From the NCBI GenBank assembly GCA_002255045.1, contig NJEE01000026.1, forward strand, positions 1 to 34,553: a DNA stretch of 34,553 bases, in the 5' to 3' direction. The position numbers and the translations under genes were made by a program. The DNA is from Candidatus Bathyarchaeota archaeon ex4484_205 (GTDB lineage Archaea > Thermoproteota > EX4484-205). Below, piece after piece: positions 1 to 34,553 of the stretch (positions are counted from its first letter, which is position 1; each line of letters starts with the position of its first letter). The notes beneath the pieces were generated by a model. It was not told where the DNA came from and ran no database searches. It was given only the letters and a program-made list of their open reading frames with translations.

Positions 1-1195
1 CAGTAATTATACTCTTTGTCACAAGTGCTGCGGGTTTGATGGGAATGTGTCTTAGACTACTACGTGAGAGTGTATAATGCATATCACGAATCAGCCTTCG
101 AAATGCAGCTCTAAATAAAGTTGCAAATATTGAGCCTGCCAGCCTTAAACGTTTATTTCCATAATGGTCTTTATCATCCTTCGTTCTCCATCCCAGCCTT
201 AATGTCAGAACCCGGTTTGCCATTTCACATAGATATCTTGCCTTTTCAATCCTCTTATCTGAGGTATTACCTAGATGTGGCAATAAAATTGCGTCAAGTA
301 AGTTGGCTGTCCGTGCCCTACGAGTCTGCTCTGGTTGTCCATGTGCAATCCTGTTACCAATAAAGAGTATGGCTTCATCCTCCGTGAATATCCCTTCGGC
401 ATCCTCAAAAGATGCCGAAAGAAGATCTTGGACCTCTGAGAAGGGTGAAACTTCATTGGCTATATCTACATCCTTTGTTAGTCCTAAAGCCTTAACCATT
501 ATTATGAAAGGTATTTCGGCAGCAACGCCTGGAAGATAGACCTTAAGCTCCTCATTACTACTCCTATACCTTACTTCTACACGGGTTCGATATCCTGCAG
601 TAGAGGAGAATACCTTAGCAACATACAGTTTGTAAGAACCCATATCTTTAATGTCTGTCAAAATTTTATTGGGAGCGAGGTCTTCCAAACCAACGACTAC
701 ACGTTCAGAACCATTTACGATAAGATATCCGCCGGGATCATAGGGATCTTCACCCAATTTTGCTAGCTCTTCTGTGGTTTTGCCATGAAGGACACAATAT
801 TTGGATTTAACCATTATCGGCAGGGACCCTATCTCTACTTCTTCTCTGATCTTTACCCCTCCACTCTTTATTTCATACATCTCCAGATATATGGGAGCAG
901 AATACGTTAGGTTTGAGATTCGACAAATACGTGGAGTTAGGTATATAAGGTTGTCTGAAACATCCCTTATCTGTGGTTGCCCCAGTCTCACCTTCCCAAA
1001 TTTTATCTGATATCTGCCGTCAGGCAGAAGCACAGAAATGCCTCCTACTTCATCTATTATTCTCTGTAAATCTTCTTCAACGAATTTTTCGAAGGAGTCT
1101 ATATGCTGACGGGCTAACCCTTTTTCCTGTATTAATGCCTCAAGAATGACTGCCCGTTCCTCCTGTGTTGGGAATTCCAAATTATCCCCTTTCAT
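1..1195 (-). CDS. rpoB: DNA-directed RNA polymerase subunit B, N-terminal part (cut by window edge)
   Basis: This is the second largest RNA polymerase subunit, which forms half of the catalytic cleft. Translating the minus strand from the ATG at 1195 gives 398 open codons that run off the left edge. Two family signatures are clear: DPYDPGGYLIVNGSERVVVG at about residue 140, typical of the archaeal/eukaryotic Rpb2 protrusion, and DDKDHYGNKRL at about residue 345 in the fork/lobe region. The start lies only 2 bases after the rpoH stop, so the two are co-transcribed, the usual archaeal order rpoH-rpoB. The C-terminal half, with the hybrid-binding and wall domains, is outside the window, so I cannot tell whether the gene is split into B'' and B' as in some euryarchaea. 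Confidence 0.96.
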   Translation of the reverse strand, partial: MKGDNLEFPTQEERAVILEALIQEKGLARQHIDSFEKFVEEDLQRIIDEVGGISVLLPDGRYQIKFGKVRLGQPQIRDVSDNLIYLTPRICRISNLTYSAPIYLEMYEIKSGGVKIREEVEIGSLPIMVKSKYCVLHGKTTEELAKLGEDPYDPGGYLIVNGSERVVVGLEDLAPNKILTDIKDMGSYKLYVAKVFSSTAGYRTRVEVRYRSSNEELKVYLPGVAAEIPFIIMVKALGLTKDVDIANEVSPFSEVQDLLSASFEDAEGIFTEDEAILFIGNRIAHGQPEQTRRARTANLLDAILLPHLGNTSDKRIEKARYLCEMANRVLTLRLGWRTKDDKDHYGNKRLRLAGSIFATLFRAAFRRLIRDMHYTLSRSSLRHIPIKPAALVTKSIIT

Positions 1196-1197
1196 TC

Positions 1198-1473
1198 TTA
1201 CTTTTCCTCCACAACATACCTGTAAAACACAGATTTTCCTGCAGTTGGACTTATTCTTTCAATTTTTATAATGTCCCCTGGTCTGGCACCTATCGCCTTC
1301 ACTACAGGGTCTGTGGAGAGAATTCGTGGAAGTTGATAAGGTTTTATACCGTATTTAGACAGAAGTTCCTCTCGTTCATCTTGGTCGACGATTTTATGTA
1401 CTGGAACTAAGACATGTTTCATCAAATCGAAAGAAGCATCCTTCTTCTTAGACATATTTTTATCTAACCTCAT
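1198..1473 (-). CDS. rpoH: DNA-directed RNA polymerase subunit H (Rpb5 C-terminal homologue)
   Basis: A small polymerase subunit equivalent to the C-terminal assembly domain of eukaryotic Rpb5. Its core reads HVLVPVHKIVDQDEREELL, then KYGIKPYQLPRI and DPVVKAIGARPGDIIKI, the standard RpoH pattern. The protein is 91 residues from the ATG at 1473. A second in-frame ATG at 1455 would give 85 residues, closer to the usual 75 to 85. AT-rich elements near 1494-1512 could be the promoter of the rpoH-rpoB operon, since they lie about 25 to 35 bases upstream. Confidence 0.95.
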   Translation of the reverse strand: MRLDKNMSKKKDASFDLMKHVLVPVHKIVDQDEREELLSKYGIKPYQLPRILSTDPVVKAIGARPGDIIKIERISPTAGKSVFYRYVVEEK

Positions 1474-1525
1474 AAATAGGCGTGATAGAGAGACTTATAA
1501 TCAGTATTTAAGTTTATCTCATCTC

Positions 1526-2578
1526 TTAGGACCACACTCCCTCAACTTTATAACCACAGTTTGGACATACCCCATTTTTTATGTTATTTTTAAAAACGGA
1601 AAATCCAAATCTCTCAACTAACTTATATTTGCAGCGTGGACAGTAGGTATTTTCATCTTCATGAGGCACGTTTCCTACATACACATATTTGAGACCGGTT
1701 TCATGACCTATCTCAGAAGCGTATCTTAATGAGGAAAGAGGAGTTGGATTTAAATGTGTAAGTTTATACATCGGGAAAAATCGAGATATATGCCAGGGGA
1801 TATAATCGCCAATTTCAACTAAGAAGGAGGCGATCCCCCTAAGAGTTTTTTCACCATCATTTAATGATGGAATAAGGAGGGTGGTAACTTCGATCCATAC
1901 TCCGAGTTCATGGAACAGCTTTATAGAGTCTAGAACAGGCTGTAGTTTCCCCCCACAGATTTTTCTATAAAAATCTTCAGTGTAACCTTTCAAGTCGATA
2001 TTTGCCGCATCAATATAGGGAGCCAAATCGCGAAAAGCACCCTCTGAGATATACCCATTGGTTATCATTAGATTCTTTAAACCCTTTTTCTTTGCCTCTT
2101 TTGCAGTATCTAACATAAACTCATAGAATATAGTGGGTTCTGTATAAGTGTAGGCAATAGATTTAGCACCATATCTTAACGCCATTTCTACAATTTCTTC
2201 TGGCTCACGATGAAAGCCCTGTATTGCCCCCTCACCTTTTGGAACCTGTGAGATTTCATAATTCTGACAGTTGAGACATCGAAAATTACATCCTACTGTG
2301 GCAATAGAATATGCAGTAGAACCAGGTAAAAAATGATAGAGAGGTTTCTTCTCTATAGGATCCAGGTGTTCTGCAATTACCACACCATAAACCAGAGAGA
2401 AAAGCCTACCCTCTCTATTTTCCCGCACACCACATATTCCTCTTTTTCCTGGAGGAATTATACATAGATGTGGACAAAGGAGGCACCTAACATAATTAGG
2501 CTTGTCTCGAATTTGAGTGTAGAACAAAGCTTCTTTCAAAGACTGCCTCCCTAACTTTATTTTCTTAATTGTAACCAT
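1526..2578 (-). CDS. amrS: AmmeMemoRadiSam-type radical SAM enzyme (AmrS family)
   Basis: A 350-residue radical SAM protein of the AmrS / pyruvate-formate-lyase-activating-like family. The cluster motif CNFRCLNC (Cys97, Cys101, Cys104) is present, preceded by the family's N-terminal cysteine set (Cys32, Cys35, Cys39, Cys49) and EKKPLYHFLPG. The C-terminus carries a CPRC/CPNC zinc-ribbon-like pair. The natural substrate of the family is not settled; in many genomes it sits with AmmeMemoRadiSam A and B partners, which are not in this window. The ATG at 2578 lies only 12 bases after the 3' end of tRNA-Arg on the same strand, so the two may share a transcript. Family assignment is strong, function unknown. 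Confidence 0.9.
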   Translation of the reverse strand: MVTIKKIKLGRQSLKEALFYTQIRDKPNYVRCLLCPHLCIIPPGKRGICGVRENREGRLFSLVYGVVIAEHLDPIEKKPLYHFLPGSTAYSIATVGCNFRCLNCQNYEISQVPKGEGAIQGFHREPEEIVEMALRYGAKSIAYTYTEPTIFYEFMLDTAKEAKKKGLKNLMITNGYISEGAFRDLAPYIDAANIDLKGYTEDFYRKICGGKLQPVLDSIKLFHELGVWIEVTTLLIPSLNDGEKTLRGIASFLVEIGDYIPWHISRFFPMYKLTHLNPTPLSSLRYASEIGHETGLKYVYVGNVPHEDENTYCPRCKYKLVERFGFSVFKNNIKNGVCPNCGYKVEGVWS

Positions 2579-2590
2579 TTATAATTTATG

Positions 2591-2701
2591 TGGGCCCGGT
2601 GGGATTCGAACCCACGACCCCCGGCTTACCTCCAGAGACCGAAGGCTTACACCCTGGTCGGTGCCCTATCCACTTCCCTCAGAGATCTGGGCGACGGGCC
2701 C
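2591..2701 (-). tRNA. tRNA-Arg with three putative 12-nt introns (anticodon TCG after removal)
   Basis: Read on the minus strand, the acceptor stem GGGCCCG/CGGGCCC, discriminator A and T-arm GTGGG TTCGAAT CCCAC are perfect. The gene is 111 bases, 36 more than a mature tRNA. Removing 12 bases from the D-loop (TCTCTGAGGGAA), 12 from the anticodon stem between positions 29 and 30 (ACCAGGGTGTAA) and 12 at the canonical 37/38 site (TCTCTGGAGGTA) gives a 75-base cloverleaf with stem CCGGC/GCCGG and loop CTTCGGA, an Arg(TCG) tRNA. Without the second removal the anticodon stem has an A-C mismatch. An alternative junction in the loop would leave TCT, also arginine. Intron boundaries can shift by a base or two. 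Confidence 0.85.
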
Positions 2702-2771
2702 ATAAGATACACCAAGATAACTACTAATAATAATTTCACTCATTTAACATCTTCACATCAGTAGGATATGG

Positions 2772-2860
2772 CGCCCCGGCCGGGATTTGAACCCGGGTTT
2801 CGCCCTCCATAGGTCTGGCGGGTGACAGCCGCCAATGATAGGCCGCTACACTACCGGGGC
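2772..2860 (-). tRNA. tRNA-Asp (GTC) with a putative 15-nt intron in the variable loop
   Basis: The minus strand gives acceptor GCCCCGG/CCGGGGC, anticodon stem GGCGG/CCGCC around loop CTGTCAC (anticodon GTC), T-arm CCGGG TTCAAAT CCCGG and discriminator G, as expected for Asp. Between the anticodon stem and T-stem there are 20 bases instead of five. Removing about 15 (starting near ACCTATGG) restores a normal variable loop. Variable-loop introns near position 45/46 are known in Thermoproteales. A true long variable arm is unlikely because tRNA-Asp is class I and the insert forms no variable-arm stem that I can see. Confidence 0.88.
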
Positions 2861-2910
2861 TAAACTCATTTAGCACAATTCGACAATATAAATTTTGGTG
2901 GAGAAGGTTC

Positions 2911-2920
2911 TTAAAAATTT
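2911..2920 (+). promoter_or_regulatory. TATA box of the tRNA-Tyr/tRNA-Lys unit
   Basis: TTAAAAATTT lies 32 to 41 bases upstream of the first base of tRNA-Tyr, the spacing expected for an archaeal TATA box with a short 5' leader. tRNA-Lys starts only 9 bases after tRNA-Tyr ends, so the two are probably one transcript. Confidence 0.55.
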
Positions 2921-2951
2921 ATTAAACGGATGAATATAACTAATTTTTGGT

Positions 2952-3105
2952 CCCGCGGTAGCTCAGCCTGGTAGAGCTTCCGAGTCAACCTTGGAGGGTT
3001 GGCGGAGACGCTGTAGAAGTACACCACAGAGGGGTGTACTTTAGACAGCCTACCAGGCAACACATAGAAACCGGAGTGTCGCTGGTTCAAATCCGGCCCG
3101 CGGGA
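2952..3105 (+). tRNA. tRNA-Tyr (GTA) with two putative introns (27 and 53 nt)
   Basis: Acceptor stem CCCGCGG/CCGCGGG gives the C1-G72 pair that marks archaeal tRNA-Tyr, with discriminator A at 3105. The next three bases are CCA (3106-3108), either encoded or by chance. D-arm GCTC/GAGC and T-arm GCTGG TTCAAAT CCGGC are intact. The gene is 154 bases. Removing 27 bases inside the 5' anticodon stem (after TTCCG, between positions 30 and 31) and 53 bases near 37/38 leaves stem TCCGG/CCGGA and loop CTGTAGA, a 74-base tRNA. The larger intron holds a strong nine-pair hairpin, AAGTACACC with GGTGTACTT. It could itself be two adjacent introns, since its 3' half holds a separate small stem (GCCT/AGGC). 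Confidence 0.85.
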
Positions 3106-3114
3106 CCAATGAAT

Positions 3115-3229
3115 GGGCCCGTAGCTCAGCCAGGAAGAGCGCCGGTGTTTACGGCGAGGCTTTTAGGCGGGAGGCAACCCGGTGCATGTGTGCGGGGAGG
3201 TGTCCGGGGTTCGAATCCCCGCGGGCCCG
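3115..3229 (+). tRNA. tRNA-Lys (TTT) with three putative introns
   Basis: Acceptor GGGCCCG/CGGGCCC, discriminator G (usual for archaeal Lys), D-arm GCTC/GAGC and T-arm CGGGG TTCGAAT CCCCG are perfect. The gene is 115 bases, 41 more than a mature tRNA. Removing about 13 bases in the 5' anticodon stem (around TGTTTACGGCGA), about 11 at 37/38 (GGCGGGAGGCA) and about 17 in the variable loop leaves stem CCGGG/CCCGG, loop CTTTTAA and a five-base variable loop, 74 bases in all. Exact junctions are uncertain by a base or two. It follows tRNA-Tyr by 9 bases. Confidence 0.83.
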
Positions 3230-3230
3230 C

Positions 3231-3247
3231 ATTTATTCTTCTCTCTT
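3231..3247 (+). terminator. Pyrimidine/T-rich tract after tRNA-Lys
   Basis: A T- and C-rich run (TTTATTCTTCTCTCTT) starts two bases after the tRNA-Lys discriminator. Archaeal RNA polymerase terminates on such T-rich stretches without a hairpin. It also lies just past the convergent DUF35 stop. Confidence 0.35.
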
Positions 3248-3265
3248 GGGTATCAGGTATTGTTA

Positions 3266-3658
3266 TTATAAGGGGGGACGAAAAGCGATACCATACTGTA
3301 TTATGCCATCCTTTCCATTCACTCTATATCTTCGGACTGTAGGCTCTAGGGACATACCAATCCTAAGTTCTTCTGGTTCTACATCGACAATTCTCGCTAT
3401 GACCCGTATCTTCCCATCTACTTCAACAAGACCCATTATATAAGGGGAGAGCGACTCAAAGTCCGCTGGAGGGCTGCGGATCACTGTGAAGGTGAGAAGC
3501 TTTCCTTCTCCATTGATGCCCACGCTCTCTAAGTCCTTATTTCGGCAGCGGGGACAGATCTCTCTAGGTGGATAATAGTACTTACTGCAATTCTCACAGT
3601 AGGAGGCAACTAACCTGTGGAGATAGGGTATCATGCGCCAATATCGTGGTACAGACAT
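3266..3658 (-). CDS. DUF35 zinc-ribbon/OB-fold protein, partner of thiolase and HMG-CoA synthase
   Basis: A 130-residue protein with an N-terminal rubredoxin-like zinc ribbon (CENCSKYYYPPREICPRC, with CxxC twice) followed by an OB fold (GKLLTFTVIRSPPADF and onward), the DUF35 architecture. In Methanothermococcus the DUF35 protein scaffolds a channelling complex of acetoacetyl-CoA thiolase and HMG-CoA synthase, and here the three genes form one operon in the order HMGS, thiolase, DUF35. The ATG at 3658 is preferred over the TTG at 3661, which would follow the thiolase stop directly, because GGAGGTG in the thiolase 3' end sits at good distance from it. Confidence 0.92.
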   Translation of the reverse strand: MSVPRYWRMIPYLHRLVASYCENCSKYYYPPREICPRCRNKDLESVGINGEGKLLTFTVIRSPPADFESLSPYIMGLVEVDGKIRVIARIVDVEPEELRIGMSLEPTVRRYRVNGKDGIIQYGIAFRPPL

Positions 3659-3661
3659 CAA

Positions 3662-4795
3662 TCAACACCTCCCTTCAAGTATATGTATAGTTACGGTGCC
3701 TCCTATTCCTCCTACATTCTGTGCAAGCCCATAAATAGCATTATCTATCTGGTTCGCCCCCGCATCTCCTCTTAATTGCTTCACTAAATCGACGACCTGA
3801 TAAATACCTGTTGCCCCTACAGGATGACCCCTAGCTTTTAGACCACCCAAGGTGTTTATTGGTAGCTCACCGTTCAAATTGAAATAACCAGCCTCAATAA
3901 GTTCTGCTGCTTCTCCTCTTTTAGCAAACCCCATGTCTTCCAGAGAGATAACGCCCATTATGGTAAATGCATCATGGACTTCTACGATGTGAATATCTTT
4001 AGGAGAAAGATTTGCCTGTTTATATGCCTGCATGACTGCCCTTTGGGTGGCACTAAAAGATAGGAGGTCAGTGCGCTCGTGAAGACTCAAATAATCGGAG
4101 GACATGGTTGATGCAATTACTTTAATATCACCCTTTTCTCTCGAGAGAACAACTGCTGCAGCACCATCAGAGATAGCTGCACATTCAAGAAGATGTATAG
4201 GGTCAGCAATTAGGGGAGAGGACATTACATTCTCTACGGTGAGCTTGAGATGGTATTGTGCATAAGGGTTGTTGAGGGCATGTGCATGGGAGAGGACAGC
4301 TAATTCAGCAATTTTTTCAGGAGGTACCTGGAAATGATGCATATAAAGTCGATGTAGTAATGCATTCAACCCTACAAAGGTCATGCCAAGATCTGCTGAA
4401 AATACTCGGTCATCTGCGGAAGCAAGAGAGGAAGATACTTGAGAGGTAGGCATATCACTGAGTTTTTCAACACCAATACATAGCACATTATTATATTCAC
4501 CTGAGAGTACAGCCTTACATGCTTCATGGAGAGCTGCGCCGCCAGATGCACATGCAGCCTCTACATGCACGGCAGGAACTCCAGATAAACCCATATAGTC
4601 AGCGATCAATGCCCCTATATGTGACTGTGCCTGAAGATAGGGGGCACACATGTTCCCAACATATATGGCATCTACAGTAGATAGGGAGGCATCTTCCAGT
4701 GCATTTATGCCAGCCTCGGCCCCCAGAGACCTCAGGGAGCGATTCCAGTGCTCGCCTACTTTTAGAGCGGAGATACCGCGAATGAATACAGACAT
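3662..4795 (-). CDS. Acetyl-CoA C-acetyltransferase (archaeal SCP2-type thiolase)
   Basis: Condenses two acetyl-CoA to acetoacetyl-CoA, the first step of the mevalonate route. The 377-residue protein carries the thiolase nucleophile in EAACASGG (Cys82), the substrate-binding VEVHDAF motif, and the C-terminal NTLGGLKARGHPVGATG block with the catalytic His. It belongs to the archaeal COG0183 branch that lacks a second classical active cysteine. Its ATG is preceded by GGAGGTGATTGG, a strong ribosome binding site, and it starts 14 bases after the HMGS stop. Unfavourable thiolase chemistry is thought to be helped by direct channelling to HMGS in the DUF35 complex. Confidence 0.93.
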   Translation of the reverse strand: MSVFIRGISALKVGEHWNRSLRSLGAEAGINALEDASLSTVDAIYVGNMCAPYLQAQSHIGALIADYMGLSGVPAVHVEAACASGGAALHEACKAVLSGEYNNVLCIGVEKLSDMPTSQVSSSLASADDRVFSADLGMTFVGLNALLHRLYMHHFQVPPEKIAELAVLSHAHALNNPYAQYHLKLTVENVMSSPLIADPIHLLECAAISDGAAAVVLSREKGDIKVIASTMSSDYLSLHERTDLLSFSATQRAVMQAYKQANLSPKDIHIVEVHDAFTIMGVISLEDMGFAKRGEAAELIEAGYFNLNGELPINTLGGLKARGHPVGATGIYQVVDLVKQLRGDAGANQIDNAIYGLAQNVGGIGGTVTIHILEGRC

Positions 4796-4809
4796 CCAAT
4801 CACCTCCCT

Positions 4810-5856
4810 CTACATGGATATTTTATCACGATACTTTGCGTAAAGTGAGTAGGTAATATACTTCTTTCGCTGTATTAATTGCTGTACAGTTGGAGCTAAA
4901 TTTCTCTTCGATTCAATGGAGTCTAAAACAGAGATTATGAATGAGTCGCTTCCTGCACCGGAGCCAAAGGATGAGACAAGGATTCTGCTTTCGGGTTCTG
5001 CTATATCTAAAACTGCAGCTAAACCTAGTGGAACAGCACCTGCATAGGTGTTACCAATAATAGGGGAGAGAAGCCCTGGTTCTATTTTCTCTCGAGGGAT
5101 GCCGAGTTTCTTTGCCACTCTTAAGGGAAACTTCGTATTTGGCTGGTGGAAAACACAATAATCAAAGTCATTCAGTGAGTAACCAGATTCCTCCAGAATA
5201 CCTTTTACAGAGGAGATAATGTGATGGAAATAGGCTGGCTCTCCAGTAAACCTACCTGTATGTCGAGGATATTTTTCTCCCTGCCGTCTCCAGAAGTCTG
5301 GAGTATCAGAGACATAAGAATATGAATATTCGATTCTTGCTATCATATCACTACGGTTGAAGGATGAAAAGATATATGCAGCACCTCCAGAAGCTGCGGT
5401 ATATTCTAAGTTGTCGTTAGGCCGTCCTTGTGCAGTATCGGCACCTATGGCTAACGCATAGTTAACCATCCCTGAAGATACGAGCCCAATAGAAGATTGA
5501 AAAGCCTCAGTACCAGCTTTACATGCAAATTCATAATCGGCAGAGAGTATTTTGCTTGATGAATTAATTATGCTTGCGATCACAGTGCTTGAGGGTTTTA
5601 CAGCGTAGGGTTTCGACTCAGTTCCTATCAGAATAGCACCGAGTTCTGAGGGAGAGATCCCAGCTCTTCTTAATGCATACTTTGCAGCTTCCGCTGATAT
5701 GGTTATTACATCTTCATCTATACCAGCTACAGCCTTCTCTATTATAGGGAAAGAGCTGGACTTACCCCATACTTTGCCTATTTCTTCCGCCCTTATCCTA
5801 TAGAGCGGGATATAGGCACCATAACCCAATATGCCAACATTATTTTTTGGCTTCAA
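4810..5856 (-). CDS. Hydroxymethylglutaryl-CoA synthase
   Basis: Makes HMG-CoA from acetoacetyl-CoA and acetyl-CoA for isoprenoid lipid synthesis. The 348-residue protein has the archaeal HMGS nucleophile in YEFACKAGT (Cys112), the catalytic Glu80 in GTES, and the His237 motif FHQPN. The C-terminus has the GSGAGSDSF block. The start is TTG at 5856; no upstream ATG fits, and no clear ribosome binding site is seen. A TATA-like element 32 to 42 bases upstream suggests a very short leader. First gene of the HMGS-thiolase-DUF35 operon. Confidence 0.94.
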
Positions 5857-5887
5857 TACTCGTCGAGTCTTAGGTAGACATATCCCA

Positions 5888-5898
5888 GTTAAAATATC
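5888..5898 (-). promoter_or_regulatory. TATA box of the HMGS operon
   Basis: GATATTTTAAC on the minus strand sits 32 to 42 bases upstream of the TTG start of HMGS and just downstream of the tRNA-Cys gene on the same strand, so the operon can have its own promoter. Confidence 0.45.
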
Positions 5899-5917
5899 TT
5901 TATCAGAAATTTGATGG

Positions 5918-5991
5918 AGCTGGGGGTGGGATTTGAACCCACATAGAGCGGGTCTGCAGCCCGCCGCCTAGCCTGTCTCGGCCACCCCAGC
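5918..5991 (-). tRNA. tRNA-Cys (GCA), intronless
   Basis: The minus strand folds into GCTGGGG/CCCCAGC acceptor stem, D-stem GCC/GGC, anticodon stem GCGGG/CCCGC with loop CTGCAGA (anticodon GCA), T-arm GTGGG TTCAAAT CCCAC and discriminator T, as expected for tRNA-Cys. It is 74 bases with no intron, the only uninterrupted tRNA of the five in the window. Confidence 0.95.
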
Positions 5992-6024
5992 AGCTCCTCA
6001 TAAAACAAAATAAGGCGGAATAGG

Positions 6025-6034
6025 GCTATTTAAA
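6025..6034 (+). promoter_or_regulatory. TATA box of the thioredoxin reductase-like gene
   Basis: GCTATTTAAA is centred about 30 bases upstream of the ATG at 6060, so the transcript would be nearly leaderless. Confidence 0.45.
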
Positions 6035-6059
6035 GAATAAAGTGGGAGCAGGATGAGAG

Positions 6060-6977
6060 ATGGATGAGGAAAAGAAGGAAGTCGTAATAATTGGGGCGGG
6101 ACCAGCTGGTTTAACTGCGGGAATCTACCTAGCACAAAACAAGATAGATATTACAATCTTAGAGAGAGGACTTCCTGGTGGAAGGATGGGAGAAGCGGTA
6201 GAGATAGATAACTATCCTGGTTTTCCTGAAGGGGTAACTGGAAAAGAGCTTACGGAGAGAATGGTTTCACAACTTGAGAGATTTGGAGTAAAAATAAGAT
6301 TTCCGGAGGAAGTCCTTAAGTTTTCATTCACAGAGTCTGGGAAAGAGGTATTCACGCGAAAGGCTAGATATTTGGCGAAAGCAGTCATAATAGCTACAGG
6401 GGGAGAAAGTATGAAGCTGAATATTGCAGGAGAGGAGAGACTCCTTGGGAGAGGAGTATCTTATTGTGCTGTATGTGATGGTTTTTTCTTCCGTGAGAAA
6501 ACTGTTTGCGTAATAGGGAGAGGAGAGGAAGCAGGGCAGGACGCACTCTACCTCTCTAACTTAGCGGATGAGGTATATTTACTAATGTATGGAAAAGAGG
6601 AAATGAGTGGAAGTACATTTGATAAGTTGAAGGATAGAGAGAACATACATATGTTAGAGGGAACTCCGCTTGAGATATTAGGAAAGGAAAAAGTTGAAGG
6701 AGTGAAGATAGAGAGAGATTGGAAGACCAAGGTTTTACGAGTGGATGGTGTATTTATAGGATTAGGTATGACACCATCCACTCGTATTGCGAAAGAGGCC
6801 GGCATAAAAGTAAATGAGAGGAGAGAGATAATTGTGGATAAGAGACAGATGACAAATATAGAAGGAGTGTTTGCAGCAGGGGATTGTACGGGAGGATTTA
6901 AACAGATAGTTATAGCTGCTGGAGAGGGGGCGACTGCGGCTTTATATGCTATAAGATATCTACGAAGACGACTCTGA
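6060..6977 (+). CDS. Thioredoxin reductase-like flavoprotein with an atypical NAD(P)H site
   Basis: A 305-residue FAD/disulfide oxidoreductase of the low-molecular-weight thioredoxin reductase family. The FAD-binding GAGPAG (residues 12-17), the redox pair CAVC (Cys136, Cys139) and the C-terminal GVFAAGDC block are all intact. The pyridine nucleotide domain is odd: the usual GGGxSA is GRGEEA (153-158), and the HRRxxxR motif that grips the NADPH 2'-phosphate is replaced by LLMYGKEEM (about 174-182). NADH, reduced F420 (as in the methanogen deazaflavin-dependent reductase) or another donor is therefore possible. The 3' end overlaps the convergent downstream gene by 18 bases. Confidence 0.85.
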   Translation: MDEEKKEVVIIGAGPAGLTAGIYLAQNKIDITILERGLPGGRMGEAVEIDNYPGFPEGVTGKELTERMVSQLERFGVKIRFPEEVLKFSFTESGKEVFTRKARYLAKAVIIATGGESMKLNIAGEERLLGRGVSYCAVCDGFFFREKTVCVIGRGEEAGQDALYLSNLADEVYLLMYGKEEMSGSTFDKLKDRENIHMLEGTPLEILGKEKVEGVKIERDWKTKVLRVDGVFIGLGMTPSTRIAKEAGIKVNERREIIVDKRQMTNIEGVFAAGDCTGGFKQIVIAAGEGATAALYAIRYLRRRL

Positions 6978-7553
6978 GACTTCTAACTTCTCGCTCTCTG
7001 AACATAAGGTCTCCAGACTTCCCTTATTCTCGATAAAGCCTCTACCTATAATCAAATCTCCCGCCGCTAGATGAAAGTCGGGCTCAGGTCTGTATTTCCA
7101 CTTTTCACCTCGTTTTATGGCAATTATGTTCATAGAGGATTCTTCCTCTACGTCCTCGACACTCATTCCCTCACTCCATGAACCCTTTTTCACGACAGCA
7201 AGCTCCACTATTTCTTCAGATTCTTCTAGCGCAGATTTTACTATTGGGTGAGTATGTTTAAGTCTCAGAACGATCTCCGCAATGTTTGAGGCAGCATCAG
7301 CCAAATTTTCGGCAGCATAACCTATTCTAACAAGACCTAAAATACCTTCTTTATTCCCTCCCTTATTCAATTCCAACACTTTAAGTTCAAATTCCGTGTG
7401 AAGCTCGTCAAAGGATTCTTCTAACCTTAGAATTTCTTCACTCAAAGTCTTATGATTGTATAAAAGAGCTAGAAAGGCGAGGTCTATCATCATTTCAGAG
7501 GTCTCCTTCAGCTCTATCAGCAGATCTTTTACTGACTGAACTTTATTTTTCAT
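6960..7553 (-). CDS. PhoU-like/TrkA-C domain protein (COG3273 type), copy 2
   Basis: A 197-residue protein with an N-terminal helical PhoU-like region (SVKDLLIELKETSEMMIDLA, then LRLEESFDELHTEFEL) and a C-terminal TrkA-C/RCK-like domain (LHLAAGDLIIGRG-type ending, here DFHLAAGDLIIGRG). These proteins are suspected regulators of cation transport, but the family role is not established. The start is set by TAAAGGAGGTGAATCCT, which puts the ATG at 7553 five bases after the ribosome binding site; the GTG at 7562 lies inside that site. It overlaps the 3' end of its paralogue by 11 bases, so the pair is translationally coupled. Confidence 0.8.
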   Translation of the reverse strand: MKNKVQSVKDLLIELKETSEMMIDLAFLALLYNHKTLSEEILRLEESFDELHTEFELKVLELNKGGNKEGILGLVRIGYAAENLADAASNIAEIVLRLKHTHPIVKSALEESEEIVELAVVKKGSWSEGMSVEDVEEESSMNIIAIKRGEKWKYRPEPDFHLAAGDLIIGRGFIENKGSLETLCSESEKLEVSESSS

Positions 7554-8136
7554 AGGATTCACCTCCTTTACAAAGATCGATTACTTCTTCTAATCCCTCA
7601 CGGTCACCTCTCAGAATCAGAATATCACCGCTCTTTACCACATCAGAACCAGAGGGGTCAATTATAAACTCGACACCCCTACGTATAGCTGCAACATCAA
7701 CACCATAACGCTGAGGCAGCATGAGGGTGCTTAGAGATTTCCCGACGAAAGGAGAGTTAGGAGAAACTGTAATTTTGCCCAGTCGCTCTTCTGTAGATTC
7801 AAAGGCCTCCAAAAGAAGGGGATGAATACCTAACCCTCTTAATTCAACTATAGCGATATCGGCTGCAGCATTAGAAATGCCATCAATAGCTGTAGCAGCC
7901 TTGAGTATCCCAGCTACATCTATTGCATCCTCCTTATCACGAACAGCTAGAACAGCATTCATAGTGAGTATATAGGTTAGTTGATCTACCCTTTCTTCAA
8001 GACGGAGGACCTCCTCTGCCAAGTCTTTGTCACGGAATATAACGGAGGAGTATGCTAGGTCAACCATAAGTTGGGATATATTTTTCATCTCAATAAGTAA
8101 GGAGCGTACTGAACAAGGAGTATATGAGAGTTCCAT
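7543..8136 (-). CDS. PhoU-like/TrkA-C domain protein (COG3273 type), copy 1
   Basis: Paralogue of the next gene, with the same order: PhoU-like helices (SVRSLLIEMKNISQLMVDLA, then LRLEERVDQL) and a TrkA-C domain (SGDILILRGDREGLEEVIDL). The ATG at 8136 gives exactly 197 residues, the same as the paralogue, and aligns its first residues; a TATA box at 8189-8198 would place the transcript start near 8165, downstream of the TTG/GTG codons at 8181 and 8178 that would extend it by 15 residues. No transporter gene is adjacent. The tandem pair may form a heteromer; this is inference. Confidence 0.78.
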   Translation of the reverse strand: MELSYTPCSVRSLLIEMKNISQLMVDLAYSSVIFRDKDLAEEVLRLEERVDQLTYILTMNAVLAVRDKEDAIDVAGILKAATAIDGISNAAADIAIVELRGLGIHPLLLEAFESTEERLGKITVSPNSPFVGKSLSTLMLPQRYGVDVAAIRRGVEFIIDPSGSDVVKSGDILILRGDREGLEEVIDLCKGGESYEK

Positions 8137-8188
8137 ACTACTATGAGGTTCTCCTTCGCCCACTGATTGATCCTCCACCAATAGAATG

Positions 8189-8198
8189 AATTAAATAA
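8189..8198 (-). promoter_or_regulatory. TATA box for the PhoU/TrkA-C pair
   Basis: TTATTTAATT on the minus strand. Its expected start of transcription near 8165 supports the ATG at 8136 as the translation start. Confidence 0.4.
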
Positions 8199-8225
8199 CA
8201 ACATCTTAAAAATTTTGGTGTAAGG

Positions 8226-8792
8226 ATGCAGAAGAACAAAGAAATTCTAAGAAAGGTGTATAAGGAGATACGTTTAAAAATAAACAAATCAGATAAAAAA
8301 AGAAAGAGTTTAGAGATATGGAGAAAAATTGAAAAAATGGATATTTATAATAATAAAAAAACAATAATGTTCTATTACTCGAAAGAAAATGAGGTAGATA
8401 CACGATTAATGATAGAAAAAAGCATAAAAGATGGAAAGAGAGTCATTTTACCAAAAATAATTAACGGAGAGCTTTCTCCTATCCAAATAGAGGGCTTAGA
8501 CAGCCTCAGGGAAGGGCCTTACGGAATTAAGGAACCATCAAATGCCAGGAAAGTCGATCTCTCAGAGATAGAACTTATCTTTGTACCCGGTGTAGTATTC
8601 GATAAGAAGGGATATAGAATAGGGTATGGAAAGGGATACTACGATAGATTTCTATCTAAACTCTCCTCGAATACCGTAAAGATAGGTCTGGCATTTAGCG
8701 AACAAATTATTGAACAGATACCTCATGAGGATTGGGATATCAGAATGGACATACTAGTGACTGATAAGGAAGTAATTTACATCAGTGATTAA
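8226..8792 (+). CDS. 5-formyltetrahydrofolate cyclo-ligase
   Basis: Converts 5-formyl-THF to 5,10-methenyl-THF using ATP. The 188-residue protein has the family's basic N-terminal helix, VILPKI with its substrate loop, GPYGIKEP, and the signature FDKKGYRIGYGKGYYDRF that binds ATP/Mg. Its 3' end overlaps the convergent purH by 11 bases. The pairing with purH, whose transformylase uses 10-formyl-THF, fits a tetrahydrofolate C1 pool rather than only a tetrahydromethanopterin one. Locally the gene is much richer in A than its neighbours. Confidence 0.9.
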   Translation: MQKNKEILRKVYKEIRLKINKSDKKRKSLEIWRKIEKMDIYNNKKTIMFYYSKENEVDTRLMIEKSIKDGKRVILPKIINGELSPIQIEGLDSLREGPYGIKEPSNARKVDLSEIELIFVPGVVFDKKGYRIGYGKGYYDRFLSKLSSNTVKIGLAFSEQIIEQIPHEDWDIRMDILVTDKEVIYISD

Positions 8793-10332
8793 AACCTCTT
8801 ATACCGGTAAATATCATACACATCCCGTATTCATTTGCCGCCTCAATGACTTCAGCATCCCTCTTGGAACCACCTGGTTGGATTATAGCAGTTATACCAG
8901 CTTCAGCCATTACATCAATAGAGTCACGGAAGGGGAAGAAGCCATCAGAAGCAAGGCATGCATCCTTGGCTCTTCTACCAGCCTTTTCCACTGCGTGTTG
9001 CACTGCATCTACTCTACTACTTTCACCCCACGCAATGCCAACTGTGGAAGAGCCCTTCGTAATAACTATAGCATTTGAGTAAGTATGTTTAACTACGTTC
9101 CAGGAGTATATCATCGTGGAAAGTTCCTCCTTGGTGGGAGCTCTCTTTGAGACTATTCTCAAATTTTCAGGATGCAAGAGCATACTAGTATCTTCCTGCA
9201 GGAGAAAGCCACCAGACACTTTTATCCATCGAAGGCCGTATGGCCTATAAATATCCAGGCCCGGCAGCTCAAAAATTGTAAGACTTTTCTTGGAAGAAAG
9301 CATTCCAAGAGCTTCTTCCTCAAAATGAGGAGCCATGAGACAGTGAAAGAACTTCTTAGAAAGCTCCCTGGCTACGTCTGAGTCAACATTGCGATTGAAA
9401 ACTACAACACCGCCGAAGGCAGATTTGGAGTCACATTCATAGGCTTTTTTAAAGGCAGTGAGCAAAAACTGAGAAGACGCTACACCACAGGGATTCCTAT
9501 GTTTGATTATCACACAGGTGGGATCTCTAAACTCAGAGATTATTCGCAAACCGGCATCTAGATCGCCAATATTGTTCAAACTGGGTTTTCTAGAGGATAG
9601 GCATATAGCATTTACCACACCTACCTTCTCTACAGGATATCGGTATAAAAATGCCCTTTGGTGAGGATTCTCCCCATACCGTAATTTTCCAGCATATTTT
9701 AGGGGTATCGTTTGGTAATTACTTTCCCACATACCTGTAGTGAAGTTCATGAAGTGAGAGATCAATGCATCATAATATGCAACGTAATTTATTGCATCTA
9801 CAGCTAGCTTCATTCTTGTTTCGGGAGAGGTCTCTCCAAAAGTTTCCAATTCACTTATAACTTGAGAATAGTATGTAGGAGAAGTAAGAATAGTAACATA
9901 TTGATAGTTCTTCACAGCCGCTCTGATGAGAGAAATCCCGCCAATATCAATATAGGTGAGTAGATCGTTGAAGCTCAAGTCGGCCCTCAGGGATAATTCT
10001 TCGTAGGGATAAAGATTAACAGCGATAATGTCAAAGAGAGGAACTTTGTATTTTGTGATCTCTTCAAGGTGTTCTTTGTTGTTCCTGTCACATAATATAC
10101 CTGCATATATTATTGGATGAAGGGTTTTGACTAAACCATTCATCAGGTGTGGGTAACCAGTAATTGAGGATACACTATCTACAAAGACACCATGTTCCTT
10201 CAGATACTGGTATGTTCCTTCGCTGGCATATACATTATACCCTTGTTCTAATAGCTTTCTCGCTAGTAAATCAATATCAGTTTTATCATACACTGAAAGT
10301 AGGGCAGATTTTGGAATAGAAGCATACATCAT
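8782..10332 (-). CDS. purH: Bifunctional AICAR transformylase / IMP cyclohydrolase
   Basis: Catalyses the last two steps of IMP synthesis. The N-terminal IMP cyclohydrolase domain starts SALLSVYDKTDIDLLARKL and continues through INLYPYEE. The C-terminal transformylase domain has KLRYGENPHQRAFLY, IIKHRNPCGVA (the Lys-His of catalysis), SAFGGVVVFNR, SDGFFPFRDS and the end IFTGIRGFNH. It is full length (516 residues). The ATG pair at 10332/10329 is chosen because it begins right before the conserved domain. An ATG at 10398 would add 22 residues without family support, and neither start has a clear ribosome binding site. Many archaea use PurP and PurO instead, so the bacterial-type fused enzyme is notable. 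Confidence 0.95.
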   Translation of the reverse strand: MMYASIPKSALLSVYDKTDIDLLARKLLEQGYNVYASEGTYQYLKEHGVFVDSVSSITGYPHLMNGLVKTLHPIIYAGILCDRNNKEHLEEITKYKVPLFDIIAVNLYPYEELSLRADLSFNDLLTYIDIGGISLIRAAVKNYQYVTILTSPTYYSQVISELETFGETSPETRMKLAVDAINYVAYYDALISHFMNFTTGMWESNYQTIPLKYAGKLRYGENPHQRAFLYRYPVEKVGVVNAICLSSRKPSLNNIGDLDAGLRIISEFRDPTCVIIKHRNPCGVASSQFLLTAFKKAYECDSKSAFGGVVVFNRNVDSDVARELSKKFFHCLMAPHFEEEALGMLSSKKSLTIFELPGLDIYRPYGLRWIKVSGGFLLQEDTSMLLHPENLRIVSKRAPTKEELSTMIYSWNVVKHTYSNAIVITKGSSTVGIAWGESSRVDAVQHAVEKAGRRAKDACLASDGFFPFRDSIDVMAEAGITAIIQPGGSKRDAEVIEAANEYGMCMIFTGIRGFNH

Positions 10333-10604
10333 CAGAGAGAGGTAGTATATGAGACTAATAAAGGTAAAGTGGGCCTCAGAATAACTCTGAAAATTCATCT
10401 AAATTCATCTAAATGCCTTCCCTTCATAGGCCCAAATCTGTAGAAATTGTCTCAATTAATAAATTTTAGCGGAAGAGAATAATAATATAAGGAGATGTGA
10501 CACTCTACTCTATTGTAAAAATGAGAATGGCACACTTCCTTTTTCGGGTTCCTGTAAGGAAGGGTGGGTAGAGCTAAGGGATAGTATTTGAGAGGTGGAG
10601 GATT
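10333..10604. other. Divergent intergenic region between purH and the DUF655-dim1 operon
   Basis: 272 bases without a gene that I can support. It holds AT-rich TATA-like elements for both directions (around 10452-10470 for the minus strand and 10478-10490 for the plus strand), a 10-bp tandem repeat, and a hairpin with a 7-bp stem (CTTCCTT with AAGGAAG, 10535-10562) in what would be the 5' leader of DUF655. A 24-codon plus-strand frame from a GTG near 10497 is too short to trust. Confidence 0.5.
10391..10410. repeat. Two tandem copies of AAATTCATCT near the purH 5' end
   Basis: The 10-base unit AAATTCATCT occurs twice in a row and is followed by AAA. On the minus strand it creates two overlapping GATGAATTTA segments; the proximal one supplies the alternative purH ATG at 10398. 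Confidence 0.8.
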
Positions 10605-11177
10605 TTGTATTCAATTAGGAGAGAAATGAAGAAATATGAGGAGTATGCTTATGTTCTGGATTTTATACCACATGGGTTACCCTCTCGTGAGAGAAGGCAT
10701 GTGGTAACTGCTCTCGCGCAAGTTGTAGGGGAAATGGAGTTCACATTACTAGAGGTAACTATCAAGCCAGGTATAAGGCTAACTCCTGGACAGAGAATTT
10801 ATGTGGGTCGTGGAAGGAGGGAGGAGATAGACCATGTTATAGGTAGAATAAGCTATGACGATTTAACAGAAGATGCAAAAGAGAGGCTTCCACAAATCAT
10901 CAGGAGAATAGTTGAAAACAATGAAAGAAGGTTCATAGAGTTTATAAATACATGTAGACCCATAAGTCCAAAACGCCATTCACTTTCTCTTCTCTCAGGA
11001 ATAGGAAAAAAGTATACAACAATAATTCTTAGGGAAAGGGAGAATAGAAAGTTTGAGTCATTCAAAGAGCTTGAAGAGAGAACAGGAATACATGATATTG
11101 TGGAAATCATAGTGAGGAGGATAGTGGATGAGCTCAGAGGAGATGAGAAGTATCATCTATTCACAAGACGAAGATAG
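10605..11177 (+). CDS. DUF655 RNA/DNA-binding protein with helix-hairpin-helix
   Basis: A 190-residue archaeal protein of COG1491. It starts with the EEYAYVLDFIPHG block, has a basic OB-like segment (LTPGQRIYVGRGRREEIDHV) and a C-terminal helix-hairpin-helix (RHSLSLLSGIGKKYTTIILR). It is conserved next to the Dim1/KsgA gene in archaea and probably binds RNA in ribosome biogenesis; its exact role is not known. The TTG at 10605 follows GGTGGAGGA and is taken as start, but an ATG at 10626 after AGGAGA would begin closer to the conserved block. The rpl21e and rpoF genes often found just upstream in archaea are absent here. Confidence 0.85.
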   Translation: MYSIRREMKKYEEYAYVLDFIPHGLPSRERRHVVTALAQVVGEMEFTLLEVTIKPGIRLTPGQRIYVGRGRREEIDHVIGRISYDDLTEDAKERLPQIIRRIVENNERRFIEFINTCRPISPKRHSLSLLSGIGKKYTTIILRERENRKFESFKELEERTGIHDIVEIIVRRIVDELRGDEKYHLFTRRR

Positions 11178-11994
11178 AATATATCAACTTAAATATTTAA
11201 TGAAGAAATATAAATTTAGGCCGTCCAGAAGAAAGAGTCAACATTTTATGATAAATTATAAAATAATGAAAGATATGATAGAACTTGCGGAAATTTCAAA
11301 TAAAGATGTAGTTTTGGATATTGGGGCGGGAGATGGAGAGCTCACAGAAAGAATAGCAAAATACGCAAGAAGGGTGTATGCAATAGAATATGATAGAACA
11401 CTATGCAAAATATTGAGACGTAGATTTAAGAGAAGTAAAAAGGTGAAAGTAATTGAGGGAGATTTTTTAAAGATAGATATTCCATTTTTTAATAAAATAG
11501 TTTCAAACCCTCCCTTTCATATATCTTCAGAGATACTTTTCAAAATATTCGAATATGACTTCGAGGTAGGAGTAATAACCTTCCAAAAGGAGTTTGCGGA
11601 GAGAATTACTGCGAGGCCGGGTGAGAAGAAGTATGGACGTTTAAGTGCCGTTGCACAGTTAATAGCTGAGGTGAGAATCTATAGAGACCTTGAGCCTAAG
11701 ATGTTTTATCCGAGCCCTAAAACTTTTGTGAGTATTCTGAAGATAAGACCTTACAGCAGAGATATACGTCTACATGTGAAGAGATATGGACGTCATCTAG
11801 CTTACATATTTACTCAGAGGAGGAGGAAGGTGAGAAAGGTTGTAAAAGAGTACTTGAGGAAATATGATATAGATCCAGATGCTTCAGATATAAAGAGATT
11901 TTTGAATAAAATGCCTAAAAAAAGAGTTTTTCAACTAACTCCAGAAGAAGCATTAGAAATATCCATAAATATTGCAAATATATTGAAGAAATAA
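11128..11994 (+). CDS. ksgA: 16S rRNA dimethyladenosine transferase (Dim1/KsgA)
   Basis: Dimethylates the two adjacent adenines at the end of helix 45 of 16S rRNA, late in small-subunit assembly. The 288-residue Rossmann methyltransferase has RKSQHFMIN, the SAM motif VLDIGAGDGELTE, acidic AIEYD, EGDFLKID, and the C-terminal domain start PKMFYPSPKTFVSILK. The catalytic motif reads NPPF where family members usually have NLPY. The ATG at 11128 follows GGAGG at good spacing; the gene overlaps DUF655 by 50 bases, so the two are coupled. Confidence 0.93.
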   Translation: MSSEEMRSIIYSQDEDRIYQLKYLMKKYKFRPSRRKSQHFMINYKIMKDMIELAEISNKDVVLDIGAGDGELTERIAKYARRVYAIEYDRTLCKILRRRFKRSKKVKVIEGDFLKIDIPFFNKIVSNPPFHISSEILFKIFEYDFEVGVITFQKEFAERITARPGEKKYGRLSAVAQLIAEVRIYRDLEPKMFYPSPKTFVSILKIRPYSRDIRLHVKRYGRHLAYIFTQRRRKVRKVVKEYLRKYDIDPDASDIKRFLNKMPKKRVFQLTPEEALEISINIANILKK

Positions 11995-11995
11995 T

Positions 11996-13003
11996 CTATT
12001 TTAAGCGAATTTCCACAATATCTCCATCTTTCACTTTGAAGTCTAGGCCCACTCTAAAAATTTTGCCCTCACGCCATAGCTTCGCATATTTAAACATAGA
12101 TAAGAAGTCCCGATGAATGCGGGCAGCTACATCTCTAACTGTAGAACCTTTCTTCAGGAGTATAGGTTTCTTTGAGGGAGGCCCCCCGATAGGTTTTGTA
12201 AAAATTCGGACCCACTCCCCTGCATTCAATATAGCCTTATAAAGAAAGGATAAGGGATCCTCTTTCACTGATATGCTGTACACTGGAAAGAAGTTTCTGA
12301 ACTTCGATTTGATGATATCTTGATAATTTTTATCAAGATTTTTGAGGTTGAGCAGAAGGATCAGAGGTTTTACCTTAGAACCTGGTCTTATCGCAGCCTC
12401 CAGATCCGGGAACTTAGTATTTTCTTGAGCAGGACCAGGAGGGGTGCTGAAAAAGATGCCATATTCTTCACATTTTTCTATGAAAGACAGCTGGGGCAAG
12501 AGCTCGTTATTACTATCGACCAAAAAAATTATGAGATCGCTACTATTCAATGCATCTAATTGAAGGGAAGTCAGCGGGTTTTGAGGAATATATGCAGGTA
12601 CTTCAATAAACTTGAAATATACCCCCGCATATTTCGAGGTTCCGACCTGAGGTGAGAGCGTAGTATAAGGCAGACCAGTTATTTTAGGTTTGGTATTTGT
12701 AAGTCTCGCAAGTAACGTACTTTTACCTGAGAGAGTGACGCCGAAGAGGGAAATAAGCAGTTCAGATTCCCCTTTTCGAAGAAAAGGGGGAGGTTTTCTC
12801 TTTGATTTCTTTCTTTTTCTTTCAATTTCCGTCTGTAATGCAGCTATTTGACGTTTGACTCTCATACGGAGTTTTTCGGTCCCTTTATGTTTGGGAATCA
12901 TGGACAAGTAAAGCTGAAGATTTCTGAGCTTTTCCTCAGGAGATCTGCTTTCTAAAACTTTTTTATATTGAGCTTCTGCCTGAGGCGGGAGATTTGTCAC
13001 CAT
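11996..13003 (-). CDS. TGS-domain GTPase-like protein with degenerate G3 and G4 motifs
   Basis: A 335-residue protein of the DRG/Obg-related TGS family. Order: N-terminal helical region with IPKHKGTEKLRMRVKRQIAA, P-loop GVTLSGKST (residues 88-96), then a C-terminal TGS domain (LLKKGSTVRDVAARIHRDF to VKDGDIVEIRLK). The usual DxPG of G3 is EVPAYI, and the NKxD of G4 is LNLKNLDK, so base specificity may differ. The ATG at 13003 follows GGTGGTGAG and is preferred over the GTG at 13018. It starts inside the 3' end of trmJ (41-base overlap), suggesting coupled translation and a tRNA or ribosome role. Confidence 0.85.
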   Translation of the reverse strand: MVTNLPPQAEAQYKKVLESRSPEEKLRNLQLYLSMIPKHKGTEKLRMRVKRQIAALQTEIERKRKKSKRKPPPFLRKGESELLISLFGVTLSGKSTLLARLTNTKPKITGLPYTTLSPQVGTSKYAGVYFKFIEVPAYIPQNPLTSLQLDALNSSDLIIFLVDSNNELLPQLSFIEKCEEYGIFFSTPPGPAQENTKFPDLEAAIRPGSKVKPLILLLNLKNLDKNYQDIIKSKFRNFFPVYSISVKEDPLSFLYKAILNAGEWVRIFTKPIGGPPSKKPILLKKGSTVRDVAARIHRDFLSMFKYAKLWREGKIFRVGLDFKVKDGDIVEIRLK

Positions 13004-13721
13004 CCTTCTCACCACCACTTTGGATGGTTTCTCTTATATGTCGTAAGACCCCCAAAAGTAAAGTTGTTTCTCTTTTTGAAGGATAGCTTCTACACAAGAT
13101 ATTTCGGAAGGCTTTTTTAGAGTACCTAATTTTATGTGGAGGAATACCAGAGAAATCAACGAGGGTATCAAACTCCTTAATCAGCTGATTTAGAATAGAG
13201 GAATTTGGGGCATCTCTAATATTCTTTCTAGGACGTCGGCGACTTAAGAAGAGTTCATAAAGTATAATACCCACGGAAACAGCGAGATTGAGTGTAGGAT
13301 ATTTTGGATTACTCGGGATTTTTACTAAAATGTCACAGCTATCTAGAACCTTTTTGGGAAGTCCGAAGTCTTCTCTTCCGAATAGGATAGCTGGGGAAGA
13401 ATATTTAGCAAGGAATGAGGAGAGTTCTCTGGGAGTTATGGCAGTTCGGAAGACATTTCTCCCACCATAATTTAACTTAGCGGAGGTACCTATTATTGCA
13501 TCAGAACCCTCTAAGGCTGCTTCTAGAGATGTGAAAATTCTCGCATTACGCAGAATAGACTCACCATGCATTGAGTAAGCATATGCCTCCTCACCAATAG
13601 AGACCTGGGGATTGACCAAAACCAAGTTACTAAAAGAAAAATTATGCATTATTCTAGCAACCATCCCTATATTTCCTTCATATTTTGGCTCAACAAGCAC
13701 CACTCTTAGCTCTTCACTCAT
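12963..13721 (-). CDS. trmJ: SPOUT tRNA 2'-O-methyltransferase (TrmJ-like)
   Basis: A 252-residue TrmH-superfamily methyltransferase. It has the N-terminal VLVEPKYEGNIGMVARIM motif (Asn and Arg of motif 1), ILFGREDFGLP (motif 2) and NPKYPTLNLAVSVGIILYE (motif 3, trefoil knot SAM site). Archaeal TrmJ methylates the ribose at position 32 of tRNA anticodon loops. The C-terminal extension (RETTLLLGVLRHIRETI) is typical of the TrmJ branch. Start at ATG 13721; a GTG directly before it is possible. It is divergent from rpl10e and overlaps the TGS GTPase. Confidence 0.88.
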   Translation of the reverse strand: MSEELRVVLVEPKYEGNIGMVARIMHNFSFSNLVLVNPQVSIGEEAYAYSMHGESILRNARIFTSLEAALEGSDAIIGTSAKLNYGGRNVFRTAITPRELSSFLAKYSSPAILFGREDFGLPKKVLDSCDILVKIPSNPKYPTLNLAVSVGIILYELFLSRRRPRKNIRDAPNSSILNQLIKEFDTLVDFSGIPPHKIRYSKKAFRNILCRSYPSKRETTLLLGVLRHIRETIQSGGEKDGDKSPASGRSSI

Positions 13722-13748
13722 CACTACTTAAACACATCCTAAAGTAAA

Positions 13749-13758
13749 GATAAAAATA
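13749..13758 (+). promoter_or_regulatory. TATA box of the rpl10e operon
   Basis: GATAAAAATA is centred about 33 bases upstream of the ATG at 13787, giving a leader of a few bases. Confidence 0.5.
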
Positions 13759-13786
13759 CAAGCCAAGCACTATCCTCTTTAATACC

Positions 13787-14284
13787 ATGGGTAAGAACAA
13801 ATCACTAAAACAAATGCCATACACTAGGAAGGAGTATATTTCAAGTATTCCTGGAATTAGGCTGGCTAAGATGACCTTAGGCACAGCAAGGGACGATTAT
13901 AAAGTTCTATATGAAATAAGGACACAAAAGAAAGGTCTAGTTAGTGATAGAGCATTAGAATCCATTAGAATAATGGTAAATAAAATTCTTCAAAAAGAGA
14001 TAGGACAGGGAAATTATTTACTGAAGGTGATTAAGTACCCACATATAATCCTAAGAAAACATAAAATGCTGACGGGGGCTGGAGCAGATAGATTAAGTGA
14101 GGGAATGAAGAGAGCATATGGGAAGCCTATCGGATTGGCAGCAAAAGTCAAGGAAAATGATGTGTTATTGAAAATATGGATGCTTGAAGAAAGACCACGA
14201 TTGATGAAGAGAATTCTCCGAGTTATTAGTCCAAAGATTCCAGTAGGGTGTAGACTGGCAGTATCCAAATTGGAGGCAGCCTAA
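13787..14284 (+). CDS. rpl10e: 50S ribosomal protein L10e (uL16 family)
   Basis: The large-subunit protein that sits near the tRNA acceptor ends. The 165 residues follow the archaeal L10e pattern: a basic start with YTRKEYI, IPGIRLAKMTLG, the long helix RALESIRIMVNKILQK, YPHIILRKHKMLTGAGADRL and the end IPVGCRLAVSKL. It starts a tight cluster: csl4 begins one base after its stop. The loop MLTGAGADRLSEGM is where P-site tRNA approaches in structures of the family. Confidence 0.96.
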   Translation: MGKNKSLKQMPYTRKEYISSIPGIRLAKMTLGTARDDYKVLYEIRTQKKGLVSDRALESIRIMVNKILQKEIGQGNYLLKVIKYPHIILRKHKMLTGAGADRLSEGMKRAYGKPIGLAAKVKENDVLLKIWMLEERPRLMKRILRVISPKIPVGCRLAVSKLEAA

Positions 14285-14285
14285 A

Positions 14286-14864
14286 GTGCTGAGAAAAACG
14301 GTAAATGAGAGAGTTGGGCAGTTCGTATTACCTGGTCAAACGGTTGGAGTAGTGGAGGAATTTAATCCTGGTATAGGAACATTTGAGGTGAATGGGTCTA
14401 TATATTCAAAGATAATCGGAACTATAGTAATAGATATGTACACCAGGACAATCTCGGTGGCCAGAAGAGGGAAGGGCCCGATTTTCCCGATAAGAGGGAA
14501 TATTGTTGAGGGACAAGTGACTGCTGTTCTGCAGAATAAGATCGTCTTTGTGAACATATATAAAGTGGGAAAGATTTATCTGAATAGACCTTTTACAGGA
14601 ATTATTTACATCAGTCGTGTTTCCAGAGAATACATTAAAAATTTGTTAAAATATGTAAAACCAGGAGATTTAGTAAAAGCGAAAGTTATATCTATAAAAA
14701 ATGGGGCATTTCAGCTGTCTTTAATAGGGGAGAAATTGGGGGTTATCAGAGGATATTGCTCACAATGTGGACAGACACTCGTAAGGAGAGGAAAGAAACT
14801 TTATTGTCCTACATGTAATAGATATGAAGAAAGGAAAATTGCTGTAGATTATGGTGAGGTGTGA
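14286..14864 (+). CDS. csl4: Exosome RNA-binding subunit Csl4
   Basis: A cap subunit of the archaeal RNA exosome that recruits RNA and, in known cases, DnaG. The 192-residue protein has an N-terminal domain (VLPGQTVGVVEEFNPG), an S1 domain in the middle (VEGQVTAVLQNKIVFVNI to VKAKVISIKNGAFQLSL) and a C-terminal zinc ribbon CSQCGQTLVRRGKKLYCPTC. The start is GTG at 14286. The rpl10e-csl4-rpoL order is found in many archaea. Confidence 0.95.
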   Translation: MLRKTVNERVGQFVLPGQTVGVVEEFNPGIGTFEVNGSIYSKIIGTIVIDMYTRTISVARRGKGPIFPIRGNIVEGQVTAVLQNKIVFVNIYKVGKIYLNRPFTGIIYISRVSREYIKNLLKYVKPGDLVKAKVISIKNGAFQLSLIGEKLGVIRGYCSQCGQTLVRRGKKLYCPTCNRYEERKIAVDYGEV

Positions 14865-14865
14865 G

Positions 14866-15126
14866 ATGAAGATTTTAAGAGAAAGTAAGAGGGAGATAGA
14901 GTTTGAATTAGAGGGAGAAACACACACCTTCTATAATCTATTAAAGGAGTATCTTTTGTTAGATCCTAATGTAGAGATAAGTGCCTATAAAATAGAACAC
15001 CCCCTTGAGGGAACAATGAGAATGTATGTTAAGGTAAAAAGGGGAGAAGTGAGGAGAAGTATAAAAAGGGCCTTAGAAAGGATTATAGAGGACCTTACTG
15101 AAATTGAGAGACAACTGCAAGGATGA
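14866..15126 (+). CDS. rpoL: DNA-directed RNA polymerase subunit L (Rpb11 homologue)
   Basis: An 86-residue assembly-platform subunit that pairs with subunit D. It shows the Rpb11 pattern: EFELEGETHTFYNLLKEYLL, DPNVEISAYKIEHPLEG, and the C-terminal helix with ALERIIEDLTEIERQL. The ATG at 14866 is chosen since GGTGAGGTG lies about four bases upstream; an in-frame ATG at 14851 would put it inside the ribosome binding site. It starts one base after the csl4 stop. Confidence 0.95.
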   Translation: MKILRESKREIEFELEGETHTFYNLLKEYLLLDPNVEISAYKIEHPLEGTMRMYVKVKRGEVRRSIKRALERIIEDLTEIERQLQG

Positions 15127-15487
15127 GCTTGCATTCAAGATAAGGGAGATAGCTAGAGATAGAAAACTAAAAAGTTTTGGAGACGTTCTTTTGAATTATA
15201 TAATAAGCGTATACAATTTTCAGACCAGAGGAGAAATAAAGGGAACAAAGATTGATAATAAATACTTAAGAAATGTAGTAGTAAGAAGTAAGTTAAGAGA
15301 GCACCTTCCATCACGAATGGACAGAAAGAATCTTGGAAATGCATATGAGGCAATAATCGCCTATGCAAATTTGATTTTAGGTATAAAGACGGAGGAGATG
15401 ATAAAGATATTATGCAAAGAGGAGAATCTTGAAGAAGGGCTGAAAAATCTTATAGATGAATTGGTGAGTAAGATAGCGAAGAAATAA
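15104..15487 (+). CDS. RNase III-like family protein, probably altered active site
   Basis: A 127-residue helical protein resembling the archaeal RNase III-related family (Ribonucleas_3_2 type). FGDVLLNYIISV matches the first catalytic helix, and LPSRMDRKNLGNAYEAIIAY matches the second. In RNase III enzymes the second motif has an Asp where this protein has Asn (GNAYEA), and the first lacks the usual upstream Glu (KSFGD), so it may be a non-catalytic RNA binder. The only usable start is TTG at 15104, overlapping rpoL by 23 bases. Assignment rests on motif memory and is moderate. Confidence 0.6.
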   Translation: MRDNCKDELAFKIREIARDRKLKSFGDVLLNYIISVYNFQTRGEIKGTKIDNKYLRNVVVRSKLREHLPSRMDRKNLGNAYEAIIAYANLILGIKTEEMIKILCKEENLEEGLKNLIDELVSKIAKK

Positions 15488-15488
15488 T

Positions 15489-16100
15489 TTGAGAGAAATC
15501 ACCGTGAAGAAGGAGATAAGGATAATAGGAATAGATGATGGACCCTTCAGGTTACATGAGGATAGATATGCAATCCTGATCGGTGTAGTAATGAGAGGAA
15601 CATATGGCATAGAAGGATATGAATACAGATGGATTGAGGTAGATGGATTAGATGCCACAGATAAAGCAGTAGAGATGATAGTAAATAGTAAATTTATGGG
15701 AGAGATCCGAGTAATTTTACTTAGTGGAATAACATATGCAGGATTTAACATGATACACCCTCTCGAACTGATGGAAAGAACATCCCTACCAGTAATTGTA
15801 GTATCCGAGAAGAAGCCAGATTATGAATCCATGAGGAAGGCTATGATTAGATTGAAGAATTCTGAGAGGAGAATGGATATACTAAGGGAAGTTATGGAGC
15901 CTAAAGAAATAAGAATGAGGAATAAGAAGCTGTACATTCAACCCTATGGCATCAGTATAGAGAAAGCAGAGGAAATACTCGAGAAAAGTATGTGGAGAGG
16001 AGGCTTACCCGAAGCTTTAAGGTTGGCTCATATAACAGGGAGACTTGTCTTTGAGGCATGTGAAGAAAGGTTTAAATTAGGTTTGAAGAGTGATAAATGA
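15489..16100 (+). CDS. DUF99 / UPF0215 family protein
   Basis: A 203-residue archaeal protein of COG1628, related in fold to endonuclease V. The N-terminal IRIIGIDDGPF holds the acidic pair that aligns with the nuclease core, and VILLSGITYAGFNMI, followed by LPVIVVSEKKPDYESM, are family hallmarks. No function is established. The start is TTG at 15489, one base after the previous stop, and its stop overlaps the tfs start as ATGA. Confidence 0.88.
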   Translation: MREITVKKEIRIIGIDDGPFRLHEDRYAILIGVVMRGTYGIEGYEYRWIEVDGLDATDKAVEMIVNSKFMGEIRVILLSGITYAGFNMIHPLELMERTSLPVIVVSEKKPDYESMRKAMIRLKNSERRMDILREVMEPKEIRMRNKKLYIQPYGISIEKAEEILEKSMWRGGLPEALRLAHITGRLVFEACEERFKLGLKSDK

Positions 16101-16444
16101 GCATAGAAGTGAAGTTCTGCCCTAAATGTGGAAGTAGGCTCGTGATAAAGACGAATGAAGAGGGTAAAAGAGAATATGTCTGCCCTAGGAAGGGGTGTGG
16201 TTATAGAGAACCGTTGAGTACATTCACCTATAAAATACTTGAAGAGAGGAAGACTGAGGCAATAAGGTTGTTAGATGAGAAAAGCACATCTATAAAGACC
16301 ATGCCGATAATAAGAGTAGAATGCCCTAAGTGTGGAAATATGGAGGCATATTGGTGGATTGTCCAAACGAGGGGAATGGATGAATCTCCTACAAGGTTCT
16401 ATAGGTGTACAAGATGTGGTCACACATGGAGAGAGTACTCTTGA
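16097..16444 (+). CDS. tfs: Transcription factor S (TFIIS-like cleavage factor)
   Basis: Rescues backtracked RNA polymerase by stimulating transcript cleavage. The 115 residues carry an N-terminal zinc ribbon (CPKCGSRL, then CPRKGCGY) and a C-terminal one (CPKCGNMEAYWW, then CTRCGHTW) with the acidic catalytic tip in RGMDESPT. Translation is coupled to DUF99 by an ATGA overlap. It ends four bases before the convergent PCNA stop. Confidence 0.96.
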   Translation: MSIEVKFCPKCGSRLVIKTNEEGKREYVCPRKGCGYREPLSTFTYKILEERKTEAIRLLDEKSTSIKTMPIIRVECPKCGNMEAYWWIVQTRGMDESPTRFYRCTRCGHTWREYS

Positions 16445-16448
16445 TAAT

Positions 16449-17183
16449 TCACTCTTCTAGCTTTGGAGCGACATAGTAAGTGAGGAAACCTTCAGAATTT
16501 AAATTTACACCCATTTTCAGAGGCATATCCGTATCAAAACTTATTTTAACCAAATCAACAAAAGTAAGGGCACCAACTATTTTCTGCAAGCGTAGTAAAT
16601 CATAGCTCTGCCGAACATCAGGAGATATCTTAGGCTCGATTAGAGTCCCATCTTCAGCCGTAAGCTCCACCTTAATGCTGGACACATCACTTTGGGCGAG
16701 CAATATTACTTTATTCGTAGCAGTTTCGATTCTGAGAGTATCGGAAACATACCTTCCATTGTTCAATATATATTTGAGAACTTTCACAGATGTAGTAAAG
16801 ATATTGTTAAGTGTAATGTTTAGAGGGGGGGCTTCACGAGTGGCGGAGGTAAAGCGAGGTATACCAAATTCTCTCGTAAATTCACCTATAATTCTGAATT
16901 TAAGTTGATTTTCTTCTGGAATTATAGTCATCGTCTCATTAGAAGAGGCTTTTAAAAGCTTCAAGGCATCACTGACCCTAAACGTAACTTCGGTGGGTTC
17001 TACATCATATTCTGTAAACAAAGATTTTGGGAGAAAAAGATCAACCATGGAGACTTCCGCGAGATCTAAGGCTCTAAGTTTTATACCATCATTATCTACT
17101 TTCAAGGTAGCCTCTTCTACAACGACTCCTACAGCGTTAATAATATCCCGAAATAGCTTAACGTCATCAAATACAATTTTCAT
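16449..17183 (-). CDS. pcn: DNA polymerase sliding clamp (PCNA)
   Basis: A 244-residue clamp that tethers polymerase, ligase and Fen1 to DNA. The start MKIVFDDVKLFRDIINAV, the GIKLRALDLAEVSMVDL strand-helix element, and the C-terminal PLKMGVNLNSEGFLTYYVAPK are typical; the two-domain repeat is complete. Divergently arranged with priL over 82 bases. Only one clamp gene is in the window; some Thermoproteota have two or three. Confidence 0.96.
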   Translation of the reverse strand: MKIVFDDVKLFRDIINAVGVVVEEATLKVDNDGIKLRALDLAEVSMVDLFLPKSLFTEYDVEPTEVTFRVSDALKLLKASSNETMTIIPEENQLKFRIIGEFTREFGIPRFTSATREAPPLNITLNNIFTTSVKVLKYILNNGRYVSDTLRIETATNKVILLAQSDVSSIKVELTAEDGTLIEPKISPDVRQSYDLLRLQKIVGALTFVDLVKISFDTDMPLKMGVNLNSEGFLTYYVAPKLEE

Positions 17184-17216
17184 ATGTCCTTACCTAATAG
17201 ATTCATTAAGATAGTA

Positions 17217-17228
17217 GAATATATAATT
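17217..17228 (-). promoter_or_regulatory. TATA box of the PCNA gene
   Basis: AATTATATATTC on the minus strand lies about 39 bases upstream of the ATG at 17183, leaving a leader of roughly ten bases. Confidence 0.5.
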
Positions 17229-17265
17229 TCGTTGAGAAGTTAATTGAAAATAGGGTATAGGCATA

Positions 17266-18258
17266 TTGAACATCGTGAGGGCAGCTCAGTATCCCTTTAC
17301 AAATAGAGGGGCTCTCTATGTAGAATCATTAAATCTGACCCTCGAAGAGATAGATGAAAGATATCTAGATGCCATCAACAGAGCATACGAACGAATTATG
17401 GATGCCATCAAACTGAGGGAGATAAGGATAGGACCACAACAATTTCTGAATTACGAAACGGAGATACTCTCCTATCCTATCGCTATTTTAATAGTGGCGG
17501 CAGTAGGAGATGTGGAGCTCCGTAGAAGATATGCATATGCTGAAGCACGAGGAGCCTCTCATAGACTTTTACGAGAAGACATATCTATAGTGGAGGAGAT
17601 TTGCCAAGATCTGGGATTAAATGTTGAAATAATAGATAGGGTTGGATATGAGTTAAAGATCCCCGTTGAAAATTATTTGAAATATTCGTCTCGATTTTAT
17701 GATATCCATTGGAAACTAGTAAATAGAGTATTGTTAGGGGGATATGTGTATCTCTCTAAAAGAGAGACAGTGAGACTTCTTGAGGAAGCTATAAGGGGGA
17801 GAGTATTCCAGAAGACAGGGTTAACAGTAGATGAGGAACATCTTTCCCCCCTTTTGAGGAAGAGAATTCAGGAAGTAAAGGAGAAGTGGAGTAAGAAGAT
17901 GAAAAGAGCTAGAGTCACATATAAGGGGGAAAAACCACCCTGCATACAATATTTAATGAAGAAAATCGAGAGAGGGGAGAATCTTTCACATATGGAGAGA
18001 TTCACAATAACAACCTATTTGATTCATACAGGTAGGAGTACGGATGAAATAGTCGAGATCTATTCTAAGATGCCGGACTTTAACAGAAAGATTACAGAGT
18101 ACCAAGTTAGACATTTGAGAGGAGAAATTGGTTCTGGTATAGTCTATAAGACGCCAAGTTGTAATACCCTTAAAACGTTAGGTATATGCCCAATTAAGGA
18201 GTATTGTAAAGGAGTGAGAAATCCACTTCATTTTCATAAAGTAGAAGGTAAGGACTAA
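17266..18258 (+). CDS. priL: DNA primase large subunit PriL
   Basis: Regulatory Fe-S subunit of the archaeal/eukaryotic primase. The 330 residues begin AAQYPFTNRGALYVESL, and the C-terminal domain holds four cysteines in KPPCIQYL, PSCNTL, GICPI and EYCKG, which fit the 4Fe-4S ligands; FHK near the end is also conserved. The start is TTG at 17266. The gene is followed after one base by priS and then gins51, a replication operon. Confidence 0.95.
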   Translation: MNIVRAAQYPFTNRGALYVESLNLTLEEIDERYLDAINRAYERIMDAIKLREIRIGPQQFLNYETEILSYPIAILIVAAVGDVELRRRYAYAEARGASHRLLREDISIVEEICQDLGLNVEIIDRVGYELKIPVENYLKYSSRFYDIHWKLVNRVLLGGYVYLSKRETVRLLEEAIRGRVFQKTGLTVDEEHLSPLLRKRIQEVKEKWSKKMKRARVTYKGEKPPCIQYLMKKIERGENLSHMERFTITTYLIHTGRSTDEIVEIYSKMPDFNRKITEYQVRHLRGEIGSGIVYKTPSCNTLKTLGICPIKEYCKGVRNPLHFHKVEGKD

Positions 18259-18259
18259 G

Positions 18260-19465
18260 ATGAGAATATTGACATTTAAGTTCATTAGGGACGTACTCTC
18301 GAGATATTATGAGAGGGCGGAGATAGAAGATGTGCCCAAGATAGGAATGAGGGAATTTGCATTTTTCATACCAGACTTAAAAGAGGGAGATATAGTAGAG
18401 AGACATATAAGCTTCACAGATGTGGAAGAACTTCGAAAGTACCTCATCGATAAAACACCTAGGGATGCCTACTATTCTGCTGCATATTATTTAGAGCCTA
18501 CTTTAGAAATGGACAGGAAAAATCTTGTCGAGGCAGATCTAATATTCGATATAGATGCAGATCATTTGGAAGTGGAGAAGGAGGAGATTTTTGTTTGCAC
18601 AAGATGTGGAGTGAAAGAGAGCTCTGGAGATAGGTGTGATGATTGTGGAGGAGAGTTAAGAAAAATAACTTGGATAACTCCAACCATGCTAAAAAAGGCA
18701 AGTGAAGAGACATACAAACTTGTGGAAATATTGAGTAATGATTTTGGGATACCATATAACGAATTAGAGATATACTTTAGTGGCCACAGAGGATACCATG
18801 TCAGAGTGACGACAGAGTGGGTGAGAAAAATGACTCAACCTGAGAGAAAGGAGATTGTAGACTATTTAATTTGCAGGGGGATAGATGTGGAGAGACATGG
18901 GATTAAGTTTAGGGGAGATATTTTCCAAGATCCTGGTGGAGGGTGGGGTCGAAGAATTTTTAATGGGTTGAAAAGGATAATAGAGATTGGGGAATATAGA
19001 AATTTCGATTTTCTATCAGACAATGATAAAAAAAGAATAGAAATAAATAAAGAAAGAATTTTAATGGAAATAGGTGAAAAGGGATTTTCTTTATTGAGAA
19101 AATGTTTAGATAGAGGGAAATTTATGAAGATAATAGAGAAATCTATCGAAGTATCTCGGGTACATTTGGATCCTGTGGTGACACAAGATATGCATAGATT
19201 ATTCAGGCTACCTGGAAGTGTACATGGGAAAATAGGTCTCATTAAAGTTAGAGTGAAGGATGTAGATGAGCTTAGGAGTTTTGATCCTTTCGAATGGGCA
19301 CTTCTTCCATTTAGAGAGGAAGGAAAGTTTAGAGTGTATTATTCTCCTAGGTTTAATGCAGGAGGGGATACTTATGGGCCGTATCAAAATGAGGTTGTCA
19401 GTTTACCCATTTGTGTAGGGACTATTCTGGTATTTAAGGGATTGGCAGAGGTAGAGAGAAAATGA
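18260..19465 (+). CDS. priS: DNA primase catalytic subunit PriS
   Basis: Synthesises RNA/DNA primers. The metal-binding pair is in LIFDIDADH (Asp97, Asp99), followed by a zinc element CTRCGVKESSGDRCDDC, the SGHRGYHVRV nucleotide-binding motif near residue 176 and HLDPVVTQDMHRLFRLPGS, which carries the third acidic residue and the conserved basic cluster. At 401 residues it is slightly longer than the usual 330 to 380. ATG at 18260; its end overlaps gins51 by four bases. Confidence 0.96.
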   Translation: MRILTFKFIRDVLSRYYERAEIEDVPKIGMREFAFFIPDLKEGDIVERHISFTDVEELRKYLIDKTPRDAYYSAAYYLEPTLEMDRKNLVEADLIFDIDADHLEVEKEEIFVCTRCGVKESSGDRCDDCGGELRKITWITPTMLKKASEETYKLVEILSNDFGIPYNELEIYFSGHRGYHVRVTTEWVRKMTQPERKEIVDYLICRGIDVERHGIKFRGDIFQDPGGGWGRRIFNGLKRIIEIGEYRNFDFLSDNDKKRIEINKERILMEIGEKGFSLLRKCLDRGKFMKIIEKSIEVSRVHLDPVVTQDMHRLFRLPGSVHGKIGLIKVRVKDVDELRSFDPFEWALLPFREEGKFRVYYSPRFNAGGDTYGPYQNEVVSLPICVGTILVFKGLAEVERK

Positions 19466-20037
19466 ATAAACAAAGAGATCTATATAAAGAAATAATCGAG
19501 TTATGGAGAAAGGAAATAGAAACTTCTGAAGTAGTTGAAATACCGGAAGGTTTCCTAAAAAATTTATCTGAATACATGCTTCATGAACGGAGAAGCAATT
19601 CATTAAGAGAGAGACAGAACATTGCTACTATATTGAAGGAAAAGGAATTAGAAATTGTGAGTATGATCCTTAAAGATCTATTTGAAATTAGAGAGGAGAA
19701 AATACGATACTATTTTCTTATGAAGAAAGAGAAGATATCCTTAGAGAGTTCCGATGATTACTTCCTACTTGATAAGATCCATGAAACCATTCAGGAACTT
19801 TCTAGAAGTATAGAGAATATACTTCACGGATCCTTTGTAAAAGAGGAAAAGTTGTTGAAAAGGATTAGAAGGATAGGTATAGTTAAAAAGGAAATCCCGA
19901 AATATGTAGATGGAGATGGAAGAGCATATGGCCCATTTAAAGTGGGGGATATTGTAAGTCTGCCACAGCGTGAGTTCGCCATTCTTATGTCTCAAGGGTA
20001 TTTAGAGGAAATAAAAATATACAAATGGTTGAAGTAA
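19462..20037 (+). CDS. gins51: GINS complex subunit Gins51
   Basis: Part of the archaeal CMG-like replicative helicase assembly. The 191-residue protein has an N-terminal helical A domain and a C-terminal B domain (YVDGDGRAYGPFKVGDIV, then LPQREFAILMSQGYLEEI), the domain order of Gins51/Sld5-Psf1 rather than Gins23. It overlaps priS by four bases. Its last few codons (TTG AAG TAA) lie inside the first copy of the 65-bp duplication that extends into rpl44e. Confidence 0.88.
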   Translation: MNKQRDLYKEIIELWRKEIETSEVVEIPEGFLKNLSEYMLHERRSNSLRERQNIATILKEKELEIVSMILKDLFEIREEKIRYYFLMKKEKISLESSDDYFLLDKIHETIQELSRSIENILHGSFVKEEKLLKRIRRIGIVKKEIPKYVDGDGRAYGPFKVGDIVSLPQREFAILMSQGYLEEIKIYKWLK

Positions 20038-20157
20038 GTATATAAGTCTCCCAAGGAGGAAGAAAAAATAATGAAAGTACCAAAGAGTATAAGTTGAAGT
20101 AAGTATATAAGTCTCCCAAGGAGGAAGAAAAAATAATGAAAGTACCAAAGAGTATAA
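20028..20157 (+). repeat. Perfect 65-bp tandem duplication across the gins51/rpl44e junction
   Basis: Bases 20028-20092 and 20093-20157 are identical over all 65 positions, with no spacer. Each copy carries the last codons of gins51 (GTTGAAGTAA), a TATA-like AGTATATAAG, a strong ribosome binding site AAGGAGGA, an ATG and the first seven codons of rpl44e. The gene now has two promoters and two start regions in series. The lack of any difference means the event is recent, or that it is an assembly artefact. Confidence 0.97.
20071..20097 (+). pseudogene. Truncated 5' copy of rpl44e, an eight-codon upstream frame
   Basis: In the first copy of the duplication the rpl44e start codon and seven codons are followed by AGT TGA, giving the peptide MKVPKSIS. 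It has the same ribosome binding site as the real gene (AAGGAGGA, 20053-20060) and ends 38 bases before the true start at 20136, so it would act as an upstream open reading frame on any read-through transcript. Confidence 0.85.
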
Positions 20158-20420
20158 CCACATACTGCCCACGTTGCAATACACATACTGAACATGAGGT
20201 GAGCCTGTATAAACCAGGAAAAAGAAGGAAACTTGCTGCAGGGGAAAGACACCATGAGAGGGTAGATAAACATGGATATGGAGGATCTAAGGCACCTATA
20301 CAACGCCAGAAAGTTAAGACTACTAAAAAGCAGACTCTCAAATTGAGGTGTAAAAAATGCGGGTATATTTTAACTAGAAAGGGAATGAGACTGAAGAAAA
20401 TTGAGGTAGTGGAGAGGTAA
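20136..20420 (+). CDS. rpl44e: 50S ribosomal protein L44e (eL42)
   Basis: A 94-residue zinc-binding E-site protein of the large subunit. It shows MKVPKSITTYCPRCNTHTEH, the GERRHxR-like AAGERHHERVDKHGYGG, and the second cysteine pair in LRCKKCGYIL. The order rpl44e-rps27e-aif2a is one of the most conserved in archaea. The ATG at 20136 belongs to the second copy of the duplicated segment. Confidence 0.97.
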   Translation: MKVPKSITTYCPRCNTHTEHEVSLYKPGKRRKLAAGERHHERVDKHGYGGSKAPIQRQKVKTTKKQTLKLRCKKCGYILTRKGMRLKKIEVVER

Positions 20421-20427
20421 GAAAGAA

Positions 20428-20628
20428 ATGGAACTCGTATGGAGGAAGCTCATACCACAGCCTCGGAGTAAATTCTATGAAGTAGAGTGCCCGGAATGCG
20501 GGAGCACGATGAGTATTTTTAGTCATGCTGCAACTATAATAAGATGTGAGGTGTGTGGAAAAATTATGGCAGAACCTACTGGAGGAAAAGCCAAAATATA
20601 TGGAAAAATCATAAGAACATTAGAGTGA
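20428..20628 (+). CDS. rps27e: 30S ribosomal protein S27e
   Basis: A 66-residue zinc-ribbon small-subunit protein. The LIPQPRSKFYEVECPECGS start, the ATIIRCEVCGKIMAEPTGGKA core and the final KIYGKIIRTLE are typical. It starts seven bases after rpl44e and is followed after six bases by aif2a. Confidence 0.96.
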   Translation: MELVWRKLIPQPRSKFYEVECPECGSTMSIFSHAATIIRCEVCGKIMAEPTGGKAKIYGKIIRTLE

Positions 20629-20634
20629 AAATAA

Positions 20635-21408
20635 ATGGATAAAAAAATAGAAGTTGACACCTTAACAGTTGCAAAAATAAGAAGAATAAGCACATTTGGA
20701 CTTGAAGTTTATTTCCCTGAATATGATGCAGAGGGGTTTATTCACATTAGCGAGATCCCTAGGAAATATGAAAGAAAATTAGATGAAAGATTTGTAGTAG
20801 GACAAATTTTGGCTGTTAGAATAATTAGCGTAGAAAAAGGTGAGATCTTTGCATCCATCAAGAGAGTAGAGAGGAATGAGGGAAAAAGAAAGCTCAGGGA
20901 ATGGAAAGAGGAGGAAAGGGCGAAAGAAATCATCAAGATGGGAATAAAAAACATTGGGAGAATTCCTGTAAGCGAGATTGACAACATCGAGCTAGAGGCT
21001 TTAAAAAGGTATGGAAGTATGGCTAAAATGCTTGAAAATGCACTTGAGAAGGGAGCAGAAATATTGACCAAGATAGGTATAGGTGAAGAAACAGCACTTG
21101 AGATATACAGAATAGCGAAGAGAAAAATCAAGAAAAAAGAGAAGGAAGTGAAGGCGATTCTGGAGATAACACTTTATCAGCCAAAGGGAGTAGAGGAGAT
21201 CAGAAGGATAATTCTGAAGGGAATGGAAAGAATAAAGAGGAAGGGATATAGAGGTGAGGCAGTCACTATAGGTGCGCCACGATACTTAATAAGAGTAAAG
21301 GGAGGAAAGATAAAAGAACTAAATAACTTACTGGAGAAAACTATAAGCTACATAGAGAGAGAGGTAAATGGATTAGGTGGCGTGTTTAAATTAGTTGAGA
21401 AGAGTTAA
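20635..21408 (+). CDS. Translation initiation factor aIF2 alpha subunit
   Basis: Binds initiator tRNA with the gamma subunit. The 257-residue protein has an N-terminal S1 domain (TVAKIRRISTFGLEVYFPEY, then GFIHISEI and ASIKRV), a helical middle (YGSMAKMLENALEKGAEIL) and a C-terminal alpha-beta domain (YRGEAVTIGAPRYLIRVKGG). All three parts are complete. Its last 23 bases are shared with the convergent nop10, which in most archaea follows on the same strand. Confidence 0.96.
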   Translation: MDKKIEVDTLTVAKIRRISTFGLEVYFPEYDAEGFIHISEIPRKYERKLDERFVVGQILAVRIISVEKGEIFASIKRVERNEGKRKLREWKEEERAKEIIKMGIKNIGRIPVSEIDNIELEALKRYGSMAKMLENALEKGAEILTKIGIGEETALEIYRIAKRKIKKKEKEVKAILEITLYQPKGVEEIRRIILKGMERIKRKGYRGEAVTIGAPRYLIRVKGGKIKELNNLLEKTISYIEREVNGLGGVFKLVEKS

Positions 21409-21565
21409 ATCTCTTTTTAATAAAAAAGCTTTTGATCTTTAATTCTAGATAGGGGTCGTCAGGAGATAGTTTGGGAGGGTTAATTTCAATAGTGTGGGAG
21501 AGGCATATTGGACATTTATACATTAGGGTGTATTCATTGCACCGTTTACAGAAACGTAAGCGCAA
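21386..21565 (-). CDS. nop10: H/ACA ribonucleoprotein subunit Nop10
   Basis: A 59-residue protein of the pseudouridylation complex that works with Cbf5 and guide RNAs. The zinc ribbon FCKRCNEYTLMYKCPIC and the Nop10 hallmark NPPKLSPDDPYLELKIK are clear. The start is TTG at 21565; no ATG is available in frame. It overlaps the 3' end of aIF2 alpha by 23 bases in the opposite orientation. The family normally lies directly downstream of aif2a on the same strand, so this gene has been inverted. Its 5' end is 61 bases from the divergent PAC2 gene. Confidence 0.9.
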   Translation of the reverse strand: MRLRFCKRCNEYTLMYKCPICLSHTIEINPPKLSPDDPYLELKIKSFFIKKRFNSSQLI

Positions 21566-21626
21566 GTCTAACAGAGAGTTTCGGGAGAGGAATATTAAAA
21601 AGTTAATGGCAATATTTAATTAGAGA

Positions 21627-22418
21627 ATGCTTGAAGGTCGTTTGTTTAAATCTAAAACTAAAATTTGGCTTGATGAGGAAGCCTCTTTCACAAGACCATG
21701 GCTTATTCTGGGTTTTCCAGGATTGGGAAGAATTGGCAGGATATGTGCGAAATTTCTTATTAAGAAATATAATATGAGAATGAGAGGTTTTATTATTTCA
21801 CCCCATTTCAGCAGTCAAGTGATCATAACTAAAGATGGATTACCTAGACTCATGAGAGCAGAGATCTATCACACAACCATTGGAGGAAGAGAAATAGTTA
21901 TCTTGACAGGTGATGAACACTATGAAAATATCGAGGAGGAATATGAGCTGGCTTCTAGAATATTGGATATATTCCTTAAGTTTGGATTAGAGATGGTGAT
22001 AACTGTTGGAGGTCATATCTCAGACAGAAAAGAGAAGAAGGTCATAACTTTTGCAACAGATAAAGAGACCTTACAATATGCACTAGCAGCAGGTGCAGAG
22101 AGAGCGCCTGAGGGCACACCAGTAATTGGAATCTCAGGAGTGATGGTCAACCTAAGTAAGGAGAGAGGAATTCCAGCTATTTGCTTATTGGGAGAGACAA
22201 ATGGAGTGTATCCGGATGTGGAGGCTTCAGACAGAGTATTGGAGGTACTACATAAGATCCTAAATGTAAAATACGAGAGGGGAATCATTGAGGAAGAAAA
22301 GAGAAAGATTGGGGAAATCGTAAGAAAGTTTGAGAAAGAATATGAGAAAATTATAGAAAATAAAAGGGTGAAGGAAGGTTTAGGAAGGGAGAGAAGAGGA
22401 ATAGACTATGTGAGTTAA
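21627..22418 (+). CDS. PAC2 family protein (proteasome assembly chaperone-like)
   Basis: A 263-residue protein of COG2047. It shows PWLILGFPGLGRIGRICAKFL near the start, the TGDEHYE element, GLEMVITVGGHISDRKEKK, GTPVIGISGVMVNLSKERGI and the LLGETNGVYPD block, followed by a charged C-terminal helix (KRKIGEIVRKFEKEYEKI). Archaeal homologues (PbaA-like) resemble the PAC1-PAC2 assembly chaperones of the eukaryotic proteasome but may have other roles. It ends two bases before the convergent aglB stop. This gene commonly follows aif2a and nop10 in archaea. Confidence 0.88.
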   Translation: MLEGRLFKSKTKIWLDEEASFTRPWLILGFPGLGRIGRICAKFLIKKYNMRMRGFIISPHFSSQVIITKDGLPRLMRAEIYHTTIGGREIVILTGDEHYENIEEEYELASRILDIFLKFGLEMVITVGGHISDRKEKKVITFATDKETLQYALAAGAERAPEGTPVIGISGVMVNLSKERGIPAICLLGETNGVYPDVEASDRVLEVLHKILNVKYERGIIEEEKRKIGEIVRKFEKEYEKIIENKRVKEGLGRERRGIDYVS

Positions 22419-22420
22419 AC

Positions 22421-25062
22421 TCATGGAGAGATAGGTTTGGTGATAGGATAGAAGGAGAGTTGGGAGCAAGATACTGAGGCAGTTGCAGGCTTTATTATCT
22501 CATTTGGAGAGTTCTCTGCCTCAACATATATTGCAAATTGTAGATCACCACTCACGTCTTTTCGATCTATTTGATATACGTCTATAGGTTGACCATTTAG
22601 CAAGTGGAGTATAACAATATTATCATTCTTTTCCCTGATTTCAAAGGTATGTAAACCTATGGTAGCAGGGATACTTAGAATGTTTTTATCTAGGAATTTG
22701 AATAATATGGAGGCTGAGGCATTTAGAGGACCCCCCTCTTTTGCAGCACCCATCTCCACGAAGACAGAGGTTATATTGACCGAGACACCCCAATTATCAC
22801 CTATATAATGGGTGATATAGGGAAGAGAAGAGTTGGTATTGTAAGATATGTTAGATCGGGAGGAAGATGTAGAAATTTGGAACGGACCATATGTTACATT
22901 ATAATTCACTTTACAGATTACTACCATTGGAATATTGTAGGCGATATAATCATTTAATGAGTCAAACCAGATTTTTCCGGATGAACGCCATACGATCGTG
23001 AAGTGGTTGCCTAGTGAAACTAGGTTTTTTACTTGTGGATAATTATTTCCAAAGACTCCCTCGATCATAATACGTGTGAGAAGAGTATCTCTACGTGGAA
23101 GCCAACGTACAACTCGTTGGTAATTTTGACGACCACCCCATCTGTCATAGACACCTAAGTTTACAAGTTCTGTGAAAAGATTCTTATCCCCAAATCTCTG
23201 TAAAGTTAGATTATGATATATATTCTCACCAGCTATTGGGATGTTATATCCTATTTCAGCCATCCATATCCATTTGACTTCTTCTCCACCCCATGCACCT
23301 ATATCCCATCCAATTGGTGAGAACACAAGAATATAAGACACGTTATATTTCTTTAGAAGAGGTAAAGCAAGAGTATCATTACCCATAAAGATTCTACCAA
23401 TTACAGCTATTTGGGTGCTATTTATTGTCGCATTATCTGCGAGTGAAGGACGGTCCCCTACGCCAGTTATCCAATAACCATAGTCCCACCAAGATAATAT
23501 AACAGAGCCGGGAGGGGTATTATCTCTCAACCAACCCAATGCCTCCAGCCAATCAGGGGCATATGTCTGATAAAGGGATGCTCCTGCAATGGAGACAGGG
23601 GTACCAATTCTCGGCTTAGCTAGGGAGATAGAGATGTAAGAGAAGGAGAGGATGAGGAGAACGATGGATACTACAATGTAGGTAGAATATTTTTCTGACT
23701 TCTCAGTGGGGAGTCTTCTTTTCTTCTTTATGCGTATCTTTGGCTTATAGGAGAGCACAGACTTCGCCAATGAAATTAATTCATGGATCCCCTGTGCACC
23801 CAGAATAGCAACAAAGGGAGCAAGAATAAGACCAATTCTAACCATCGTAGATGCGAAATAGATAGAGAGTAAAAAGCCTAGAGTGACAGTTATTTTCCCT
23901 TCATCTGGATGAAGAAAATTCAGGAAGCTTGCCAATAGGCCTAAAAGCAGAAGAAAACCGTGATCTTGAAACAGGGAGAACCATGTGGATACCTTGTGTT
24001 CTGCAACAGACTCCACAATCGGAATATAGAGACGTGAGGCAGGATTCAATATGGCGTATAATTTCTTTATCAGACCACCAAAGAGACCAGTATAAATTGA
24101 CAGATAGGCAAACAGAAGAAGAATGGGAATTATTGAAAGTAAGATAAATTCACGTCTTATTCTTAATCTGTTTAATATAGATGTTTTTTGAGTTAGGATG
24201 AAATCCAGAGATAGGTATATGGAGAGAACTAGAACTGGGATGAAAGTGACTGATGTCACCATAGAGAGACCCGGACGAGGAACTGAGAGCCCTATTAAAG
24301 TACCAAGAGACATCGTGATGATATAAGAAACTGTTAAGTTTCTATAATTCCCGTGAAGGATAATTAGGAGTATAGATGTGGCTGTAAATAGGGCTATATC
24401 AAAAATATAGGCAGTCCAAGAGATAGCGAGGTAACCATATGTTAGACCAGCCAGAATACTGAAAATAATGGAGGAACGGAGAGATGACTCTTTATTTATA
24501 GCTTTGATGAAAAAAAGGGTTGAAAGAACTATAAGAAAAACCCCTATTGTTTCATGTTTGAAAAACCCAAAATATGTTCTTTCAATGTGGCCACCACTTA
24601 GGGCCAGAAAGAGAGAAATGCAGTAATGAGATAAACAGAAAGTACCGTTATCATACCAGCAACTGGGGGAAAATGAATTGTTACATCCAGTAGGGAGGTC
24701 TTAACGCCAATTATGTTTAGGAGTTGGTAAATTACTGCTGCGGTTAGAGGCAGACCAGGCGGAGAGGAGGCAGCAGCATCACGGCCATAGGGATACCAGC
24801 TCATGGTATCATGCCAATTAAAAAAAGCAAAGAGACCATTATTTGCTATATATTCAGCACATCTATAGTGCCAATAGGGGTCGAATTCAGAGAGATAAAC
24901 ACCCCATCTGAAAGAAACCATTCGAACTACTAGGGCAATCAATAATGTGAGGATGAGGGCAAAATAGTGTAAGATATTCTGCCTTGAAAGATTTAAGGGA
25001 AGAATATTAGTTACACGTGTCAATATATATGATGGCTCGAGATATTTCTTTAGTTTAACCAA
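22421..25062 (-). CDS. aglB: Oligosaccharyltransferase AglB/STT3, interrupted by one frameshift
   Basis: Membrane enzyme that transfers lipid-linked glycan to Asn of secreted proteins. Two frames together make the gene. The N-terminal frame (25062-24598) has the first membrane helix and the catalytic SEFDPYWHYR motif. The second frame covers 24598 to 22421, with many membrane helices and the acceptor-binding WWDYGYW motif, followed by a beta-rich C-terminal domain. The frames meet near 24601-24615, where the first reads TTC TGG CCC TAA and the second CTG GCC CTA. One added base would give about 880 residues, normal for the family. Possible causes are a sequencing error, a real mutation or recoding. 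Start is TTG at 25062; a TATA box suggests a leaderless transcript. Confidence 0.88.
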
Positions 25063-25082
25063 GCTTAGTTTGGTTTAGCATC

Positions 25083-25097
25083 ACAATTATATTAAAA
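25083..25097 (-). promoter_or_regulatory. TATA box of aglB
   Basis: GTTTTAATATAATTG on the minus strand is centred about 28 bases upstream of the TTG at 25062, as expected for a leaderless archaeal mRNA. This supports TTG as the true start. Confidence 0.5.
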
Positions 25098-25133
25098 CTT
25101 TATTCCCCCTTATCTAGAGGAGCCTTAATAAGA

Positions 25134-25143
25134 TTTTATATAA
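25134..25143 (+). promoter_or_regulatory. TATA box of the isoleucyl-tRNA synthetase gene
   Basis: TTTTATATAA is centred about 36 bases upstream of the ATG at 25175, leaving a leader of about ten bases that contains AAAGGT as a weak ribosome binding site. Confidence 0.5.
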
Positions 25144-25174
25144 TGGATTTCAGGATGAATGTAAAGGTAATATT

Positions 25175-28144
25175 ATGGAATTGGAAAAAGTGACGGTAGA
25201 TACACAATACGAGCCCCTTAAGTTTGAGAGGGAAGTGAGAGAGTTCTGGAAGAAACATGAGATACCTCGCAGGCTCAGGGAGCTACGTGAAAGAAAGAAC
25301 ATTGGATATATGGGGTATGTGGAAGGACCGCCTACCATGAACGGCTACTGTCATGTGGGACATTCCCGAGGCAGAGCAATCAAAGATTTATGGTATAGAT
25401 TCAACACAATGAGGGGATATTACATATTATATAGAGCAGGATGGGACACGCAGGGGCTCCCAGTAGAGCTACAGGCTGAGAAAGAGCTCGGATTCAGGAA
25501 TAAGAAGGAAGCACTGGAGAAACTGGGAATGGAGAAGTTTATAAAGGAATGTAAGAGAATTGTACATGAATATAATAAACATTGGTTAAGAGTGGATAAG
25601 AAGTTTGGGATGTTTATGGATTATGACAAGGCATATTGGACATATAAGGACGAATATATGGAAAGGGAATGGAGATATCTGAAGGAGGCTTGGAAGAAGA
25701 AGCTTCTGGGAAGAGGATATAGGGTAGTAGCTTATTGTCCAGGATGTCAAACATCCCTAAGTAATGCAGAGGTAGGACTCGGATATGAGGAAGTCCAAGA
25801 TCCCTCAATTCTTTTTAAATTCAAGCTAAGGGGAGAAGACACATATTTGATAATCTGGACAACCATGCCCTTTACACTAATCACCAATGAAATGGTGGCG
25901 GTACACCCCAACGCAGTCTATGCTAAAATTAAGGTTGGAAGTGAGAGTTGGATAATTGTGAAAAACCGTCTCGAGGAAATACTGAAGAAGTTGGGAGTGG
26001 AAGAGTGGGAGATACTAAAAGAGATATACGGGAGGGAACTTGAGGGGAAAAAATACGAATATCCATTTTATGAGGAAGTGCCAAAGCAGAGGGAGTTGGA
26101 GCACCAGAATAAGTATATCCATACAGTTGTATGTGAGGAGTTTGTAGATATAGAGACAGCGACTGGAATAGTACATCTAGCACCAGCAAATGGTGAGGAG
26201 GATTTTGAAGCTGCACAGAAGAGGGGGGTACCTATTTTCGTACCATATGATGATGAGGTCAAATTTACAGAGGAGGCAGGGAATTTTGGGGGAGAATTTG
26301 CGAGAGACTGCGATAAAATAGTGATAGAAAAACTGAGGAAAAAAAGTCTTTTGCTCCAGGAGGAGACCATAACACACGAATATCCAACTTGCTGGAGATC
26401 ACATCATAAATTGGTATGGTTAGCTAGAAATGAATACTTCCTATGGACGGACAAAATAAATGACACAATTGTAAAGGCTGCAGAGAAAGTTGAATATTTC
26501 TATGAACCCCCAAAGAACAGATTCCTCAGCTTTCTTCGTGAGGCCAAACCTTGGTGTATATCGAGAGAGAGAACATGGGGAACACCTCTTCCTATATTTA
26601 AATGCAAAAAATGTGGAGAAACTGAATTGATAGCATCAAGAAGGGAGATAATAGAGAGAGGTGTGAGACTCCCAGATGGTGAAGATTTTGAACTTCATAG
26701 GCCGTGGATAGATAGAATAGAGCTACGTTGCATCAAATGTGGAGGGATAATGAAGAGGGAACCTTTCGTACTTGATACCTGGCACAATAGTGGTGCTGCC
26801 CCTTATGCGAGTCTTAGTGATGAGGAGTTTGAGAGGTACGTACCAGTAGAGTTTCTGGTGGAGGGAATAGATCAAACAAGAGGATGGGCGAATACCTTAC
26901 TCCTCTTACATGTAATACTAACGGGAAAGGCAGAGCCACCCTACAAAGCATTTCTCTTCTACGGATTAGTGTTGGATAGAAAGGGAAGAAAGATGGCGAA
27001 GAGTTTAGGGAATGTAGTACTTACAGAAGAGGTAGTAGACAATCATTCAGCAGATTTGTATAGATTTTATCTACTTTGGAAGACAGCTCCAATCGAGAAC
27101 ATGAACTTCGATATAGAGGAGATGTGGAAAAGACCTTACCAGGTTTTAAATACATTATTTAATCTCAATAAGCTCTTTCTGCAGAATGCCGGATATGACA
27201 ACTATACTCCATTGAAGATAGAGAATATCAAACGTTCCTCATTGAGGGTGGAGGATCTTTGGATATTATCGAGGTTACAGGGAGTAGTAAAGATTGTGAC
27301 GGAGAGTTTTGAGAAGGCCAGATATCATGTTGCATTGCGTGAAATGGAGAAATTTATAATAGAAGATTTGAGCAGAAAGTATATACCAATTATAAGAAGG
27401 GATCTATGGGAGGAAACAGAGAAGGCAACAGAGAGGAGGAAGATAATTTATACAGTACTATGGAAAGTTCTAAGAACACTTAATAGATTGCTGAATCCTG
27501 TAGCTCCCTTCCTCATAGAGGCAATTCATCAAAAAATTCATAGGATATTTGATAGAGAGCTACCTGAGAGTATTAATTTCGACAACTGGCCGGAGGTGGA
27601 GGAGATATGGATGAACACAGAGCTGGAGAAGGTGATGGAACAAACTTTCAAAATAATTGAGAGTATCCTCGCAGCGAGGCAGAATGCAGGAATTAAAAGA
27701 AGGTGGCCTTTGAAGTGGGTGAATATAGAGACAGATATGAATATAATGCCTACATTAGAGGTCATAAAGAGACTTACCAATGTCAAAGAGGTACTACTCA
27801 ATCAGAAGATAGAGGAAGAGAATGTAGAAATCGTTGAGGGGGATAAATATAAGATTTACTTATTTGTAGCAAGGGATGAGGAACTCATTTACGAGGGACT
27901 GGTCAGAGATATCGCTAGGAGGATCCAAGCACTCCGTAAAGAGAGAGGATATGAACCCACATATATACTTAGTATGGTGGAGATTTATGGAATAGAGAAA
28001 GAGTTAAGGAGATTAGAGAGGTATAGGGTGGAGTTAAAGAAACTTGTGAGAGCAAGAGAAGTAAAATTTGTAACTGAAAAAGAGGGAAATGAGTGGAGAA
28101 AATACAAGGTAAATGGAAAAACTATAGAGATAAGAATACAATAG
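25175..28144 (+). CDS. ileS: Isoleucyl-tRNA synthetase
   Basis: Charges tRNA-Ile. The 989-residue class Ia synthetase has the HIGH-type motif HVGH (residues 60-63) after EGPPTMNGY, the Ile-type AGWDTQGLPVE, an editing domain (LIIWTTMPFTLITNEMVAVH), a zinc site in FKCKKCGETEL, and a C-terminal anticodon-binding region with an RRWPLKWV block. The signature loop is KMAKS (near residue 606) instead of KMSKS, a mild variation. Length and motifs favour IleRS over ValRS or LeuRS. It is divergent from aglB. Confidence 0.95.
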   Translation: MELEKVTVDTQYEPLKFEREVREFWKKHEIPRRLRELRERKNIGYMGYVEGPPTMNGYCHVGHSRGRAIKDLWYRFNTMRGYYILYRAGWDTQGLPVELQAEKELGFRNKKEALEKLGMEKFIKECKRIVHEYNKHWLRVDKKFGMFMDYDKAYWTYKDEYMEREWRYLKEAWKKKLLGRGYRVVAYCPGCQTSLSNAEVGLGYEEVQDPSILFKFKLRGEDTYLIIWTTMPFTLITNEMVAVHPNAVYAKIKVGSESWIIVKNRLEEILKKLGVEEWEILKEIYGRELEGKKYEYPFYEEVPKQRELEHQNKYIHTVVCEEFVDIETATGIVHLAPANGEEDFEAAQKRGVPIFVPYDDEVKFTEEAGNFGGEFARDCDKIVIEKLRKKSLLLQEETITHEYPTCWRSHHKLVWLARNEYFLWTDKINDTIVKAAEKVEYFYEPPKNRFLSFLREAKPWCISRERTWGTPLPIFKCKKCGETELIASRREIIERGVRLPDGEDFELHRPWIDRIELRCIKCGGIMKREPFVLDTWHNSGAAPYASLSDEEFERYVPVEFLVEGIDQTRGWANTLLLLHVILTGKAEPPYKAFLFYGLVLDRKGRKMAKSLGNVVLTEEVVDNHSADLYRFYLLWKTAPIENMNFDIEEMWKRPYQVLNTLFNLNKLFLQNAGYDNYTPLKIENIKRSSLRVEDLWILSRLQGVVKIVTESFEKARYHVALREMEKFIIEDLSRKYIPIIRRDLWEETEKATERRKIIYTVLWKVLRTLNRLLNPVAPFLIEAIHQKIHRIFDRELPESINFDNWPEVEEIWMNTELEKVMEQTFKIIESILAARQNAGIKRRWPLKWVNIETDMNIMPTLEVIKRLTNVKEVLLNQKIEEENVEIVEGDKYKIYLFVARDEELIYEGLVRDIARRIQALRKERGYEPTYILSMVEIYGIEKELRRLERYRVELKKLVRAREVKFVTEKEGNEWRKYKVNGKTIEIRIQ

Positions 28145-28158
28145 AAGTAAGATAATAT

Positions 28159-28335
28159 TCAAAATATTATGATTTCAACTGAAGATTCGTCAAACTTTTC
28201 TGGTGAGAACGATAGTGAAACACCGCAATAGGAACATCGGAAATTATGCTCCTGTATTACCTCTAAAGGGGACTTCAAATCATCTCCTTCATACAACACA
28301 GAGCCACATTTTGCACAGAGTATACGTAGAGGCAT
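28159..28335 (-). CDS. Small zinc-ribbon protein, 58 residues
   Basis: An intact minus-strand gene of 59 codons starting with ATG at 28335. The protein has LCAKCGSVLYEG, then DDLKSPLEVIQEHNFRC and SYCG, two CxxC knuckles about 25 residues apart. Small archaeal proteins with the wording LYEGxDLKSPxEVI and two CxxC pairs are widespread and uncharacterised. It sits convergent to ileS (14-base gap) and divergent from the OSTC-like gene. Function unknown; nucleic-acid or protein binding is possible. Confidence 0.75.
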   Translation of the reverse strand: MPLRILCAKCGSVLYEGDDLKSPLEVIQEHNFRCSYCGVSLSFSPEKFDESSVEIIIF

Positions 28336-28394
28336 ATTTAGGATAATAAAATAAATCAGGAATATCTATAAAAGGTTTAAAGAATGGGAGATAA

Positions 28395-28406
28395 AATTAT
28401 TTAAAA
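28395..28406 (+). promoter_or_regulatory. TATA box of the OSTC-like gene
   Basis: AATTATTTAAAA is centred about 30 bases upstream of the ATG at 28431, giving a nearly leaderless transcript. Confidence 0.45.
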
Positions 28407-28430
28407 GGAGGGAGAAATAGAGGAAGTAGA

Positions 28431-28850
28431 ATGAGAAGGGACAGAGGGAGCATCTCCATATTTCACAACTTGAGAGGAATGCTAAATAAGTACCTTGCAT
28501 ATTTCGTAGTATTAGCTTCTTGTTTTCTATTAGGAGGAGGAATATATCTTCTGGTATATAGACCGGGAATCTTTATAAGGGGGGCTGGGGGACTAGGTGT
28601 CACCTTCATCTATAGAGGAGATACACTTTCACAACTCACCTTAGAGGGATTTTTTGTAGGATTCATGTATCTCATTGCATTGACAGGGTTATTCATTATG
28701 GTGAGAAGCAGAAGATTTATAGATAATCCATCAAGAATGACCAGAGACTTCTTTATCGGTTTTTCGCTAGCAATCATTGGAAGCTTGTTGATTTTCATGA
28801 TAGGATATTGGAAGGTTCCCTATTTGTATGGACGAATTTTTGGGATATAG
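28431..28850 (+). CDS. Three-helix membrane protein resembling OSTC / Ost3-Ost6
   Basis: A 139-residue membrane protein with helices at about 19-42, 72-94 and 107-127. From memory, the pattern follows eukaryotic OSTC and the C-terminal half of Ost3/Ost6: a GGGIYLLVYRPG turn after helix 1 (GGIIYDVIVEPP in OSTC), a soluble loop ending FIYRG, helix 2 starting LEGFFVGFMYLIALTGLF, a basic loop with NPSRMTRDFF, and helix 3 followed by KVPYLYG near the C-terminus (KLPGYLMG in OSTC). That subunit family links the oligosaccharyltransferase to the translocon. aglB lies 3.4 kb away. Family call is inference from motif layout; no search was run. Confidence 0.55.
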   Translation: MRRDRGSISIFHNLRGMLNKYLAYFVVLASCFLLGGGIYLLVYRPGIFIRGAGGLGVTFIYRGDTLSQLTLEGFFVGFMYLIALTGLFIMVRSRRFIDNPSRMTRDFFIGFSLAIIGSLLIFMIGYWKVPYLYGRIFGI

Positions 28851-28854
28851 AAGA

Positions 28855-29349
28855 TTACCAGGGATTTTTCTTCAAGCCTAGCTTATATGCAAAAAGGTTG
28901 GAGGATATGTGAAGTAGAAATGTGATGATATTTATTATTAGGAAGTCCCACAGAGATAGCGGAAATGGGAGAATAGGATAAGAAAAGATTATGGAGACCC
29001 ATAGGAAGTCGAGCTGATCAACTGGAGGAAATGGAGCACCAGGTTTCAGAGAAAATCTACGTTTGATGAAGGAACCAGCGAGATCACCCATGAGAGCACC
29101 AAAACTTAGAAGAAAGCCGAGTAAGGGATGCAGTTGAACTGACCCTACGATAGAGCCGACAACTATACCGGCTATGAAACCCTTTATAGTCTTATTGGGC
29201 CCAAATAGAGGATTATTATCCAAGAATAAACGACCACCATCTAAAGGTTTCCCACCACCAAAAATAACTGCACTAGCATTTGCTACATAGGCTGGTAGAA
29301 ACAGGTAAATCAACTTGGCAATATGAATAAGGGCATCTAGGTTATTCAT
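28855..29349 (-). CDS. carS: CDP-archaeol synthase (CarS)
   Basis: Membrane enzyme that activates archaeol precursor with CTP. The 164-residue protein has the DUF46 motifs: LPAYVANASAVIFGGGKPLD, then GPNKTIKGFIAG, and GDLAGSFIKRR with SLKPGAPFPPVDQLDF. There are about four to five membrane helices. The start overlaps the stop of the upstream KaiC-like gene by eight bases, so the two are co-translated. It ends four bases from the convergent OSTC-like gene. Confidence 0.92.
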   Translation of the reverse strand: MNNLDALIHIAKLIYLFLPAYVANASAVIFGGGKPLDGGRLFLDNNPLFGPNKTIKGFIAGIVVGSIVGSVQLHPLLGFLLSFGALMGDLAGSFIKRRFSLKPGAPFPPVDQLDFLWVSIIFSYPILPFPLSLWDFLIINIITFLLHISSNLFAYKLGLKKNPW

Positions 29350-29998
29350 TGGTACTCACACCCAACGAGAGAGACAGACCCATCCTACGACAACCTTTCA
29401 TGGCTTTAATGTAAATTTTTCCGCCGGGAGACTTCTCAAGCTTTATCACATTATCAGCCCACATCACGGGCAGCATAGAAAGGGGAATATCAGTCTCGTC
29501 AAGGAGGGGATCGATATACATTATAAATACTGAGTAGGTATCGTATTTTAAGGCGAAATATTTCAAAAAGGCAAAAATTCTGTTCATATGAGAGAAATCT
29601 ATGAATGAAGTTGGCTTCCTTTTAAGAATCAGAGAGACATAATAGATGGATTTCGGAATAACTATCAATATTAGTGATTCTTTCTTCACATGAAATTCTA
29701 TGAATTCGATGTCCTTTGATAAAGAACTGAGGGGAGAGGAATGTAGGAAATAGAAATTGTCCTCGCTTCCTCTAGATTGAAGTATAGAGGACAATGAAAG
29801 ATGAGACGGAGAAAAGGAAGAAACTAGAAAAACCTTTCTTTCCTCCTTTGAAAGAGCAGATTTAATTAGCATTTTAGGAAGATAAAAAAATCCATTGTAA
29901 GGGTATCCATAAATAACTGTAAAGGAGGAAGAAGACAAACCTCCTTCCAATATGTAATCAAAAAGAGGAATACCAAACTTTAATTTCTCCCTCTTCAC
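29342..29998 (-). CDS. KaiC/RecA-like protein with a degenerate Walker A
   Basis: A 218-residue protein that begins FGIPLFDYILEGGLSSSSFT, the classic KaiC/RadA-paralogue opening. Where a working P-loop would read GxxxxGKT, it has YGYPYNGFFYLPK, so the lysine-threonine pair is gone. A later strand (LILIVIPKSI) lacks the Walker B Asp. It is probably a non-ATP-binding adaptor. Its start is GTG at 29998, with AAAGGAGG 16 bases upstream, farther than usual. It is coupled to carS by overlap; whether it acts with carS is unknown. Confidence 0.72.
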   Translation of the reverse strand: MKREKLKFGIPLFDYILEGGLSSSSFTVIYGYPYNGFFYLPKMLIKSALSKEERKVFLVSSFSPSHLSLSSILQSRGSEDNFYFLHSSPLSSLSKDIEFIEFHVKKESLILIVIPKSIYYVSLILKRKPTSFIDFSHMNRIFAFLKYFALKYDTYSVFIMYIDPLLDETDIPLSMLPVMWADNVIKLEKSPGGKIYIKAMKGCRRMGLSLSLGVSTNE

Positions 29999-30068
29999 AT
30001 TTCTTTATCTAATTCCTCCTTTGATAAATTATTTTTGATACAGGTAAAGATGTAAATCTTAGAAGGTA

Positions 30069-31184
30069 ATGAGGAGAAAAGAAATTTCCATACAGAAAGG
30101 AGAAAATGTGCTTTTGGACGGCCCATCTAAATTAGAAGTACTAACAGGAGAAATAGAAATTTATGGAAAGATTTTGAAAAGGGGGGAGAATGTTATAGTG
30201 AGGAAGGATAAGAGAGTAGCTATTATACCACATGTTTCGAGCACCTTGAGAATAACTTCAGGGAGATTTTTTCTCACAGAGGATGAGGTAATTCCCTCAA
30301 ACTGGGTAAAAACATGTGAAAGAGTCTCTGAACTTAGAAGAGGAGAATCCGCCTTAATTATTGGGAAGGCAGATAGTGGAAAATCCACACTAGCAATTTA
30401 CCTGATAAACAAACTATTGGAGAAAAAAGAAAGAATCTTTTTCTTAGAGGGAGATATAGGTCAACCAGAGATCTGGGTGCCTACAACCATTTCAGGGATT
30501 TTTCTCGAAAGGGGGGTAATAGATTTGGAGGGATATTTCCCGTCTTTCATGGAGTTTGTGGGGGACATTACACCAAGAAAGGTTTACAGACGAAATATAA
30601 GATTAATAACCTTTCTGAATAAGTGTGGGAAAGAAGAAGCCCCTGTGATTATAAATAGTGATGGCTGGATAAGAAATGGAGGACTTGAACACAAAATCAA
30701 GTTGGCTAGACAGTTGAATCCACAGTTCATAATATCCTTTTTATCTGAACGTTTGAATAGTGATTTCAAAGAAATTGGGAGAGTAATCGAAGTTAATAGA
30801 CCTAAATACATAAAAAGGAGAGGAATGGAGGAAAGGAGGAAAAGGAGAATAAGAAAATATTGGAAGGCATTCTCCTCAGCTGTGTTGGATACTATAGAAA
30901 TAAAGGATTTGAAGATAGAGTTGGCAGAAATAGAGAGAGAAATAAAGTATGAAAAAGTGAGGAAGGTATTTGAGAGAGACAAGCTGAGGGGTATACTATG
31001 CGGATTATATGGTGAGGGTAAATGTATAGGGGTAGGCAGAATTATAGAGATGAATGAGGGGAGTATAACTCTCTCAGTAAATTATATCAAGAAAGAGAAA
31101 ATTGAGGGAATGGTACTCGGAAATATAATAATTGATAGTGAATTTAATGAATGGAGAGTCTCATGGGAGGATAAAATAGTTTAA
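30069..31184 (+). CDS. Clp1/Grc3-type polyribonucleotide 5'-hydroxyl kinase
   Basis: Phosphorylates the 5'-OH ends of RNA. The 371-residue protein has an N-terminal beta domain (LTGEIEIYGKILKRGENVIV), the P-loop GKADSGKST (residues 99-107) and the Clp1/Grc3 signature FLEGDIGQPE, with QLNPQFIISF further on. Such kinases act on tRNA splicing products and other RNA ends, a plausible role here given the many tRNA introns. ATG at 30069 after GAAGGT. The xpd gene starts 16 bases after its stop. Confidence 0.9.
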   Translation: MRRKEISIQKGENVLLDGPSKLEVLTGEIEIYGKILKRGENVIVRKDKRVAIIPHVSSTLRITSGRFFLTEDEVIPSNWVKTCERVSELRRGESALIIGKADSGKSTLAIYLINKLLEKKERIFFLEGDIGQPEIWVPTTISGIFLERGVIDLEGYFPSFMEFVGDITPRKVYRRNIRLITFLNKCGKEEAPVIINSDGWIRNGGLEHKIKLARQLNPQFIISFLSERLNSDFKEIGRVIEVNRPKYIKRRGMEERRKRRIRKYWKAFSSAVLDTIEIKDLKIELAEIEREIKYEKVRKVFERDKLRGILCGLYGEGKCIGVGRIIEMNEGSITLSVNYIKKEKIEGMVLGNIIIDSEFNEWRVSWEDKIV

Positions 31185-31200
31185 GAACAAAGTATTATAG

Positions 31201-33474
31201 ATGTGGAGGACGTATTTCCCATATAGGGAAATTAGAAAATTTCAGGATGTATATGCAGAAAAAATTTACAATACCCTCAGAGAGGGTAGAAATATAGTTA
31301 TTCAGGCGGTGAATGGGCTCGGCAAAACGGCTGCAATACTTTCAGCAACATTACCTCTTGTTGAAAAGGTGGGGAACATAATTTATTTAACTCGGACAAT
31401 AATGCAGGGGACACATGTCCTGGACGAACTCCAAAAAATAGCTGAAAAAAGAGGCGTAGATGGAATTCTATTGGTTGGAAAGAATAAAATGTGCCCACTT
31501 AAGAAATTACGAAATTTAGCAGAAGATTATGACACCTTTAATACATTATGTGAATATCTTAGAAAGACCGGGAGATGTGAATATTTTTCGAACTATAGTG
31601 TAGATAAGCAGGAAGAATTAATGGGAGTAATATACCCGAGGGACTTAATGAAAATTTCCAAGGATAATGAAATATGTCCGTATTATCTTATGAGGAAGGT
31701 ATTATATGAGAAGAATGTAGTTGTAGCAAATTACCTACATGTTATCAATCCTTTTCTTAGGAGAATGTTGCCAGTTAGCCGAAATAGTGTCATCATTTTT
31801 GATGAATGTGTTACAGGAGATACACTTGTGAAAATAAACGAGAGATTTGTAGAGATAGGTAAATTCGTGGAAAAAATGTCTGAGAAGGGAAAGTACACCA
31901 TGGTTAAAGGTGATTTCCATATTGAAACGAGGGGAGGGAGGGGCAGTGCTTCTATTCGAGGCGTGTGGAGGAAGAGATATAGTGGAAGTATTTATAAAAT
32001 TTGTACTGACAAATGTACAGTAAGGGTAACAGAGAATACTTTAATATGGACTAGAAATGGATGGAAATATCCAAAATTTCTAAAGAAAGGGGAACAGATC
32101 TCCGTAATATTAGAAAAAGGAAAAAGAAAAATTGAGAGAATAAGTAAAATAGTAAGAGAGTGCAAGAAGGATGAGGATGTTTATGATTTGAATGTCTCAC
32201 CAACTCATTGTTTCTATGGAGGAGGAATTCTCGTCCATAATTCCCATAACCTCCCAGAAATTATAATGGATAATGCTGGAATTAAAATTAGGAGAGGAAC
32301 CTTTGAATTAGCACGAATCGAGGCTGAAAAATATGGATATGTGGGCATGAGTAGAATACTCTCTTACATCACTGAAGAAATTTGTCAATATACGGAAAAA
32401 GAGGAAGGAGTTCTTGAAATTCCAAAAATTCTTAGGACTATACAATTTAGGTACAAAACACTCCCCTTGATTGTTCAAAATATAATATACCTCGGGGAGA
32501 GAATAAAAATACTTAAATTTGATGAACAGAAACGTGCAGTCTCACACGTATACAAAGTTGGAAGATTTTTGGAGAGAGTGTTACATTTGAGGCCCTGGGA
32601 AGTATGTCTGCATTTTGAAGAAAATGGAATAAAGTATTTGGAGCTCCTTCCACTAGATCCTTCACCCTTTATGCGTCATGTGCTTCACAATATAAAAAAC
32701 GCTGTGTTCACATCAGGAACTTTAGAACCTATAGAGGCCTTTAATGAGATTCTTGGACTGAAAGGAAACAGTGAGGGAGTAGTTGTACCTTCTCCATATA
32801 CACCTGAAAGATTGTTAAAAGTGATAATAGAGGGAGTAACTACAAGATTCGAATTGAGAGATGAAAAAATGTTCAGACGAATCATAGAGTATATAAGCAA
32901 GATCGTGGAGCACACGCCTGGAAATGTTGGTGTATTTCCTGCTAGTTATGATGTTCTTGAGAGATTAAGAGATGAGGGATTGGAGGATTACATTGATAGG
33001 AAAGTCTTCTGGGATACACAAACTAATTTCTGGTTAAGCGAGACCACCATCAAAAGGTTTAAGGAGAAGGGGGATAAGGAGGGTAGTGTTTTGGTAACAG
33101 TGATTGGAGGAAGGGTGGCTGAGGGGGTAGATTTTCCAGCAGGAGAAATGAGAACAGCGATAGTAGTGGGAATACCCTTTGCATCACCTTCTGTAAAACT
33201 GGATGAAAGGGTGAAATTTTTAGAAAGAAAATATCCAGGAAGAGGAAAAGATCTGGGATATATACTTCCTGCAATAAGAAAGGCGTCTCAGGCAGCAGGT
33301 AGGGCGGTACGATCTCCTCGAGAAAAGGCAGCAATCTTCTTTTTAGACGAAAGATATAGAAATGGAAGATGCTTCAAATACCTGCCCAAATGGCTGAAGG
33401 AAAATATGATAATTATTAATCAGAAGAGAAAAGTTGCAATGATACTAAAGAACTTTTGGAGTATAGGAAGATGA
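31201..33474 (+). CDS. XPD/Rad3-like Fe-S DNA helicase interrupted by a mini-intein
   Basis: A superfamily 2 helicase of the XPD/DinG type. The extein has P-loop NGLGKT (38-43), four Fe-S cysteines (98, 117, 126, 159), an N-terminal DEAH box and C-terminal motifs (FTSGTLEP, GGRVAEGVDF, QAAGRAVRSPREKAA). An intein of 145 residues (203-347) splits the DEAH box between DE and SH; after splicing it reads DESH rather than DEAH. Without the intein the helicase is 612 residues, normal for archaeal XPD. ATG at 31201 begins MWRTYFPYREIRKFQ, typical. Confidence 0.93.
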   Translation: MWRTYFPYREIRKFQDVYAEKIYNTLREGRNIVIQAVNGLGKTAAILSATLPLVEKVGNIIYLTRTIMQGTHVLDELQKIAEKRGVDGILLVGKNKMCPLKKLRNLAEDYDTFNTLCEYLRKTGRCEYFSNYSVDKQEELMGVIYPRDLMKISKDNEICPYYLMRKVLYEKNVVVANYLHVINPFLRRMLPVSRNSVIIFDECVTGDTLVKINERFVEIGKFVEKMSEKGKYTMVKGDFHIETRGGRGSASIRGVWRKRYSGSIYKICTDKCTVRVTENTLIWTRNGWKYPKFLKKGEQISVILEKGKRKIERISKIVRECKKDEDVYDLNVSPTHCFYGGGILVHNSHNLPEIIMDNAGIKIRRGTFELARIEAEKYGYVGMSRILSYITEEICQYTEKEEGVLEIPKILRTIQFRYKTLPLIVQNIIYLGERIKILKFDEQKRAVSHVYKVGRFLERVLHLRPWEVCLHFEENGIKYLELLPLDPSPFMRHVLHNIKNAVFTSGTLEPIEAFNEILGLKGNSEGVVVPSPYTPERLLKVIIEGVTTRFELRDEKMFRRIIEYISKIVEHTPGNVGVFPASYDVLERLRDEGLEDYIDRKVFWDTQTNFWLSETTIKRFKEKGDKEGSVLVTVIGGRVAEGVDFPAGEMRTAIVVGIPFASPSVKLDERVKFLERKYPGRGKDLGYILPAIRKASQAAGRAVRSPREKAAIFFLDERYRNGRCFKYLPKWLKENMIIINQKRKVAMILKNFWSIGR
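31807..32241 (+). other. Mini-intein in the XPD helicase DEAH box
   Basis: In-frame insertion of 145 residues. It starts with the block A CVTGDTLV (Cys1) and ends with block F VYDLNVSPTHCFYGGG and ILVHN, followed by Ser+1 in the host. There is no homing endonuclease domain or LAGLIDADG motif. Block B reads VTENTLIWT, with Thr where most inteins have the conserved His of TxxH. Splicing would need that step to work without the His, or be slow. Confidence 0.93.
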
Positions 33475-33529
33475 GATGGGTTTCTATCCTGAAATACTTT
33501 ATTAAGAGATAGGAAGGATGAAATGTTGA

Positions 33530-34553
33530 ATGAAAGAGGGTGCATTGAGCAAATATATGGATATGCAGAATAAGAACGAGGTGTATGAGGCAAATTTCTC
33601 TAAAATTGATGAGATACCAATGCTTTTAAGAGAAAGTGAAAGAATGGATAAAATTTTATTAGCAAGAGGAAAGAAATGGATAAAAATAGTCGGAAACATC
33701 TTCAGTTTTAGAAATATTCTAAAACTGTTTAAACTATCTGGCAAAAGACAGTTAATTGAGAAACTTTCTGAGGATGTACGTATAAAACCCGAAGTTTTGG
33801 AAGGTTCTCTTAACGAATACTATCCACGTAAATTACATATTTCCCAGCTACCAGTCCCGAAATATTACAAGGAAGATGCAGGCCCCTATCTAACAACAAG
33901 CATAGTTACTGCGAAAGATCCCGATACTGGATTCCAGAACTTCTCGTTCCACAGAATATTGTTGAAAGAGGAGTTTGGAGTTATACGAATAGTTGAAGGC
34001 AGACATCTACATCAAATTTATCGTAAATATCAGAAAAAAGGGAAGGATATGCCTGTGATCATTGGAATAGGATGGGAACCGATATTACAGATTAGTGCAG
34101 CGATGAGGCCATCCTATGGAGTAAGTGAGTTAGAAATAGCTGGAGGATTAATGGGAAGACCTGTCCCCGTAATAAAAGATAGTGATATTATGATTCCAGT
34201 GAGCGGGGAGATAGTGCTGAAAGGATACATAAAGATAGATAGATATGATGATGAATGGATGACAGACATTTTGCAATTACGTGACAGAAAAAGGAGACAG
34301 CCTCTGTTTGAAATAGAGGAAATAAGAGGCGTAGAGAACCCCTTGTTTCAGGTTCTTTTACCTGGGGGGCAGGAACATAAGAATCTGATGGGGATTCCTG
34401 TATTACCAAAAATATGGAATGAGCTACAGAATCAGGGGATTCAAGTAGAGGACATTCACTTGACTGGAGGGTCAGGGGGGTGGCTACATGTAGCTGTGGC
34501 AATAGAAAAACTACGAGATACCGACGGTAAGACCACCATACTTTCTGTTTTTA
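33530..34553 (+). CDS. UbiD family decarboxylase, 3' end cut by the window
   Basis: The plus-strand frame is open from ATG at 33530 to the window edge, 341 codons. The prenylated-FMN decarboxylase features are clear: NFSFHRILLKEEFGVIRIV, GRHLHQIYRK, the AMRPSYGVSELEIAGGLMG block and SGEIVLKGYI with its catalytic-type Glu. Archaeal UbiD proteins often act as trans-anhydromevalonate phosphate decarboxylase in the archaeal mevalonate pathway, and the window also has HMGS and thiolase; this function is inference. An AGGAAGGATGA upstream may serve as ribosome binding site. About 80 residues are probably missing. Confidence 0.9.
   Translation, partial: MKEGALSKYMDMQNKNEVYEANFSKIDEIPMLLRESERMDKILLARGKKWIKIVGNIFSFRNILKLFKLSGKRQLIEKLSEDVRIKPEVLEGSLNEYYPRKLHISQLPVPKYYKEDAGPYLTTSIVTAKDPDTGFQNFSFHRILLKEEFGVIRIVEGRHLHQIYRKYQKKGKDMPVIIGIGWEPILQISAAMRPSYGVSELEIAGGLMGRPVPVIKDSDIMIPVSGEIVLKGYIKIDRYDDEWMTDILQLRDRKRRQPLFEIEEIRGVENPLFQVLLPGGQEHKNLMGIPVLPKIWNELQNQGIQVEDIHLTGGSGGWLHVAVAIEKLRDTDGKTTILSVF

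Follow-up and report, generated by a model that had tools for sequence, protein, structure and literature searches.

Programmed −1 ribosomal frameshifting has been described in archaea for fucA1 of Saccharolobus solfataricus (PMC8211752), and in Sulfolobus acidocaldarius the oligosaccharyltransferase AglB is an essential enzyme (PMC4287180). In the window, by which we mean the whole 34,553-nucleotide stretch of DNA that was analyzed, one AglB/STT3 gene is spread over two frames at positions 22421–25062 of the minus strand. It shares with other Brockarchaeota AglB genes, such as that of JAFNJA010000092.1 (L034), the order, the single copy and the motifs EFDPYWHYR, KHE, SVxEH and WWDYG. The gene is a broken copy of the STT3/AglB family: its frame is closed by a stop codon at 24598–24600, and 31 nt that the family retains are missing.

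The N-terminal part (24598–25062, minus strand) runs for 154 codons from a TTG at 25062 to the TAA stop, its translation ending ...FPPVAGMITVLSVYLITAFLSFWP*, and it carries the first acidic motif as EFDPYWHYR. The C-terminal part (22421–24616, minus strand) lies in the −1 frame, contains ...LFLALSGGHIERTYFGFFKHETIG... and continues to the AglB end at 22421, with KHE, SVAEH and WWDYG along its length; from stop to stop this frame is open for 759 codons. In profile searches against Pfam STT3 (PF02516), the N-terminal part matches positions 22–117 (E 1.5e-15) and the C-terminal part positions 131–404 (E 1e-16), and both exceed the cut-off of 24.5, with scores of 58.0 and 61.9 bits. Translation of the ≈880 codons disclosed no second lesion. 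The sequence-only reading had described a single aglB split at a pyrimidine run by a −1 shift, with catalytic motifs in both parts, a 3′ frame open for more than 700 codons, no onset of decay and no classical slippery heptamer, and in all of these respects our analysis agrees with it.

The second acidic motif, at about 24556–24564 on the minus strand, reads KHE instead of the DxE known from the family. In our AglB alignment, DxE occurs in 77 rows, KHE in 22 and RNE in 11; the KHE rows comprise all Brockarchaeota and a few others, and they are over-represented because the KHE peptide served as a contig-search pattern. As all Brockarchaeota relatives have the same residues, we regard KHE as a feature of the clade and not as damage. 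Both KHE and RNE amount to a charge reversal where the metal-binding Asp sits.

The window belongs to a bin of the Brockarchaeota order (1.28 Mb in 111 contigs, 90.4% complete, 6.9% contamination), of which we read 82 contigs, seven of them either almost complete or limited to their first 20 kb. Tetranucleotide composition splits these 82 contigs along its main axis into groups of 59 and 23 with a silhouette of 0.75, and the bin seems to be a mixture of two genomes. Brockarchaeota homologues give 93 hits in 676 kb of the larger group and 4 hits in 169 kb of the smaller, a contrast that stems partly from a reference set chosen partly around aglB; with the window set aside, 77 hits in 641 kb remain for the larger group. 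A second, intact STT3 gene lies on contig C95 (G000:C95, L127). The window falls in the group of 59 and C95 in the group of 23, and the C95 protein is only about 29–31% identical to Brockarchaeota AglB. We therefore rejected this paralogue as a functional back-up. Each of the other genomes of the order has one aglB (11/11), in one case cut between two contigs. Given this single copy across the order and the foreign character of C95, the window gene is the host's orthologue, and it is probably the host's only copy among the contigs of the bin.

To place the lesion, we aligned AglB relatives drawn from related genomes (a match in 46 of 61) and from 80 genome contigs. Between the flanking FPP and IERT anchors, the window gene has 98 nt, compared with 129 nt (43 residues, FPPFAGMLTALAVYLLGREVHGRTAGLFGALFVAFSGSHIERT) in its closest relative, a Brockarchaeota bin (L034/L005). 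The FPP to IxRT spacing is 42–44 residues (126–132 nt) in 106 of the 106 relatives that cover it: 43 residues in 90 rows, 44 in 14 and 42 in 2. In three further rows the segment is truncated by the end of a contig. Some genomes are represented by two rows, and 81 of the 43-residue segments are distinct. The net deficit in the window gene is thus 31 nt, or 10 1/3 codons. The sequence-only reading had held that the gain of one base is needed to join the frames and had proposed a comparison with relatives; that comparison contradicts a one-base lesion.

That the lesion exceeds a single base was first suggested by the STT3 profile, 13 positions of which (118–130) are skipped across only 8 bases of DNA. 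When we scored each codon against the family, the N-terminal frame tracked it through columns 15–16 (CTC ATT) and the C-terminal frame from column 30 (TCT CTC TTT), and the eight bases between them, ACTGCATT (24617–24624, minus strand), fitted the family in neither frame. The absent columns 17–29 hold the conserved stretch GKDLGGKxxGLL, which is alignable as far as human STT3A (6s7o), so that ≈13 residues are replaced by 8 nt. By hydropathy, the relative's segment is a polar loop flanked by two hydrophobic stretches; judged by known OST structures, the missing loop would be cytoplasmic and would join membrane helices 2 and 3. A model with two events, a gain of 5 nt in the CT run beside an in-frame loss of 36 nt, accounts for the residues about equally well when judged from the family columns, because the closest relative is 41–60% identical and does not give the ancestral sequence of this species. 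We do not prefer it, since it requires two events.

We consider it very likely that the window holds the single, vertically inherited aglB of a Brockarchaeota-order archaeon, broken as assembled by a net 31-nt loss of a conserved loop. This loss would take out GKDLGGKxxGLL from between two hydrophobic helices and, by the same stroke, throw the rest of the gene out of frame. As written, the gene would be expected to yield a truncated, inactive protein that no recoding rescues, and it is very probably non-functional.

One alternative places a sequencing error of a single base at the pyrimidine run TCTCTCTTTC. A single gained base does join both frames, and it seems enough because 31 equals 1 modulo 3, but the joined protein has 33 residues between the anchors and lacks the loop. 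In such a protein the two hydrophobic helices would run together, the frame being restored and the protein not. We rejected the one-base error on these anchor lengths and consider it very improbable; a sequence error was a sound first suspicion of the sequence-only reading, whereas its placement as a single base at the pyrimidine run fails, since the net loss is 31 nt. The same shortfall bears on programmed −1 frameshifting to a full-length AglB, which the sequence-only reading had thought possible. The direction is right, the two frames overlap from 24703 to 24598, and fucA1 provides one archaeal precedent. However, no X-XXY-YYZ heptamer is found in the N-terminal frame codons ATT ACT GCA TTT CTC TCT TTC TGG CCC TAA, an Rfam search of 24300–25200 returned no RNA family, and the relatives have open frames throughout, with no interruption at the aglB junction in any of them. 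A −1 shift anywhere in the overlap fails because the product remains without the loop, about 10 conserved residues short of a family protein. With the heptamer absent, the product not of family length and the interruption not conserved, we rejected recoding, whose probability we put close to nil. Nor do two separately translated subunits account for the locus, even though there are motifs in both parts and the 3′ frame is long. In the C-terminal frame, a scan that began at the last stop (24703) met no ATG, GTG or TTG before 24313, where the first start is an ATG, so that this frame is not startable near the stop. A separate C-terminal product would miss ≈100 residues, KHE among them, and the missing loop is in neither half. 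The split enzyme was rejected on the lack of a start codon, and we give it next to no weight; the absent heptamer and the absent start codon together argue against both recoding and a two-piece enzyme.

Two origins of the lesion carry most of the weight. The first, a local fault of assembly or consensus or else the assembler's choice of an allele from a minor strain, has in our judgment a little better than an even chance. It is favored by a gene without other lesions, by the essential role of AglB in S. acidocaldarius, by the retention of aglB in all relatives of the order and by a survey of frame breaks: 97 reference ORFs hit the bin confidently, and among these a clear mid-contig frame break is confined to the ORFs for aglB. 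Two other apparent breaks were dismissed, one (L209) being in fact two adjacent ABC-ATPase genes and the other (L199) lying where a contig of the foreign group ends. The second origin is a real deletion that inactivated the gene very recently and is either fixed or still polymorphic; it would make aglB a young pseudogene, and it is a serious possibility that falls somewhat short of even. Within the part of the bin that was read, neither a repeat nor a shared 16-mer points to a misjoin, real slippage could underlie a perfect 65-bp tandem duplication 4.5 kb away, and the only other STT3 in the bin is probably foreign, which would make the loss complete. Such a deletion is opposed by the same retention and essentiality of aglB; with no other lesion in the ≈880 codons it would need to be very young, and a minority allele in the population is equally possible. 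On balance, the artefact or minor allele is slightly favored over the deletion, and other readings of the lesion share a small residue of probability.

We looked for a long repeat as the cause of either a misjoin or a deletion by slippage and found none; the sole matches were a 15-mer elsewhere, attributable to chance, and a pair of 7-mers. The latter, CTTTCTG, occurs at 24642 and 24611 on the minus strand, 31 nt apart around the junction; that this spacing equals the count of missing bases is probably a coincidence. The 65-bp duplication (20028–20157, plus strand, 2.0 copies) lies at the 5′ end of the gene for ribosomal protein eL42, with a truncated gene start in the first copy. It may be real slippage or, equally, an assembly fault or an unmerged contig overlap. 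Perfect two-copy tandem repeats number nine in 845 kb of the bin, whereas the 1.06 Mb of archaeal DNA that served as a control has none. Seven of the nine, with periods of 21–51, are on contigs of foreign composition (G000 contigs C3, C4, C5, C17, C71 and C73; L137, L138, L139, L151, L204 and L206), and none of the nine has a period not divisible by 3 that clearly splits a gene. For both reasons we rejected the duplications as proof of bad assembly, and they leave the choice between artefact and real deletion unsettled. Elsewhere in the window, an XPD/Rad3-like helicase (31201–33474, plus strand) has a mini-intein inside its DEAH box, FDE/CVTGDTL...VHN/SHN, at about residues 203–349; TIGR01445 (intein_Nterm) scores above its cut-off there and PF14890 below.

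Whether artefact or real, the interruption of aglB is not a new mechanism; a fault of assembly or a newly arisen deletion that destroys the gene is its most likely cause, rather than a hidden recoding signal. A candidate for archaeal programmed frameshifting is thereby removed. The observation that one base restores a frame is insufficient to diagnose a one-base lesion, and the anchor-to-anchor length must be compared as well. Were the deletion both real and fixed, which we think unlikely, a lineage of the Brockarchaeota order would very recently have given up its sole oligosaccharyltransferase and thereby the N-glycosylation that all its relatives keep.

Of the known systems nearest to the locus, the Brockarchaeota orthologues are 41–60% identical to its two parts, and it differs from them by a net 31 missing nucleotides and a broken frame, seen in no relative. 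Like fucA1, it is an archaeal gene in two overlapping frames with a shift in the −1 direction. The fucA1 gene, however, has the slippery sequence A-AAA-AAT, rare codons and a stem-loop (PMC8211752), and the window aglB lacks a heptamer; a one-base change gives a full-length family protein in fucA1, whereas 31 nt are missing here. The lesion resembles an assembly or consensus indel of a metagenome-assembled genome (MAG) in being isolated, in a single-copy and otherwise intact gene, within a fragmented bin with 6.9% contamination, although it is larger than the homopolymer slip usual in such genomes.
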